From: Thermococcus piezophilus
GTDB lineage: Archaea; Methanobacteriota_B; Thermococci; Thermococcales; Thermococcaceae
Reading direction: 5' to 3'
NCBI RefSeq assembly: GCF_001647085.1
Contig: NZ_CP015520.1
Coordinates: forward strand, 1,116,001 to 1,180,000
DNA: 64,000 bases
Shown: in pieces, positions 1 through 64,000 of the stretch
Layout: each line of letters opens with the position of its first letter
How positions within the stretch are numbered: the first letter of the stretch is position 1
The notes under the pieces: model-generated
Told to the model about the DNA's origin: nothing
Databases searched by the model: none
What the model saw: the letters and a program-made list of their open reading frames with translations, nothing else
Translations under genes and position numbers: made by a program

Positions 1-197
1 TTGAGAAGGGCTTCCATTAGCTTTAGTATTGCCCTTTTTTCCTCTGGAGCGGCGGTCTGGAGAGCGTTTAGGCACTTCTCGAAGAGTGGGTTAATAACGC
101 CCCTTTCATTTTGGATGTCTGATGAGGCTCCTGTTGTCTGTGGCAGGCCGCTCAGTACGAGCAGCACGGCGAGAACTACTACAACCAATCGCCTCAT
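1..197 (-). CDS. Secreted or membrane-anchored protein, N-terminal part only
   Basis: The gene starts at an ATG at 195-197 and runs off the left edge, so only about 65 residues are visible. The first 25 residues are MRR followed by a run of Val, Ala and Leu ending near a Gly-Ala pair, which is a convincing signal peptide. The mature part begins SSDIQNERG and continues as a charged helical segment with one Cys. The family cannot be named from this fragment. The overlapping plus-strand frame looks like a shadow, because the signal peptide reads naturally on the minus strand. Confidence 0.6.
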   Translation of the reverse strand, partial: MRRLVVVVLAVLLVLSGLPQTTGASSDIQNERGVINPLFEKCLNALQTAAPEEKRAILKLMEALL

Positions 198-275
198 CTG
201 TATCACTAGGGAAGGTCGTTGTATTGTGAGTATTGGAGATTGTGGATAAAAACATTTAGGAGACAAATTAAATTA

Positions 276-733
276 TTACTCAAAGTGTTGTTCAAATGCC
301 TTCCTCAGCCGCTTGACCTCTTCCCCGCTCATCCTGTTCTTCTCCCAGCGTTCCTTTAGGCTGAGGTTCTCGTCCTCCAAATCTAGAACGGCCTTCCTGA
401 CGCCGCCCCGCGGGTGCCTGCAGTCTCCCTCCCATCTTGGAATCACATGCATGTGAAGGTGGGGAACCGTCTGCCCGCCGCCCTCCCAAGGTTAATGCCA
501 ATGTTAAACGCATCAGGCTTGAGTGCCTTCTTCAGCCTCTCTATCGCGAGGTCTATGCCCCTGACCAGTGTGGCCTTCTCTTCTTCTGTCAGGTCTTCCC
601 AGCGCTCGACGTGCCTCCTTGGAACCACTAGGAGATGCCCCCTGTTTGCTGGATACGAGTCAATCAGGATTCTGATTAGCCCGTCTTCGTAGAGTATCAA
701 TTCCTCCCGGGGGTTGCAGAAGGGACAGTCCAT
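276..733 (-). pseudogene. HIT-family nucleotide hydrolase, frameshifted
   Basis: Histidine-triad (HIT) proteins hydrolyse nucleoside phosphoramidates or dinucleotide polyphosphates in the cytosol. The first frame, from the ATG at 731-733, gives an N-terminal MDCPFC zinc-binding-like start, RGHLLVVPRRH and FNIGINLG, all typical of the fold. The reading then slips. In the next frame the expected QTVPHLHMHV triad follows immediately and the frame stays open to a TAA at 276-278. The total of 458 nt is one short of a multiple of three, so a single base is missing near 480-490, within a G-rich run. It is either a recent pseudogene or a sequencing error; with one base restored the protein would be about 152 residues, a little above the compact length of many family members. 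Confidence 0.75.
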
Positions 734-787
734 GCCAACACCAAAGGCTTAAAACCACCTCGGAATAAAAACCCCTCGGTGGATGAG

Positions 788-1009
788 ATGGACGAGAGGC
801 TCGATGCTTTAAAGAAGACATATCAAAAGTTCCTCGCCACTGGACTCGGGCTGATGCTCGTGGCGTTCGCGCTTATGATACTCCAGCCCCGCGACAGGTC
901 GGTTTCGCTGGTCTTGGCAGTCATTGTCTTCCTGCTTGCCTTCATCCCGCTGGAGATTGCAAAGAGGATCGCCAGAAAGATGGCGGTTATGGCCCTTAGG
1001 GGAGAATAG
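788..1009 (+). CDS. Small two-helix membrane protein
   Basis: This encodes a 73-residue protein of unknown function. After a charged N-terminus (MDERLDALKKTYQKF) there are two hydrophobic stretches at about residues 16-33 and 41-57, separated by a short polar turn (QPRDRS), followed by a basic tail. That predicts a hairpin membrane protein with both ends cytosolic. I chose the ATG at 788 because GGTG lies six bases upstream; a GTG at 779 in the same frame overlaps that ribosome binding site. It lies between the divergent HIT gene and psmA, and its neighbours give no functional clue. Confidence 0.65.
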   Translation: MDERLDALKKTYQKFLATGLGLMLVAFALMILQPRDRSVSLVLAVIVFLLAFIPLEIAKRIARKMAVMALRGE

Positions 1010-1086
1010 AAAAGCTTAATTAGGCGGTTCGAGAATTATCCCAAGAGAGTGGAAGGTATTGCGATAATCCATAGAGGTGATGTAAA

Positions 1087-1869
1087 ATGGCGTTTGTGCC
1101 ACCGCAGGCAGGCTACGACAGGGCTATTACCGTTTTCAGCCCTGACGGAAGGCTTTTCCAGGTGAACTATGCGAGGGAGGCAGTTAAGAGAGGAGCCACC
1201 GCGGTCGGTGTCAAGTGGAAGGATGGTGTCGTTCTGGCCGTTGAAAAAAGGATTACCAGCAAGCTCATAGAGCCGAGCAGCTACGAGAAGATATTCCAGA
1301 TAGACGACCACATCGCGGCAGCTCCTAGCGGTATAATAGCTGACGCGAGGGTTCTCGTTGATAGGGCCCGCGTGGAGGCTCAGGTCTACAGACTGACATA
1401 CGGCGAACCAGTCCCGCTTACCGTTCTGGTGAAGAAGATATGTGACCTCAAGCAGGCCCACACCCAGTACGGCGGTGTGAGGCCATTCGGTGCCGCCCTC
1501 CTTATGGCGGGGGTTAATGAAAAGCCCGAGCTTTTTGAAACCGATCCGAGTGGTGCCTACTTCGAGTGGAAGGCCGTTGCCATAGGCAGCGGCAGGAACA
1601 CGGCAATGGCCATCTTCGAGGAACACTACAGCGACGACTTTGACATGGAAGGAGCGGTAAAACTCGCCATCCTCGCCCTCGCGAAGACCCTCGAGGAGCC
1701 AACCCCAGACAGCATAGAGGTTGCTTATATAACCATGGAAGACAAGCGCTGGAAGAAGCTCGACAAGGACGAAGTCGCCAAGTACCTCGACGAAATCCTT
1801 GAGGAGATCAAGGAGGAGGAAGTCGAGGAAAAGGAAGAGGATTACTCGGAGCTCGACAGCAACTACTGA
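1087..1869 (+). CDS. psmA: Proteasome subunit alpha
   Basis: This is the alpha subunit of the archaeal 20S proteasome, which forms the outer heptameric rings that gate substrate entry and dock the PAN ATPase. The 260-residue protein carries the alpha-type signature [13 protein letters not shown] at residues 10-22 and the Thr/Ser-rich core of the Ntn fold, but has no processed N-terminal Thr, as expected for alpha. The C-terminus is strongly acidic and basic ([15 protein letters not shown]). It has a GAGGTGA ribosome binding site and is followed after 10 bases by SBDS, so it heads the conserved archaeal proteasome-exosome superoperon. Confidence 0.97.
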
Positions 1870-1879
1870 GGTGAGGGCA

Positions 1880-2590
1880 ATGCCCATCAGTGTTGACAAG
1901 GCAGTGATAGCGCGATTGAAGACCCACGGCGAGATCTTCGAGATACTCGTCGATCCTTACTTAGCGAGGGACTTCAAGGAAGGCAAGGACGTCCCCATAG
2001 AGGAAATCCTTGCCACTCCCTACGTTTTTAAGGACGCCCACAAGGGCGACAAAGCGAGTGAGCACGAAATGGAGAAGGTATTCGGCACCAGCGACCCCTA
2101 CGAGGTAGCCAAGGTGATCCTCCGTAAAGGGGATGTCCAGCTCACCGCTGATCAGAGGCGCCAGATGCTCGAAGAGAAGAGGCGCTATATAGCGACGATA
2201 ATCCACAGGCATGCCGTTGATCCAAGGACTGGTTTTCCCCATCCCGTAGACAGGATTCTACGTGCGATGCAGGAAGCCGGTGTCCACGTGGACCTCTTCA
2301 AGGACGCAGAGGCTCAGGTTCCCAACATCATCAGGGCAATAAGACCGATTCTGCCGCTCAAGATGGAGATGAAGGTCATCGCGGTTAAGATACCAGGGGA
2401 CTACGTCGGCAAGGCATATGGTGAAGTCAGGAAGTTCGGAACCATAAAGCGCGAGGAATGGGCCAGCGACGGTTCGTGGATGTTCCTCATTGAGATTCCC
2501 GGTGGGGTTGAGGAGGAATTTTATGAAAAGCTAAACGCCCTTACAAAGGGTAACGCTATAACTAAACTTATAGAGAGGAAGGGACTATGA
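1880..2590 (+). CDS. sdo1: Ribosome maturation protein SBDS (Sdo1)
   Basis: This is the archaeal orthologue of the Shwachman-Bodian-Diamond protein, which acts late in large-subunit maturation, in eukaryotes by releasing eIF6 with an EF2-like GTPase. The protein has 236 residues. It shows the N-terminal FYSH domain (residues 1-90, including [15 protein letters not shown]), a central helical domain with [14 protein letters not shown], and a C-terminal ferredoxin-like domain. The ATG at 1880 follows GGTGAGGGCA; longer in-frame readings run back into psmA and are unlikely. Its stop overlaps the start of rrp4, so the two are translationally coupled. Confidence 0.95.
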
Positions 2591-3357
2591 GGAGGATTTT
2601 TGTAAAAAATAGGGAATTAGTGGTTCCAGGAACACTCTTGGCACAGGGGCCGTTTAAGAGCGGTAGAGGTACCTTCAGGGAAGGAAACAGGATTTACTCG
2701 ACTGTTGTAGGACTCGTTGAGATAAGGAACGACTCCATAAGGGTAATCCCACTCGAGGGGCCCTACATTCCAGAAGTCGGCGACAACGTCATCGGCAAGA
2801 TAATAGACGTGAAGTTCTCCAACTGGATGGTTGATATCGGTGCGCCGTATCAGGCGAGTCTCCGCGTTCAAGATGCCGTGGAGGAGAGAATCGACATCCT
2901 CAAGACGGATCTCAGGAAGATATTCGATATCGGCGACATAATCTACGCCAAAATAAAAGCCTACAACGAGATAAACCAGATAGACCTGACCACAAAGGGA
3001 ATGCCCTTCAAGGGTGGGCCGCTTAGGGGCGGCCAGATAGTCGAAATAACGCCCTCTAAGGTTCCGAGGCTTATAGGAAAGGGCGGTTCGATGATAAACC
3101 TCATCAAGAAGCTGACAGGTACGAGGATAATTGTCGGTCAGAACGGATGGGTGTGGGTCAGCGGAAGGAACGAGGAGCTCGAAAAGCTCGCCATAGAGGC
3201 CATCCTCAAGGTGGACAGGGAGAGCCACACCCAGGGGCTCACCGACAGGGTCAAGGAGTTCCTCCAGTCGAGGCTCATGGAGCTAAAGGAGCAGAGTGTT
3301 ATTGAGGAGATACCTCAGATTGAAGAGCCAACCGCGGGAGAGGGTGAAGGAGAATGA
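2587..3357 (+). CDS. rrp4: Exosome RNA-binding subunit Rrp4
   Basis: Rrp4 forms part of the RNA-binding cap of the archaeal exosome, which degrades and tails RNA 3' ends. The 256-residue protein has an N-terminal domain, an S1 domain at about residues 60-135 ([22 protein letters not shown]) and a KH domain starting near residue 150, with the [15 protein letters not shown] loop. The C-terminus is acidic. Its ATG overlaps the SBDS stop by four bases, and its own stop overlaps the start of rrp41 in the same way, which favours balanced synthesis of the complex. Confidence 0.96.
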
Positions 3358-4103
3358 TGGGCAAGCCTAGGGATTTGAAGCTCATAGATGAAAACGGCAG
3401 AAGGGTAGATGGAAGAAAGAAGTACGAACTCAGACCGATTAAGATGGAGGTCGGCGTGCTTAAGAACGCCGACGGTTCGGCCTACGTTGAATGGGGTAAG
3501 AATAAGATTCTTGCTGCTGTGTACGGTCCGAGAGAGATTCATCCAAAGCACCTCCAGAGGCCGGACAGGGCTATTCTTCGCGTCCGCTACAATATGGCTC
3601 CCTTCAGCGTCGAGGAGAGGAAGAAGCCCGGGCCTGACAGGAGGAGCGTCGAGATAAGCAGGGTCATACGCGGAGCCCTTGAGCCAGCTTTAATCCTCGA
3701 AATGTTCCCTAGGACCGCTGTAGACATATTCATCGAGGTTCTCCAGGCGGATGCGGGAACTAGGGTGGCCGGAATTACTGCTGCTTCCCTCGCCCTCGCC
3801 GATGCAGGCATACCGATGAGGGACCTCGTCTCTGCCTGTGCTGCCGGAAAGATAGAGGGTGAGATAGTGCTCGACCTCAACAAGGAGGAGGACAACTACG
3901 GTGAGGCAGATGTGCCAGTGGCCATAATGCCCCTCAAGAACGACATAACACTCCTCCAGATGGACGGATACCTTACCAAGGACGAGTTTGTGGAAGCGGT
4001 AAGGCTGGCCATAAAGGGCGCAAAGGCCGTCTACCAGAAGCAGAGGGAGGCACTGAAGGAGAAGTATCTCAGGATAGCAGAGGAGGTCGGTGGAGGTGAG
4101 TGA
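3354..4103 (+). CDS. rrp41: Exosome catalytic subunit Rrp41
   Basis: Rrp41 is the phosphorolytic RNase PH-type subunit that pairs with Rrp42 to form the hexameric exosome ring. The 249-residue protein has the RNase PH fold, with the [13 protein letters not shown] start, [17 protein letters not shown] for RNA and phosphate contacts, and the acidic [16 protein letters not shown] segment that contributes active-site Asp residues. The start ATG at 3354 overlaps the rrp4 stop; a second Met follows immediately. The gene runs into rrp42, whose start lies at its stop codon. Confidence 0.97.
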
Positions 4104-4104
4104 G

Positions 4105-4914
4105 ATGGAAGTCATGGCCTCGATAATGAGGGATCACATCTTAGCGCTCCTCAAGGAGGGCAAGCGCGTCGACGGCCGCTCGCTGGAGGACTACCGTGAC
4201 CTTGAGATAAAGGTAAACGTCATCGAGAAGGCGGAAGGCTCCGCCTGGGTAAAGCTTGGCAACACCCAGGTTCTCGTCGGAATCAAGATAGACATGGGCG
4301 AACCGTTCCCTGACCTCCCTGAAAAGGGGGTTATAACCACCAACGTCGAGCTCGTTCCACTTGCGTCGCCGAGCTTCGAGCCTGGCCCGCCAGACGAGAG
4401 AGCCATCGAGCTCGCAAGGGTTGTTGACAGGGGCATAAGGGAGAGCGGAGCGGTTGAACTCGAAAAGCTCGTCATAGTTCCTGGCAAGCTCGTCCGCGTC
4501 GTCTTCATAGACGTGCACGTGCTCGACCACGACGGCAACTTGCTGGATGCGAGCGGCATTGGTGCCATCGCCGCCCTGCTCAGCGCCAAGATGCCAAATG
4601 TCATCTATGACGAGGAAAGTGGAGAGGTGCAGATACTCGACGAGTACGAGCCCCTGCCAGTCAGCAAGATACCGATTCCAGTAACCCTCGCCAAGATAGG
4701 GCATAACATCCTCGTTGACCCGAACCTCGACGAGGAGCGCGTTATGGATGGCAGGATAACCATAACCACCGACGAGGACGGCATGATTTCCTCCGTGCAG
4801 AAGAGTGAGGGCGGTTCCTTTAAGCTCGAGGAGGTAATGTATGCAGTAGATATTGCCCTCAAGAAGGCCGCCGAGATAAGGGAGAAAGTTCTCGAGGCCG
4901 TTAAGGCCGAGTGA
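4105..4914 (+). CDS. rrp42: Exosome non-catalytic ring subunit Rrp42
   Basis: Rrp42 is the inactive RNase PH paralogue required for ring assembly and RNA binding with Rrp41. The 269-residue protein has KRVDGRSLEDYRDLEIK near the start and the longer Rrp42-specific N-terminal helix (MEVMASIMRDHILALLKEG). I placed the start at the ATG at 4105, preceded by GGAGGTGA, rather than the in-frame GTG at 4090. This is the last gene of the operon here: the L37Ae gene that follows in many euryarchaea is absent, and a T-rich terminator-like stretch comes right after the stop. Confidence 0.95.
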   Translation: MEVMASIMRDHILALLKEGKRVDGRSLEDYRDLEIKVNVIEKAEGSAWVKLGNTQVLVGIKIDMGEPFPDLPEKGVITTNVELVPLASPSFEPGPPDERAIELARVVDRGIRESGAVELEKLVIVPGKLVRVVFIDVHVLDHDGNLLDASGIGAIAALLSAKMPNVIYDEESGEVQILDEYEPLPVSKIPIPVTLAKIGHNILVDPNLDEERVMDGRITITTDEDGMISSVQKSEGGSFKLEEVMYAVDIALKKAAEIREKVLEAVKAE

Positions 4915-4916
4915 GC

Positions 4917-4928
4917 CTTTTTCTTTTG
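4917..4928 (+). terminator. T-rich terminator after the exosome operon
   Basis: The stop of rrp42 is followed at once by a run of T interrupted by single C residues (CCTTTTTCTTTT). Archaeal transcription commonly ends at such oligo-T tracts without a hairpin. The low-coding stretch downstream fits an operon end here. Confidence 0.5.
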
Positions 4929-4991
4929 TCCTTTGGTACCCGTTGGTGTTTACTTTTGCCTACTAGAATTCCCTCATCCTTTGAGTTGCCC

Positions 4992-5229
4992 TCAAAATTC
5001 ATCTCTCCTGAATGAGAATGAGTCATGGAGGAGCTCATAACTGAAAACTATCCCGAGTGTTATGATGAAATAAGCTGTGAGCAACTGGTAAAACTGGCTG
5101 GAAAATACCCCATCTATCTTCGAGTGCGGAAAAAAGAACCTGCCAATGCAGAGGAGGGTGAAAAATGCGGCCTGCTTTATGAATTCAGTACTCTTTAGGA
5201 TTTTTGCAAAGGGGATCTTTAAAGGTCAT
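4992..5229 (-). pseudogene. Small membrane protein gene, apparently frameshifted
   Basis: On the minus strand an ATG at 5227-5229 is preceded by GGTGATT and an AT-rich TTAAATA box. It begins MTFK and then reaches a stop after 14 codons. Shifting by one base immediately after that start opens a frame to the TGA at 4992-4994. It reads IPFAKILKSTEF, then two hydrophobic stretches (AAFFTLLCIGRFFF and LLTAYFIITLGIVFSYEL) and a charged tail. The span of 238 nt is one base too many for one frame, consistent with a one-base insertion near 5205-5216. The family is unknown. An overlapping plus-strand frame (5025-5198) is the competing reading. Confidence 0.45.
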
Positions 5230-5531
5230 AATAATCACCTGTCTTATTTAATGAACTATATCACCATAGGAATACAACAACATTAATTATTTTATGTGTT
5301 TTTCTATAATAAATAGTAAATTAGACCTAGCGCTATAATAAAAAACCTGTTGTCGAATATCTATTGAAAAGATTTTCTCTTAGTTTGGATTGCTTTTCCT
5401 TGTGAAAGTTTTCCCTTGTAGCTTTGGCCTCTATCGCCTGCGGCAAGAAGGGTCAGGCGAGTTTCAGAAAGAGATATAAACACCAATGCCCAAATTAATC
5501 CAGCCTTACGATTAACTGGGGGGAACAGGTT
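5230..5531. other. AT-rich intergenic region upstream of sepF
   Basis: This stretch has no convincing gene on either strand and is much more AT-rich than the coding DNA around it. It holds the upstream region of the minus-strand membrane protein at one end and the sepF promoter at the other, with a TATA-like GATATAAAC at 5473-5481. I see no long repeat or stable RNA gene. Confidence 0.5.
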
Positions 5532-5930
5532 ATGGGATTGTTTGATAGCCTCAAAAAGAAGGACGAAAATATCAAAAGGAAGCCACCCACTGCTATTAAG
5601 AAGGAGGTTGCTGCTCCAAGGCGTGACATTGATGTTGTACCCCTTGAGGAGGATGTTCTTGCTAAGGAGCTAGTCAAGCCCCAGGTCAGGTACCTCAAGA
5701 AGATCGTCGTCACCAGCTATGCCGACCTCGAGAAGATTTCAGAGGAGCTCCAGAACGGCAACATCGTTTTAGTCGACCTCACCCCGCTCGAGGTCAAGCA
5801 GGAGGTTCTTGAGAAGGTCGCGGAGCAGATAAAGGGTATGGTGAGTGCCCTCGGCGGCCAGGCCGCTAAAATCTGCAAGCACGAGATAAAGCTCATTTTA
5901 ACCCCTGCAGACATAAAGATAGCCAAGTGA
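5532..5930 (+). CDS. sepF: SepF-like cell division protein
   Basis: Archaeal SepF anchors FtsZ to the membrane during division. The 132-residue protein has a short N-terminal amphipathic helix (MGLFDSLKKK) suited to membrane binding, a basic linker, and a C-terminal SepF/DUF552 core from about residue 50. The core contains KKIVVTSYADLEKI, NIVLVDLTPLE and the GLGGQ-like ALGGQAAK turn. The start ATG follows a G-rich sequence at -12. A T-rich run after the stop separates it from the next gene, so it is probably monocistronic. Confidence 0.88.
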   Translation: MGLFDSLKKKDENIKRKPPTAIKKEVAAPRRDIDVVPLEEDVLAKELVKPQVRYLKKIVVTSYADLEKISEELQNGNIVLVDLTPLEVKQEVLEKVAEQIKGMVSALGGQAAKICKHEIKLILTPADIKIAK

Positions 5931-5935
5931 CGGGG

Positions 5936-5945
5936 TTTTCTTTTT
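5936..5945 (+). terminator. Oligo-T terminator after sepF
   Basis: A TTTTCTTTTT tract begins five bases after the sepF stop codon and precedes a new TATA box, as expected for a factor-independent archaeal terminator. Confidence 0.5.
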
Positions 5946-5957
5946 CCCATACCATGA

Positions 5958-5966
5958 TTTTATAAA
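5958..5966 (+). promoter_or_regulatory. TATA box of the ZPR1 gene
   Basis: TTTTATAAA lies 34 bases upstream of the ATG at 6000. That spacing puts the transcription start a few bases before the ribosome binding region, as in Thermococcales promoters. Confidence 0.6.
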
Positions 5967-5999
5967 GGGCTTAGGGGTTCTATTCTTCGGTGGTGTGAG

Positions 6000-6659
6000 A
6001 TGAGTGAGAAGCCTGAGGGAGAGATTCAGGAGGTTCGTCTCGGAGATTGCCCAATCTGTGGGGGCAAGGGCACCCTCAAGGCCCTGCAGTACGTTCACGA
6101 GATACCCTACTTCGGCAAGGTCATGGAGTCCACGATAATCTGCGAGCGCTGCGGCTACAGAAACGCCGACGTTATGATACTTGAGGACAGGCCGCCGAAG
6201 CTCTACACTGTGAAGGTGGAGAACGAGAAGGACCTCTTCACGCGCGTCGTCAGGAGCAAGAGCGGAACCATAGAGCTCGACGAGATAGGCGTCAAGATAG
6301 AGCCCGGCCCGGCCGCGGAAGGCTTTGTCAGCAACGTCGAGGGAGTGATTGAAAGAGTCAGGGAGACTCTCCTCATGGCCAGGGACTTCAGGAAGCAGGA
6401 GGGCGACGAGGAAGCCGTTAAGAGGGTTGATGAGATACTCCAGTACCTTGAGGACGTCAGAGAGGGCAAAAAGCCGCTCACAGTTAAAATCATGGACCCC
6501 CTCGGCAACAGTGCACTGATAGGTGAGAAGGTCAGGAGCAGGCTCTTAACGCAGGGGGAAATCGAGAGCCTGAGCCTTGGGCCATACGTCATCGTTGATC
6601 CGGAGAAGGACGAATCTCAGTTCTCGGAAGAGAATGCCGGCGAAGAAAAGGCTGATTAG
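6000..6659 (+). CDS. ZPR1 zinc-finger domain protein
   Basis: This encodes a 219-residue archaeal ZPR1-type protein. Eukaryotic ZPR1 binds translation elongation factor 1A and acts as a dedicated folding chaperone for it; the archaeal role is inferred. The N-terminal zinc finger is clear, with CPICGG at about 17-22 and CERCGYR at about 49-55. The ZPR1 beta-fold follows, with RVVRSKSGTIELDEIGVKIEPG and the helix FVSNVEGVIERV. The gene has its own TATA box and overlaps the convergent ASCH gene by four bases at its 3' end. Confidence 0.85.
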   Translation: MSEKPEGEIQEVRLGDCPICGGKGTLKALQYVHEIPYFGKVMESTIICERCGYRNADVMILEDRPPKLYTVKVENEKDLFTRVVRSKSGTIELDEIGVKIEPGPAAEGFVSNVEGVIERVRETLLMARDFRKQEGDEEAVKRVDEILQYLEDVREGKKPLTVKIMDPLGNSALIGEKVRSRLLTQGEIESLSLGPYVIVDPEKDESQFSEENAGEEKAD

Positions 6660-7180
6660 AGGTACACTGCCTCCCTTGCCAGGAGGTCCTCGATTAGGGC
6701 TTTTACCCATGGCTTTCTCGTTTTCCTGGAGAGATGGATTATGCCTTCCACGTGAATGCCGTAGTGCTCCTTCATTTCTTCTCTGCTCATCGGCTCCTTG
6801 AAGAGGAAGGGTCTCTCTATGGTGAAGGCGTAGCCGTAGTCCTTGATGTATTCACCGAGCCACTTCTTCCCGTTCTCGCCGTGGACGAGGGTTAAACCGC
6901 TCGTATCCTTTGTCATTTCCCAGAGCGTATCGAGGTCGGCCTTTATGACCTCCCCTACTTCGAAGCCTCCAGCTATAGTGCCTCTCCTCGTCAGCGTCTG
7001 CTCCTCGTGAAGGCCGAGCCTCCTTAGCGTGTCCCTCAGCTCGTAGGGGTTTCCGCGCGCTATGTAGAGGAAAACGATGTCCCCCTCGCCAAAAGCTCTG
7101 CTCTTCCTCAGCTCTACCGTCTTTAGGCCTCTGAATATCAGCTCGCCGTAGACCTGGTGGAGCGCTATCACGTGCTCCAT
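6656..7180 (-). CDS. ASCH-domain protein
   Basis: This is a 174-residue protein with an ASCH-like fold related to PUA domains, which suggests RNA or modified-nucleotide binding. The N-terminal region has the family pattern LHQVYGELIFRGLKTVELRKSR, in which the G-K-x-x-E-x-R element is the core motif, followed by GDIVFLYIARG. The C-terminal half is less recognisable and ends in a helix. It is transcribed away from homoserine dehydrogenase and converges on ZPR1. No substrate can be assigned. Confidence 0.65.
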   Translation of the reverse strand: MEHVIALHQVYGELIFRGLKTVELRKSRAFGEGDIVFLYIARGNPYELRDTLRRLGLHEEQTLTRRGTIAGGFEVGEVIKADLDTLWEMTKDTSGLTLVHGENGKKWLGEYIKDYGYAFTIERPFLFKEPMSREEMKEHYGIHVEGIIHLSRKTRKPWVKALIEDLLAREAVYL

Positions 7181-7230
7181 GAGCTCACCGGAGTTAGGCT
7201 TCCAGTAGGACTAAAAAATGTTTGGGTAGT

Positions 7231-8232
7231 TCAGCGCATCATCAGCGCCGCCATAACAATATCACTCACCACCCCGCTGGCGGTTTCCTTCAGCCCTGCG
7301 CCAGCACCCTTAATCACAAGCTTGCCGAGGAGGTCGGTTTTTATCACTGCCACGTTTTCGTGGCTTTCAACTGCGAGCGGACTGTTCTTCGGGATTTCTT
7401 TAGGCCCCACAACGATTCTCCCCTCTTCAATCGTGGCGACGAGCCTTATTGTCTTGCCCTTCGCTTTTGCCCTTTCAATCTCTCCGGGCGTTACCTCGAC
7501 GATGCCCTTAACACTCGCCATATCAAACGTTATAGGCTCGAAGGCAAGGCAGTGGAGGATGGTCGCTTTATAGCCGGCGTCGATGCCCAATATATCGCCG
7601 CTCGGGTCGCGCTCCGCTATGCCCAACTTTTGGGCCTCCTTCAAAGCATCATCAAAGTCCAACCCTTTCTCCATCTCGCTCAGGATGAAGGTTGTTGTGG
7701 CATTGAGGACGGCTTCAATTCTCCCCACGGTGTCCCCCCTCAGCCCGTGTCGGAGGAGCGTTATTATTGGGGTTCCTGCCATCACCGTCGCCTCAAAGAG
7801 GTACGGGATGTTCCTCTTTTCGGCCTCCTCCCTAAGCTCGGCGTAGTGGAAGGCCAGCGGCGGCTTGTTGCTCGTAACGACGGCCTTTTCGTCCCTTAAA
7901 GCGGTTAGATGCCACTCGTGGGCGTTCTTGTCGTTCGTCACGTCGATAACGATGTCTGCGTCTATCTCCTGAACCGCCTCCTTCGGCGTGAAGTTGTAAA
8001 CCTCGTAGTCGTTAGTCCATGCCGAGAGCTTTCCGAAGGTCTCTTTCACGGTGAGCGCTTCCCTCAGGTCGATGCCCTCCGGGAGCCACACCGTTCCGCT
8101 CGTGTCGGCTATGCTCACCACCTTGAACTCGACTCCATAGCGCTCGCGGAAGAAGGCTTCCTTCTCAAGAAGAACCCTCGCCACGGTCTTTCCAACGTTG
8201 CCAAAACCGAAGAGGGATAGTTTTACCTCCAT
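7231..8232 (-). CDS. hom: Homoserine dehydrogenase
   Basis: This enzyme reduces aspartate semialdehyde to homoserine with NAD(P)H, the branch point to threonine and methionine. The 333-residue protein is the short monofunctional form without ACT or kinase domains. It shows an N-terminal Rossmann motif GFGNVGKT (about 8-15), TSNKPPLAFHY, TTTFIL and the catalytic DPSGDILGIDAGYK region with its conserved Asp and Lys. No other threonine-pathway gene is adjacent. A short gap separates it from the upstream CBS gene on the same strand. Confidence 0.95.
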   Translation of the reverse strand: MEVKLSLFGFGNVGKTVARVLLEKEAFFRERYGVEFKVVSIADTSGTVWLPEGIDLREALTVKETFGKLSAWTNDYEVYNFTPKEAVQEIDADIVIDVTNDKNAHEWHLTALRDEKAVVTSNKPPLAFHYAELREEAEKRNIPYLFEATVMAGTPIITLLRHGLRGDTVGRIEAVLNATTTFILSEMEKGLDFDDALKEAQKLGIAERDPSGDILGIDAGYKATILHCLAFEPITFDMASVKGIVEVTPGEIERAKAKGKTIRLVATIEEGRIVVGPKEIPKNSPLAVESHENVAVIKTDLLGKLVIKGAGAGLKETASGVVSDIVMAALMMR

Positions 8233-8269
8233 AGAACCACCCGCTAAAATGTTGGGAAAAGAGAAGAGC

Positions 8270-9115
8270 TCACTTGTTGAGGATGACCTTGATTATGTCC
8301 ATGTCCCTGATGATTCCAACGAGCTCGCCCTCGCCTCTTATGACGGGCAGCTGCTCGATGTGGTACTGGACCATCTTCTGGGCGACTTCGTAGATGCTCA
8401 TGTGGGGTGTCGCTATGACCACCTCGCGGTTCATTATGTCCTCAACGGGTTTCTTCGGCAGCTGGAGCTCGGCTTTCTCGAAGAGGAGCGTGGGGTTGCT
8501 CTCAAGTATCCAGTCCTCCTCGCTGGAAGCGGCCAGGGCCGTGCTCTTCATGACCCTTACAACCTCGCTGTCCTTGAGGAGGTCGGTCTCGTCAATCATT
8601 CCCACGAGGTTACCATCGTCGTCTATGACTGGTATAGCCATGGCGTTGCATAGCAAGAGGGCCTTGAGGGCTGCCTTGAGCGGTGTTCCACGCCAGACAA
8701 CGCCGACGTTCTTCTGGTAGTAGCCTTCTATAGTGGTTCCCTTGAGCTTCTCGTTCTTGGAGAGGTATCTGCGCACTATGTCGCCAACGGTGAGTATTCC
8801 GAGGACATGGTTCTCCTCGTCGACCACTATGATGCGCCTGTAGTCATACTCGACCATTAGGCGAACTGCTTTCTTTAGGTTGTCGTTTGGCTTGACAGTA
8901 GGCACGTCCCTCTTAACGAGCATCGCTAACTGTTCCTCGTCGGGGTGAAGGAGAACCCTCTTTATGCTTATTATTCCAACAAGAGCCTTCGTGTTTTTGT
9001 TGATGACTGGGAAAGACCTGACCTTATGTTTCCTAAACAGATCAATAGCATATTCCCTCGTTGCGGGAAGTTCTATCACCACTGGGTCAGGAGTCATCAA
9101 AGTTTTTACGCGCAT
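8270..9115 (-). CDS. Protein with four CBS domains
   Basis: The 281-residue protein consists of two CBS pairs, which bind adenosyl ligands such as AMP, ATP or SAM and usually act as energy sensors. Each repeat has the phi-x-V(I)-x-D/N...G(I)-x-x-x-D/L pattern, for example FPVINKNTKALVGIISIKRVL, IIVVDEENHVLGILTVGDI, IPVIDDDGNLVGMIDETDL and LPVIRGEGELVGIIRDMDI. No catalytic domain is attached. The ATG at 9115 is preceded by GGTGGTGA; the in-frame GTG codons just upstream overlap that site. The partner is unknown. It lies upstream of hom on the same strand, 37 bases away. Confidence 0.88.
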   Translation of the reverse strand: MRVKTLMTPDPVVIELPATREYAIDLFRKHKVRSFPVINKNTKALVGIISIKRVLLHPDEEQLAMLVKRDVPTVKPNDNLKKAVRLMVEYDYRRIIVVDEENHVLGILTVGDIVRRYLSKNEKLKGTTIEGYYQKNVGVVWRGTPLKAALKALLLCNAMAIPVIDDDGNLVGMIDETDLLKDSEVVRVMKSTALAASSEEDWILESNPTLLFEKAELQLPKKPVEDIMNREVVIATPHMSIYEVAQKMVQYHIEQLPVIRGEGELVGIIRDMDIIKVILNK

Positions 9116-9197
9116 TTTCTTCACCACCGCTTTAAGTTAAAGCACCCTTCTACTATTTAAGATTTTCATTAGGGTGGTCAAAAATTTGAAGAAAAGG

Positions 9198-10325
9198 TTA
9201 TCCAAGTACAGAGAGTAAAACTCCTGCGGCAACGGCTGTGCCTATGACTCCGGCAACGTTCGGGCCCATGGCATGCATGAGGATGAAGTTGCCGGGGTCC
9301 TCTTCGCTCGCCAAGCGCTGAACGACCCTTGCGCTCATCGGAACTGCTGAAACCCCAGCCGCTCCAATCATTGGGTTTATCTTTCCGCCGGAGAGTTTCA
9401 TCATGAGCTTTCCGAGGAGCACCCCCCCTGCGGTTGCCGAGGCGAAGGCAACCACACCGAGGCCGAGTATCATGAGGGTCTGCATCGTCAGGAAGCTCTC
9501 AGCCTTCATGGTGGAACCGACGCCAAGTCCGAGGAATATAGTGACTATGTTCATCAGCTCCTCCTGGGCGGCTTTGCTGAGCCTCTCTACGACACCGCTC
9601 TCCCTGAAGAGGTTGCCTATCATGAGCATGCCTATCAGCGGCCCGGCGCTCGGAACGAGGAGGCTGATGACGATGGCTGTGATAATGGGGAACATTATCT
9701 TCTCCCTCTTTGAAACCGGCCTGAGCTGCTCCATTCTGATTCTTCTTTCCTCCTTATTCGTCAAGGCCTTGATTATCGGCGGCTGGATGAGCGGAACCAG
9801 GCTCATGTAGGAGTAGGCAGCCACAGCCGTGGCACCGAGGAGGTGTGGTGCGAGCTTTGTGGTGAGGTATATGGTCGTGGGCCCGTCGGCACCGCCGATG
9901 ATTCCTATCGATGCCGCCTCGGGGAGGGTGAACCCGAGGAGAACAGCACTGAGCATCGCTATGAACACACCTATCTGAGCCGCCGCGCCGAGCAGAGCCG
10001 TCTTGGGGTCTGCTATCATTGGTCCAAAGTCGGTCATCGCTCCCAGCCCGAAGAATATCAGGAGCGGGACTATCTCGGTGCTTATGAGGTAATGGTGAAT
10101 GAGATATAACAGCCCGTGGGGTTCCTCAGCTATTCCAGTGAGCGGCAGATTGACAATGACTGCGCTTATGCCTATCGGCAGGAGAAGCAGCGGCTCCATC
10201 TCGTAGCGTATGGCAAGATACACGAGGGTGAGACCGACGAGTATCATTATCACGTTTCCGATTGTCAGGTGGAAGATCCCCATGCTCTCTATGAACTCTA
10301 TTATCGCCTGCTCCAGTCCACTCAT
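9198..10325 (-). CDS. mmdB: Na+-translocating decarboxylase, beta subunit
   Basis: The beta subunit is the membrane part that decarboxylates carboxybiotin and exports Na+. The 375-residue protein is very hydrophobic, with about nine to eleven membrane segments. It contains the hallmark [14 protein letters not shown] segment with the ion-binding Asp, and the C-terminal [12 protein letters not shown] and [22 protein letters not shown] motifs of OadB/MmdB/GcdB. It is the last gene of the operon, six bases after the biotin carrier. The sequence cannot distinguish methylmalonyl-CoA from related substrates; the neighbouring carboxyltransferase favours an acyl-CoA. Confidence 0.92.
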
Positions 10326-10331
10326 TGCGCA

Positions 10332-10784
10332 TCACCCTATTTCTATGAGTGCTTGTCCGGTGTCGACGGTTTGGCCTTCTTTGACGAGGATTTTCTTTAC
10401 TACGCCGTCTTTTGGTGAGGGTATTTCATTCTCCATTTTCATTGCCTCAAGGATGAGTAGTCCTTGACCGGTTTTGACCTCATCGCCTTCTTTGACTAAT
10501 ATCCTGATGATTTTGCCCGGCATTGGGGCAGTAACTACCCCCTCACCTGCCGGCGCTGGAGTTGGTGCTGCTGGTGCTGCGGGCGCCGGTGCTGGGGCAG
10601 GAGCAGAAACAGAAACACTAGGAGCGCTAGCGGCGGTGGAAACGGCGCTCAGGTCTATGCCCAAGCCTTTGGCCTCGACCTCGTAGTTCTTGTCCTCGAA
10701 GGATACCCTGAAGTGTCCCATTCCGAGCTCTTCAACCTCGACCTCGTACTCGACACCATCAACGACGACCTTAACCTTCGCCAT
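10332..10784 (-). CDS. mmdC: Biotin carboxyl carrier subunit
   Basis: This carries carboxyl groups between the carboxyltransferase and the membrane subunit. The 150-residue protein has three parts: an N-terminal domain (about 1-45), a flexible Ala-Pro-rich linker (about 55-80) and a C-terminal biotinyl domain with the EAMKMEN motif, whose Lys is biotinylated. The domain ends GQTVDTGQALIEIG. The start is taken at the ATG ending at 10784, preceded by GGTGAA, because the upstream in-frame GTG codons overlap the previous gene's stop. No biotin ligase gene is present in the window. Confidence 0.93.
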   Translation of the reverse strand: MAKVKVVVDGVEYEVEVEELGMGHFRVSFEDKNYEVEAKGLGIDLSAVSTAASAPSVSVSAPAPAPAPAAPAAPTPAPAGEGVVTAPMPGKIIRILVKEGDEVKTGQGLLILEAMKMENEIPSPKDGVVKKILVKEGQTVDTGQALIEIG

Positions 10785-10786
10785 TT

Positions 10787-11161
10787 TCACCACTTCCCAA
10801 TCTCGTAGTTGAAGTCCTCAACCTCTTCCATGGTAGTTTGGATGCCGTAGAGGCGCCATGCATCAGAAACTTTTCTCTTAAACGGTAGAGGCCTCAGCTG
10901 TGAGGCCTTCTCGGCGGTGTAGGCCAGAATTGCGGCAGTTATGATAGCCAGGTCCCTTGGGGGTATCTCCTTCTCCTCTTCCACCTTAGTCTCCTCGACC
11001 TTCACTGGGACAGGGGCGGGAGTTTCTCTCTCCGTGATCCTCCTCTCGAGCCAGCCGACGAAGTAAAGGATAAGGGCCAAAATTGTGAGAACGGCAAAAA
11101 CCACCGTTACTCCCATGGCGGTTATGTTGAGACTCTCTATTAACTCAGCTATTGTTACCAT
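10787..11161 (-). CDS. mmdD: Decarboxylase small membrane subunit, OadG-like
   Basis: This 124-residue protein has one N-terminal membrane helix (about residues 13-37, MGVTVVFAVLTILALILYFVGW), then a charged Pro/Glu linker and a cytosolic tail with ILAYTAEKAS. That matches the OadG/MmdD small subunits, which tether the carboxyltransferase to the membrane complex. It sits between the carboxyltransferase and biotin carrier genes, with gaps of only a few bases, so position and topology together support the call. Sequence similarity in this family is low. Confidence 0.8.
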   Translation of the reverse strand: MVTIAELIESLNITAMGVTVVFAVLTILALILYFVGWLERRITERETPAPVPVKVEETKVEEEKEIPPRDLAIITAAILAYTAEKASQLRPLPFKRKVSDAWRLYGIQTTMEEVEDFNYEIGKW

Positions 11162-11171
11162 GGTTCACACC

Positions 11172-12740
11172 TCACAGCGGTATGTTGCCGTGCTTCTTGG
11201 GTGGTAGTTTGACGCGCTTGCTCTCAAGGGCCTCGAGGGCGAGTATTATCTTCGCTCTCGTCTCGGCTGGGTCGATGACGTCGTCTATGTATCCCCTTGC
11301 AGCTGCAACGTATGGGTTGGCGAACCTCTCGCGGTACTCCCTGATCTTCGCCTGCCTGACTTCCTCAGGGTTCTCGGCTTGGGCTATCTCTTTCCTGAAG
11401 ATGATATTGGCAGCACCCTCCGGACCCATGACGGCTATCTCAGCGGTTGGCCATGCGAAGACAAAGTCAGTCCCGAGATGCTTGCTTCCCATCGCGAGGT
11501 AAGCACCGCCGTAGGCCTTCCTCAGGATGACGGTTACCATCGGGACGGTGGCCTCGGAATAAGCGTAAAGGACTTTAGCGCCGTGCCTTATGATTCCGCC
11601 GTACTCCTGCTGGGTGCCGGGTAAATAGCCAGGAACATCGACGAGGGTAACAATGGGTATGTTGAAGGCGTCGCAGGTTCTAACAAAGCGCGCTATCTTG
11701 TCCGAACTGTCTATATCAAGAACCCCTGCGAAGTGTATCGGGTTGTTGGCGACTATTCCAACGGTCTGGCCGTTCATCCTTCCAAATCCGACTACGGCGT
11801 TCGGCGCGAAGTAGGGCAGTATCTCCAGGAAGTCTGGGTTGCCGTTCTCGTCGCGGTCAACTATCTCGTAGATGACCTGCCTAACGTCGTAGCCCTTGTT
11901 CGGGTCGTTAGGGACTATCTCGTAGAGCCTCTTGGTCTTTCTGAATGGTAAATCACCGGTCTTAATCCTCGGCGGCTTCTCCATATTGTTGGACGGGAGG
12001 TAGCTTATCAGGCGCCTTATTAGCGCCAAAACTTCCTCGTCGCTCTTGCCTATGAGGTGAGCCTGACCAGCCCTCTGGGCGTGCACCATGGCTCCGCCTA
12101 GCTGGACTGGGGTAACCTCGACACCGGTCACGGCCTTGACGACCTGCGGACCGGTGATGAACATGAAGGTCGCCGGATTGTCTACTATCAGAATGAAGTC
12201 TCCAATGGCCGGGCTGTAGACGGCTCCTCCAGCACAAGGGCCCATAATTGCTGTAATCTGCGGAACGACGCCGCTCAGAATCGTGTTCATCTTGAAAATC
12301 TCGCCGTAGCCCTTGAGCGAATCGACTCCCTCCTGAATCCTTGCTCCTCCAGAATCGTTGAGGCCAATAACTGGGGCACCGGCCTCTAAAGCAAGCTCCA
12401 TGATGCGCTTTATCTTTGCCGCATGCATCTCGCCGAGGGAACCGCCCATAACGGTGAAGTCCTGTGCGTAAACGAAAACTAACCTGCCGTCGATGGTTCC
12501 GTAGCCAGTGATAATTCCATCCGCTGGCAATTCCTTCCTGTCCAAACCGAACTCCGTTCCGCGGTGCTTGACGAAGGTACCGATTTCAACGAAGCTCCCT
12601 GGGTCAAGGAGCCTTTCAATCCTCTCACGGGCGGTGAGCTTGCCCTTGGCGTGCTGTTTCTCGACAGCCTTTTCGCCCCCCATTTCAAGAATCTTCTTCT
12701 TCCTCTCGTAAAGCTCTTTAACTTTTTCCTCCATGCTCAT
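11172..12740 (-). CDS. mmdA: Acyl-CoA carboxyltransferase subunit (methylmalonyl-CoA decarboxylase alpha type)
   Basis: This 522-residue crotonase-fold carboxyltransferase transfers CO2 between an acyl-CoA and biotin, and is homologous to propionyl-CoA carboxylase beta. N- and C-terminal carboxyltransferase domains are both present. GGARIQEGVDSL and GPCAGGAVYSPA form one oxyanion-hole region, and GYLPGTQQEYGGIIRHGAK and AYGGAYLAMGSK the other. The ATG at 12740 follows GGGGGAG. It is the first gene of the operon mmdA-D-C-B. Because the membrane beta subunit is encoded in the same operon, decarboxylation coupled to Na+ export is the likelier direction than carboxylation. Confidence 0.93.
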   Translation of the reverse strand: MSMEEKVKELYERKKKILEMGGEKAVEKQHAKGKLTARERIERLLDPGSFVEIGTFVKHRGTEFGLDRKELPADGIITGYGTIDGRLVFVYAQDFTVMGGSLGEMHAAKIKRIMELALEAGAPVIGLNDSGGARIQEGVDSLKGYGEIFKMNTILSGVVPQITAIMGPCAGGAVYSPAIGDFILIVDNPATFMFITGPQVVKAVTGVEVTPVQLGGAMVHAQRAGQAHLIGKSDEEVLALIRRLISYLPSNNMEKPPRIKTGDLPFRKTKRLYEIVPNDPNKGYDVRQVIYEIVDRDENGNPDFLEILPYFAPNAVVGFGRMNGQTVGIVANNPIHFAGVLDIDSSDKIARFVRTCDAFNIPIVTLVDVPGYLPGTQQEYGGIIRHGAKVLYAYSEATVPMVTVILRKAYGGAYLAMGSKHLGTDFVFAWPTAEIAVMGPEGAANIIFRKEIAQAENPEEVRQAKIREYRERFANPYVAAARGYIDDVIDPAETRAKIILALEALESKRVKLPPKKHGNIPL

Positions 12741-12880
12741 GAGAACTCCCCCTAACAGCTGAGAGTGTCTGGTGGTGGTAGTTTGTAAAGTTTAAAAGGA
12801 TTTTTGCTCCCCCAAGCTGCGAAACGGGTTGTTTAAAACTTGAAGACGGCCCCTAAGGGCCAAAGGATGATAAAAATGCC

Positions 12881-13312
12881 TCAAAGGTGTGCAATCGGTG
12901 TTTCAGCACCGCATGCCTCACACTTGAGGAAGTGGAAGCGTCCCTTCTTGATGATTTTCGTATCTGGTGAACCGCAGACCGGGCAGATGACGTAGTCCTT
13001 GAGGTACTTCCTCATCTTGTTGGCTATGAGATAGGGCGTAAAGCGTCCCTGCAGGACGACGCGCCTTCCCTCGAGAGTTCCAGCCGTTGCCACCTCGCGC
13101 AGGATGAACTTGAGGAGATGGTTCGGGTCGCGGTTCATGGCCTCTGCTATGTCCCTGAAGTTCTCAATTATGGTTTTGTTGCCCTCTATCGTGACGACTG
13201 CAGCCGGAACCTCAAACCTCGAGGTGTGATGCTTAACGTTTTCGGGAAGCTCCTCGTAAGCTTTATCGAGTAATCCTTCGAAATCGTGAAAGTCAACCTT
13301 CTTCTTGCTCAC
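12881..13312 (-). CDS. aif2b: Translation initiation factor aIF2 subunit beta
   Basis: This is one of three subunits of aIF2, which delivers initiator Met-tRNA to the small subunit. The 143-residue protein has an N-terminal helix that binds the gamma subunit, an alpha-beta core ([35 protein letters not shown]) and a C-terminal zinc ribbon with CPVCGSP and CEACGAE. I prefer the GTG at 13312 as start because GGAGGTGAGG lies just upstream; an in-frame GTG at 13327 would overlap that site. The length then fits the family. It is a single gene upstream of no co-directional neighbour within the operon range. Confidence 0.93.
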
Positions 13313-13381
13313 TTTCCTCACCTCCACCTAACCTAGGCCTTGACGTTTATAACTTTTTGGAGTTGTGGTATAGAGGAGAAA

Positions 13382-16300
13382 TCACAGCACCCTGTAGAAG
13401 CCAGCCCTCGGTTCGTATATCCTTGCATCTCTCTTTAAGCCGTTCAAGAGTTTCCTGATCTCGTTCTCGCTTCCCAGTCCGGCCTGCTTCGCCGCCTCGA
13501 TGACCTTGTCCTCTGGGGCGCCAAACTCTCCCTCTCCTTCAAGGGTCTTGATGATGTCGATGAGCTTGTCTATCTTGTTTATCTTCTTGGAGCTCTTGCC
13601 GACCTCGAGGATTGAGACGTCCAGCGTTCCTTCCTCATCGGTGGCTATCTTCCTTATCATCTCCTCGACGATGCGTATGGCCTCCCTGGCGTCTTCGCGC
13701 GTCACCGTCTCACTTAGCCTCATGCGCGCGTGGGCCTCGCTGAGACGTATCAGTGCCTCCAGCTGCCTTGCAGTAATCGGAATCGGCCGAACCCCTTCCT
13801 CTTCGCCGCTCTTCTTGAAGCCCTTCCTCATGCGCACATAGTAGTGCTTTATCTCGTCCATTGCCTCTTTGCTGAGCACAGGATGGATGTTTTTCCTCGC
13901 GTAGGCGATGTATTTCTTGAGGAGGTCGTAGGGTATCTTGGGCGTTACGGCCTCTGCCTCTCCGCGCCTGACCTTGAGGATGTGCTCTGCTATGGATGAG
14001 TCAACTTTCTCGTCCGGCTCGTCAAGGAGCAGGAAGATGAGGTCGAAACGGCTTAGCAGTGTCGGTGGGAGGTCGAGCTGTTCTGGGAGCGACTTATGGC
14101 GGTTGAAGCGTCCGTACTTTGGATTTGCAGCAGCTATAACCGTTGTTCTTGCATTCAGCGTCGCAGTGATGCCTGCCTTAGAGATGCTTATCGTGTTGTG
14201 GAGCACCAGGCCATGGGAGATGAAGAGGTGGTGAGGCTCCATGGTAACATCATAGACCCATTTGGAGTCAGTGTTCGGTATCTTCTTGACTTTCGAAACG
14301 ACATGGAAGCAGACGTTGCTCTTCAGGTATTCTTCGACAGGGGCAAGCTCCCGCTCGGCGGCTTTTATCAACTGCTCTGCCTCGTCGAGTGTTATTCTGA
14401 CTGCCCACTCAACGTTCTCCAGTGCCAGTTTTTTCAGTCTCTTTGGGGTGGTGCCATACTTCCTGTAGAGCCTCGCCCCAGAGAGCACTTCAAAAATCGC
14501 CTCATAGTTACGTTCCTCTTCAAGGTTCTTGAGCTCCCTGATTCTCTCTCTGGCAACCTGCAGGTATCTCTCCACAAGGGCCCTTTTCACGGGGTTCCGA
14601 TAGAGCTTGACGCGGTCTGAGTGCGGGATACGGAGGTTCAGGATTTTGATAGCCCTCAAAACGGCCCTCGCGAAGTCGCCTGGAAGGTACTCCTCATATG
14701 GCGTTGTGCATTCCTCTCTGACTATCTTGGAGAATCGTTCGGCAGCTTCTCTGGTTCTTGGGAGGACCACATAAGCGGCCCCAACACTGCGTACTACGGA
14801 ATCAACTTCCAATAGGAGCAGGATGTCGTGAAAGTCCTCCGCAAGCCCTTTCGTGGGGAATCTCACGCACGTTTTTCCGTTGAGCTTGCTTCTCCTGCGC
14901 TCCCAGATAACCTTCACGAACTTTTTGAGCTCATCCTCGCTAAGCCTGAAGGCATCTGGGGGAAAGCGAACTCCTTTCTTGAACTTGTAGAGGTTTCTAT
15001 CACTGAACAGAGACAGCGCGAGCTCCTTCCCGTTTTTCCCGTTTCCAAGGAGTGGATACGACTTAACACCGATGACGAGGGACTCCTCTTTGACTTCCTT
15101 GGCTGGCTTCTCAACGATTCTGCCGTTCTCCCACACCATTACGGGATGTTCCGGCGTTACAGTTATTTCTATGCCGTTGCTGAAGTTGAGTCTTATGAAA
15201 TGGTCCGGGGCAATGTGCCTGCTCACGCGGTCGGCTTTCACCTTTACGATTTCCTTCTTTTCAAGGTCGTAGGCGAGGAGGTAGAGGTCATCGACGGGTA
15301 GGATTTCGGTGTCCTTGCCGAGGATGACCTTGTCGCGGTTCTCTTCGATAAGCCTGTCAACGAACTCGCCGATTTTGACCTTTCTTCCGTCCGCCAAGAG
15401 GAGCTCGAAATCCTTGTGGTAACTCTGCTGCTCAAGAGCTTCGTGTATGGCACTCCTATCCCTGTCACTCATCTTGTCGAACTCGTCGATTAGGGCAAAA
15501 CCGCCGTCGGCGAGAACCAAGACACCAGCCTCCAGAACCCAGGAGCCCGTGAACTCGTCGCGGACGGCTGCAGCCGTGTTGTGGACGATGAAGCCATTGG
15601 CGATGAAGCTGTGGGACCCCTCGACTGTTAGGTCGTAGACGTATTTGTAGGGGCTTTCAATAACTTCAATGTCCTTAACCTTCTCCCACAGGACGTCTGA
15701 ATGTGCAATCTCCTCGAGGATTGAGAGCTTCACTCTGATACGCTCCTCATTTCCGGAAATCTCGCTGAGGGTCCAAACAATTTCTCTGTAAGTTTTTTCA
15801 TCCCTCTCTTTGATGATATTTGCCACTTTTACAAGGAGGTCATACGGAAGTGCCCTTGACCGTTTTCTCCTAAAGAGCTCGTAGAACTCGGCATAGGTCA
15901 TCCCAAGCTCTTCGGGTTTAATCAGGTGTCCAATGTTGAGCCTAAGTTTGTTCGGTAACTCTATGGGAATCTTCGAGATATCTGTTCTCTCCTTTAGTCT
16001 TTCAACGACCCTTTGAAGCGCTCTCCGTGATATCGGTTTTCCTCTCTCTACCGCGCTTCCGAGGTTTGAGCCGTAGGCGTCTTCTATGCTTAGCCCGTAG
16101 AATTCTCTGACTTCCCTTATCAGCCCACCCACTTCGGGGACCACATCTACATCGGTGTCTATTTTAGACCCTTCTAGCGCCTTCACGAGTTTTTCAAGTT
16201 TCTTTGCTTTTTCTGGATGCTCCATGCCTATAAACGCGGCGAACTTGGTGATGTTCTCCCCATAAACCTTCAGTTCCCAGCGGTCGTGTTTTGAAACTAC

Positions 16301-19300
16301 CTGCTTTCCATTGATCTCTGAGATTGCACCTGCCCTTCTGCGCCTTCTCAAGTGCGAGACGATTCCGAAGCGGAGGAGGGCAAGCTGGAGCTTTTTGGCG
16401 AGTCTTTCGCTGGTAGTATCAAGCTTGATGTACGAGGAGCCCTTCTCGCGTACAACGACCGTTCCGTCGCAGTCGAAGAGCCCTCGTATAAATGCCGCGA
16501 GAACTTCTTCTGGAGCAACCATCAGCTGTGGGGCAATGTCGAGGTGTGATGACTTTGGGGAGGGAGGAATGCCGAGCTTTTCAAGAAGCTGGGCAACTAT
16601 CTTTGAGTGGAACCTTACGGCTGGCACACGGTTACTCTGTCTGCTTTCCTTTGCCTCAATGTCGAACAGTTCCTTGGCTAGCGACTTGAACTTCTTTCTC
16701 AGGGATTCACTGCCGTTGGAGAACCTTATTGAAACTCCCCATTCGGACTTTGAAACGTCTCCATCTCCAGCAATGAGTCCGGCGAAGTAGGCGAGCCTTT
16801 CATCCACGTACTTGGGGAGTTTGATTCCAGTTCCAGCCTGCAGGGACATGCATTCAGGCTTTATCTCTTCCCAACTGGTCCCGGCGAGTTCAATCAGCTC
16901 ACGAAGATGCTTCATTCTGATGTTGCCCCTGGCGTTTTGGCTGACCCAGTTGTAGTACACCGCGTCCTCACTAACCCAGAGTCTTTTTGCGAGTTCCCTC
17001 TTGGTTACTCCGAGGTTTTTGCAGGCCCTCTCAATCAGTTCCCTGACTTTATCCTTGATTCCGCATATGACAAGCTCATCAAGGTCGCTCAGCAATTCGA
17101 GGACTGTAATATGCTTTTCGGGAACTTCTATTCTGCGGACGGTGGCAACGTACGTGTCCGGTTTTATGTCTTCTGCCTTAATCCATTTGAGGGTGCCTTT
17201 TTCAATTGTTCTGAGCTTAGTTTCTGGGGTTAATATAAGCTCTTTGCCGGTTGTTGTCTTTACTTTGATGAGTCTCTCAGGTGCTTTCAGCCGCCATACT
17301 CTGCTCAATGGGGCCTGTTCGATGCGTCCTTTTTCTATCGAAACAGTTTCTCCAAGGAACGGCGAATACTCAATCCCCTCAGCGTATTCAATGCTCCCAC
17401 TCTCGCGCATCTGGCACTCCGTGAGGAGACTAATCTCAAGGGCACCGTCGTCGGTCACTACTATCGAATCGGGCGCAACACATAGACCAGCTGCACTTGA
17501 GCTCTTACCGCTCGTGTAAATCGCTCTCGGCGCGAGGTTGGCCACGTAGCGGAGGAGCTGACTGTTGTGGACAAAGATGTCGTTGGCTATGAAGTTGTGG
17601 TGCTCCGGCACCTGGAGGTCGTAGACCCACGGGTGCTCTGGCTTGTATTCTCTGACCTCGACGACTCTGTCCCAGAAGATGTCGGAGTCCGCAAGCATTT
17701 CAAGTACTTTGAGCTTTTTGGGGACATCAGGAGACTTCTCTTTCAGTGTTTCAACGACGGTTTTGAGCTTTTCCCTGCTGGGCAGCCTATCCCCCTGTTC
17801 ATAGTGCAGGTAAGTGGAGCGGTTTATTCCTAGGTCCTTTTGTCTTAGTCCCGCTGATTCACGGAGTTCTCTGAGTAGCTTCGAGACGCCAGGAATGACG
17901 TCAACGTTGGTGTTCAGTTTTATCCCGTTGGTAACCTTTGCGAGGAGTTTTGCCTTTTCCTCAACTCCAAAGCCGATGGTCTCTCCGAACTTTATGACAT
18001 CTTTGCCCGTTATAACCAGGCGGTAGTATGTTTTTGCCTCCTTCGTCTTTCCGTTTGTGGCTCTGCCTCTTGTCGCGTGCAGCTGTGATTTTATTCCAAA
18101 CCTCAAAAGAAGGTGCTGGACATCTCTCAGGAGTTCCAGCGATGCTGAAACCACTGTGATTTTTGGTTTGGCTCTATCAACTGTCCCTTCTGCGTCAAAG
18201 TAACCCCGAAGGAACGCCTTGATGTCCTCCACCCTTGCGGAGAATATCTGGGATGGTACTTTTTTCTTTGAAGAGTTCTCCGCAATTCCAAGACGTTTAA
18301 ACAATCTGAAGAATTCAACGCTGTTCACGTAAACCTCTTTCGCCGATTTACCTCTATGAGGCTTTCTAATAGTTGGGTTAAGGTCGAGCTTTCTGAAGTA
18401 TTCGTAGACTTTTTGAATCAGCTTTTCGTCGTTGTTCGTAAAGAATATCGTAGCGCTACCGTTTCTGTTCTGTGCGTAGCCCTCCCCGGCCAGTAGGCCG
18501 ATAACGTACCAGAACTCCTCGTCCGCAAATTCAGGAGGCTTTAACCTGCTCTTGGCAGTTTTGGATTTTTCTATCTCAATGTCCCAAAGCATAGTAGGCT
18601 TCCCATCAATCGGAATGATGCGTGGAACTGCTATAAAGTCGCTCGCTTTTAGTTCCTCAGCCTTCCTTGTCTTGAACTGCCCATTCTCAAAGACAAAGAA
18701 TGGATGAGTCGGCGTTACCCTTATTTCCCTCCCGCTCGCGGTCCTTATGAGGAACATTCTCTCGGGCGCAGTTCTTTTCCAGGCTATGTTGGCCTTCGCC
18801 TTTTTCACTTTGAGCGTCCTGGCATCTAGAGCGTAAAGCTCAAGGTCTATTGGAGCGTAGAAGCCGTCGTCAACCCTGCTGAGGGTTCCCTCTTTTTTGG
18901 CTCTCTTAATTGCTCCCTCCACAAGCTCACCTATCTTCCCTAAGCTCCCGTCGGCCAGAACAACCTGGGTGTTATAATCAACGCACTTCGCAACACCCGG
19001 ATCTCCGACCAGCAAAATGTGGCTCTCGCCCCTAAGCTTCGTCCCATCCGGCAGGGTCCTCTGAACTCCACCGAACAGGGCCAGTGCTATGCCCTTCTTG
19101 ACTGTCCTGTGGCCCCATATTGCTGGGGCGATGGAATCGACGATGGCATCGACGATGTCCTTCCTCCTTGCGAGCTCCCTTATCTTCTGCTCGTCCTCCG
19201 GGGTTATCTCCAGCTCCTCTATCTCCTTGCTGAGCTGCTCTATGTGGTTGACCTCGAGAACCTTCTTGAATATCGGCCTCTTGTCCTTCTGCTCTAGGAT

Positions 19301-19990
19301 AACGCGCAGGATTCCGGTTACAACAACCCTATCACCGGGCAGGGCCGTGTCCACGAGGTCATCTAGGAGTATCGCATCCACGAAGCGCGGCATCTGGCCG
19401 CCCTTCAAACTCTCTGGCCTGTCCTGAAGGCGAAAGCTCTGGAAGTTGATGAACTTGCTCTTGTCCACATCGAGGTCGATGTTCCTGCTTCCACACGCAT
19501 CGCACTTGTTCGGCTTGACTATGTTCTCATAGGGCCTCTGGATCCTCACCATCTCGTTTCCACAGTCTTTACACGCAAAGACGGCTCTCTCCACATATGG
19601 CTTGACTTCGCTCACGCGGGTAATTATTCCCTCCACCTGTATGAGCCTGTTTATATGCTCGCTCCCGAGATCCTTGACGAGGAGCGTCTTTGGAAGGTTG
19701 AAGAAGCGCGCGTGAACCTTGAACTCCTCCTCCTTCAAAAGCGGCGGCTCGCGGAGGACGATTTGGATCGCATCCTCAGCGGCAAGTATGCTTTCCTCCG
19801 GGTTCTTTATCAGCTCCTCCGCCAGCTCGGGGTCGTAGGAGTTAAGGTGTGCCCAGTCTATGGAGAGGGAGCGCTTGGGGGTTACTGTGAGCAGGTCCTT
19901 CAGCTTGTTTAAATACACCTCGTTGCCGTCGTCATCGACGTACTCCCTGAGGAAGCGCGCGTATCTCTCAATAATCTCCTCCCTGTCCAT
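13382..19990 (-). CDS. mcm: Replicative DNA helicase MCM with three inteins
   Basis: MCM is the hexameric 3'-5' helicase at the replication fork. The precursor has 2202 residues; removing inteins of 474, 635 and 410 residues leaves 683, the usual archaeal MCM length. Host domains are in order: the N-terminal domain with a zinc motif (CKDCGNEM, CDACGSR), the AAA+ core with Walker A (GDPGVAK, then GKSSSAAGL), Walker B (ALIDEFDKM), the arginine-finger region LSRFDLIFLL, and a C-terminal winged helix. The inteins split Walker A at GVAK/SQLL, the following conserved loop, and the segment after the HEALEQQ helix. Its start overlaps the gins23 stop by one base, so it is translationally coupled to its helicase partner. 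Confidence 0.96.
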   Translation of the reverse strand: MDREEIIERYARFLREYVDDDGNEVYLNKLKDLLTVTPKRSLSIDWAHLNSYDPELAEELIKNPEESILAAEDAIQIVLREPPLLKEEEFKVHARFFNLPKTLLVKDLGSEHINRLIQVEGIITRVSEVKPYVERAVFACKDCGNEMVRIQRPYENIVKPNKCDACGSRNIDLDVDKSKFINFQSFRLQDRPESLKGGQMPRFVDAILLDDLVDTALPGDRVVVTGILRVILEQKDKRPIFKKVLEVNHIEQLSKEIEELEITPEDEQKIRELARRKDIVDAIVDSIAPAIWGHRTVKKGIALALFGGVQRTLPDGTKLRGESHILLVGDPGVAKCVDYNTQVVLADGSLGKIGELVEGAIKRAKKEGTLSRVDDGFYAPIDLELYALDARTLKVKKAKANIAWKRTAPERMFLIRTASGREIRVTPTHPFFVFENGQFKTRKAEELKASDFIAVPRIIPIDGKPTMLWDIEIEKSKTAKSRLKPPEFADEEFWYVIGLLAGEGYAQNRNGSATIFFTNNDEKLIQKVYEYFRKLDLNPTIRKPHRGKSAKEVYVNSVEFFRLFKRLGIAENSSKKKVPSQIFSARVEDIKAFLRGYFDAEGTVDRAKPKITVVSASLELLRDVQHLLLRFGIKSQLHATRGRATNGKTKEAKTYYRLVITGKDVIKFGETIGFGVEEKAKLLAKVTNGIKLNTNVDVIPGVSKLLRELRESAGLRQKDLGINRSTYLHYEQGDRLPSREKLKTVVETLKEKSPDVPKKLKVLEMLADSDIFWDRVVEVREYKPEHPWVYDLQVPEHHNFIANDIFVHNSQLLRYVANLAPRAIYTSGKSSSAAGLCVAPDSIVVTDDGALEISLLTECQMRESGSIEYAEGIEYSPFLGETVSIEKGRIEQAPLSRVWRLKAPERLIKVKTTTGKELILTPETKLRTIEKGTLKWIKAEDIKPDTYVATVRRIEVPEKHITVLELLSDLDELVICGIKDKVRELIERACKNLGVTKRELAKRLWVSEDAVYYNWVSQNARGNIRMKHLRELIELAGTSWEEIKPECMSLQAGTGIKLPKYVDERLAYFAGLIAGDGDVSKSEWGVSIRFSNGSESLRKKFKSLAKELFDIEAKESRQSNRVPAVRFHSKIVAQLLEKLGIPPSPKSSHLDIAPQLMVAPEEVLAAFIRGLFDCDGTVVVREKGSSYIKLDTTSERLAKKLQLALLRFGIVSHLRRRRRAGAISEINGKQVVSKHDRWELKVYGENITKFAAFIGMEHPEKAKKLEKLVKALEGSKIDTDVDVVPEVGGLIREVREFYGLSIEDAYGSNLGSAVERGKPISRRALQRVVERLKERTDISKIPIELPNKLRLNIGHLIKPEELGMTYAEFYELFRRKRSRALPYDLLVKVANIIKERDEKTYREIVWTLSEISGNEERIRVKLSILEEIAHSDVLWEKVKDIEVIESPYKYVYDLTVEGSHSFIANGFIVHNTAAAVRDEFTGSWVLEAGVLVLADGGFALIDEFDKMSDRDRSAIHEALEQQSYHKDFELLLADGRKVKIGEFVDRLIEENRDKVILGKDTEILPVDDLYLLAYDLEKKEIVKVKADRVSRHIAPDHFIRLNFSNGIEITVTPEHPVMVWENGRIVEKPAKEVKEESLVIGVKSYPLLGNGKNGKELALSLFSDRNLYKFKKGVRFPPDAFRLSEDELKKFVKVIWERRRSKLNGKTCVRFPTKGLAEDFHDILLLLEVDSVVRSVGAAYVVLPRTREAAERFSKIVREECTTPYEEYLPGDFARAVLRAIKILNLRIPHSDRVKLYRNPVKRALVERYLQVARERIRELKNLEEERNYEAIFEVLSGARLYRKYGTTPKRLKKLALENVEWAVRITLDEAEQLIKAAERELAPVEEYLKSNVCFHVVSKVKKIPNTDSKWVYDVTMEPHHLFISHGLVLHNTISISKAGITATLNARTTVIAAANPKYGRFNRHKSLPEQLDLPPTLLSRFDLIFLLLDEPDEKVDSSIAEHILKVRRGEAEAVTPKIPYDLLKKYIAYARKNIHPVLSKEAMDEIKHYYVRMRKGFKKSGEEEGVRPIPITARQLEALIRLSEAHARMRLSETVTREDAREAIRIVEEMIRKIATDEEGTLDVSILEVGKSSKKINKIDKLIDIIKTLEGEGEFGAPEDKVIEAAKQAGLGSENEIRKLLNGLKRDARIYEPRAGFYRVL
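14195..15424 (-). mobile_element. MCM intein 3 (Ser start, degenerate endonuclease, 410 residues)
   Basis: It is inserted between HEALEQQ and TISISKAG, begins with Ser (precursor residue 1523), has block B TPEH and ends LVLHN before a host Thr. All splicing residues look intact. No full LAGLIDADG motif is visible. A segment near residues 166-205 (LKKFVKVIWERRRSK, then RFPTKGLAEDFHDILLLL) has the layout of the second endonuclease motif and its following strand and helix, but the acidic Asp-Gly is replaced by Arg. It appears to splice but to have lost homing activity. Confidence 0.9.
15578..17482 (-). mobile_element. MCM intein 2 (Cys start, 635 residues, no block B histidine)
   Basis: It is inserted after GKSSSAAGL, begins with Cys (precursor residue 837) and ends FIVHN before a host Thr. 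Endonuclease motifs FAGLIAGDG (about 233-241) and FIRGLFDCDG (about 331-340) keep their acidic residues. Block B reads LTPETKL, so the usual TxxH histidine is replaced by Thr. The element is unusually long because of a helix-turn-helix-like segment before the endonuclease (GVTKRELAKRLWVSEDAVYYN, about 158-178) and a further helical region after it. Splicing must use another residue in place of the histidine. Confidence 0.92.
17564..18985 (-). mobile_element. MCM intein 1 (Cys start, LAGLIDADG endonuclease, 474 residues)
   Basis: This is a protein-splicing element inserted in Walker A, after GDPGVAK. It begins with Cys (precursor residue 336), has block A (CVDYNTQVVLADG) and block B with the TPTH histidine near residue 91-94 of the intein, and ends FVHN before a host Ser. 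Two dodecapeptide-like endonuclease motifs are present: YVIGLLAGEG (about 160-169) and FLRGYFDAEG (about 258-267), both with acidic residues. A helix-turn-helix-like segment (SAGLRQKDLGINRSTYLHYEQG) follows before the C-terminal splicing blocks. It looks competent for both splicing and homing. Confidence 0.93.
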
Positions 19991-20484
19991 CAGCTCTCAC
20001 CCAACCACTCGTTTCTTATCTTCGAAAGCTGCAGGTAGACCCTTCTCTCCTCGGGGGAAAGTCTTGAAAGGAGTTCAAGGCTGTTAGGCCTAAGCATGAC
20101 TGAGTTAAGTATCTTCTTGAAGCGTATAGCCTTGAGGTGCTCCAGCTTCTTCTTTAGGTTGGCCAGCTTGGTGAGCTTGACGTTTATGGTCTCGACGTTG
20201 TCGCCGGCATTCATCCTGACATAGTTCTCGAGGTAGTACATATAGAAAGCGGCCCTCTCGTAGAGTCCGGAGGGGATGGGCATGAGCGGCTCGTTGTTCC
20301 TTTCCTCCGCTATTGCCCTGTCTATCTCTCCTATCACCTTGTCGGTTTCGTCAATTACTTCGACGATTCCAGCTTCCCAAAGTTCCTTCGCCTTCCAGTC
20401 TTCAATGAGAACGATGTCCCCGGCGTTCCAATCGCTAAAGGGACGAAGGATTTTAACGGCTATGATTGCCCTCCCTGTGAACAT
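19990..20484 (-). CDS. gins23: DNA replication complex GINS23
   Basis: GINS stimulates MCM and bridges it to GAN/Cdc45 and the polymerase in the archaeal CMG-like complex. The 164-residue protein has the small beta domain at the N-terminus (VKILRPFSDWNAGDIVLIED) and the helical A domain at the C-terminus. That BA order is the Psf2/Psf3-like GINS23 type rather than GINS51. A GGGTGATGTC ribosome site precedes the ATG. The stop overlaps the mcm start by one base, consistent with co-translation of the pair as known in Pyrococcus. Confidence 0.88.
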   Translation of the reverse strand: MFTGRAIIAVKILRPFSDWNAGDIVLIEDWKAKELWEAGIVEVIDETDKVIGEIDRAIAEERNNEPLMPIPSGLYERAAFYMYYLENYVRMNAGDNVETINVKLTKLANLKKKLEHLKAIRFKKILNSVMLRPNSLELLSRLSPEERRVYLQLSKIRNEWLGES

Positions 20485-20590
20485 GACATCACCCTCTCGG
20501 ATATACCCCTAAGGTCTTGGGCCTATTAATCTTTGGGTGGCCCTGGGTTAAGGCTATAAGCCCAAACTCCTCATTATCATCGGTGAGAGC

Positions 20591-21103
20591 ATGCTGATAG
20601 GAATAATGAGCGACACACACGACAACCTTCCTGCCATAAGGAAAGCCGTCGAGTTTTTTAACAAGCAGAACGTCGAGCTGGTGATTCACGCTGGCGATTA
20701 CGTGGCGCCATTCGTAGCGAGGGAGCTCAGGAGACTCAAGGCGCCCCTGAAGGGAGTCTTCGGCAACAATGACGGTGAGAAGAAGGGTCTCTACGAGGTG
20801 CTGGGAATAGCCGACGAGATACTCGAGATGGAGGCCGACGGAATGAAGATATCTGTTACCCACGGCACGGACGAGAGGATCGTTAGGGCCCTGGCCAGGA
20901 GCAGGCTTTACGATGTTGTCGTCGTTGGCCACACTCACCGCTATGAAATCAGAGAAGACGGCAGAACCATACTGGTGAACCCCGGCGAGGTCTGCGGTTA
21001 CGTTACGGGAGTTAAGAGCGTTGCACTGCTCGACACAAGGAAGAGAGAGGTCAGGATAGTGAACATTGAGACTGGGGAGATGCTGGGCGTCATGAGTCTT
21101 TAA
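20591..21103 (+). CDS. MJ0936/YfcE-type metallophosphodiesterase
   Basis: This 170-residue enzyme of the calcineurin-like superfamily probably hydrolyses phosphodiesters with two divalent metals; its natural substrate is unknown. All metal ligand motifs are present: SDTHDN (7-12), GD in HAGDYV, GNND, a downstream HG (VTHGT) and the terminal GHTH. The gene is divergent from gins23-mcm, with about 100 bases between them, and lies just upstream of an unknown gene and rtcA on the same strand. Confidence 0.9.
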   Translation: MLIGIMSDTHDNLPAIRKAVEFFNKQNVELVIHAGDYVAPFVARELRRLKAPLKGVFGNNDGEKKGLYEVLGIADEILEMEADGMKISVTHGTDERIVRALARSRLYDVVVVGHTHRYEIREDGRTILVNPGEVCGYVTGVKSVALLDTRKREVRIVNIETGEMLGVMSL

Positions 21104-21137
21104 CGGGTGCCTCAAATCAGAAGCGAATGGATTGGCG

Positions 21138-23838
<2,701 letters not shown>

Positions 23839-23848
23839 TCCCACCACC

Positions 23849-24172
23849 TCACGACTGATAGATTTCGAGAACCTCGCCGGGCTTGGCCTTAAGGTCGCCC
23901 TCAAGTATTAGGGCAACCGTATCACCATCAATCGCAAAATCGACGGTTTTCCTTTCCTTCTCTATTTTGTATATCACAGCGACTTCTTTTCCCCTGAGCT
24001 TGTAGCCGGGGTAGATGATTCCGTTCTCGACCTTTCCGATGAGGGTTTCCTTTCCGAGAATCTTGAAGGTTTTTTCAACCCTGAACTTTCCGACAGGCTT
24101 CCTTGAGACTATCTGAATTTCCTCAGTACTGGTTTCCTTCTTCCCACCGAACAGCCTGCTCAGGAATCCCAT
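23849..24172 (-). CDS. Small EF-Tu domain 2-like beta-barrel protein
   Basis: This 107-residue protein starts with a short basic amphipathic helix (MGFLSRLFGGKK). The beta-rich remainder resembles translation-factor domain 2: VEKTFKILGKETLIGKVENGIIYPGYKLRG, then DGDTVALILEGDLKAKPGEVLEIY. There is no GTPase domain. Domain 2 folds bind RNA or tRNA acceptor ends in larger factors; here the role is unknown. The start follows GGGGAAGAGC. It sits between the sulfhydrogenase operon and the TatD-like gene, all on the minus strand. Confidence 0.65.
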   Translation of the reverse strand: MGFLSRLFGGKKETSTEEIQIVSRKPVGKFRVEKTFKILGKETLIGKVENGIIYPGYKLRGKEVAVIYKIEKERKTVDFAIDGDTVALILEGDLKAKPGEVLEIYQS

Positions 24173-24219
24173 GCTCTTCCCCAGAGGGATTGGAGAAGAG
24201 GAAATAAAAAGATTGCCGG

Positions 24220-25467
24220 CTAAAGCTTCACGATGTGTACCGAGCAGGAGATGCACGGGTCAAAGGCCCTCACAGTCTCCTCGAGCCTCTGGATTAGCGA
24301 GCACTCATCGAGCTCGCCGTAACCTCTCTTGGCTTCCCTCAGCAGGCTGAGCTCCATCATGGCGTGGTTGAGGGCCGTGGGCGTTATAATGTTCGAGTAA
24401 AAGACATTTCCAGAGCCGTCTATGCGGTAGTGGTGTATGAGCACTCCCCTGGGAGCCTCGACGTAGCCGATGCCCTCGCCTTCCCGGACCGCTATTGGGA
24501 TGTTCTCTCCTTCGAGTCCCTTATCGAGCAGTGTCTTCGCTATTTCATTCGCCCGTTCGAGACTGTATACAAGCTCTATGGCCTGGGCGAGGTTGTTATA
24601 GCTCACGTAACCGGTGGCGAGCTTTTCCCTGTGCTCCTCGAAGAGCCTCTTCGCCATGGGCGTTAGTGAGTCAGCCTTTAGAAGGAGCCTCGCCAGCGCC
24701 CCGACGAGGAAGGGTTCGCCGTTATAATGGCTCTGCTTGGCAAAGCTGTAAACCAGCGAGCGTTCCTCTATCCTCTCCGTATAGTGGAAGGTGCCCTCTT
24801 CGTTGGAAACCAGCTTGTCACCCCAGAGGTAGCCGTCCGTCGCGACGAAGTGTTCCGCCTTTTCACCGTAGGGTTCAAGCGAAGCAAAGAGCCTTACAGC
24901 CCTCCTCGCGAGCTTTAGCAGTGCCCCGCTTTCCCTCTCGAAGAGTTCAAGCTCTTCAACAGTTGGATACCTGCCGAAGCCGCCCGGCTTAACGTTTATA
25001 CCGTGTATCTCCCTCCCTCCGATGATTTCCCTCAGCCTGTTTCCAAAGGCCTTTATGGCGAGCCCCTCTCTCACCAGCTCCCCGTGCTTTGTTGCCATCC
25101 TTATGGCGTCTGGATAGCCGAATATATCAGGAGCAACGAGTAGGTAGAGGTGAAGCGCGTGGCTTTCGAGCAGTTCTCCTATAAGACCAAGCTCCCTTAG
25201 CAATTGGATTTCCTCTGGAACATCAACGCCGAAGGCCCGCTCTATGGCCATGACCGAGGCGACGCTGTGGGAGAGGTAGCAGATGGCACATATCCTCGCC
25301 TCCAGGTCGGGGACGTCGTAGTAATGCCTCCCCAGAGTCAGCAGCTCGAAGAAGCGCGGTCCCTCGACTATTTTTAACCTCACGTTCTTCACTTCACCGT
25401 CCTCGACGACTATCTCCGCCTTCCCGTTGCCCTCGACGCGTGTGAATTCCCTCAGCTCGATTATCAT
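24220..25467 (-). CDS. shyA: Cytosolic [NiFe]-sulfhydrogenase II alpha (catalytic) subunit
   Basis: This is the large subunit that holds the NiFe(CN)2CO site and interconverts H2 with protons. The 415-residue protein has both Cys pairs that ligate the metal: RICAICYLSH (about 63-72) and the C-terminal DPCISCSVH. RVEGNGKAEI and ESHALHLYLL are also typical. The four residues after the His suggest the C-terminal extension that the maturation protease removes. MIIEL at the start and the overall pattern resemble hydrogenase II of Pyrococcus more than hydrogenase I. The ATG overlaps the delta stop by four bases. Confidence 0.93.
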   Translation of the reverse strand: MIIELREFTRVEGNGKAEIVVEDGEVKNVRLKIVEGPRFFELLTLGRHYYDVPDLEARICAICYLSHSVASVMAIERAFGVDVPEEIQLLRELGLIGELLESHALHLYLLVAPDIFGYPDAIRMATKHGELVREGLAIKAFGNRLREIIGGREIHGINVKPGGFGRYPTVEELELFERESGALLKLARRAVRLFASLEPYGEKAEHFVATDGYLWGDKLVSNEEGTFHYTERIEERSLVYSFAKQSHYNGEPFLVGALARLLLKADSLTPMAKRLFEEHREKLATGYVSYNNLAQAIELVYSLERANEIAKTLLDKGLEGENIPIAVREGEGIGYVEAPRGVLIHHYRIDGSGNVFYSNIITPTALNHAMMELSLLREAKRGYGELDECSLIQRLEETVRAFDPCISCSVHIVKL

Positions 25468-26204
25468 GGCTCCCACCTCGCGAAGGTCTTGAACTTCCTG
25501 ATGATGTAGTCCTCATCGTAGCCGAGGTCCTTCAGTATCTCATACTCGCTCGCTGGATTTACCTCGCCGGGTAGAGGCCCGCGGCAGCCTATGCAGCCCA
25601 ATCCTGAGCGTATGCATGCCGCGTTGCAGCCGCCGTAGGTTATCGGACCGAGGCAGGGCAGGTTCTTCTTCACCAGAACGCATTCGTACTCGTTGAGCTT
25701 GCACTCGACGCAGACTGGGTAGTCTTTCCTGACCGGCTCCACGCCTTTGGCTATGTCGATCAGAACCTGATATATCTCCTCCTTGTCGTAGGGACAGCCG
25801 GGGAGGGCGAAATCCACGGCTACGTATTCGACAACTGGTTTTGAATCGAGGGCCCTCATGGGGTTGCCCTTGTCTCCGTAGACTTCCTCCAGCTTCTTCC
25901 TTATGCTTCCCTCGACGCTCGCTTGAACGGAGCCGTGGGTCGCGCAGGTTCCGAGGGCTATGAGATAATCGGAGTGGTTCCTGGCTTCCTTGAGGAGTGC
26001 CAGGTCGCGCTGGCTCGAGACGGTGCCCGTGATGAGGGCCACATCGTAGTGGTTTTCCCCACTTAGGCTCGTCGCCATGTGGAACTCGCTTATCTCGTAG
26101 AACTCGAGGAGGTCGAAGAGCCTCTCGTAGATGAAGAGAATGTTGAGCGCGCAGCCACCGCAGTCGGTAAGCTCAAAAACCGCGAGCTTGAGCTTCTCCA
26201 TCAT
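25464..26204 (-). CDS. shyD: Sulfhydrogenase II delta (small hydrogenase) subunit
   Basis: The delta subunit relays electrons from the NiFe site through Fe-S clusters. The 246-residue protein has the small-subunit cluster ligands: DCGGCALN near the N-terminus, GTCATHG, LPGCPYD and a C-terminal Cys-rich segment (CVECKLNEYECVLVKKNLPCLGP, then CNAACIRSGLGCIGCRGP). It has no Tat signal, so the complex is cytosolic. The first of two tandem ATGs overlaps the gamma stop as ATGA and is preceded by GAGGGGGTTG. Confidence 0.93.
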   Translation of the reverse strand: MMEKLKLAVFELTDCGGCALNILFIYERLFDLLEFYEISEFHMATSLSGENHYDVALITGTVSSQRDLALLKEARNHSDYLIALGTCATHGSVQASVEGSIRKKLEEVYGDKGNPMRALDSKPVVEYVAVDFALPGCPYDKEEIYQVLIDIAKGVEPVRKDYPVCVECKLNEYECVLVKKNLPCLGPITYGGCNAACIRSGLGCIGCRGPLPGEVNPASEYEILKDLGYDEDYIIRKFKTFARWEP

Positions 26205-27076
26205 ATCAACCCCCTCGTCGAGAGAGCGTCCCAGTATGTGAAGACGGGGCCGTCCTTGCAGACGTACTTTATTGAGGTGCTCGTCCCTACTATACAGTGG
26301 CCGCACTTGCCTATTCCGCAGCGCATGCGCCTCTCGAGGGTCATGTAAATCCTCCCTGGAGAGAGCTTCCTGTCGAGGAGCTCCCTGATGACGAAGCGGT
26401 ACATCACCGGCGGGCCGCAGATGAGGGCGTAGGTGTTCTCCACGTCGAAGATCTCTCCCCTGAACAGGTCTGTAACGACACCCTTGCACACCCTGTCAGA
26501 GAAGCCCCTCTCAAGGTAAACGCACGAGGGGCTCTCCACCTCGTAGGCGAGCTTCACCTTACACCCCATCGCCTTACCGTGCTTCATCAGGTGGACTATT
26601 TCGTCGCGGAAGAGTATGTCTTCGTAGGCCTTCGTCCCGTAGAAGAGCCAGACGTCCTCATACTTTGCCGTGTCAAGTGCATACCAGAGGACGGAGCGGA
26701 GGGGTGCCATTCCCAATCCACCAGCGACGAGGATGAGGTTAGAACCCTCCATCTCCTCCATTGGGAAGCCGTTACCGTAGGGCCCGCGAATGCCGACGAT
26801 TTCACCCTCCTTCATTTTGTGGATGAACTTGGTCATCCTTCCCGCCTTCCTGATGCAGAGCTGTATGTAACCCTTCCTCGTCGGTGAGGAGCAGAGGCTT
26901 ATCGGGAACTCCCCGAAACCCCTCATGTCAACGATAACGAACTGCCCAGGCCTGAAGGTGAAGTGCTCCCCCACCTCAGGGTCAAGGAAGCGCAGTGTAA
27001 AGAGCTTCTCCCTTGGCGTCAGGTCCTTCATCTCAAGAATGCGGGCGTCGTAGCTCTGATGGGGGTTTTCACTCAT
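26201..27076 (-). CDS. shyG: Sulfhydrogenase II gamma (flavin, NAD(P)H-binding) subunit
   Basis: The gamma subunit exchanges electrons with NAD(P)H. The 291-residue protein is a ferredoxin-NADP reductase-type module. It has the FAD-binding RPGQFVIVDMRG and ISLCSSP region, a nucleotide-binding VAGGLGMAPLRSVL motif, and a C-terminal [2Fe-2S] binding segment (RCGIGKCGHC followed by CKDGP). Its start overlaps the beta stop by four bases. The same architecture occurs in SudB, encoded divergently. Confidence 0.93.
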   Translation of the reverse strand: MSENPHQSYDARILEMKDLTPREKLFTLRFLDPEVGEHFTFRPGQFVIVDMRGFGEFPISLCSSPTRKGYIQLCIRKAGRMTKFIHKMKEGEIVGIRGPYGNGFPMEEMEGSNLILVAGGLGMAPLRSVLWYALDTAKYEDVWLFYGTKAYEDILFRDEIVHLMKHGKAMGCKVKLAYEVESPSCVYLERGFSDRVCKGVVTDLFRGEIFDVENTYALICGPPVMYRFVIRELLDRKLSPGRIYMTLERRMRCGIGKCGHCIVGTSTSIKYVCKDGPVFTYWDALSTRGLI

Positions 27077-28077
27077 CTCAGCGACCCCCTAACCTCTTCA
27101 AGAACCTTAACGTGCTCTATCTTCGCGGGGCAGAACTCATCGCAGCGGCCGCAGCCCACGCAGTTGTAACCTGAGGAGGGGTCGAAGTAGCTCTTGCAGT
27201 AATAGCGGTGCCTGAACCTGTCGAGACGGGTCGGCCTGAAGTTGTGTCCCCCAGCAACCAGGCCGTGGTTTTCCATAAAGCACGAATCGTAGCGGCGCTC
27301 CCTCACGGATTCATATGAGTTTATCCACCGGTCGCAGACCTCGTAACATCTACATGTTGGGCAGACCATGTTGCAGTTGCCGCAGGCTAGGCATATCTCG
27401 GCATACTTCTTCCACACCGGGCTATTGTAGGCCAGGTCGAGCATATCGGCGAGCCCTTCTCCGGGAAGCTCCTTCTTGAAGGATTTGGAGCGTTTCTCCT
27501 CGAACTCCTTGAAGTTCCTCAAATCTTCGTCCGTTACCTCCTCGAAGAGGTCCTCGTTTGCCCAGGCTATCTCGTGCCCCCTCACGCTTCCTACCCTCAC
27601 CAGCCAGCCGTCTGGGAGCTCGTGGAGGAAGAGGTCGAACCCGTCCATGGCGAAGCGTGTGCCTAAGCTCTTGCAGAAGCAGTACTCGTCGGGCATACAG
27701 CTTATCCCGATTATCAGCGCCTTCTCGCGTCTTGCCTTGTAGTACGGGTCGATGGGTTCCTCGAGATAGACCTTATCCAGAATCTTGAGCCCGTGGATAT
27801 CGCAGGAGTGGAGTCCGAATAGAACTATGGGCTCGGCGTTACTTCTGTTCTCCCAGTGGCCGTTTTTGAGCTGGAACATCTTCTCCCTCGGCCTCACGAA
27901 GAACTTCTTGGGCGGCAGCATCGTCCTCGTGTAGTTGAGTTCTATTTCCTCCTGGTCATGAACCTCTTGGAAGGTGTAGATGCTTCCCCTTTTGGTGGGG
28001 GCGTAGACTTTACCCCAGTTCCGTAGGGAATTAAAAAATGAGCTGAAGTTCTCGATCGACAGTTTTACATATCTCAA
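27073..28077 (-). CDS. shyB: Sulfhydrogenase II beta (ferredoxin-like) subunit
   Basis: The beta subunit carries Fe-S clusters and, with gamma, gives the complex its sulfur reductase activity. The 334-residue protein has an N-terminal domain with LFGLHSCDIHGLKILD and CMPDEYCFCKS, and two [4Fe-4S] motifs at the C-terminal side: CLACGNCNMVCPTC and CVGCGRCDEFCPAK. It is the first gene of shyBGDA. The upstream region carries a TATA-like ATTATAAG at 28103-28110 on its strand and a SurR-type site further upstream. Confidence 0.92.
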   Translation of the reverse strand: MRYVKLSIENFSSFFNSLRNWGKVYAPTKRGSIYTFQEVHDQEEIELNYTRTMLPPKKFFVRPREKMFQLKNGHWENRSNAEPIVLFGLHSCDIHGLKILDKVYLEEPIDPYYKARREKALIIGISCMPDEYCFCKSLGTRFAMDGFDLFLHELPDGWLVRVGSVRGHEIAWANEDLFEEVTDEDLRNFKEFEEKRSKSFKKELPGEGLADMLDLAYNSPVWKKYAEICLACGNCNMVCPTCRCYEVCDRWINSYESVRERRYDSCFMENHGLVAGGHNFRPTRLDRFRHRYYCKSYFDPSSGYNCVGCGRCDEFCPAKIEHVKVLEEVRGSLR

Positions 28078-28102
28078 ATGTATCGCCCCCGTTACGTGGC
28101 AT

Positions 28103-28110
28103 CTTATAAT
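28103..28110 (-). promoter_or_regulatory. Probable TATA box of shyBGDA
   Basis: Read on the minus strand this is ATTATAAG, about 26 bases upstream of the shyB ATG, which would make the leader very short. A weaker AT-rich candidate lies at 28130-28137 and would give a longer leader that includes the GGGGGCGAT sequence. Confidence 0.4.
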
Positions 28111-28146
28111 CTACAGTTTGTAAAAGAGCGATTTAAGGGTTCTTCA

Positions 28147-28171
28147 AACCAACAGTTACCAACTGATGGTT
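28147..28171. promoter_or_regulatory. SurR-type operator between hydrogenase and Nfn operons
   Basis: The sequence matches AAC-n5-GTT-n3-AAC-n5-GTT exactly, with GTT at 28155-28157, AAC at 28161-28163 and GTT at 28169-28171. GTTn3AACn5GTT is the known binding consensus of SurR, the redox-switched Thermococcales regulator of hydrogenase and sulfur genes. Here it holds in both orientations. The site lies about 40 bases upstream of the shyB TATA candidate and 17 bases upstream of the sudB TATA box, a placement compatible with activation of both. Confidence 0.8.
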
Positions 28172-28187
28172 GAGTATTCGAAAAGGG

Positions 28188-28194
28188 TTTTATA
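28188..28194 (+). promoter_or_regulatory. TATA box of sudBA
   Basis: TTTTATA lies 39 bases before the sudB GTG start. The SurR-type site is directly upstream. Confidence 0.55.
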
Positions 28195-28226
28195 GGAACT
28201 CGTCTCAAAATATCAAGGTGGGAACT

Positions 28227-29063
28227 GTGTTTAGGATAGTTCACAAGGAGAAGCTTTCTCCTGGTATAGACCTCTTCGAAATCGAGGCCCCGAGGATAGC
28301 GGGACACACTAAACCCGGCCAGTTCGTTGTTCTCAGGCTCCACGAGAGGGGCGAGAGGATACCGCTCACGATAGCCGACAATGACCCTGATAGGGGAACC
28401 ATAACGATAGTTGTCCAAGAGGTCGGGAAGACCACCTACGAGCTCGGCACCTATAAAGAGGGCGATATCATACTCGACCTCCTCGGACCTCTTGGAAAGC
28501 CCAGCCACATAGATAACTTCGGCACGGTCGTCATGGTCGGCGGCGGCGTTGGCGTGGCCGAAATCTACCCCGTTGCGAAGGCGATGAAGGAAGCTGGCAA
28601 CCACGTGATTTCTATACTCGGTTTCAGGACGAAGGAGCTAGTCTTCTGGGAGGATAAACTCGCGGAGGTAGGCAACGAGGTAATCGTTACCACCAACGAC
28701 GGGAGCTACGGCATGAAGGGCTTCACCACGCACGCCTTAGCAAGGCTGTTCGAGGAAGGCAGAAAAATTGATCTCGTGCATGCCGTTGGACCTGTTGTTA
28801 TGATGAAGGCCGTTGCGGAGCTCACTAGGCCCTATGGCATAAGAACCGTCGCGAGCCTGAACCCGATTATGGTCGATGGAACTGGCATGTGTGGTGCTTG
28901 CAGGGTAACCGTCGGCGGTGAGATAAAGTTCGCCTGCGTTGACGGGCCCGAATTTGATGCCCATCTCATCGATTGGGACGAGCTGATGAAGAGGCTGGTC
29001 TATTACAGAGATTTGGAGCTCATGAGCTTTGAGAGGTGGAAGCAGAAGAGGGGGATGGTCTGA
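28227..29063 (+). CDS. sudB: NADPH:ferredoxin oxidoreductase small subunit (SudB/NfnS)
   Basis: SudB and SudA form the electron-bifurcating NADPH-dependent reduced ferredoxin:NAD oxidoreductase, first described as sulfide dehydrogenase. The 278-residue protein has FAD-binding RLHERGERIPLTIAD, a nucleotide-binding VGGGVGVAEIYPVAKA motif and a [2Fe-2S] segment GTGMCGACRVTVGGEIKFAC. I chose the GTG at 28227, preceded by AAGGTGGG, because it gives the family length; an in-frame start at 28170 falls before the TATA box. It is directly followed by sudA. Confidence 0.93.
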   Translation: MFRIVHKEKLSPGIDLFEIEAPRIAGHTKPGQFVVLRLHERGERIPLTIADNDPDRGTITIVVQEVGKTTYELGTYKEGDIILDLLGPLGKPSHIDNFGTVVMVGGGVGVAEIYPVAKAMKEAGNHVISILGFRTKELVFWEDKLAEVGNEVIVTTNDGSYGMKGFTTHALARLFEEGRKIDLVHAVGPVVMMKAVAELTRPYGIRTVASLNPIMVDGTGMCGACRVTVGGEIKFACVDGPEFDAHLIDWDELMKRLVYYRDLELMSFERWKQKRGMV

Positions 29064-30487
<1,424 letters not shown>

Positions 30488-30558
30488 GTCCACTGACTTT
30501 TATTCTACTTGTCAAAGCGCGGTTAATTTTGACTGGCTAGAAGAAAGAAAAGGGACCA

Positions 30559-31452
30559 TTAGATGACCGCTGGAATTCCTGGAATCCTCGGGAAGGGCTG
30601 CACCTCCGCGATGTGCTCTGCGCCGACCATGTATCTGAGGAGCCTCTCAACACCTATCCCCGCCCCCGCACTCGGCCTCAGCAGGCCAGCTTTGGCAACC
30701 TCAAGGTAGGGCCTGAAGGCCTCGAGGCTTATGCCCGCTTTCTTCATCTTCCTCACGATGACCTCGTACTCCCACTCCCTCTCGCCGCCGCTCGAAACCT
30801 CACCATAGCCCCCCGGCAAATAGAGGTCGTAGTTCCTCCATTGACCGTCAACTTCCCTGTCGTAGAACTCCCTTGGGATTCCAGTTATCCAGAAGGGCTC
30901 GTCCATGGCCTTGCTCGCTTCCTCCTCGCTTCCGAACTCGGCCGTTATCTCATCAAGGGTGAAGCGCTTGAAGGGAGTCTTAACTCTTGGGATTTCCCTC
31001 TCCAGCCCCCAGCTCCTTGCTTCCTTGAAGAGGCCGGCGATTAGGCCCTCAATGAGACTCATCACGTCGTCCATGCTCGCGTGGGCCATCTCCATGTCGA
31101 GCTGGGTGAACTCGTAGGCGTGCCTGCCGTCGTCCGCGCTTTTTCCCTCGAGTCTTATGTTCGGCGAGAGTATGAAGAGCTTATCTATTCCCATCGCAAC
31201 TACCATCTGCTTGTGCAGTATCATGCTGTGGGTTAAGCGGAGCCTTTCGCCGTAGACCTCGATCTCTGGCGGTCTTAGCATTTTCTCGGCCTCTGGATCC
31301 GGCCAGAGGGGGTCAGTTATAGAGCTGAGCATTACCGGGAGCATCCACTTGAATCCCTTATCCACCATGTACCTTGTCATATATTCAATCACTCTCGTCT
31401 GAACCTCCATAATTGGTTCAATTTTTCGGGTCACAAGTTGAAGAGCGTTCAT
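30559..31452 (-). CDS. asnA: Archaeal asparagine synthetase (AspRS/AsnRS catalytic-core paralogue)
   Basis: This enzyme makes asparagine from aspartate and ammonia through an aspartyl-adenylate. The 297-residue protein is a class II synthetase core without an anticodon-binding domain: motif 2 region RLEGKSADDGRHAYEFTQLDMEMA and motif 3 AGIGVERLLRYM are present. I chose the ATG at 31452 because GGTGATG lies five bases upstream; alternative starts at 31458 and 31485 are less well placed. It is a single gene with a T-rich upstream region. Confidence 0.88.
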   Translation of the reverse strand: MNALQLVTRKIEPIMEVQTRVIEYMTRYMVDKGFKWMLPVMLSSITDPLWPDPEAEKMLRPPEIEVYGERLRLTHSMILHKQMVVAMGIDKLFILSPNIRLEGKSADDGRHAYEFTQLDMEMAHASMDDVMSLIEGLIAGLFKEARSWGLEREIPRVKTPFKRFTLDEITAEFGSEEEASKAMDEPFWITGIPREFYDREVDGQWRNYDLYLPGGYGEVSSGGEREWEYEVIVRKMKKAGISLEAFRPYLEVAKAGLLRPSAGAGIGVERLLRYMVGAEHIAEVQPFPRIPGIPAVI

Positions 31453-31651
31453 GTTCATCACCTGATTCTTGTCAGTGATTTTCACCTTTATGTCTTTTAT
31501 GCAAGAAACGCTGGATTTTGGGCAAATTTAGACATAATTTTAGCGAAAATTTTGGATAAATGTTAAAAAATCGCAATTTAATTGACGAAGATGAGGGCGG
31601 GTAAACGATAGCGTTATAATGCCCGATGAGAACCCTATACGGTGGTAAAAC

Positions 31652-32248
31652 ATGGGCGTCTACATATTCACCCCCGAAGACCTCCTTAGATACGGAACGA
31701 TAACCGAGGAACAGCTTGAGATATTAAAGGATGCTCTCCTTGAGGGGAAGGACATCTTAATCGTTGGCTCAAGCAGGTCTGGAAAGACCAAGCTCGTCGA
31801 GGCCCTGATCAGCCTGATACCTGATGACAGGAAGGTTGCTGTAATAACCGCCTACAGCGAATTCAAGCCATTCAGACCGAATATCGTTGTTATAGACACC
31901 CAATTTAACCCTGAGAGCCTTGAGAAGCGCACCAAGGAAGTCATCGAAAAGATAAAGCGCATAAACCCGGACTACGTCATCATAGACACCATCCACACTG
32001 TCCACGTGCCCACCATTCTGAGCGAGCTCCTCGACGGCTACACATTTATTGCTACCTCCCTGGTAATGTCTGGCGACATCGTGGAGGAAGTCAGGCACTG
32101 GTTGAGAGCCGACGATGGTGTCATCGGCAAGTTCGATATCATAGTCGAGCTGAAAAGGGACTTCAGGACGGGAACGAGGAGAATCAACAACATATACGCG
32201 GTTAAAAAATCAGGAGATGAGAAGATAGAGCTGGAGAGTTTGGTGTAA
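31652..32248 (+). CDS. Minimal secretion-ATPase-like P-loop protein
   Basis: This 198-residue protein resembles the RecA core of VirB11/PilT/CpaF ATPases. It has a Walker A at about 37-46 (VGSSRSGKTK), and a Walker B-like NPDYVIIDTIHTVHV with the following helix and strand (ELLDGYTFIATSLVMSG) where the family has the TGH...TIHA region. There is no N-terminal domain and no pilin or secretion genes next to it. A GGTGG ribosome site precedes the ATG. Its role is unknown; it may regulate or power another assembly encoded elsewhere. Confidence 0.7.
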   Translation: MGVYIFTPEDLLRYGTITEEQLEILKDALLEGKDILIVGSSRSGKTKLVEALISLIPDDRKVAVITAYSEFKPFRPNIVVIDTQFNPESLEKRTKEVIEKIKRINPDYVIIDTIHTVHVPTILSELLDGYTFIATSLVMSGDIVEEVRHWLRADDGVIGKFDIIVELKRDFRTGTRRINNIYAVKKSGDEKIELESLV

Positions 32249-32259
32249 TCTCCTTCTCG

Positions 32260-33021
32260 TTATTTCTTTTCCCGATTGACCATTTTCCTGAACTCGTTTT
32301 TCATATAACGATAGTAGTCCCATGAGAGGTAGCCCTTCCTCCACGAAACGTAGAGCACCACGTTAAAGGCCACCGTGAAGAGGGCTGATATCAGCATTGA
32401 GTTGATGGCCACTCCTCCGATGGTTTCTTGGGTTCTCCGGAACATGCCGAGGGAAACATAGTCGTCCACCGTCATGTGCCTCATAGGGAGGTTCCCAACC
32501 CTGATGGTGCCGTTCTTTGGAGTCAGCGATAGCATGTGGTTCCAAGTTACGACGTAGACCTTCACGTGGGTTCCCTTCTCAGTGCAGTCGGGTATGGTGT
32601 GCCCGTTCCAGAGGCAGCTTCCGTCGGGCTGCATCGTTGCCCATACATCGGTGTGCTCGTAGGTTTGGAGGTATATGCTGTTGTTGTCTGGGTAGATCTT
32701 CACGACCTCTATATCGTAAGTGTTCCCCCCGTAAACCAAGGAACGGAAGAAGCGGTAGAGCCTGTCGATTATCATGTTGTGAAAATACTCGTCCTCCCAT
32801 ACGATGTAGTAGTAGATGTTGCCCTTTATGTCCGCCATGGAGAGAATTCCGTAAGGTTCATCTCCGGAGGAGGTATAGATGATAGGGGTATACTCTTGAA
32901 TCTTGGCGCTTTCCCATGGAAGGTAGCCCTCGGGGGAATACCCACTCGTATAGAGTCCGACACACCAGAAAATGATGAAATTGGCGAAAAGCCACAGTGC
33001 AATCCATCTTTTCTTTGCCAT
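32260..33021 (-). CDS. Membrane protein with a large extracellular domain
   Basis: This 253-residue protein is of unknown function. An N-terminal hydrophobic helix (about residues 6-25) and a C-terminal one (about 205-226, MLISALFTVAFNVVLYVSW) flank a polar, aromatic-rich domain of roughly 175 residues likely to lie outside the cell, with a short basic cytosolic tail. Two Cys in the middle (CLWNGHTIPDC) could form a disulfide. It converges with the P-loop gene and sits downstream of the aminotransferase on the same strand. Confidence 0.65.
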   Translation of the reverse strand: MAKKRWIALWLFANFIIFWCVGLYTSGYSPEGYLPWESAKIQEYTPIIYTSSGDEPYGILSMADIKGNIYYYIVWEDEYFHNMIIDRLYRFFRSLVYGGNTYDIEVVKIYPDNNSIYLQTYEHTDVWATMQPDGSCLWNGHTIPDCTEKGTHVKVYVVTWNHMLSLTPKNGTIRVGNLPMRHMTVDDYVSLGMFRRTQETIGGVAINSMLISALFTVAFNVVLYVSWRKGYLSWDYYRYMKNEFRKMVNREKK

Positions 33022-33052
33022 TATTTTTCACTGGAAAAATATAAAGGTGGCA

Positions 33053-34207
33053 TCAGGCCTTAAGCTTTTCTATGACCTCTCTGAGGTTGTCGAGCATCTC
33101 TCTTATGTCGTCGAATGTCATGTAGCCCATGTTTCCAATCCTAAAGGTCTTCTCGGCAACACTTCCGTAGCCCTTGGCCAGCTCGAAGCCCCTCTCGCGC
33201 ATGGCGTTGTAAACATCAACGCCCTTCATTCCCTCAGGAACGACGACGGCAGTGATGGTCGGGCTCTCGTAGCCTGGCTCGGCGAGGATTCCGAGGCCCA
33301 TCTCCTTGACGCCCTCGCGTATCATCTCACTCCTTTTCCTGTACATTTCGAGCCATGTCTTCTTTCCGCCCATCTTCTCGATTATCCTGAGCACAACGTT
33401 GAGGCCGAATATCTGCGGGAGCGGTGGGGTTGAGGGCGTTCCCTTCTTCTTTTCGTTGAACTTCTTGTAGAGCGGCAGATCAAAGTACCAGCCGCGCTCA
33501 GGCATCTTCTCGGCTATCTCAAAAACGCGCTCGCTGACTGCGGCGACGGCAAGACCTGGCGGGACGCCGAAGGCCTTCTGAGAGCTCGCGAAGATGAGGT
33601 CGATGCCCCACTTGTCGAACTTTATGTCCGCTCCGCCCATGGCAGAGACGGCATCGACGAAGAGCAGCTTGTCGTGCTCCTTGACGACCTTGGCAAGCTC
33701 TGGAAGCGGGTTGAGGACACCTGTGGAGGTCTCGTTGTAGGTTATGGTGACGGCCTCGACATCGGGGTTCTTCTTGAGGACTTCATCAAGCTCCTCTGGC
33801 TTGATGGCTTTTCCGGGCTCCTTCTCAAAGACGACTGCCTTTCTTCCGTTGGTGTTGACCACCTCTGCAAAGCGCTTTCCGAACGCACCAATGACCGTAA
33901 CGAGAACTTTTCCACCGTAGGGTATTGTGTTCCTTACAGCGGCCTCCATGAAGCCTGTTCCAGAGCTCGGGAAGAGGATTATCTCGCCTTTATCGGCCTC
34001 AAGTAAGGCCTTGAGCCTGTTGAGGGTATCAACATGAACCTCCTTTGCCTCAGCCGAACGGTGGCTGAACATCTGGACGCTCATTATCGCGAGAACCTCC
34101 GGGAAACAAGCAACAGGACCAGCCGTGAAGAGCTTGTACTTCGGCTTGACTATCTCGTAGAGCTCCCTGTAAGCGTCCTCATACTGCATGTCGAACCTGA
34201 GCTCCAT
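33053..34207 (-). CDS. Class V aminotransferase (alanine/serine-glyoxylate type)
   Basis: This PLP-dependent enzyme has 384 residues and is related to alanine-glyoxylate and serine-pyruvate aminotransferases; the exact amino acceptor is uncertain. Visible features are the N-terminal KLFTAGPVACFPEVL, substrate-binding SSGTGFMEAAV, an Asp in LLFVDAVSAMGGADI that contacts the pyridine ring, and the PLP lysine in SSQKAFGVPPG. The ATG at 34207 lies seven bases after GAGGTGATG; an ATG two codons earlier overlaps the ribosome site. It shares an intergenic region with the divergent MFS gene. Confidence 0.9.
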   Translation of the reverse strand: MELRFDMQYEDAYRELYEIVKPKYKLFTAGPVACFPEVLAIMSVQMFSHRSAEAKEVHVDTLNRLKALLEADKGEIILFPSSGTGFMEAAVRNTIPYGGKVLVTVIGAFGKRFAEVVNTNGRKAVVFEKEPGKAIKPEELDEVLKKNPDVEAVTITYNETSTGVLNPLPELAKVVKEHDKLLFVDAVSAMGGADIKFDKWGIDLIFASSQKAFGVPPGLAVAAVSERVFEIAEKMPERGWYFDLPLYKKFNEKKKGTPSTPPLPQIFGLNVVLRIIEKMGGKKTWLEMYRKRSEMIREGVKEMGLGILAEPGYESPTITAVVVPEGMKGVDVYNAMRERGFELAKGYGSVAEKTFRIGNMGYMTFDDIREMLDNLREVIEKLKA

Positions 34208-34330
34208 CAGCATCACCTCGGCGGAGGTTGGAGGGGAAATATAAAAAGGGTTCGTTAGTTCCTTCCCGTAACTTATCGAAGCTATATTCGTTCCGCAGGC
34301 AATAAAATGAAGAATTTTCGACCTCACAAG

Positions 34331-34340
34331 ACTTTTAAAA
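34331..34340 (+). promoter_or_regulatory. TATA box of the MFS gene
   Basis: ACTTTTAAAA lies about 31 bases before the ATG at 34371, with GGTGG five bases before the start codon. Confidence 0.5.
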
Positions 34341-34370
34341 GCTTTACCCTAACGTTCAGAAGGTGGTTTG

Positions 34371-35537
34371 ATGGAGCGCAAGCGCCTGGCTGGAATAATC
34401 CTACTCATCATCTCTGCCTTCACAGGAACGATAGCTTTCCGTCTCGCGACTCCGGCGATAGCCTTCTATACGAGGGATATTCTCCAGGCCTCAATGCTCT
34501 CGGTCTCCATTGTTTCCATGTCATTTGTCCTGGCAAGGGCATTTTCGTCTGTTCTTGGTGGTCTCACCCTTGAGAGAGGTAGGAAGCTCGTTTACATCGG
34601 TGCGCTGGTCATGATGGGCAACGCTTTGGCGGTTCATCTCTACCCCCTCACGAGCACCTGGGCTCAGGTGGCCGGAATAAAGATTCTCAACGGCTTCCTC
34701 AATGGATTGAGCTGGCCAATGGCTCAATTTGTAATAGCCGTGACTACTCCAAACGAGATACGAGCAAGGGTCACGTCGGTTTACTTCCTCTTTGGCAGTG
34801 TAGCTTCACTCCTCGGCAACTACATTTACGCCTACACCATTAACCTTGGCTTGTCCGGTCAGATGTGGATCGCCTCTGCATTCTTTGTATTCACCGGCAT
34901 GATAATGCTCCTTGCCTACTTCCTACTCTACGGCTGGATAGTGCCCAAGAGAAAGAAAACGCCCGATGGGGAGAAGCCGGACCTCAACCCAAAAAGGATT
35001 CTCATAATTGCGTCGCTGATGGCAATCATAGTTGCCTTCACTTCCGGCGAGATAACCTACATCTATGTTTCTGAAGCTTTGGGCATGGACAAAGCCAAAA
35101 CAGCGACGCTTATCGGATGGGCAGGCTTTTTATCGGCACTCCTCAGCTACGTCATTTCCTGGCTCGCCGACGTCAGGAGCGAGAGAAGGATGGTTGTTCT
35201 GACGTCAGTTATGGCAGCAGTCTCTCCAATCCTCGCTGCCGTAAAGACCGCTCCGACAGTTTTTCTCGGCATATTTATGGCCCTCTTTGCCTTCCAGAGC
35301 TTCAGACCGATTTCGAGGAAAGTCTTGGCTTCATACTACCGCTCTTCATTAGCTATAGGCGGTGTGAACGGAATTCAGAACCTCTCGACCTTCGCAGGGG
35401 GAATGCTCTTCGGCCTGGCCTACTCTCTCGGGGAGATAAGTGTGGGCGTAACGTTGAACCTCGCCCTGCTTTCCTTCCTGCCGTTTTCACTGGCACTCCT
35501 CCGGGAGTCCGTTAAGCTTAAAGGGACTGGGGAGTAA
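34371..35537 (+). CDS. Major facilitator superfamily transporter
   Basis: This 388-residue membrane protein has about twelve predicted helices in two halves joined by a basic loop (VPKRKKTPDGEKPDLNPKR, about 193-211). GLTLERGRK after helix 2 resembles the MFS loop 2-3 motif (G-x-x-x-[D/E]-R-x-G-[R/K]-[R/K]), and a related LADVRSERR occurs in the second half. The substrate is not deducible. The ATG at 34371 is chosen over an in-frame TTG at 34368. L10e follows with its own promoter. Confidence 0.85.
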   Translation: MERKRLAGIILLIISAFTGTIAFRLATPAIAFYTRDILQASMLSVSIVSMSFVLARAFSSVLGGLTLERGRKLVYIGALVMMGNALAVHLYPLTSTWAQVAGIKILNGFLNGLSWPMAQFVIAVTTPNEIRARVTSVYFLFGSVASLLGNYIYAYTINLGLSGQMWIASAFFVFTGMIMLLAYFLLYGWIVPKRKKTPDGEKPDLNPKRILIIASLMAIIVAFTSGEITYIYVSEALGMDKAKTATLIGWAGFLSALLSYVISWLADVRSERRMVVLTSVMAAVSPILAAVKTAPTVFLGIFMALFAFQSFRPISRKVLASYYRSSLAIGGVNGIQNLSTFAGGMLFGLAYSLGEISVGVTLNLALLSFLPFSLALLRESVKLKGTGE

Positions 35538-35560
35538 GATGGGTGACGGGCTTTCCAAAA

Positions 35561-35571
35561 CTTTTATAAGC
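35561..35571 (+). promoter_or_regulatory. TATA box of the L10e gene
   Basis: CTTTTATAAGC lies 54 bases upstream of the L10e ATG, giving a leader of about 30 bases that contains GGAGGTGAGAG. Confidence 0.6.
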
Positions 35572-35624
35572 CACTCCACTCGCCTAAGTTTAGGCTTAGC
35601 TTACGCTCATTTGGAGGTGAGAGT

Positions 35625-36173
35625 ATGGGACTGAGACCAGCCAAGATTGATAGGGACGTTGACAAGCCCGCTTACACGAGGAGGGAATACATACGCGGTG
35701 CCCCCGGTCCGAAGATAACCATCTTCGACATGGGCAACCTTTCCGCTGAGTTCCAGTACGAGGTGAGCCTTCACGCTGAGCAGGCCATGCAGATAAGGCA
35801 GAACGCCCTCGAGGCCATTCGTATTCAGGTCAACAGGTACCTCCAGAAGAACGTCGGTAGGAGCAACTACCACTTCAAGATAAGGGTCTACCCGTTCCAG
35901 GTTCTCCGTGAGAACCCGATGGCTACCGGAAGGAAGGCAGACCGTTACGGTAACGGTATGCGTAGGCCCTTCGGAAAGCCGATTGGCCTTGCCGCTCGCG
36001 TCAAGAAGGATCAGAAGATACTCACCGTCTGGGTCAACGAGAACCATCTCAAGTTTGCCCTCGAGGCCATGCGCAGGGCTGCTATGAAGCTCCCCTACAG
36101 CGCCTATTACAGGATCTACGACAAGGAAGGCAACGACGTCACCACCAAGGTTCTCTCGACCATGAAGCGCTGA
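35625..36173 (+). CDS. rpl10e: Large ribosomal subunit protein L10e (uL16)
   Basis: This protein binds 23S rRNA near the A-site finger and the peptidyl-transferase centre. The 182-residue protein has the archaeal/eukaryotic L10e pattern: [19 protein letters not shown] at the start, [33 protein letters not shown] with the conserved basic loop, and a C-terminal [14 protein letters not shown] helix. It is a single gene with a TATA box and a strong ribosome site; a T-run after the stop ends it. Confidence 0.97.
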
Positions 36174-36191
36174 AGCGCTTCTTCCTTGCTC

Positions 36192-36198
36192 CTTTTTT
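36192..36198 (+). terminator. Oligo-T terminator after L10e
   Basis: CTTTTTT begins 19 bases after the L10e stop, and the next gene has its own ribosome site after a long AT-rich gap. Confidence 0.5.
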
Positions 36199-36360
36199 CT
36201 GTCCGAGTTTTGCCGTATATTCATAATATTAACGATGTCGCCCTAATTTTGTGCATAGTGATGATTCCCCACGTGCAATGGGTGTTGATTGCCTTTAACT
36301 CTAAGTCCGGTAAGTCCAAATAATTATTAATGCCAACGTCTAAACTTCTTTGGTGGGAAG

Positions 36361-37503
36361 ATGGTAAGCTCTCACTTCAGGAACATTCTGCTCAAGCTCG
36401 GCATCCCTGAGGAGCGATTATCAGTCCTCGAGGGTAAAGGAGGCCTCGTCGAAGACGAGTTTGAGGGTATCAGATACGTCCGCTTCCGCGATTCTGCCAA
36501 GGGCTTCAGGCGTGGAACCCTCGTCTTCGAGAACGGCGAGGTGGTTCTGGGCTTTCCCCACATAAAACGCGTCGTCCAGCTTGAGAACGGGATAAGGCGC
36601 GTCTTCAAGAACAGGCCTTTCTATGTCGAGGAAAAGGTCGATGGATACAACGTCAGGGTCGTTAAAGTGGGAGATAAGGTTCTCGCCCTCACAAGAGGAG
36701 GCTTCGTCTGTCCCTTCACGACGGAGAGGGTTGAGGACTTCATAAATTTCGACTTCTTCATGGACTACCCGAACCTCGTTCTAGCTGGAGAGATGGCCGG
36801 GTCTGAGAGCCCTTACCTCGTCGAGGGTCCGCCCTACGTGACGGAGGATATTCAGTTCTTCCTCTTTGACATTCAGGAGATGGGGAGTGGGAAGAGCCTT
36901 TCCGTAGAGGAAAGGCTGAAGCTCGCTGAAGAATACGGAATTCCTCACGTTGAAGTGTTCGGAGTTTATGATCGACGCCGCATCGACGACCTCTACGACC
37001 TCATTGAGAGGTTGCATCGCGAGAGAAGGGAAGGAATCGTCATGAAGAGCCCTGACATGAAGAGAATCGCGAAGTACGTAACGCCCTACGCCAACATCAA
37101 CGACGTCAGGATAGGCTCGCACATATTCTTTGACCTGCCGTACGGCTACTTCATGCAGAGAATAAAGCGGCTGGCTTTCTATCTAGCAGAAAAGCACATC
37201 AAGGGTGAGGAGTTTGACGAATATGCCAAGGCCCTAGGGAAGGCACTGCTACGGCCCTTCGTTGAGAGCATCCATGAGGTGGCCAACGGCGGCGAGATAG
37301 AGGAGACCTTTACTGTTCGCGTCAAGAGCATAACCACCGCACACAAGATGGTCACCCACTTCGAGAGACTCGGCATCAAGATACACATCGAGGACATCGA
37401 GGATTTAAAGAACGGCTACTGGCGGATAACCTTCAAGCGGGTTTATCCTGACGCCACGAAGGAGATAAGGGAGCTGTGGAACGGGCTGGCGTTTGTGGAC
37501 TAG
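36361..37503 (+). CDS. ATP-dependent RNA ligase (Pab1020/Rnl3 family)
   Basis: This 380-residue ligase joins RNA ends through a Lys-AMP intermediate; members of this family circularise RNA in Thermococcales. The nucleotidyltransferase motif I is VEEKVDGYNVRVV with the adenylated Lys at residue 92. Motif III/IIIa (EDIQFFLFDIQE), motif IV (EGIVMKSPDMKRIAKYV) and a C-terminal helical domain used for dimerisation follow. GGTGGGAAG precedes the ATG. It lies between L10e and the decayed ATPase, with no RNA-processing partner nearby. Confidence 0.92.
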   Translation: MVSSHFRNILLKLGIPEERLSVLEGKGGLVEDEFEGIRYVRFRDSAKGFRRGTLVFENGEVVLGFPHIKRVVQLENGIRRVFKNRPFYVEEKVDGYNVRVVKVGDKVLALTRGGFVCPFTTERVEDFINFDFFMDYPNLVLAGEMAGSESPYLVEGPPYVTEDIQFFLFDIQEMGSGKSLSVEERLKLAEEYGIPHVEVFGVYDRRRIDDLYDLIERLHRERREGIVMKSPDMKRIAKYVTPYANINDVRIGSHIFFDLPYGYFMQRIKRLAFYLAEKHIKGEEFDEYAKALGKALLRPFVESIHEVANGGEIEETFTVRVKSITTAHKMVTHFERLGIKIHIEDIEDLKNGYWRITFKRVYPDATKEIRELWNGLAFVD

Positions 37504-37570
37504 GCAAGGAAACGTACTCTGGAGTATTATACTCATGGGTAGGTTTATAGATAGGAAAACTTGAAAGATT

Positions 37571-37608
37571 AACTTGCACCCCTGATAGTTACTTGTGGGG
37601 TGCAAGTT
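37571..37608. repeat. 38-bp palindromic element, copy A
   Basis: Perfect 12-bp arms AACTTGCACCCC and GGGGTGCAAGTT flank a 14-bp spacer containing ATAGTTACTTG. It overlaps the stop codon of the decayed ATPase gene (TAA at 37607-37609 on the minus strand). A near-identical element in the same orientation lies at 38683-38720, at the other end of that gene. Confidence 0.85.
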
Positions 37609-38682
37609 AAAGCTCCTTGAAGATCCTCACGAGCACCGGGTCGGGTATGGTGTATTGGTTATTCCTCTTCTCCACGTAGCCGTACTTCACGAGGTTCTCG
37701 AGCAGGTTCGAGAAGTTAGCGTCGTTAACGTAGCCAAGCTTCAGGGTCAGGTAGTCCTTGATGTCGCTCCAGCGGGAGTAGCCGAGCGCTATGGCCTTCA
37801 GAATCACGCGGTAGCGCGGGCTGTATGTGAAGAGCTTCGAGAGCTCGCTGTTTACCACCGACTTCGCCTCTCTCAGAACCTCTTCGAGGGCCTTTTCGTG
37901 GTCGAGCTTCCTCGTGGCTCTTACGTAGCCGTAGAGCGATAACCAGCCCACAATACCGTCGAGCTCCTCAACTGTCGCCCCGACTTCTTCCCTCACGGGG
38001 GAGCCTGCCTCATCGAACCCCCTCAGGAGAAACTCCTCGCTTAGCTCCTTACTAAAGCGTTCAATGACTATGTCGTGGTGGTACCTGCCGAAGAGCGGCG
38101 CCTCTGGATTGTTGAACTTGAGGAGTCGAAGAGCAGGCCGACTTCAGAGCCTGTGAGGATAAATGTGAGGTTTTTGAGGTTGTCAACGGCGTACGCTATT
38201 ATCCCGTCGTACTTCGTGGCCCCGCCAAAGCGGAGGTACTGGGCCTCGTCGAATGCTATGACGACTCTTCTCTTCTCCTCTCCATACTCGTTGAGAGCCT
38301 CCAAAAGCTCCGTTATTGAGAAATCCTTGGAGGTTATCTCAACCTTCGCCCCCGAGAAGGCTATCCCCTTAGCCTGCTCAGGAAGGCCTTTGCCTCCTCA
38401 ATGAGCCTTTTCTTGCCGCTCAGGGACGAGAGCAGGGTCTTGCCGATGATGTAGCGGTTCACGGAGGGGTATTCTGCGTAGGTCTTCCTCACGTCCACCT
38501 TTACCGAGGGGTTCGAAAGCTCGCCTAAGGCCATGTTGGAGGGCGAGCTCTTGCCGGGCCTCCTGAGGCCGGAGGGGAGTATCAGCCTCTTGCCCCTTTC
38601 TATTGCCTCCGCAAGTTCCCTCAGCTCGTTCTCTCTATCGAACAGCTCCCCTTTTCGTCTTCGGGTAAGGCGAGAACAGCAT
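37607..38682 (-). pseudogene. Archaeal P-loop ATPase (PF01637-like), decayed
   Basis: The remnant covers about 358 codons, the usual length of these STAND-like ATPases, but needs at least three frame changes, near 38650, 38375 and 38125. Pieces in order are MLFSPYPKTKR, LILPSGLRRPGKSS (Walker A), IVIAFDEAQYLRFGG (Walker B), LTFILTGSEVGLLFD, LFGRYHHDIVIERF, and a C-terminal winged-helix region ending VLVRIFKEL. The ATG at 38680-38682 follows a palindrome and a TATA box. Matching 38-bp palindromes at both ends suggest a mobile or self-regulated unit. Its decay looks recent because length and motifs survive. Confidence 0.85.
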
Positions 38683-38720
38683 AACTTGCACTCCCAATAG
38701 TTACTTGCAGGAGTGCAAGT
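38683..38720. repeat. 38-bp palindromic element, copy B
   Basis: Arms of 11 bp (ACTTGCACTCC-type and GGAGTGCAAGT) surround a spacer containing ATAGTTACTTG, as in copy A at 37571. It lies immediately before the ATG of the ATPase relic and directly after its TATA sequence, so a protein bound here would block transcription start. Confidence 0.85.
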
Positions 38721-38727
38721 ATAAAAG
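38721..38727 (-). promoter_or_regulatory. TATA box of the decayed ATPase gene
   Basis: Read on the minus strand this is TTTTATA. It abuts the palindromic element and is about 40 bases before the ATG ending at 38680. Confidence 0.45.
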
Positions 38728-38789
38728 GGTTGCCTTAACAGATGCCTTAGAGTTGTGTTTTTCTACTAAGCTATACTTGACGTTGAGCA

Positions 38790-38872
38790 GGTGAAGTTTG
38801 GGGTGTGGGGCGTTAGCCCCCCTAACGACCTTTGCATGAGCAAAGGTTGACCAAAGTTAGTGATTCTTATCT
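38790..38872 (+). repeat. Dispersed hairpin repeat, partial copy 1
   Basis: The stretch contains AGTTTGGGGTGTGGGGCGTTAG, a hairpin ACCTTTGC-AUGA-GCAAAGGT type at 38829-38848, and CCAAAGTTAGTGATTC. The same three blocks, in the same order, occur on the minus strand at 58167-58305, with a longer middle. It has no open frame of its own. Confidence 0.6.
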
Positions 38873-39083
38873 GATGGCCATTGTCAGTAGTTTTCCTGTT
38901 TAAACTGGAGTTTTAAAGAGGGAATGCACTTTTCGTTGAGGCAATTGGAAGGGGTTTTCTTTTGTTTGGTGCTCCGGAGAAGCGCGGGTGAAGACAAACC
39001 TTCTCAAAAAGTCCCATAAAAGGGCATTAACTAGACCGGTGGTCATCTAAGTGGAAACTTTCATTAAGTGGGCTGTGTCGATG
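38873..39083. other. Gene-free spacer in the repeat region
   Basis: No gene, RNA or clear repeat is visible here. Together with the flanking repeats it forms a gene-free stretch of about 0.9 kb between the decayed ATPase and the ribosomal cluster. Confidence 0.5.
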
Positions 39084-39238
39084 AGGAATCACTAACTTTG
39101 ATGAAACTTTCGCTTGGCGAAAGTTACTGGGGGATGGGGGCGGCAACCCTCTCCAGAGTTTTAGAAAAACAGGTTGCGGGATGAAACCCCGCATCGGGAG
39201 TTTGAGAGTACATCAACCTTTGCTTGAGCAAAGTTGAT
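39084..39238 (+). repeat. Dispersed hairpin repeat, copy 2
   Basis: It starts with AGGAATCACTAACTTTG, the inverse of a block in copy 1. A hairpin ACTTTCGC-TTG-GCGAAAGT follows, then a G-rich core, then AGTTTGAGAGTAC at 39199-39211 and a terminal hairpin ATCAACCTTTGCT-TG-AGCAAAGTTGAT at 39212-39238. The core and the GTTTGAGAGTAC word recur inverted at 58167-58305. The element may be a noncoding mobile relic or an RNA gene; no protein reading is convincing. Confidence 0.6.
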
Positions 39239-39534
39239 AAAACGAATTAACTTCTTAACTTAGCTGGAATGAGTTTTGCATGTCTTTTTAAAATTATGAG
39301 CTTGGTTAGGGTTTAACCTGAAGAGCTGACAAGCTAAAGGGTTTCGCTTTTCTCTTAACGCCCTTTGGGCGTTTATTTGCAGTGAAACTACGTAAGACCG
39401 TGAATCTAAAGTAAACCTACCCAGGAATTACCGCTTTAATAAGGACATGCGAGCTTTGATCAAACTTTGCGAAGGCGAAGTTTGTTTTGCAAAAAAATTG
39501 TACACCCCCAAACCTAAAAAAGGGTGGAAGGGTT
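39239..39534. other. AT-rich region upstream of the ribosomal cluster
   Basis: I see no gene here. A further hairpin of the same style, CAAACTTTGC-GAAG-GCGAAGTTTG, lies at 39461-39484, followed by the promoter of the SPOUT gene. Confidence 0.5.
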
Positions 39535-39541
39535 CGAAAGC

Positions 39542-39551
39542 CTTTTAAATA
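39542..39551 (+). promoter_or_regulatory. TATA box of the SPOUT-L3 operon
   Basis: CTTTTAAATA lies 57 bases before the ATG at 39608. It is the only evident promoter before the long co-directional ribosomal gene run, so it probably drives at least the first genes. Confidence 0.5.
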
Positions 39552-39607
39552 GTCTCCATAGACTTCCCCTCAGCTTTAGAGTATCCAGAACAAAGGATGA
39601 CGAAAAA

Positions 39608-40378
39608 ATGGCCTGGCACATCTTCATTCCCGATTCGCTCCTCGAAGAAACCGACGACCCGAAAATCAGAACATACAAAGTTGGGCAGATAGCCAGGGCC
39701 GCGGCGATATTCGGCGTCGAGCATATCTGGATTTACAGGGCCGGTGGCAGGGACGGGCGCTTCATAAAGCTCGTCCTCGAGTACGCTGAGACCCCGCAGT
39801 ACCTCCGTAAGAGGCTCTTCCCCCTGATGTCCGAGCTGAAGCACGTGGGGGTCATACCCCCGCTGAGGACCCCGCACCACAAGCTCAAGTCTAGGCCAAG
39901 GGTCGGGGAGATACGCGAGGGCTTTGCCTTCAGGCGGGGGAAGAGAATTTACGCCGACATAGGTCTCGACGAGTTGGCTACCGTCGAAGGAGACGTTGAA
40001 GGTCGCGCGGCCTTCAGAATAGTCTCGACGAGGCCTCTCAGGGTGGTACCTACAAAGCCAGAGGAATACTGGGGCTACAGGGTGCACCTCACGAGGAAGT
40101 CACTGGCAAAAACACTTAAAAAGGCCAGGCTTGACTTGGCAGTTGCAACCTCCAGGAAGGGGCAAGACTTCCGAGACGTGAAGCTTCCCCCACTCGAGGG
40201 GGAGGTCGGATTCGTATTCGGCTCACCGAGGAAAGGCGTGATGGAGCTCCTCGGAGAGGAGGATTATCCCTTTGATCTAATCCTCAACACCATTCCAAAT
40301 CAACGGACTGCCACGGTCCGTACCGAGGAGGCTGTCTTGGCCACCCTCGCGGTGTTTAATCTCATAAGGAGGGATTGA
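39608..40378 (+). CDS. SPOUT RNA methyltransferase (C9orf114/DUF171 family)
   Basis: This 256-residue protein belongs to the SPOUT superfamily of knotted SAM-dependent RNA methyltransferases; relatives are proposed to methylate rRNA uridine. The N-terminal part ([33 protein letters not shown]) and the C-terminal knot ([17 protein letters not shown], then [26 protein letters not shown]) are typical, with an OB-like domain inserted between. The ATG at 39608 follows GGATGA; the in-frame region before it lies in the promoter. It is the first gene of the L3 operon, one base from L3, a linkage that supports a ribosomal role. Confidence 0.85.
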
Positions 40379-40379
40379 G

Positions 40380-41423
40380 ATGGGAAAAATACACAGACCA
40401 AGGAGAGGTTCACTGGCTTACTCCCCAAGGAAGAGGGCTAAGAGCATAGTCCCGAGAATCAGGAAGTGGCCGAAGGACAGCGAAGTCAGGATGCTTGGTT
40501 TCGCGGGATACAAGGCAGGAATGACCCACGTCCTCATGATCGACGACAGGCCAGGGCTCACCAAGGGCAAGGAAATATTCATGCCCGTGACCATAGTTGA
40601 AGTTCCGCCGCTCTTCGTCTACGGCATAAGGGCCTACAGGCAGGGCTACCTTGGCCTCGAGACTGCCACCGAGGTCTGGTTCCACGAGCTCAACGACTAC
40701 GTCAAAAGGAGGATAAAGACCGTGCCGAAGGACTACAACGAGGAGGCCTTCCAGGCCAAGCTCGGCCAGCTTGAGGGCCTCGTTAACGACGGCGAGATAG
40801 TTGACGTCAGGCTGCTCGTCCACACCCAGCCGTGGCTCATCCGGCTCAAGAAGAAGCCCGAGGTCATGGAGTACGCCATCGGTGGCGACGATGTCAAAGC
40901 CAAGTTCGACTACGCCAAGGAAAAGATAGGCAAGGAGCTCCGCGCGAGCGAGGTTCTCCACGAGGGTGAGCTCATCGACGTCATAGCCGTCACCAAGGGT
41001 AATGGAACCCAGGGCCCAGTCAAGAGATGGGGGATCAAGATCCAGTTCCACAAGGCCCAGAGGGCTGGAAAGGGCAGGCATGTCGGTAACCTCGGTCCAT
41101 GGCACCCGACCAGGGTCATGTGGACTGTTCCGCAGGCCGGTCAGATGGGCTTCCACCACAGGACCGAGTTCAACAAGAGGCTCATCGCCATAGGTGAAAA
41201 CGGCAAGCTCAAACTCGACGAGAAGAACGAGATCGAGATAACTCCGAAGGGCGGCTTCCCGCACTACGGAATAATTAGGAGCGACTTCCTTATGATTCAG
41301 GGAACGATCCCAGGATCCTTCAAGAGGATCATCAGGGTTAGGCCAGCCATAAGGCCTCCGAAGAAGAAGCCGCCGGTTGAGAGGCCGCAGATCACCTACA
41401 TCAGTAGGGAATCCAAGCAGTGA
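40380..41423 (+). CDS. rpl3: Large ribosomal subunit protein L3
   Basis: This 347-residue uL3 is an early assembly protein whose central loop reaches the peptidyl-transferase centre. It shows the archaeal/eukaryotic form: [18 protein letters not shown] at the N-terminus, [12 protein letters not shown], and the loop [38 protein letters not shown]. The ATG at 40380 lies one base after the SPOUT stop, with its ribosome site inside that gene. It opens the L3-L4-L23-L2 order of the S10 cluster. Confidence 0.97.
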
Positions 41424-41433
41424 GGTGAGATAG

Positions 41434-42201
41434 ATGAAGGTTAAGGTTTTCAACCTCGAAGGCGAGCCCGTTGATGAAATTGAGCTTCCAAAGGTCTTCG
41501 CCACTCCGTTCAGGCCGGACCTCATAAGGAGGGCTGTCATCGCTTCATGGACCCACAGAATACAGCCCCAGGGCAGAGACCCGCTCGCTGGAAAGAGAAG
41601 GGTTACTGAGAACATCGGAAAGGGCCACGGCATGGCTAGAGTTGAGAGGATAAAGACCTCCCCGAGGTTTGCGGCCTTCGTGCCCTTCGCGAGGGGCGGA
41701 AGGAGGACCCACCCACCGAAGGTCGAGAAGATCATCTGGGAGGAAATCAACAAGAAGGAGCGCAGGCTCGCTATCATGAGCGCCATTGCCGCTACTGCCA
41801 ACTACGACCTCGTCAGGACGAGGGGCCACATAGTCGACAACGTCCCGCAGGTTCCGCTGGTTGTGGTTGATGACCTTGAGAAGGTCTTCAAGACTGCCCA
41901 GACCAGAGAGATATTCAAGAAGCTCGGCGTTTGGGACGACATCGAGAGGGCCAAGAAGAACACCAAGATAAGGGCAGGTAAGGGTAAGATGCGTGGAAGG
42001 CGCTACAAGAAGGCCAAGGGCCCGCTCATCGTCGTTGCCAAGAACGAGGGCATTATCCAGGGAGCTAGGAACCACCCAGGCGTTGACGTTGTCACCGTTG
42101 ACAACCTCGGTGTCGAGCTGCTTGCCCCTGGTACCCACCCAGGAAGGCTTACCATCTGGACCAAGGGCGCTATTGAGAGGCTTAGGGAGATTTACGGGTG
42201 A
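41434..42201 (+). CDS. rpl4: Large ribosomal subunit protein L4
   Basis: This 255-residue uL4 lines the exit tunnel with its extended loop. Archaeal/eukaryotic features include the acidic start [18 protein letters not shown], the [19 protein letters not shown] and [15 protein letters not shown] loop, and [19 protein letters not shown]. It follows L3 by 10 bases with GAGGTGAGATAG as ribosome site and precedes L23 closely. Confidence 0.97.
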
Positions 42202-42207
42202 TGAGAG

Positions 42208-42468
42208 ATGGACCCATACAAGGTTATTGTCAGGCCGGTCGTCACCGAGAAGGCCGTTGCAATGATAGAGAACGAGAACAAGCTCACCTTCATAGTTGAC
42301 AGAAGGGCCACCAAGAGCGACATCAAGAGGGCCGTGGAAGAGATGTTCCAGGTCAAGGTCGAGAAGGTCAACACCCTCATCACCATGAGGGGCGAGAAGA
42401 AGGCCTATGTGAAGCTCAAGCCCGAGTACAGCGCAAGTGAAATCGCCGCAAGGATAGGATTGTTCTGA
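42208..42468 (+). CDS. rpl23: Large ribosomal subunit protein L23
   Basis: This 86-residue uL23 sits at the tunnel exit, the docking site for SRP and the translocon. It has the short archaeal form: [21 protein letters not shown] at the start, [22 protein letters not shown] in the middle, and a C-terminus reading [19 protein letters not shown]. The short gap to L4 supports cotranscription. Confidence 0.96.
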
Positions 42469-42481
42469 TGGGGTGAGTGAG

Positions 42482-43201
42482 ATGGGAAAGAGTTTGATTC
42501 AGCAGAGGAGAGGAAAGGGAACCACCACCTTTAGGGCTCCCTCCCACCGCTATAGGGGAGCCGTTAGGTACCTCCCGCTCAACCTGACCAGGGAGAAGAC
42601 CCTCGTCGGCAAGGTCGTTGAGATACTCCACGACCCTGGAAGGACTGCCCCAGTTGCCAGGGTTAAATTCGAGAACGGCGCCGAGAAGCTTATCATTGCC
42701 CCTGAGGGAATCCTCGTCGGTGAGGAGATAGCCATCGGACCGAACGCCCCAATAAAGATAGGCAACACCCTTCCGCTTGCCATGATTCCGGAGGGAAGCT
42801 ACGTCTACGACATCGAGGGCGTCCCAGGAGATGGCGGTAAATACGTTAGGGCTGGCGGTAGCTACGCCCTCGTCGTCAGCAGGGAGAAGGATAAGGTCAT
42901 CGTCCAGCTCCCGAGCGGTGAGCTCAAGCAGTTCAACCCCATGTGCAGGGCCACCATCGGTGTGGTAGCTGGCGGCGGTAGGCTCGAGAAGCCCATCGTC
43001 AAGGCAGGAAAGGCCTACTACATAGCCAAAGCCAGGAACAGGTTCTGGCCGAAGCCGAGGGGTGTCAAGATGAACGCCGTCAACCACCCGCACGGTGGTA
43101 AGGAGCACCACATAGGCAGGCCTTCGACAGTTTCAAGGCGCGCTCCGCCTGGAAGGAAGGTCGGTCACATAGCCGCGAGAAGAACTGGTAGGAGGAAGTG
43201 A
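42482..43201 (+). CDS. rpl2: Large ribosomal subunit protein L2
   Basis: This 239-residue uL2 is required for subunit association and peptidyl transfer. It starts [20 protein letters not shown], has SH3-like and OB folds, and ends with the conserved [34 protein letters not shown], including the functionally important His. The ATG at 42482 is preceded by GGGGTGAGTGAG; a GTG three codons earlier is inside that site. Confidence 0.97.
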
Positions 43202-43203
43202 AG

Positions 43204-43605
43204 ATGGCGAGAAAGAAGGAATTTAGGTATAGGGGCTACACCTTTGAGGAACTGCTCAACATGTCACTCGAGGACTTCGCCAAGCTCCTTCCGGCGAGGC
43301 AGAGGAGGAGCCTCAAGAGGGGCCTCAGCCCGGAGCAGAAGAAGCTCCTCAGGAAGATACGCCTTGCCAAGAAGGGCAAGTACAACAAGCCGATAAGGAC
43401 CCATAGCAGGGACATGGTCATCCTTCCAGAGATGGTCGGTATGACCATCCATGTCTACAACGGAAAGGAGTTCGTCCCCATCGAGATAAAAGAGGAGATG
43501 ATAGGCCACTACCTCGGCGAGTTTGCCCTTACCAGGAAGGTAGTCCAGCACGGCTCACCTGGTGTTGGTGCAACTAGGTCATCGATGTTCGTGGCGATCA
43601 AGTGA
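43204..43605 (+). CDS. rps19: Small ribosomal subunit protein S19
   Basis: This 133-residue uS19 of the head of the small subunit has the archaeal N-terminal extension ([36 protein letters not shown]) and the core [30 protein letters not shown] with a C-terminal EFALTRK...[12 protein letters not shown]. The ATG at 43204 is preferred to a GTG two codons upstream, which overlaps the L2 stop. Confidence 0.97.
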
Positions 43606-43615
43606 GGTGGTCTGA

Positions 43616-44086
43616 ATGTCTAGGGGAAGGTTTTCCTACTCATTCCAAAATTTTGACCCAGAGAGGATGGCTCGCGCGAGCGGAAGGGACCTTAGGATTT
43701 CCCCGAAGCACAGCGTCGAGCTCCTCAGGGAGATAAGGGGCATGATGCTCAACGACGCTCTGAGGTACCTCGACGACGTCATAGCCCTCAAGAGGCCGGT
43801 CCCAATGAGGAGCTTCAACGACAGCCAGGGCCACAAGCCGGGTAAGGGCTTCGGACCAGGTAGGTACCCGGTCAAGGTCGCCAAGGCCGTCAAGAAGGTT
43901 CTCCTCAACGCCAAGAACAACGCCGAGCAGAAGGGCCTCGACCCGGACAGGCTTAAGATAATCCACGCCGCCGCCCACAGGGGACCAGTGCTCCGCGGAT
44001 ACATTCCAAAGGCCTTTGGTAGGGCCACACCGTTCAACGAACAGACCACCCACATAGAGATAGTTGTGGAGGAAATTAGGAGGTGA
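43616..44086 (+). CDS. rpl22: Large ribosomal subunit protein L22
   Basis: This 156-residue uL22 lines the exit tunnel. It has the archaeal start [40 protein letters not shown], the tunnel hairpin [19 protein letters not shown] and the C-terminal [21 protein letters not shown] precedes the ATG. It ends where the S3 ribosome site begins. Confidence 0.97.
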
Positions 44087-44091
44087 GCCTT

Positions 44092-44715
44092 TTGGCGATC
44101 GAGAGATACTTCATCAAGGAAGGCGTTAAGGAGATGCTCATCGACGAGTACCTCGAGAAGGAGCTCAGGCGCGCGGGCTACGGTGGTATTGACATCAAGA
44201 AGACTCCCCTTGGAACCAAGGTTATCATCTTCGCCGCCAACCCTGGCTACGTCATAGGAAGGGGCGGAAGGCGCATTAGGGAGCTCACCAGGATCCTTGA
44301 GAGGCAGTTTGGCCTCGAGAACCCGCAGATCGAGGTCGAGGAGATAAAGAACCCCTACCTCAACGCCAAGGTTCAGGCCGTGAGGCTCGCCCAGGCCCTT
44401 GAGAGGGGCGTCCACTTCAGGAGGGCTGCCTACGCTGCCATAAGGGCCATCATGAGGAACGGCGCCAGGGGTGTCGAGATTAGGCTCAGCGGCAAGCTCA
44501 CTGGCGAGAGGGCTAAGAGCGTCAGGTTCTACCAGGGCTACCTCGCCAAGGTCGGAAACCCGGCCGAGACCCTCGTCAGCAAGGGCTACGCCCAGGCGCT
44601 CCTCAAGCTCGGTGTCATAGGTGTCAAGGTCTCCATCATGCCACCTGACGCCAAGCTTCCGGACGAGATTGAGGTCATTGAAAAGCCCGTTGAGGAAGAG
44701 GTGAGTGGAGAATGA
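44092..44715 (+). CDS. rps3: Small ribosomal subunit protein S3
   Basis: This 207-residue uS3 lies at the mRNA entry. It has a KH domain with the [19 protein letters not shown] loop, followed by the S3 C-terminal domain ([34 protein letters not shown]). I chose a TTG start at 44092, six bases after AGGAGGTGA and giving [11 protein letters not shown]; a GTG at 44083 is part of the ribosome site. The stop overlaps the L29 ATG by four bases. Confidence 0.94.
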
Positions 44716-44912
44716 AGCCGAGCGAGATTAGGGAAATGAGCATTGAGGAGATCGACAAGAAGATCAGGGAGCTCCGCCTCGAGCTTGCCAAAGAGAGGGG
44801 TGTGCTTACCATGGGGGCCTCTATGGAAAACCCCATGGTCATCCGCAACCTCAGGCGCGACATCGCGCGCCTGCTTACCATAAAGAAGGAGAAGCTTAGG
44901 GAGAAAAGGTGA
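44712..44912 (+). CDS. rpl29: Large ribosomal subunit protein L29
   Basis: This 66-residue uL29 is a helical hairpin near the tunnel exit: [30 protein letters not shown], then [16 protein letters not shown]. Its ATG overlaps the S3 stop. The ribosome site for the next gene begins at its own stop. Confidence 0.96.
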
Positions 44913-44918
44913 TGGTTA

Positions 44919-45215
44919 GTGCCTAGGATCGTTAACCCTCTGGATGAGATGCTCTTTAAGGAGGTCCTGAAGGAGCAGCAGAGAATTAGGGTATACATAG
45001 AGAAGGCCCGTTACGGAAAGCTTAAGACCATAATCGAGGGCATAGATGAGAAGGAGTTTGACCTCGAGGACATAGCCAAAAAGCTGAAGGCGAAGCTGGC
45101 ATGCGGCGGAACTGTAAAGAAAGGAAGGATAGAGCTCCAGGGCGACCACAGGGAAAGGGTCAAGAAATTGCTGGCAGACCTTGGATTTTCAGAGGACTTG
45201 ATAGAAATCGAGTGA
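44919..45215 (+). CDS. Translation initiation factor aIF1 (SUI1)
   Basis: This 98-residue SUI1-fold protein monitors start-codon selection in archaea. The family core is clear: [21 protein letters not shown], then [37 protein letters not shown]. The start is a GTG at 44919 ([11 protein letters not shown]) after GGTGATGG. It is embedded in the S10 cluster between L29 and the RNase P gene, and its stop overlaps that gene's start as GTGA. Confidence 0.93.
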
Positions 45216-45478
45216 CAGCGAGAAACATCATCTGGCACGAGCTCATAGGCCTGAAAGCAAAGATTATAAGGGCATCTCATCCAGAGCTGGTTGGCATCAA
45301 GGGCTACGTCCTTGATGAGACGAGGAACACCCTCACCATCGGCGGTGAGAGGGTTTGGGTTATCCCGAAGGACGTGGTGGAGCTCGAGTTTGAAGTTGGC
45401 GATAAAAGGATACGAATCGATGGAAGGGAACTGATTGGAAGACCCGAGATGAGATTGAAGAAGAGGTGGAGACGATGA
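45212..45478 (+). CDS. rnp1: RNase P protein component 1 (Rpp29)
   Basis: Rpp29 binds the RNA of archaeal RNase P with Rpp21 and helps process tRNA 5' ends. The 88-residue reading contains the whole Sm-like core: [35 protein letters not shown], then [17 protein letters not shown] and [19 protein letters not shown]. The chosen GTG at 45212 overlaps the aIF1 stop; the ribosome site is weak, so translation probably depends on coupling. The frame is open further upstream inside aIF1, which leaves a longer N-terminus possible. Confidence 0.85.
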
Positions 45479-45810
45479 GAGAGATAGGATTAAAGATTCA
45501 GCCTCCCGCTGAGAAGTGTGACGATCCCCACTGCCCGTGGCACGGACACCTCAAGATACACGGCAGGTACTTCGAGGGCATAGTCGTCAGCGACAAGCCC
45601 AAGAGGACCGTCACCGTTGAGAGGCAGCACTACCACTACCTCAAAAAGTACGAGAGGTATGAGCTCAGGAGGAGCAGGATACACGCGCACAACCCGCCGT
45701 GCATTAACGCCAAGCCTGGCGACAAGGTTCTCATTGCCGAGACCAGGCCGCTCAGCAAGACCAAGAGCTTTGTCGTCGTTGGCATACTTCAGAAGGCAGA
45801 GGAGAGGTGA
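45475..45810 (+). CDS. rps17: Small ribosomal subunit protein S17
   Basis: This 111-residue uS17 is a primary 16S rRNA binder with an OB fold. It has the archaeal [17 protein letters not shown]-terminus, then [33 protein letters not shown] and [23 protein letters not shown]. The ATG at 45475 overlaps the rnp1 stop as ATGA and follows GAGGTGGAGACG. Confidence 0.96.
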
Positions 45811-45815
45811 TAACA

Positions 45816-46241
45816 ATGGCTAAGAAGGGTGCTGGTGCTACTAGGGGTATTAGCCCCGTCAGGCCGACTCGCGCTCTGCCGATAGGTGCTTACCTTAAGG
45901 TTGCAGACAACAGCGGTGCCAAGGTCATCCAGATCATCGGCGTCGTCGGCTACAAGGGAACCAGGAGGAGACTTGCCAGTGCCGGTGTCGGCGATATGGT
46001 TGTCGCTACCGTTAAGAAGGGTAGGCCTGACATCAGGCATCAGGTCGTCAGGGCCGTTGTTGTCAGGCAGAGGAAGGAGTACAGAAGGCTCGATGGCATG
46101 CGCGTCAAGTTCGAGGACAATGCTGCCGCGATAGTCACCCCCGAGGGTGTTCCGAGGGGAACCGAGATCAGGGGTGCCATAGCCAGGGAGGCCGCCGAGA
46201 GGTGGGTTAGGCTCGGCAGCATAGCGAGCATTGTGTTGTGA
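45816..46241 (+). CDS. rpl14: Large ribosomal subunit protein L14
   Basis: This 141-residue uL14 forms an intersubunit bridge and part of the aIF6 site. It contains the archaeal extension ([39 protein letters not shown]), [26 protein letters not shown] and [30 protein letters not shown] precedes the ATG at 45816; an in-frame GTG three codons upstream lies in the ribosome site. Confidence 0.97.
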
Positions 46242-46251
46242 GGTGAGAATG

Positions 46252-46614
46252 ATGAAGTTGGATACCAAGCAGCCGAGGAAGCAGAGGAAGTTCCTCTACA
46301 ACGCTCCCCTTCACCTTAGGAGCAAGATAATGAGCGCTTCCCTCTCGAGGGAGCTCAGGGAGAAGTACGGTGTCAGGAACCTTCCGATAAGGGAGGGCGA
46401 CAAGGTCAGGATAATGCGCGGCGACTACAAGGGCAAGGAAGGAAAGGTCGTTGAGGTCAACCTCAAGAGGTACAGGATCTACGTCGAGGGCGTCACCCAG
46501 AAGAAGGTCGACGGCACCGAGGTCTTCTACCCGGTTCACCCGTCGAATGTTATGATAGTTGAGCTCAACCTTGAGGACGAGAAGAGGGAGAAGATAATTG
46601 AGAGGAGGGCTTGA
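46252..46614 (+). CDS. rpl24: Large ribosomal subunit protein L24
   Basis: This 120-residue uL24 is an assembly initiator near the tunnel exit. It begins [23 protein letters not shown] and has a KOW motif ([34 protein letters not shown]). Two ATGs in tandem (46249 and 46252) are possible; the second is spaced from GGTGA like the other genes of this cluster. Confidence 0.95.
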
Positions 46615-46616
46615 AG

Positions 46617-47363
46617 ATGGCGAGAAAGGGAGCCAAGAGACACCTTAAGAGGCTTGCCGCTCCAAATCAGTGGTATATTGAGAGGAAGGCCTATAAGTGG
46701 GCGGTCAGGCCGAGGCCGGGTCCGCACAGCATGAAGACCTCAATACCGCTGATCTACATAGTCAGGGACTACCTCGGCTACGCCAGGACCGCTCGCGAGG
46801 CTAGGAAGATCCTCAACGAGGGCAAGATCCTCGTCGACGGCCGCGTTAGGAAGGACTACAAGTTCCCGGTCGGTATTATGGACGTTGTCTCCATCCCAGA
46901 GACCGGCGAGCACTACAGGGTTCTCCCGAACAGGATCGGCAAGCTCATACTCCACCCGATAACCGAGAAAGAGGCCAACATAAAGCTGCTCAGGATAAGC
47001 AACAAGAGGATGGTCAAGGGAGGCAACCTCCAGCTCAACCTCCACGACGGAAGCAACCACCTCATCAGGCTCAGCTCACTGACCGACGAGACCAAGGACA
47101 AGTTCGAGACCGCCGATACCATACTCATGCGCGTTCCCGAGAGGGAGATAGTCGAAGTCATACCCTTCGAGGTCGGTGCTTACGTCTTCGTTACCCAGGG
47201 TAAGAACGTCGCCAGGAGGGGTAAGGTCGTCGAGGTCAGGCAGTTCCCAATGGGATGGCCGGACGTCGTCACCATCGAGGACGAGAACGGTGAGCTCTTC
47301 GACACCCTGAAGGAGTATGCCTTCGTGGTTGGAAAGGACAAGCCGGAGATTTCCCTTCCGTGA
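46617..47363 (+). CDS. rps4e: Small ribosomal subunit protein S4e
   Basis: This 248-residue protein is specific to archaea and eukaryotes. It starts [28 protein letters not shown], followed by an S4-like RNA-binding region ([33 protein letters not shown]) and a C-terminal KOW-type fold ([20 protein letters not shown]). The ATG at 46617 begins two bases after the L24 stop. Confidence 0.97.
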
Positions 47364-47374
47364 GGTGAGATGAG

Positions 47375-47926
47375 ATGCAGATCAACAGAGAGGCCATACT
47401 TGCTGACTGGGAAGCTCACCCCATGAGGAAGCCCAGGATTGCGAAGGTCACCATCAACATTGGAGTTGGCGAGAGCGGTGAGAGGCTTACCAAGGCCGAG
47501 ACCATGCTCGAGCAGCTTGTCGGCCAGAAGCCGATAAGGAGAAGGGCCAAGCAGACCAACAAGGACTTCGGAATCAGGCGCGGCGAGCCGATAGCCGTTA
47601 AGGTCACCCTCAGGGGCAAGAAGGCTGAAGAGACGCTCAGGAGGCTCCTCGCTGCGGTTGACAACAAGCTCAAGGCGGGCAACTTCGACGAGCACGGCAA
47701 CTTCTGTTTTGGTATAGACGAGCACATCAACATCCCGGGCGTTGAATACGACCCAGAAATCGGTATATTCGGTATGGACGTCTGCGTCACCCTTGAGAGG
47801 CCGGGTTTCAGGGTCGCAAGGAGGAAGAGGCAGAGGAAGAAGATACCGAACAGGCACAAGCTGACCAAGGAGGAAGGTATCGTCTTCACTATAGAGGAGT
47901 TTAACGTCCAAGTGGAGGGATTGTGA
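47375..47926 (+). CDS. rpl5: Large ribosomal subunit protein L5
   Basis: This 183-residue uL5 binds 5S rRNA with L18. The archaeal form is recognisable from [61 protein letters not shown] and [45 protein letters not shown] ribosome site precedes the ATG, and S14 starts right after its stop. Confidence 0.97.
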
Positions 47927-47927
47927 G

Positions 47928-48098
47928 ATGGCGAAGGCTGACTACAACAAGAGGAAGCCGAGGAAGTTTGGAAAGGGCGCCAGGAGATGCGTCCGCTGCG
48001 GACAGTACGGCCCGATTATCAGGATCCACGGCTTGATGCTCTGCAGGCACTGCTTTAGAGAGATAGCCCCCAAGCTGGGCTTTAAGAAGTACGAGTGA
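47928..48098 (+). CDS. rps14: Small ribosomal subunit protein S14 (zinc-binding)
   Basis: This 56-residue uS14 is of the short zinc type, with two CxxC pairs: [10 protein letters not shown] and MLCRHCFRE. The sequence starts [17 protein letters not shown] and ends [10 protein letters not shown]. It starts at the ATG at 47928, one base after the L5 stop, and ends at the TGA at 48096-48098. The standard L5-S14-S8 order also supports it. Confidence 0.96.
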
Positions 48099-48109
48099 GG
48101 TGAGAGGAG

Positions 48110-48502
48110 ATGACTTTGCTTGATCCGTTGGCGAACGCGCTTTCACACATAACCAACAGCGAGAGGGTCGGAAAGAAGGAGGTTTACATAAAGCCCGCCT
48201 CCAAGCTCATCGGAGAGGTCCTCAGGGTTATGCAGGAGAACGGCTACATAGGCGAGTTTGAGTTCATAGACGACGGAAGGGCCGGCATCTACAGGGTTCA
48301 GCTCATAGGCAAGATAAACAAGGCCGGCGCGATAAAGCCGAGGTTCCCGGTCAAGGCGCGGGAGTATGAGGCCTGGGAGAAGAGGTTCCTTCCGGCCTTC
48401 GAATTCGGTATCCTCATCGTCTCGACCTCTCAGGGTGTCATGACCCACAAAGAGGCCATAGAGAAGGGAATCGGCGGAAGGCTGATAGCGTACGTCTACT
48501 GA
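48110..48502 (+). CDS. rps8: Small ribosomal subunit protein S8
   Basis: This 130-residue uS8 binds the central domain of 16S rRNA. It starts [47 protein letters not shown] and ends with the conserved ISTSQG-type motif ([29 protein letters not shown]). AGGTGAGAGGAG precedes the ATG. Confidence 0.97.
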
Positions 48503-48512
48503 GGTGAGAGAG

Positions 48513-49067
48513 ATGCCGATAGATGCGTGGGTAAGGGAAGAGGTTGAGATTCCAGAGGGAGTTGAAGTCACCGTCGAGAACAACGTTGTCAAGGTCAAGG
48601 GGCCGAAGGGAGAGCTCGAGAGGGAGCTCAAATACCCTGGCGTTAGGATATTCACCGAGGACGGCAAGGTCGTCGTTTACAAGGAGTTCCCAAGGAAGAA
48701 GGACATCGCCATAGCGAGGACCTTCAAGGCCCACATCTCCAACATGGTGAAGGGTGTCACCGAGGGATTCACCTATAGGCTCAAGGTCGTTTACAGCCAC
48801 TTCCCGATGACCGTCAAGGTTCAGGGTGACGAGGTCATCATCGAAAACTTCCTCGGTGAGAAGAACCCGAGAATGGCCAAGATACTCCCTGGAGTTACCG
48901 TCAAGGTCATGGGTTCAGAGGTCATCGTCGAGGGCATTGACAAGGAAGCTGTTGGCCAGACCGCGGCCAACATCGAGCAGGCCACCAGGATAACCAAGTG
49001 GGATAGGAGAGTCTTCCAGGATGGTATTTACATTGTCGAGAAGGCTGGTAAGCCGATAAGGTTCTGA
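48513..49067 (+). CDS. rpl6: Large ribosomal subunit protein L6
   Basis: This 184-residue uL6 has two similar alpha/beta domains and lies near the factor-binding site. It starts [20 protein letters not shown] and contains [38 protein letters not shown] and the C-terminal [27 protein letters not shown]. The ATG at 48513 follows GAGGTGAGAGAG; a GTG three codons upstream is within that site. Confidence 0.97.
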
Positions 49068-49077
49068 GGTGTGAGAA

Positions 49078-49458
49078 ATGAACGAGAAGGCGAGACTCCT
49101 TAGGATTAGGGCCAAGCTCAAGAGGAAAAAGCCAAGGTTCCTCAGGCAGGAGTGGTGGCGCTATCCCAAGTTCAAGAACAACCCGAAGTGGCGCAGGCCC
49201 AAGGGAATTGACAGCAAGATGAGGCTCAAGAAGAAGGGCAAGGCGCGCTCACCCAGCATCGGTTGGAGCTCTCCCAAGGCTGTCCGTTGGCTCCACCCGA
49301 GCGGATATGAGGAAGTCCTCGTCCACAACGTCAAGGAGCTTGAGGCAATCGACCCGACCAGGCAGGCCGCGAGGATAGCGAGAACCGTCGGTGCTAGGAA
49401 GAGAGAGATGATACTTGCCAAGGCCAAGGAGCTTGGTGTGAAGGTACTCAACCCGTGA
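49078..49458 (+). CDS. rpl32e: Large ribosomal subunit protein L32e
   Basis: This 126-residue archaeal/eukaryotic protein carries the family block [32 protein letters not shown], then [29 protein letters not shown]. It is preceded by GAGGTGTGAGAA and followed by L19e, as in other Thermococcales. Confidence 0.97.
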
Positions 49459-49469
49459 GGTGAAAGGTC

Positions 49470-49916
49470 ATGCTTAAGATGCAGAGAAGGATTGCCGCTG
49501 ACATTTTGAAGTGCGGTGAGAATAGGGTCTGGATTGACCCTGAGAGGATTGATGACGTCGCTGCTGCCATCACGAGGGAGGACATAAAGAGGCTCATCAA
49601 CGACGGTATCATAAAGAAGAAGCCCATCAAGGGCCAGAGTAGGGCCAGGGCGAGAGCCTACCAGGAGGCCAGGAAGAAGGGCCGCCACAGAGGCCCGGGA
49701 AGCAGGAAGGGTAAGAAGACCGCCAGGATGGGCAAGAAGGAGCGCTGGATGATGACCATCAGGGCCCTCAGGAAGGAGCTCAGGAAGCTCAAGGCAGAGG
49801 GCAAGATAGACGAGCACACCTACAGGAGGCTCTACATCAGGGCCAAGGGTGGTCAGTTCAAGAACAAGAGGCAGCTCTACTTGTTCATGCAGGAGCACGG
49901 CATACTGAAGGAGTGA
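49470..49916 (+). CDS. rpl19e: Large ribosomal subunit protein L19e
   Basis: This 148-residue protein of the archaeal/eukaryotic set bridges the subunits. It begins [27 protein letters not shown] and continues with [24 protein letters not shown] and a long C-terminal helix. An alternative start at the second Met (49479) cannot be excluded. Confidence 0.96.
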
Positions 49917-49926
49917 GGTGAGAGAA

Positions 49927-50532
49927 ATGGCGCACGGACCGAGGTATAGGGTTCCCTTCAGGAGGAGGAGAGAAGGTAAGACTAACTATCACAAGAGGCT
50001 CGCTCTCCTTAAGTCAGGCAAGCCGAGGCTTGTCGTGAGGAAGAGCCTCAACCACCACATAGCCCAGATAGTGGTTTACGATCCAAAAGGTGACAAGACC
50101 CTCGTTTCGGCTCACACCAGGGAGCTTATGAGGGACCTCGGCTGGAAGGGCCACGGTGGCAACACGTCAAGCGCTTACCTGCTTGGCCTGCTCATCGGTT
50201 ACAAGGCTAAGAAGGCCGGCATTGAAGAGGCCATACTTGACATAGGCCTCCACCCGCCGACCAGGGGCTCGAGCGTCTTCGCCGTCCTCAAGGGAGCCGT
50301 CGATGCCGGCTTGAACATCCCGCACAGCGAGGAGATCTACCCGGAGGAATACAGGATAACCGGCGAGCATATTGCCAACTACGCCAAGGCCCTCAAGGAG
50401 GAGGACGAGGCCCTCTACAGGAAGCAGTTCGGTGGCTATCTCGTTGGGGGCCTCGAGCCCGAAAGGCTCCCAGAGCACTTTGAAGAGGTCAAGGCGAGAA
50501 TAATCAAAAAGTTTGAGGAGGCGAGAGAATGA
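49927..50532 (+). CDS. rpl18: Large ribosomal subunit protein L18
   Basis: This 201-residue uL18 binds 5S rRNA with L5. It starts [40 protein letters not shown] and contains [39 protein letters not shown] and [19 protein letters not shown]. The ATG at 49927 follows GAGGTGAGAGAA. The stop overlaps the S5 ATG by four bases. Confidence 0.97.
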
Positions 50533-51236
50533 GCGACCCGAGGGAGATCGCCCAGAGGGTTTTGGAGGAGTGGCAGCCGAGGACCAAGCTCGGTATGCTC
50601 GTCAAGGAGGGCCAGATAACTGACATTCACGAGATATTCCGCAAGGGCTACCAGATTAAGGAGCCCGAGATAGTTGACGTGCTCCTTCCTGAGGTTAACC
50701 TCAGGGAGAACCAGGAAGTGCTCGACATAGCTCTGACGGTTAGGATGACCGACAGCGGTAGGAGGATTCGCTTCCGCGTTCTTGCCGCTGTGGGCAACAG
50801 GGACGGCTACGTCGGCCTTGGAATCGGCCACGGCAAGGAGGTTGGAATAGCCATCAGGAAGGCCATCAACTACGCCAAGATGAACATCATTGAGACAAAG
50901 CGCGGCTGTGGAAGCTGGGAGTGCAGGTGCAGGAGGCCACACTCAATTCCGTTCGCCGTCGAGGGCAAGGAGGGAAGCGTCCGCGTCAAGCTCATGCCTG
51001 GACCGCGTGGCCTTGGACTGGTCATCGGTGACGTTGGCAAGAAGATACTCAGTCTCGCTGGTGTTCAGGACGTCTGGTCCCAGACCCTCGGTGAGACGAG
51101 GACCACTGTCAACTTCGCCAAGGCAGTCTTCAACGCGCTTTACAACACCAACAGGGTTGCAATCAAGCCGGAGATGGTTGAGAAATACGGCATCGTCGTT
51201 GGAAGGGAGATGGCAGCCAACTTTGAGCTGAAGTGA
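50529..51236 (+). CDS. rps5: Small ribosomal subunit protein S5
   Basis: This 235-residue uS5 acts in decoding fidelity and mRNA unwinding. The archaeal form has an N-terminal extension ([30 protein letters not shown]), the dsRNA-binding-like core ([35 protein letters not shown]) and a Cys-containing [16 protein letters not shown] loop. The start overlaps the L18 stop. Confidence 0.97.
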
Positions 51237-51247
51237 GGTGAGAGAGA

Positions 51248-51715
51248 ATGGCAAAGCTTGCACTCATCAGACTTAGGAGCGGAATCAGGGCGAGGGGAGA
51301 AGTGAGAGACACCCTCGCCATGCTCCGCCTCCACAGGATCAACCACCTCGTCCTCATTGAAGACACCCCTAGCTACAAGGGCATGGTTCAGAAGGTCAAG
51401 GACTACATCACCTGGGGCGAGATAGACGCGGAAACCTTGGCCAAGCTCATCAGGAAGAGGGGCAGGCTCATAGGCAACAAGCCGGTTACCGAGGAGTACG
51501 TCAAGGAGAAGCTCGGAATGAGCATAGAGGAGTTCGCCAAAAAGGTCGTCGAGGGCGAGATGAAGCTCACCGACCTCCCGAACATCAAGCCCGTCTTCAG
51601 GCTCCACCCACCAAGGGGCGGTCTCAAGGGAAGCAAGAAGCGCTCATTCAAGGAAGGCGGAGCCCTCGGTTACCGCGGCGAGAAGATTAACGAGCTCATT
51701 GAGAGAATGCTCTGA
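51248..51715 (+). CDS. rpl30: Large ribosomal subunit protein L30
   Basis: This 155-residue uL30 of the archaeal type is longer than bacterial L30. It has [36 protein letters not shown] and a C-terminal extension with [40 protein letters not shown] precedes the ATG. Confidence 0.96.
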
Positions 51716-51726
51716 GGTGGCGAGAG

Positions 51727-52173
51727 ATGATTAGGAGGAGGAAGAAGGTTAGGAAGCTCCGCGGAAGTCACACTCACGGATGGGGCTGCAAGAAGAAGCA
51801 CCGTGGCGGTGGAAGCAAGGGCGGTAAGGGAATGGCTGGAACTGGAAAAAGGAAAAACACCAAGTGGACCTGGACCATCAAGTACGCCCCGGATCACCTC
51901 GGCAAGAGGGGCTTCCACAGGCCGAAGGCTGTTCACTATACCCCACAGACCGTAAACCTGAGCTTCCTCGACGAGAACCTCGACGAGCTCATGCAGATGG
52001 GCATTGCCTACGAGGAAGGTGGAAAGATAATCGTCGATACCACTCAGCTCGGCGTTGATAAGGTTCTCGGCTCAGGAAAGCTCACCAGGGCCATAGTCGT
52101 TAAGGCCTACTACGTCACCCCCAAGGCCGAGGAGAAGATTAAGGCCGCTGGCGGCGAGGTTCTCCTCGCCTGA
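51727..52173 (+). CDS. rpl15: Large ribosomal subunit protein L15
   Basis: This 148-residue uL15 has the basic, glycine-rich N-terminus ([41 protein letters not shown]) and the C-terminal [29 protein letters not shown]. It ends the first ribosomal run; a T-rich stretch after the stop separates it from secY by 35 bases. Confidence 0.97.
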
Positions 52174-52208
52174 TTTTCCTTTAATTTAACTTCTGGCGGG
52201 TGTTAATC

Positions 52209-53654
52209 ATGGGATTAAGGAACGTAGTGTTCGCGATAGAGAGGTACTTCCCTGAAGTTGAAAGGCCCAGGAGGCACGTCCCACTCAAGGAGAAGTTCAT
52301 GTGGACAGGCATTGTTCTGCTGCTGTACTTTATCCTCGCCGAGATTCCGCTCTATGGAATCCCAGCGCAGATTCAGGACTACTTCGCCACGCTCAGATTC
52401 GTTCTCGCCGGTAGGAGCGGTTCTCTTCTGACCCTTGGTATCGGTCCAATTGTCACTGCTAGTATTATCATGCAGCTTCTCGTCGGTTCCGACATAGTTC
52501 ACCTTGATCTCTCAAATCATGAGGATAGGAGATTTTATCAAGCGGCTCAAAAGCTCTTCGCGGTATTCATGAGCTTCTTTGAGGCCGCCATATACGTCTT
52601 TGCAGGAGCGTTCGGTAAGGTTGATATGGGTCTCGGTGCGTTCCAGACGGTTACGACACCAGATGGAGCCATTTTCATAGGTCTAGGTCTTGCGATACTC
52701 ATCCTTCTCCAGCTAGGATTCGCTTCCGTGATGCTCATCCTTCTCGATGAGCTGGTTAGCAAGTGGGGAATTGGCAGCGGTATCAGTCTCTTCATTGCCG
52801 CGGGAGTTTCCCAGACGGTTATCGTTAAAGCCCTTAACCCAATGACCACCCCAGAGTACATCGATCCGATCACAGGAGGACCAGCGATAATCGGTGCAGT
52901 CCCGGCTTTCATTCAGCACCTTCTTCATGGGGACGTTACTGGGGCCATCTACAGAGGTGCCCTGCCGGACATGATGGATCTCATGGCAACTATAGTAGTG
53001 TTCCTGGTCGTCGTCTACCTCGAGAGCATGCGTGTTGAGATACCCCTCAGTTACGGCCGAGTAACCGTTCGTGGAAGGTACCCGATAAGGTTCATGTATG
53101 TCAGCAACATACCGATAATCCTTACCTTCGCACTCTATGCCAATATACAGCTCTGGGCCAGGCTGCTTAACAACTTTGGCTACACTTGGCTTGGGACATT
53201 CGACAGCAACGGTTATCCAATAAGTGGCTTCGTCACTTATCTCTCGCCCCCAAGGGACATCTATCATGTCATAGCCGACCCCCAGAGGGCACTTGTCTAT
53301 GCCCTGATGACAATAGGCTGGGCAGTAATCTTTGGATTCCTGTGGGTTGAGCTGACTGGCCTCGATGCCAAGAGCATAGCTAGGCAGCTTCAGAGTGCCG
53401 GGCTTCAGATCCCGGGATTCAGAAGAGATCCGAGGATACTCGAGAGGGTGCTCAACAGGTACATACCCTATGTTACCTTCCTGGGTTCATTCACCTTGGC
53501 GCTGGTTGCAGTGCTGGCAGACTTCCTTGGAGCGCTCGGTACTGGAACAGGAATCCTCCTTACCGTCGGTATCCTCTACAGGTTCTACGAGGAGATAGCA
53601 AGGGAGCAGGCAACAGAGATGTTCCCGATGCTCAGGAAGTTCTTTTCCAAGTGA
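52209..53654 (+). CDS. secY: Protein translocase subunit SecY
   Basis: SecY is the membrane channel for secreted and membrane proteins. The 481-residue protein has about ten membrane helices. After a short cytosolic start ([22 protein letters not shown]) come the first helix and plug region ([22 protein letters not shown]). The cytosolic loops that bind the ribosome ([53 protein letters not shown]) are present. The ATG at 52209 is favoured over a GTG at 52200. The ribosomal context suggests co-expression with the translation machinery. Confidence 0.96.
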
Positions 53655-53668
53655 TCCTTTCTTTTCTT
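53655..53668 (+). terminator. T-rich stretch after secY
   Basis: CCTTTCTTTTCTTC lies right after the secY stop and just upstream of an A/T-rich promoter-like CCTTTTAAACC at 53677-53687, so a transcript boundary is possible here. Confidence 0.35.
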
Positions 53669-53728
53669 CACAAAACCTTTTAAACCAGCTTGGAGTAGAT
53701 TCTTCCAGAGCCTCCTTGGGTGAGCATG

Positions 53729-54319
53729 ATGCCGTTTGTGGTCATGATAACAGGAATCCCAGGTGTTGGAAAGAGCACAATAACCAAGCTTGCCCTTAAA
53801 AAGGCTAGGATGAAGTTCAAACTAGTGAACTTTGGCGACCTGATGTTCGAGGAGGCAGTGAAGGCAGGCCTAGTGAAGCATAGGGACGAGATGAGGAAGC
53901 TCAACCCAAATGTGCAGAAGGATCTACAGATGAAGGCTGCTCGGAGGATAGTTGAGATGGCCAAAACTGAGCCCATACTCATCGACACCCACGCCACTAT
54001 AAGGACTCCAGTGGGCTACCTGCTTGGATTCCCCAAGGAGGTTATAGAGGTCATAAACCCCAACTTCATAGTCATAATTGAAGCCACTCCGAGCGAGATA
54101 CTCGGTAGAAGGCTTAGGGACCTCAAGCGCGACAGAGACGTCGAAACTGAGGAACAGATACAGAGGCACCAGGACTTGAACCGCGCCGCTGCGGTTAGCT
54201 ATGCAATGCACTCCAACGCACTTATAAAGATAATCGAGAACCATGAGGACAAAGGCCTTAAAGAGGCAGTTCATGAACTTGTTGAAGTATTAGATCTGGC
54301 GGTGGGACAATATGATTGA
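53729..54319 (+). CDS. adkA: Adenylate kinase, archaeal type
   Basis: This 196-residue enzyme interconverts AMP, ADP and ATP. It is the trimeric archaeal form, with the P-loop [16 protein letters not shown] (about 7-22), [15 protein letters not shown], an [10 protein letters not shown] segment and the [26 protein letters not shown] helix. Of three possible starts (GTG 53720, ATG 53726, ATG 53729), the last matches the family length and ribosome-site spacing. Some archaeal members also bind rRNA. Confidence 0.94.
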
Positions 54320-54839
54320 AGGAGTATACTCTTTCCTTGACAGCTTGTTTGGGCCGTTGATAACTTCATACCAGCCAATATTGGTAGTCACGGTATCGGG
54401 AATAATCCTAGGTGCGTTATTTACCCTAATCAACTACGTCCTGGTTGACCAGGAGAAGGTCAAGCTGCTCCAGAAGAAGAGTAAGGAGTTCCAGAAGAAG
54501 TACAAGGAAGCCCAGGCTTCCAAGGACGAGAAGAAGCTCAGGAAGCTCCAGCAGGAGCAGATAGAGCTTATGAAGCTCCAAAGCGAGGTCATGAAGGATA
54601 CAATGTTCAAGGTCACCCTCCTGACCCTACCGATATTCTGGATATTCTTCGGCTGGCTCAGGAGATGGTACGTAGAGGTCGGCATAGCCAAAGCACCCTT
54701 CAACTTCTTCCTCTTTGACTGGTTCCACAAGCTCTACCACTCGGGCCTTCCAGCCAACGAGCTGGGATACATAGGTTGGTACATCATGACTTCCATGATA
54801 ACCGGTTACATCCTTAGGAAGCTCCTCGATATGGGTTAA
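54312..54839 (+). CDS. EMC3/YidC-like membrane insertase (DUF106)
   Basis: This 175-residue archaeal member of the Oxa1 superfamily is likely to insert membrane proteins. A first helix (about 20-44, [23 protein letters not shown]) is followed by a charged coiled coil of about 50 residues ([22 protein letters not shown]...), then a second helix ([15 protein letters not shown]) and a third near the C-terminus. This is the three-helix core with a cytosolic coiled coil known in the family. The start overlaps adkA by eight bases, and the secY-adkA-DUF106 order supports a role with SecY. Confidence 0.88.
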
Positions 54840-54881
54840 ATTTAAAAACGCTTGACAAAAAGGCATTGCGAGGTGAGAGAA

Positions 54882-55148
54882 ATGAAGCCCATGTACAGGT
54901 CAAGGTCATGGAGAAGGAAGTACGTCAGGACTCCGGGAGGGAGAACGGTCATACACTTTGAAAGGAAGAAGCCAAAGATAGCCCACTGCGCTATGTGTGG
55001 CAGACCTCTCAACGGCGTTCCACGCGGCAGGCCGAGCGAGCTCAGGAAGCTCCCAAAGACCAAGAAGAGGCCAGAGAGGCCGTATCCGAACCTCTGCCCG
55101 AGCTGCATGAGGAAGGTCATAAAGGCTCAGGTCAGGGCTGCTCTCTGA
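54882..55148 (+). CDS. rpl34e: Large ribosomal subunit protein L34e
   Basis: This 88-residue archaeal/eukaryotic protein starts [20 protein letters not shown], with a zinc-binding pair HCAMCGRP and [20 protein letters not shown] precedes the ATG at 54882; a TATA-like AAATTTAAAAAC at about 54838-54849 suggests an internal promoter. It is followed two bases later by the cmk reading region. Confidence 0.95.
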
Positions 55149-55158
55149 AGTGATGCAC

Positions 55159-55728
55159 ATGCCCCGCGACTGCCTCGTCATAACCGTCAGCGGCCTGGCC
55201 GGTTCAGGCACCACGACCCTTTGCAGGAACCTCGCCAGACACTATGGCTTTAAGCACATCTACGCTGGCCTAATTTTCAGACAGATGGCCAGAGAGATGG
55301 GCATGACACTGCAGGAGTTCCAGGAATATGCGGAGCTCCACCCAGAGATAGACCGGGAAGTTGACAGGAGGCAGATTGAAGCAGCTAAGGAGTGCAACGT
55401 CGTCATCGAGGGCAGGCTCGCCGGCTGGATGGTTAAGGATGCGGATCTTAAGATATGGCTTGATGCTCCAGTGAGGGTTAGAGCCGAAAGGGTCGCGAGG
55501 AGAGAGGGCATCAGTGTTGAGGAGGCATTTATGCAGATTGCCGAGAGGGAGAAGCAGAATAGGAAAAGATATTTAAATCTTTATGGCATTGACATCAACG
55601 ACCTTTCAATTTATGATCTGGTTATAAACACTTCGAAATGGTCGCCCGATGGGGTCTTTGCAATCGTGAAGGCCGCCATCGACCACCTGTACCCCGATGG
55701 CGACACGGGGTTTAGGACAAAAAAATGA
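55159..55728 (+). CDS. cmk: Cytidylate kinase
   Basis: This 189-residue enzyme phosphorylates CMP and dCMP. It has the P-loop ITVSGLAGSGTTTLCRNLA, YAGLIFRQMAREMGMTLQEF, VIEGRLAGWM and the lid region (RVARREGISVEEAFMQIAEREKQNRKRYLNLYG). The ATG at 55159 gives the family length; earlier in-frame GTG and ATG codons overlap its ribosome site. The L34e-cmk-L14e linkage is conserved in Thermococcales. Confidence 0.93.
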   Translation: MPRDCLVITVSGLAGSGTTTLCRNLARHYGFKHIYAGLIFRQMAREMGMTLQEFQEYAELHPEIDREVDRRQIEAAKECNVVIEGRLAGWMVKDADLKIWLDAPVRVRAERVARREGISVEEAFMQIAEREKQNRKRYLNLYGIDINDLSIYDLVINTSKWSPDGVFAIVKAAIDHLYPDGDTGFRTKK

Positions 55729-55741
55729 GGAGGTGGAATGA

Positions 55742-55993
55742 ATGCCAGCAATTGATATAGGAAGAATAGCAGTTGTTATTGCCGGAAGGAGAGCCGGGCA
55801 AAAAGTTGTTGTAGTTGATATAATCGACAAGAACTTCGTCCTCGTTACTGGAGCGGGCTTGAACAAGGTTAAGAGAAGGAGGATGAATGTCAAGCACCTC
55901 GAGCCCCTTCCCGAGAGGGTCAACATTGAGAGAGGCGCCGACGACGAGGAAGTTAAGGAGGCTTTAGAAAAGGCTGGAATCAGCTTGGCTTGA
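55742..55993 (+). CDS. rpl14e: Large ribosomal subunit protein L14e
   Basis: This 83-residue archaeal/eukaryotic KOW protein reads [37 protein letters not shown] at the N-terminus, then [27 protein letters not shown] precedes the ATG. In related genomes cbf5 follows directly; here a dehydrogenase gene intervenes. Confidence 0.95.
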
Positions 55994-56046
55994 AGCTAAG
56001 CCAAGCTTTTTAACTTCTCTTTTCTACTTCTTGCTTGGGGAGACTT

Positions 56047-56754
56047 ATGAACAATGCACTTGTTACCGGAGCCTCTGGCGGGATTGGAAAGTTAATTGTA
56101 AAAAGATTGATTGAGCAGGATTATTTTGTTATTGGAGTTGGTAGGAATGAAAAATCCCTGAGAGAGCTTAGCTCCCTTAGAAATTTTGACTACATTATCG
56201 CGGATCTAAGCAAAAGAGGGGTGGCAAAGAGGATTAGAAGGGAGTTGGAGCAGAGAGGAGTTAAAAAGCTTGATATTCTCATTAATAACGCCGGCTTTGC
56301 TATAGCTAAACCTCTCCTTGAGCAAAGCGAAGAAGAGCTCGAGAAACTTTTCAAAGTAAATGTAATAGCCCCAATTTTACTTACGAAGGAACTCTCAGAC
56401 ATGATTCCCAGAGGCGGAAAAGTCGTGTTTGTGATAAGTGCTGCTGCTTTTGTTAATACTGTAGATTTGCCATCGTATGGGGCTGCAAAGGCCGCTCTCC
56501 ACTATATGGCTGTTAATCTTGAAAAGGAGCTGAAGAGCAAGAATATCTATGTGATTAAGGTGTATCCAAGACAAGTGGCAACTCCTTTCTGGCATGAGAA
56601 AGTTCCTAAAGGTTCTATCAGCCCAGAAGAAGTTGCAGACGTACTTTTAAAAGCTATTAAGAAAAACAAAAGCGAAGTGTATGTCCCTGCTTACGTCAGG
56701 CTCGTTAAGTATCTCCCAAGATGGCCGGTTTTTGATTACAAGTTTAAATTCTGA
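56047..56754 (+). CDS. Short-chain dehydrogenase/reductase
   Basis: This 235-residue SDR enzyme has the nucleotide-binding TGASGGIGKL at the N-terminus, DILINNAGFA, and the catalytic Ser (VISAAAF) with Tyr-x-x-x-Lys (SYGAAKAAL). The substrate is unknown. The ATG at 56047 follows GGGGAGACTT; a TTG four codons upstream is in frame. The gene is visibly AT-richer than its neighbours, with AAA, ATT and TTA codons where they use AAG, ATC and CTC. It sits between L14e and cbf5, consistent with lateral acquisition. Confidence 0.88.
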   Translation: MNNALVTGASGGIGKLIVKRLIEQDYFVIGVGRNEKSLRELSSLRNFDYIIADLSKRGVAKRIRRELEQRGVKKLDILINNAGFAIAKPLLEQSEEELEKLFKVNVIAPILLTKELSDMIPRGGKVVFVISAAAFVNTVDLPSYGAAKAALHYMAVNLEKELKSKNIYVIKVYPRQVATPFWHEKVPKGSISPEEVADVLLKAIKKNKSEVYVPAYVRLVKYLPRWPVFDYKFKF

Positions 56755-56760
56755 GGGCAG

Positions 56761-56770
56761 ATTTATAAAG
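56761..56770 (+). promoter_or_regulatory. TATA box of cbf5
   Basis: ATTTATAAAG lies 44 bases before the ATG at 56814. It gives cbf5 its own promoter after the inserted dehydrogenase gene. Confidence 0.55.
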
Positions 56771-56813
56771 CAAAATTCTGAGATTCTTACATGGCGATCA
56801 TTGGGTGATGCTC

Positions 56814-57818
56814 ATGGCGAGAGATGAAGTTAGAAGAATCCTTCCTGCAGACATCAAGAGGGACGTGTTAATCAAAGATGAAAAAGCTGAGACCAATCCA
56901 AAGTGGGGTTTTCCTCCAGAGAAGAGACCGATGGAAATGCACATGCAGTTCGGCATAATCAATCTCGACAAGCCTCCAGGCCCAACGAGCCACGAGGTTG
57001 TTGCATGGGTTAAAAAGCTCTTCAGCCTGAAGAAAGCCGGTCACGGTGGAACCCTCGACCCCAAGGTTAGCGGTGTTTTACCAGTTGCCCTCGAGAGAGC
57101 AACAAGGGTTGTTCAAGCCCTTTTACCAGCGGGTAAGGAGTACGTTGCTCTGATGCACCTCCATGGCGAGGTTTCGGAGGACAAAATCTACGCCGTTATG
57201 AAGGAGTTTGAGGGGGAGATAATCCAGAGGCCGCCCCTGAGGAGCGCGGTCAAGAGAAGGCTGAGGACGAGGAGGGTTTACTACATTGAGATTTTGGAGA
57301 TTGATGGTAAAGATGTCCTCTTCAGGGTTGGTGTTGAGGCAGGAACCTACATCCGTTCACTGATCCACCACATCGGCCTTGCCCTCGGTGTCGGTGCCCA
57401 CATGGCCGAGCTTCGCCGTACCAGAAGCGGTCCATTCAAGGAAGACGAAACTTTAGTGACCCTCCACGACCTTGTTGATTACTATCATTTCTGGAAGGAA
57501 GATGGAATTGAGGAGTACTTCAGGAAAGCCATCCAGCCAATGGAAAAGGCTGTGGAACATTTACCGAAGGTGTGGATTAGAGACTCTGCGGTTGCTGCTG
57601 TTACTTATGGCGCCGATTTGGCCGTTCCGGGAATCGTTAAGCTCCACGCTGGCATAAAGAGAGGGGACTTGGTCGCCATAATGACCCTCAAGGATGAACT
57701 CGTTGCCCTCGGTAAGGCCTCTATGACGAGCGGTGAGATGCTCAACAAAAGTAAGGGGATAGCCGTCGATGTGGACAAGGTCTTCATGCCGAGGGACTGG
57801 TACCCGAAGATGTGGTAG
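56814..57818 (+). CDS. cbf5: tRNA/rRNA pseudouridine synthase Cbf5
   Basis: Cbf5 (TruB family) is the catalytic subunit of archaeal H/ACA RNPs and also makes pseudouridine 55 in tRNA. The 334-residue protein has GIINLDKPPGPTSHEV, the catalytic motif GHGGTLDPKVSGVLPVAL with Asp, RPPLRSAVKRRLRTRRVYYIEILE and a C-terminal PUA domain (VTYGADLAVPGIVKL, IMTLKDELVALGKA). The ATG at 56814 is chosen over a GTG three codons upstream within GGGTGATG. Confidence 0.96.
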   Translation: MARDEVRRILPADIKRDVLIKDEKAETNPKWGFPPEKRPMEMHMQFGIINLDKPPGPTSHEVVAWVKKLFSLKKAGHGGTLDPKVSGVLPVALERATRVVQALLPAGKEYVALMHLHGEVSEDKIYAVMKEFEGEIIQRPPLRSAVKRRLRTRRVYYIEILEIDGKDVLFRVGVEAGTYIRSLIHHIGLALGVGAHMAELRRTRSGPFKEDETLVTLHDLVDYYHFWKEDGIEEYFRKAIQPMEKAVEHLPKVWIRDSAVAAVTYGADLAVPGIVKLHAGIKRGDLVAIMTLKDELVALGKASMTSGEMLNKSKGIAVDVDKVFMPRDWYPKMW

Positions 57819-57824
57819 CGGGCC

Positions 57825-57866
57825 CTTGCTGACGCAAGCGCCGGCGGAAGGTTGGGTGCTTTTTTC
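57825..57866 (+). terminator. Hairpin and oligo-T after cbf5
   Basis: A short stem CTTGC-TGAC-GCAAG at 57825-57838 and a T-run at 57860-57866 follow the cbf5 stop, and the next 600 bases contain no gene. Confidence 0.45.
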
Positions 57867-58166
57867 ATTTTCAGTTTTTAGTGGGTTTGTTCTCAACTTT
57901 GCTTTTTGGTGAATGTTCCACTTTTAAAACGGCGTCCGAAGGACGCCAATACTTTCTTAGTTTTCCTCTTTGTTATTTGCCTTTCGAGATTTGTCTCTTG
58001 GATTTGGAATTCTACTTAAATGGAAACATTTGCTTGAGGTTACTTTTTCTCGCGCTCTCTTGAGCGCTTTTAGAGTTGAACCCCCTGTTTGGAAGTTATG
58101 TGGGGTAAATTCTCGTTTAAAGATCTCTTGGGGATAGTGCAAACACTCTCCAAATTGCACCTTAAA
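57867..58166. other. Gene-free AT-rich region downstream of cbf5
   Basis: No gene is supported. A minus-strand frame open from 58346 to 57957 lies mostly in the dispersed repeat and has low-complexity composition. A short inverted repeat GCGCTCTCTTGAGCGC-type occurs near 58050-58067. Confidence 0.45.
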
Positions 58167-58310
58167 AAAGGAATCACTATTTTTGGTCAAGCTTTCCCAA
58201 AGCTTGCTCTGTACTCTCAAACCCCCAGTGCGGGGCTTCGCCCCACAACCCCACTTTTTCTCTAAACCTCTGGGGCTAACACCCCCCACACCCCCGGAAA
58301 CTTTGGTTGT
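58167..58310 (-). repeat. Dispersed hairpin repeat, copy 3 (inverted)
   Basis: Read on the minus strand, the element contains AGTTTCCGGGGGTGTGGG, GTTAGCCCCAGAGGTTTAGA, CGAAGCCCCGCACTG and GTTTGAGAGTAC (58222 down to 58211), then a hairpin near 58187-58206 and CAAAAATAGTGATTCC. These blocks match the elements at 38790-38872 and 39084-39238 in sequence and order. It is the longest copy and may be close to the full unit of about 140 bases. Confidence 0.65.
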
Positions 58311-58507
58311 ACAAGTAACATCGTTTGTATTCTTTTGTCCATTCAATTACTCTCCCTTCTTTTGACTTGTTCTCATCGTTTTGTTATCGTTGGAAATTGG
58401 AAATTCTACGAAAAAACGGAACTAATTCAAACTTGTAATTGGAAAAGCTTTTAAGGATTTTAACGTTACATCTAATGACGACTGCAGGAAATGTTGAGGT
58501 GATTTGG

Positions 58508-59176
58508 GTGAAGCATTCCAGGACTTTCTACTCTGTCCTTCTCCTTGTTTTTCTGTTGGTTGCTGGTGGGGCTTATTACCTCCACGTTAATGGCTCCAGC
58601 AGTGTCAGGGAACCTCAGATAAAGTTCAGCGCAACGAGTCTTGACTCTACAGGTCCAAACATGACCCTTGTATACAAAGCCGTGGAATACTCTGAGAAAA
58701 CGCTGGTTCAGAACTCAACGAGGACTTTCATCATAACCCGGGAGGAGAACACTATTAAAATCCTTCAGAGGTTTGAAATCGAGTGGCATGTGCCAGATCA
58801 TTCGATTTTTACAGGGAAAACCCGAGCCGAGATAGCTGGCACAAACCCCATTGTCTATCAACCTGACGGTTCAATCTTTGTTGAGGGGGAACGAGCTGAA
58901 GTCGAACTATTTAGGGTTGGATATCCTTACTCTCCAGTATTCGAGCGACTAAAGGCTGAAAAGGGCTACACCCTAAGGCTGTGCTGTGCCAATCTCACTG
59001 TGGTGGATGTGAGGATTATAAACGGGAGAGAATGTATTATAGTGAAAGCGGAAACTAATGATGCCACCCTTAAACTTGCCATTGACGCTAAGACGCGACT
59101 GCTCCTTTGGGATTATGGGGTTTCCAAAGACGTGACGGGGTCGTGGTGGGAAGAGTGGCTGGTCTCTTCCAAGTGA
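58508..59176 (+). CDS. Signal-anchored extracytoplasmic protein
   Basis: This 222-residue protein of unknown function begins with a hydrophobic segment (about residues 8-28, YSVLLLVFLLVAGGAYYLHV) acting as signal peptide or anchor, followed by a beta-rich polar domain with several N-x-S/T sites and one CC pair. I chose the GTG at 58508 because GAGGTGATTTGG lies directly upstream; the in-frame extension to 58439 has no ribosome site. It stands between the repeat region and a methyltransferase gene. Confidence 0.65.
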   Translation: MKHSRTFYSVLLLVFLLVAGGAYYLHVNGSSSVREPQIKFSATSLDSTGPNMTLVYKAVEYSEKTLVQNSTRTFIITREENTIKILQRFEIEWHVPDHSIFTGKTRAEIAGTNPIVYQPDGSIFVEGERAEVELFRVGYPYSPVFERLKAEKGYTLRLCCANLTVVDVRIINGRECIIVKAETNDATLKLAIDAKTRLLLWDYGVSKDVTGSWWEEWLVSSK

Positions 59177-59187
59177 ACTTCCTTATC

Positions 59188-59195
59188 TTTATAAA
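59188..59195 (+). promoter_or_regulatory. TATA box upstream of the methyltransferase
   Basis: TTTATAAA lies 21 bases before the ATG at 59217, which implies a leaderless or nearly leaderless transcript. Confidence 0.55.
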
Positions 59196-59216
59196 CCCTC
59201 TTTCTTATCCCTGCAC

Positions 59217-59804
59217 ATGGGCCACTACTACTCCGAGGAGCCGAACGTTCCCCTCAAGACAAAGACCATTGAGGTCTGCCTCAGGGGTGATTGCTTCAGG
59301 TTCATCACCGCCAGCGGAGTGTTCTCCTTCGGGAAACTCGACAGGGGAACGGAACTGCTCATAGAGAGTATGATACTTGACGGGAACTGGCGCGTCTTCG
59401 ACCTCGGCTGCGGCTACGGTGCAATAGGCATTGTCGCTTCCCGCTTTGCAGGCTATGTCGTCATGACCGATGTGAACAGAAGGGCTGTGAGCATAGCGAG
59501 GAAAAATTTAAAAATTAACAACGTTAGAAACGCCGAGGTTAGGTGGGGAAGCCTCTATGAGCCCGTTAAGGGTGAAAAGTTCGACACAATCATCACTAAC
59601 CCCCCGGTGCACGCGGGAAAGGAAGTCCTGAGGGAAATAGTTATAAATGCTCCCCAGCATCTCAACGATGGAGGCCTGCTTCAGTTAGTTATCAAGACGA
59701 AGCAGGGCGCAAAATATATTAAGGCTTTGATGGAGGAGCACTTCACTGAAGTGAGAGAACTGTCAAAGGGGAGCGGCTACCGCGTGTATGCCGGGATCGC
59801 CTAG
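59217..59804 (+). CDS. SAM-dependent methyltransferase, RsmC/MJ0882-like
   Basis: This 195-residue class I methyltransferase has motif I VFDLGCGYGAIGI (about 60-72), an acidic SAM contact (MTDVN) and the NPPVHAG motif IV typical of guanine-N2 or related RNA methyltransferases. The target is probably RNA but is not fixed by sequence. There is no ribosome site; the TATA box lies only 21 bases upstream, so it is likely leaderless. Its last five codons, including the stop, lie inside the following tRNA-Ser gene. Confidence 0.85.
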   Translation: MGHYYSEEPNVPLKTKTIEVCLRGDCFRFITASGVFSFGKLDRGTELLIESMILDGNWRVFDLGCGYGAIGIVASRFAGYVVMTDVNRRAVSIARKNLKINNVRNAEVRWGSLYEPVKGEKFDTIITNPPVHAGKEVLREIVINAPQHLNDGGLLQLVIKTKQGAKYIKALMEEHFTEVRELSKGSGYRVYAGIA

Positions 59805-59876
59805 CCTGGGATGGCGCGGGCCTTGAGAGCCCGTGTCCGTATGGACACCGGGGTTCAAATCCCCGTCCCGGCGCCA
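59790..59876 (+). tRNA. tRNA-Ser (TGA)
   Basis: This class II tRNA has acceptor stem GCCGGGA paired with TCCCGGC, discriminator G and an encoded CCA. The anticodon stem CGGGC/GCCCG encloses the loop CTTGAGA (anticodon TGA). A long variable arm (GTGTCCGTATGGACAC) marks it as serine type, and the T arm is GGGGTTCAAATCCCC. No intron is visible. It overlaps the methyltransferase 3' end by 15 bases and precedes S13. Confidence 0.95.
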
Positions 59877-59915
59877 AAATCCTCTTTGAAGGATTGGTAT
59901 GGAGGTGTATTCGTA

Positions 59916-60365
59916 ATGGCGGACAACTTCAGACACATCGTCCGTATAGCGGGAGTTGATTTGGACGGGAATAAGCAGCTGAGATGGGCCCTTACGGGCA
60001 TCAAGGGCGTAGGAATAAACTTTGCAACGATGGTGCTTAGAGTTGCAGGGCTTGACCCCTACATGAAGACCGGTTATCTGACAGACGAGCAGGTCAGGAA
60101 GATAGAGGGGATCCTGGAGGACCCAGTTGCCCATGGCATACCCGCTTGGGCGGTCAACAGGCCAAAGGACTACGAGACTGGCAAGGACATGCATCTTATC
60201 ACCGCCAAGCTCGTCATGGCCTGGCGTGAGGACATCAACAGGCTCAGGAGGATCAGGGCTTACCGCGGTATAAGGCACGAGCTCGGACTGCCGCTCAGGG
60301 GACAGAGGACCAGGTCGAACTTCAGGCACGGTACCACCGTTGGCGTGAGAAGAAAGAAGAAGTGA
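59916..60365 (+). CDS. rps13: Small ribosomal subunit protein S13
   Basis: This 149-residue uS13 of the small-subunit head contacts the P-site tRNA. It begins [33 protein letters not shown] and ends [32 protein letters not shown]. The ATG at 59916 follows GGAGGTGTATTCGTA; an upstream in-frame reading would run through the tRNA. It heads S13-S4-S11-rpoD. Confidence 0.97.
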
Positions 60366-60375
60366 GGTGGTGTAA

Positions 60376-60918
60376 ATGGGAGACCCAAAGAGGCAGAGGA
60401 AGAAGTACGAGACTCCCTCTCACCCTTGGATTAAGGAGAGGCTTGAGAGAGAGCGCGTGCTCATGAAGAAGTACGCTCTCAAGAACAAGAAGGAGCTCTG
60501 GAGGCACGAGACTCAGCTCAAGGAGTTCAGGCGTAGGGCCAGGCGCCTCCTCGCTGCCCGCGGTAAGCAGGCTGAGATCGAGAGGATTCAGCTCCTCCAG
60601 AGGCTCAACAGGCTTGGCCTTCTTCCGGCCGATGCGGTGCTAGATGATGTCCTGTCCCTCACCGTGGAGGACGTTCTCGACAGGCGCCTCCAGACCATAG
60701 TCTTCAAGAAGGGACTCGCCAGGACCATCAAGCAGGCCAGGCAGCTCGTAGTCCACGGCCACATCGAGGTCAACGGCCAGATAATCCGCTCTCCGGGCTA
60801 CCTCGTCCTCAAGGAGGAGGAAGGCACCATAACCTACTCCAAGACCTCTCCTTTCGCGAAGGAGAGCCACCCCGAGAGAATGGTTATCGAACAGGCTAAG
60901 CAGGGTGAGGTCTCATGA
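60376..60918 (+). CDS. rps4: Small ribosomal subunit protein S4
   Basis: This 180-residue uS4 is an early 16S binder. The archaeal form shows [76 protein letters not shown]-type S4 domain residues, and a basic C-terminus. Its stop overlaps the S11 start as ATGA. Confidence 0.97.
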
Positions 60919-61334
60919 GCGAGGAGCAGCAGGTTGTTAACCTTAAGAAGAAGGAGAAGTGGGGCGTTGCCCACATCTACTCCTCCTACAACAACACCAT
61001 TATCCACATTACCGACCTCACTGGGGCCGAGACCATCTCCAGGTGGAGCGGTGGTATGGTCGTTAAGGCTGACAGGGACGAGCCCTCGCCTTACGCGGCT
61101 ATGATAGCCGCCAAGAGGGCCGCTGAGGAGGCCATGGAGAAGGGCTTCGTCGGCGTTCACATCAAGGTCCGCGCCCCGGGAGGAAGCAAGAGCAAGACTC
61201 CTGGTCCGGGTGCCCAGGCAGCCATCAGAGCCCTTGCCAGGGCCGGACTGAAGATAGGAAGGGTCGAGGACGTTACCCCGATTCCGCACGACGGCACCAG
61301 ACCGAAGGGCGGAAGAAGGGGCAGGAGAGTCTGA
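60915..61334 (+). CDS. rps11: Small ribosomal subunit protein S11
   Basis: This 139-residue uS11 of the platform has [41 protein letters not shown], then [44 protein letters not shown] and a basic C-terminus. The start overlaps the S4 stop. rpoD follows after a T-rich gap. Confidence 0.97.
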
Positions 61335-61364
61335 CTCTCTACAACTTCTTTTTTGGTGAGGAAA

Positions 61365-62141
61365 ATGAAGTTTGAGATTCTTGACAAAAGGGAGGACTCG
61401 ATTAAGTTCATCCTTGAGGGAGTTGACATTCCCTTTGCCAACGCCCTCAGGAGAACCATCCTCTCAGAGGTTCCCACATTTGCTGTGGATGAGGTTGAGT
61501 TATTCGAGAACGATTCGGCCCTCTTTGACGAGATTATCGCTCATCGCCTGGCAATGATTCCACTCACTACGCCAGCTGGGAGGTTTCCCCTCGATGCTTT
61601 AGAGCTTGACGACTACACGGTTATCCTTTCTCTGGAGGCAGAGGGTCCAGGTATGGTGTATTCGGGCGACCTTAAGAGCGATGACCCGGACGTCAGGCCA
61701 GCAAACCCAAACATCCCAATAGTCAAGCTCGCTGAGGGACAGAGGCTCACTCTCAACGCCTATGCCAAGCTTGGCCGCGGAAAGGACCACGCGAAATGGC
61801 AGCCAGGGTTTGTCTACTACAAGTACCTGACCAAAATTCACGTCAGCAAAGAGGTTCCGGACTGGGAGGAGCTTAAGGCTCTGGCTGAAAAGCGCGGTCT
61901 CCTGGTGGAGGAGACTGAGAACGAGCTGATCATAACGACAATTAAGGCGTTTTACCTTCCAAGAAAGTTCGACCAGTTTGTGGGTGATAAGATCACCGAA
62001 GAGGTTGTGCCCAATATGTTCGTCTTTACCGTGGAAACCAACGGGGAGCTCCCCGTTGAGGAAATAGTTACCATAGCTCTCAAGATTCTGATGAGGAAGA
62101 GCGATAGATTTATAAGCGAACTCCATAAATTAGCCGAGTGA
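61365..62141 (+). CDS. rpoD: RNA polymerase subunit D
   Basis: This 258-residue protein is the archaeal homologue of bacterial alpha and eukaryotic Rpb3, and forms the assembly platform with subunit L. It has the dimerisation motif [23 protein letters not shown] and [13 protein letters not shown]. The inserted domain 3 (about 165-210) has no Cys; indeed the whole protein has none, so the Fe-S cluster of some archaeal D subunits is absent. The ATG at 61365 follows GGTGAGGAAA. It ends one base before tRNA-Leu. Confidence 0.96.
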
Positions 62142-62142
62142 C

Positions 62143-62230
62143 GCGGGGGTTGCCGAGCCTGGTCAAAGGCGCGGGATTCAGGGTCCCGTCCCGCAGGGGT
62201 TCCGGGGTTCAAATCCCCGCCCCCGCACCA
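62143..62230 (+). tRNA. tRNA-Leu (CAG)
   Basis: This class II tRNA has acceptor stem GCGGGGG paired with CCCCCGC, discriminator A and an encoded CCA. The anticodon stem CGGGA/TCCCG has loop TTCAGGG (anticodon CAG). A long variable arm and T arm CGGGGTTCAAATCCCCG are present. It lies one base after rpoD and 52 bases before L18e, so it is probably processed from the operon transcript. Confidence 0.95.
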
Positions 62231-62282
62231 AATTCACGCTCACCCCGTCCCTCGGTGCGAGAATTGTGAAGGAGGAATGCTC

Positions 62283-62645
62283 ATGAAAAGAACCGGTCCA
62301 ACTGACATCAACCTGAGGAGGCTCATCCGCTACCTCAGAAAGAAGTCAAACGAGGAAGGAGTGAAGATATGGAAGGACATAGCCTGGCGTCTTGAGAGGC
62401 CTAGGAGGCAGAGGGCTGAAGTGAACGTCAGCAAAATCAATAGATACACCAAAGAGGGCGACACCGTTATAGTTCCGGGAAGCGTTCTCGGTGCTGGAAA
62501 GCTCGAGCACAAGGTTGTCGTTGCTGCCTGGAAGTTCAGTGAGACGGCTAAGGGGAAGATAGCCGAAGCCGGTGGGGAGGCTATCACGATTGAGGAGCTC
62601 CTCGAGAGAAACCCGAAGGGAAGTGGAGTAATCATAATGGAGTGA
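62283..62645 (+). CDS. rpl18e: Large ribosomal subunit protein L18e
   Basis: This 120-residue archaeal/eukaryotic relative of L15 begins [44 protein letters not shown] and has the conserved [35 protein letters not shown]. The ATG at 62283 lies seven bases after GGAGGA; an ATG two codons upstream is too close to that site. Confidence 0.96.
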
Positions 62646-62651
62646 TGGGCC

Positions 62652-63080
62652 ATGAGGATTATTAACGCTGAAGGACTCATACTTGGGAGACTCGCCTCAA
62701 AGGTCGCCAAGATGCTCCTCGAAGGCGAGGAAGTGATTATAGTCAACGCTGAGAAGGCCGTCATCACTGGCAACAGGGAGGACATCTTCGCCAAGTACAA
62801 GCAGAGGACTGAGCTCAGGACCAGGACCAACCCGAGAAGGGGTCCTTTCTACCCGAAGAGAAGCGACGAGATAGTCAGGAGAACCGTCAGAGGCATGCTT
62901 CCGTGGAAGACCGACCGCGGAAGAAAGGCATTCAAGAGACTCAATGTCTACGTAGGTGTTCCCAAGGAGTTTGAGGGCAAGGAGCTGGAGACCCTGATGG
63001 AGGCGCACATGTCGAGGCTCGCCACGCCTAAGTACGTTACTGTTGGCGAGGTCGCGAAGTTCCTTGGTGGAAAGTTCTGA
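62652..63080 (+). CDS. rpl13: Large ribosomal subunit protein L13
   Basis: This 142-residue uL13 is an early assembly protein. It starts [41 protein letters not shown] and contains [54 protein letters not shown] ribosome region precedes the ATG. L18e-L13-S9 is the standard archaeal order. Confidence 0.97.
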
Positions 63081-63091
63081 GGTGAGAGAAA

Positions 63092-63499
63092 ATGAAGGTC
63101 ATCCAGACTGCTGGAAAGAGGAAGACTGCCATTGCGAGGGCCACCATTAGGGAAGGAAAGGGTCGCGTCAGGATCAACCACAAGCCGGTTGAGATAACCG
63201 AGCCAGAAATTGCGCGCTTCACCATTATGGAGCCCCTCGTCCTTGCCGGCGAGGAGATTGTCAGCAAGGTCGACATCGACGTCAAGGTGGAAGGCGGAGG
63301 TTTCATGGGTCAGGCGGAGGCTGCCCGCGTTGCCATTGCTAGGGCCCTCATCGAGTGGACCAACGACATGAACCTCAAAGAAAAGTTTATGAAGTACGAC
63401 AGGACAATGCTCGTTGGCGACTCAAGGAGAACTGAGCCGCATAAGCCCAACCGCTCGACCAAGGGTCCAAGGGCCAAGAGGCAGAAGTCCTACCGCTGA
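63092..63499 (+). CDS. rps9: Small ribosomal subunit protein S9
   Basis: This 135-residue uS9 has a basic C-terminal tail reaching the P site. It reads [29 protein letters not shown], then [22 protein letters not shown] and the terminal [44 protein letters not shown] precedes the ATG. Confidence 0.97.
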
Positions 63500-63537
63500 T
63501 CCTGCCTTTAATATTCATTTCGAAGAAGGTGATACGG

Positions 63538-63735
63538 GTGATAGTCCCCGTAAGGTGCTTCACATGTGGAAAAGTCCTGGGAGATAAATACTACGAGTTT
63601 AAGGCCCGCGTCGAGAAGGGCGAAGACCCTGAGAAGGTGCTCGACGACCTCGGAGTAGAGAGGTACTGCTGCAGGAGGACGCTCCTCAGTCACGTCGAGC
63701 TGATAGATCAGGTAATGGTCTACAGAGTATACTGA
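63538..63735 (+). CDS. rpoN: RNA polymerase subunit N
   Basis: This 65-residue zinc-binding subunit is homologous to Rpb10. It has the RCFTCGK pair and the RYCCRR pair that bind one zinc. I chose a GTG at 63538 ([12 protein letters not shown]) after GAAGGTGATAC; a GTG at 63529 is in frame but overlaps that ribosome site. The length is then the family standard. The gene is directly followed by tRNA-Pro. Confidence 0.95.
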
Positions 63736-63751
63736 AAAACCACATTTCTGG

Positions 63752-63829
63752 GGGGCCGTGGGGTAGCTTGGTCTATCCTCCCGGCTTGGGGTGCCGGAGA
63801 CCCGGGTTCAAATCCCGGCGGCCCCACCA
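63752..63829 (+). tRNA. tRNA-Pro (GGG)
   Basis: The tRNA has acceptor stem GGGGCCG paired with CGGCCCC, discriminator A and an encoded CCA. The anticodon stem CCGGC/GCCGG encloses loop TTGGGGT (anticodon GGG). The T arm is CCGGGTTCAAATCCCGG. No intron is seen. It lies between rpoN and rpoK. Confidence 0.93.
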
Positions 63830-63850
63830 AAATTTGCACAGGTGGTTAGA

Positions 63851-64000
63851 ATGTTCAGGTACACAAGGTTTGAAAGGGCGAGGATTGTGGGAGCGAGGGC
63901 TCTCCAGATAGCGATGGGTGCGCCCATACTCATAGACGTCCCGGAAGGAATCACGCCGCTTGATGTAGCGCTCCTTGAGTTTGAGAAGGGCATAATTCCG
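63851..64000 (+). CDS. rpoK: RNA polymerase subunit K, N-terminal part
   Basis: This is the archaeal omega/Rpb6 homologue, which binds the largest subunit. Fifty residues are visible before the window ends: [25 protein letters not shown], then [23 protein letters not shown]. The [16 protein letters not shown] stretch is the conserved omega motif. GGTGGTTAGA precedes the ATG. Confidence 0.94.

Follow-up and report, generated by a model that had tools for sequence, protein, structure and literature searches.

What two near-identical palindromes are doing at the ends of a gene that no longer works is the question raised by this locus. The window, the whole 64,000-nucleotide stretch of DNA analyzed here, lies in a 1.93-Mb Thermococcus-type genome and carries a decayed ATPase gene with a palindrome at each end. 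The original prediction regarded this arrangement as a gene cassette defined by its ends. The analysis favors another answer: the palindromes are probably cognate recognition sites, i.e., predicted autoregulatory operators, of the Orc1/Cdc6-like ATPase encoded beside them.

The palindromes and the decayed gene

The strict arms ACTTGCACYCC...GGRGTGCAAGT are matched twice in the window, at 37572-37607 and 38684-38720. Both copies are real, though their lengths are 36 and 37 bp, respectively, and not the 38 bp first given. The window contains no third exact match to the strict arms, and the number expected by chance is 0 (100 shuffles). Counting the outer bases, the palindromes extend to 42 bp on the left and 41 bp on the right, and the left copy together with its outer TTA/TAA forms a palindrome with perfect 14-bp arms (37569-37610). 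The ATPase gene reads along the minus strand, which places its start codon (38682-38680) directly against the right copy and puts its stop codon (37609-37607) inside the left one, in agreement with the placement of one palindrome on each codon. The homology of the gene to an intact orthologue is spread over three reading frames; it is therefore a pseudogene, and the description of a decayed ATPase gene with exact arm matches at both ends holds. Both sites are intact and the gene between them is dead. The features are collected in Table 1, including the two conserved neighbors, which we take to encode an RNA ligase-like protein and a SPOUT-type protein.

Table 1. Features of the ATPase locus (window positions)
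Feature	Position	Strand	Description
5' element	38682..38722	-	Two dyads (ACTTG..CAAGT, ACTAT..CAAGT) that abut the ATPase start codon; the strict match is 38684-38720; a counterpart precedes the start codon of intact orthologues
TATA-like box CCCTTTTATA	38720..38729	-	Immediately upstream of the 5' element
Decayed ATPase gene, family A	37607..38682	-	PF01637 AAA+ and MCM_C-type winged helix; homology over three frames
Longest surviving reading frame	37607..37996	-	C-terminal, with the winged helix (PF21100, 40.9 bits)
3' element (second copy)	37569..37610	-	Includes the stop codon of the ATPase; outer arms perfect over 14 bp
RNA ligase-like gene (presumed)	36361..37503	+	Conserved left neighbor by synteny, convergent with the ATPase
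SPOUT-type gene (presumed)	39524..40378	+	Conserved right neighbor by synteny, before ribosomal protein L3

The two window copies share an internal variant, ATAGTTACTTG, that is found in this genome alone, where relatives have CAAGTTACTTG. In the sense of the ATPase gene, the variant changes ACTTG to ACTAT in the second dyad and is common to both copies despite the dead gene. It could reflect gene conversion or a change that predates the decay. Gene conversion between the two copies was set aside as a general rule: the similarity between 5' and 3' elements is only weakly higher within genomes than between them (permutation p about 0.06), and the variant shared by the two window copies is a single case.

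Further intergenic inverted repeats of the type AACTTTGC..GCAAAGTT are found in the window at 38828-38866, 39086-39110, and 39213-39233. These repeats are plentiful in the corresponding interval of relatives.

The element beside intact ATPase genes

A loosened form of the palindrome pattern was searched in 61 congeneric genomes. The palindrome is widespread in these genomes and is frequently paired approximately 1.11 kb apart, and most such loci represent one conserved place, between the RNA ligase-like gene and the SPOUT-L3 operon. Intact orthologues of the window gene (family A) in approximately 18 Thermococcaceae genomes have the element at the start codon, with ATPase start codons deduced from homology, and 10 of 18 intact genes have a second copy at the stop codon. 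Whether the palindrome accompanies intact orthologues can thus be answered: the start copy was always read there, and sometimes the stop copy as well.

Each family A copy is best viewed as two ACTTG-N8-CAAGT dyads, 19 bp apart. The half of the 5' copy that faces the start codon is almost invariant. The inner 8 bp are found in both orientations, chiefly among the 3' copies. TATA-like boxes equivalent to the one in the window (CCTTTTAA / CCTTATAA) are present in the orthologues and in paralogues.

The original prediction asked whether the palindrome always flanks ATPase genes of the PF01637 type, and the answer is that it is essentially private to them. Among the 74 strict elements of family A and two related families (B and C, described below) in the 61 genomes, 56 are at ATPase starts, 5 at ATPase stops, 2 are the window's own pair, and 11 are solitary. 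All but one of the 56 start-located elements lie within 0-5 bp of an ATPase start, and the remaining one is beside a decayed copy. Neither the exact nor the loosened pattern revealed a set of other genes under A, B, or C elements in the 61 genomes, as would be seen for a regulon. This accounting bears on the simplest alternative, that the palindromes are REP-like or intergenic repeats standing beside the gene by chance. The other hairpin repeats in the same interval lend it some color, but with 63 of 74 strict elements at ATPase starts or stops (window pair included), abutment of the start within 0-5 bp, no matches to a reversed control, and the same architecture in other phyla, this reading is almost certainly wrong and is already contradicted by the genus-wide accounting.

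At each of the solitary elements that were read, relatives carry the ATPase, whereas the genome with the solitary element lacks the gene or keeps only a remnant of it. All 11 retain good symmetry without the gene. Some solitary family C elements stand before a gene for a small membrane protein. Solitary or doubled family C elements were observed near this gene (MRVFVRDYLLPW..) at loci L080, L081, L083, and L085, and at several of these sites the ATPase TATA box is altered from TTATAA to TTGTAA.

Each paralogous ATPase has its own element

The generic pattern ACTT-N10-AAGT-N-ACTT-N8-9-AAGT was run on the 61 genomes and yielded three element families, A, B, and C; the reversed control pattern gave 0 matches in the same genomes. 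Family B and C elements adjoin the start codons of paralogous ATPases at different conserved loci. A profile built from the A, B, and C ATPases identified paralogues in 55 of 61 genomes, with up to about a dozen per chromosome. In forty further paralogue upstream regions, each orthologous group has a palindrome of its own, located between a TATA-like box and the start codon, for example GTATCGGTACCGATAC-TTA-GTATCGGGGGCGATAC or CCCCCCACCAGTAACTGGTGGGGGG. In total, eleven paralogous clusters were distinguished, each with a distinct element sequence, and no paralogous family that was read lacks the start copy. The element is thus found at the promoter and start, is conserved among orthologues, and varies in sequence with the paralogue. 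In its usual form, the element combines a G-rich core and gene-specific arms in two dyads spaced by 19 bp; some elements have three or four. The stop-codon copy is less regular. Outside of family A, it accompanies 12-13 of 13 genes in family B, 1 of 14 in family C, 5 of 5 in cluster D3, and 0 of 34 in the remaining clusters.

The 19-bp period can be measured. With one representative for each of the 11 clusters, the self-identity of the upstream regions peaks at lag 19 alone (0.51, z=11.1), and 66 of 84 ATPase genes score above the maximum of 56 control genes taken from the window. The genes that fall short come mainly from three small clusters and D3: the signal is weak in clusters 7, 8, and 10, and cluster D3 (L182) has one long palindrome without the 19-bp periodicity. 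Additional upstream copies of the element occur at L161 and L245. Upstream of the start at L161, the 19-bp repeat GTATCGGGGGCGATACTTA is present in tandem at least three to four times, compared to two in relatives.

The same architecture extends beyond the Thermococci. A lag-19 peak is also seen in 38 non-Thermococci relatives (0.458, z=16.9), which come from Pyrodictiaceae, Desulfurococcales, Sulfolobales, Vulcanisaeta, Thermotogaceae, Caldisericum, and others. After removal of similar upstream regions, 43 divergent ones were left for a test of dyads. A perfect dyad adjoins the start codon in 33 of them, compared to 9.2 +/- 2.3 in shuffles. The arms of these 33 dyads are of 32 different sequences, so that symmetry is kept while the arms vary, and GGGG is present in approximately half of the spacers.

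Compensating changes in the arms around a G-rich core, a few nucleotides before a start codon, are also what RNA-level control would produce. In that case, the mRNA would begin with a hairpin formed by the start-proximal dyad, the Shine-Dalgarno-like G-rich core would lie in its loop, and the protein or temperature would control translation. Judged by its distance from the TATA box, however, the first dyad is expected no further downstream than the transcription start, and still it carries the same arms. Neither the extra upstream copies at L161 and L245 nor the stop-codon copies suit a leader hairpin, and control at the RNA level is quite improbable.

The encoded protein

The intact proteins belong to the PF01637 family (2QEN/SSO1545 type). 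Against Pfam ATPase_2 (PF01637; cut-off 33.2 bits), the intact family A orthologue scores 67.9 bits, and families B and C score 48.2 and 82.3, respectively. The window fragment scores 19.5 bits, below the cut-off, as expected for a pseudogene. Families A, B, and C share a C-terminal winged helix of the MCM_C type (PF21100), which the window fragment has retained. AAA+ and winged-helix domains were the only ones detected by the Pfam scan of the A, B, and C proteins, with no nuclease (DUF234), transposase, or recombinase domain.

Over the full length, the sequence matches 2QEN (272 bits) and 2FNA (174 bits), and strong matches in a PDB profile search were limited to these two structures. The AlphaFold model of the ATPase has a pLDDT of 93. 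A fold search with this model returned 2QEN and 2FNA first (TM about 0.9) and, in third place, 2QBY, which is Cdc6/Orc1 on origin DNA (TM about 0.5); later matches included ORC subunits, CED-4, and RuvB. By sequence, the protein is not an Orc1/Cdc6 family member, as ATPase_2 is matched in the Pfam scan and Orc/Cdc6 profiles are not, but the modeled fold appears Orc1/Cdc6-like in its combination of AAA+ and winged-helix domains. As modeled, such a protein would fit a dyad-reading role. DNA binding and bending have been reported for a STAND/NLR relative of this fold (PMC4599002).

The fold also suggests an origin-like site, in which an Orc1/Cdc6-like initiator would act on 19-bp repeats that are the iterons of a relic or minimal replicon. 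Two to four repeats with a dyad and a string of G beside the protein's own gene are in keeping with this idea. Up to about a dozen paralogues on one chromosome are not, replicon-like neighbors were not seen, and there was no plasmid match, which leaves an origin-like role very unlikely. A named anti-phage defense system was also considered; PADLOC profiles gave only weak matches to candidate single-gene models (PDC-S27, PDC-S01), with best E values of 2.5e-13 for family C and 6e-8 for family A.

Loss, exchange, and relocation of the gene

Empty sites with a single copy had been proposed as a check on the cassette, and they exist. Genomes G012 and G014 have the same outer flanks, but G012 has a single element between them and lacks the ATPase, a precise loss documented in this one genome pair, and solitary elements elsewhere provide other single-copy sites. 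The gene has also been exchanged. In 11 genomes, family A ATPase distances do not track the SPOUT and L3 distances (Mantel r=0.03). Between L048 and L054, the ATPase is 91.7% identical and the housekeeping block 82%; between L048 and L056, the trend is reversed, with 86% for the ATPase and 94.8% for the housekeeping block. The homology blocks among L048, L054, and L056 run from approximately -84 to the 3' element, and their flanks are unrelated. Because the ATPase and housekeeping similarities disagree and the blocks have unrelated flanks, the ATPase gene and its elements have been exchanged between lineages as a block. One of the AACTTTGC..GCAAAGTT repeats lies near the -84 boundary of this block.

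One clear relocation was found. In G034, G036, and G070, a family A copy is located in the rps3Ae-THUMP interval, which is uninterrupted in the sister genome G079. The relocated copy begins approximately 50 bp outside of the 5' element and extends to the stop codon. A comparison to G079 shows that the 3' element is missing and that the target is not obviously duplicated, so in this one event the ends of the moved unit are not the palindromes.

These observations support the original prediction in part. An exchangeable unit, intact genes that are bracketed, and precise loss all stand; the palindromes as ends of the moved unit are not supported, since the relocated copy has other boundaries and the stop copy is found only in some families. 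Because of those boundaries, transposon ends were rejected as the main reading. A mobile gene cassette would have the palindromes as its ends for recombination or transposition, with the ATPase gene carried as a unit through the action of its own product or in trans. It would account for the bracketed genes, the single-copy empty sites, the G012 loss, the homology blocks that stop at the 3' element against non-homologous flanks, and an ATPase similarity out of line with that of neighboring housekeeping genes. However, most paralogous families are without a 3' element, families A and B never occupy more than one locus per genome, the proteins have no transposase or nuclease domain, and the 5' boundary of the exchanged block is outside of the element. 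Moreover, the exact 5' element is absent from viral contigs and no relative of the family A ATPase was found in plasmids, on which grounds a viral or plasmid origin was also discarded. Together with the relocation, these points render a mobile cassette unlikely.

The RNA ligase-SPOUT interval is a hypervariable spot. Elsewhere it holds a second ATPase of approximately 460 amino acids (L046, L039, L042, L048, L095, L102, and L053), which is probably of the DUF234-containing type. These ATPases are preceded by AT-rich palindromes of their own, such as GATCACGATTATTATAATCATGATC, without 19-bp periodicity (L046:540-600, L102:1633-1693, and L053 upstream of 6298 on the minus strand). The interval also contains a gene with a variable N-terminus and a conserved C-terminus (..GLYAFAIEIIKRGEFERVREIEGL), some copies of which converge on the 3' palindrome. 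In G061:C1, the RNA ligase and ATPase genes (850 kb) are about 88 kb from the SPOUT gene (938 kb), which indicates a rearrangement breakpoint inside the interval.

A probable self-recognition site

The reading of the palindromes as cognate recognition sites of the adjacent ATPase draws on their position, their conservation, the one-to-one pairing of element and paralogue, the 19-bp architecture across phyla, and the symmetric arms. A regulatory operator comes first because the start copy sits between the TATA-like box and the start codon. The AAA+ ATPase, with its C-terminal winged helix and a build like that of archaeal Orc1/Cdc6, most likely recognizes the element of the gene that encodes it. 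By occupying the transcription start, in the stretch from the TATA box to the start codon, it would repress that gene. With gene-specific arms around a G-rich core, each paralogue appears to own an address. The stop-codon copy may add another point of binding or act as a boundary on the side of the convergent neighbor. It also supplies the direct repeats through which the whole gene is lost precisely, a loss seen once.

Autoregulation does not account for everything. Clean solitary elements without a gene are not explained by simple autoregulation and leave a self-address reading in play. The stop copy has no obvious role under autoregulation, and many paralogues lack this copy. A broader proposal, rather unlikely at present, is that a self-address code operates throughout this Orc1/Cdc6-like AAA+ family, which is found in archaea and thermophilic bacteria: the arms of 19-bp-spaced dyads would match their own protein only. 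Gene and site would be inherited, duplicated, exchanged, and lost as a module, and the stop dyads and solitary sites would be locus marks for self-propagation or allelic replacement, beyond repression.

The ATPase family is strongly expanded in hyperthermophilic archaea, and structures have been solved. A site beside nearly every member names the DNA that each protein should bind and predicts orthogonal protein-site pairs. The paralogues thereby offer natural sets for following the co-change of a winged-helix AAA+ protein and its site. A recognition site would also unite bracketed genes, precise losses, and solitary palindromes as a single phenomenon.

Comparison with known systems

The closest known proteins are PABY2304 of P. 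abyssi (PDB 2QEN) and SSO1545 of S. solfataricus (PDB 2FNA), which belong to the same family by both sequence and fold. They differ in that a palindrome at the protein's own gene is not described for either in the literature searched, a partial set that does not include the SSO1545 structure paper. The same partial coverage establishes no function for these two proteins or for the ATPase family. A P. abyssi project reportedly described some 28 Walker-type ATPases of this kind as one Pyrococcus family. As for the palindromes themselves, no description was found in the literature searched, with most subscription papers beyond reach.

Gene cassettes and REP/RAYT-type units resemble this locus in having a palindrome-bracketed gene that can be lost precisely. 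Here, by contrast, there is no integrase, transposase, or attachment chemistry, and the brackets are incomplete in most paralogues. Plasmid iteron-controlled Rep genes share the fixed-period tandem repeats beside a gene for a winged-helix DNA-binding protein, but the present elements are chromosomal, mostly comprise two repeats that are each a dyad, and have no replicon features.

Origin boxes (ORB), composed of a dyad and a G-rich stretch, occur next to archaeal orc1/cdc6 genes. Archaeal Orc1/Cdc6 and its boxes are therefore similar to the present system in the AAA+ and winged-helix fold and in having dyad repeats with a G-rich stretch beside the gene. The differences are the many paralogues, each with its own repeat, the location of the elements inside the promoter, and no sign of an origin. 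Autoregulatory winged-helix operators are alike in placing inverted repeats over their own promoter or start. What sets the present elements apart from them is the large AAA+ ATPase, the mostly 19-bp spacing across phyla, and the second copy at the stop codon in some families.
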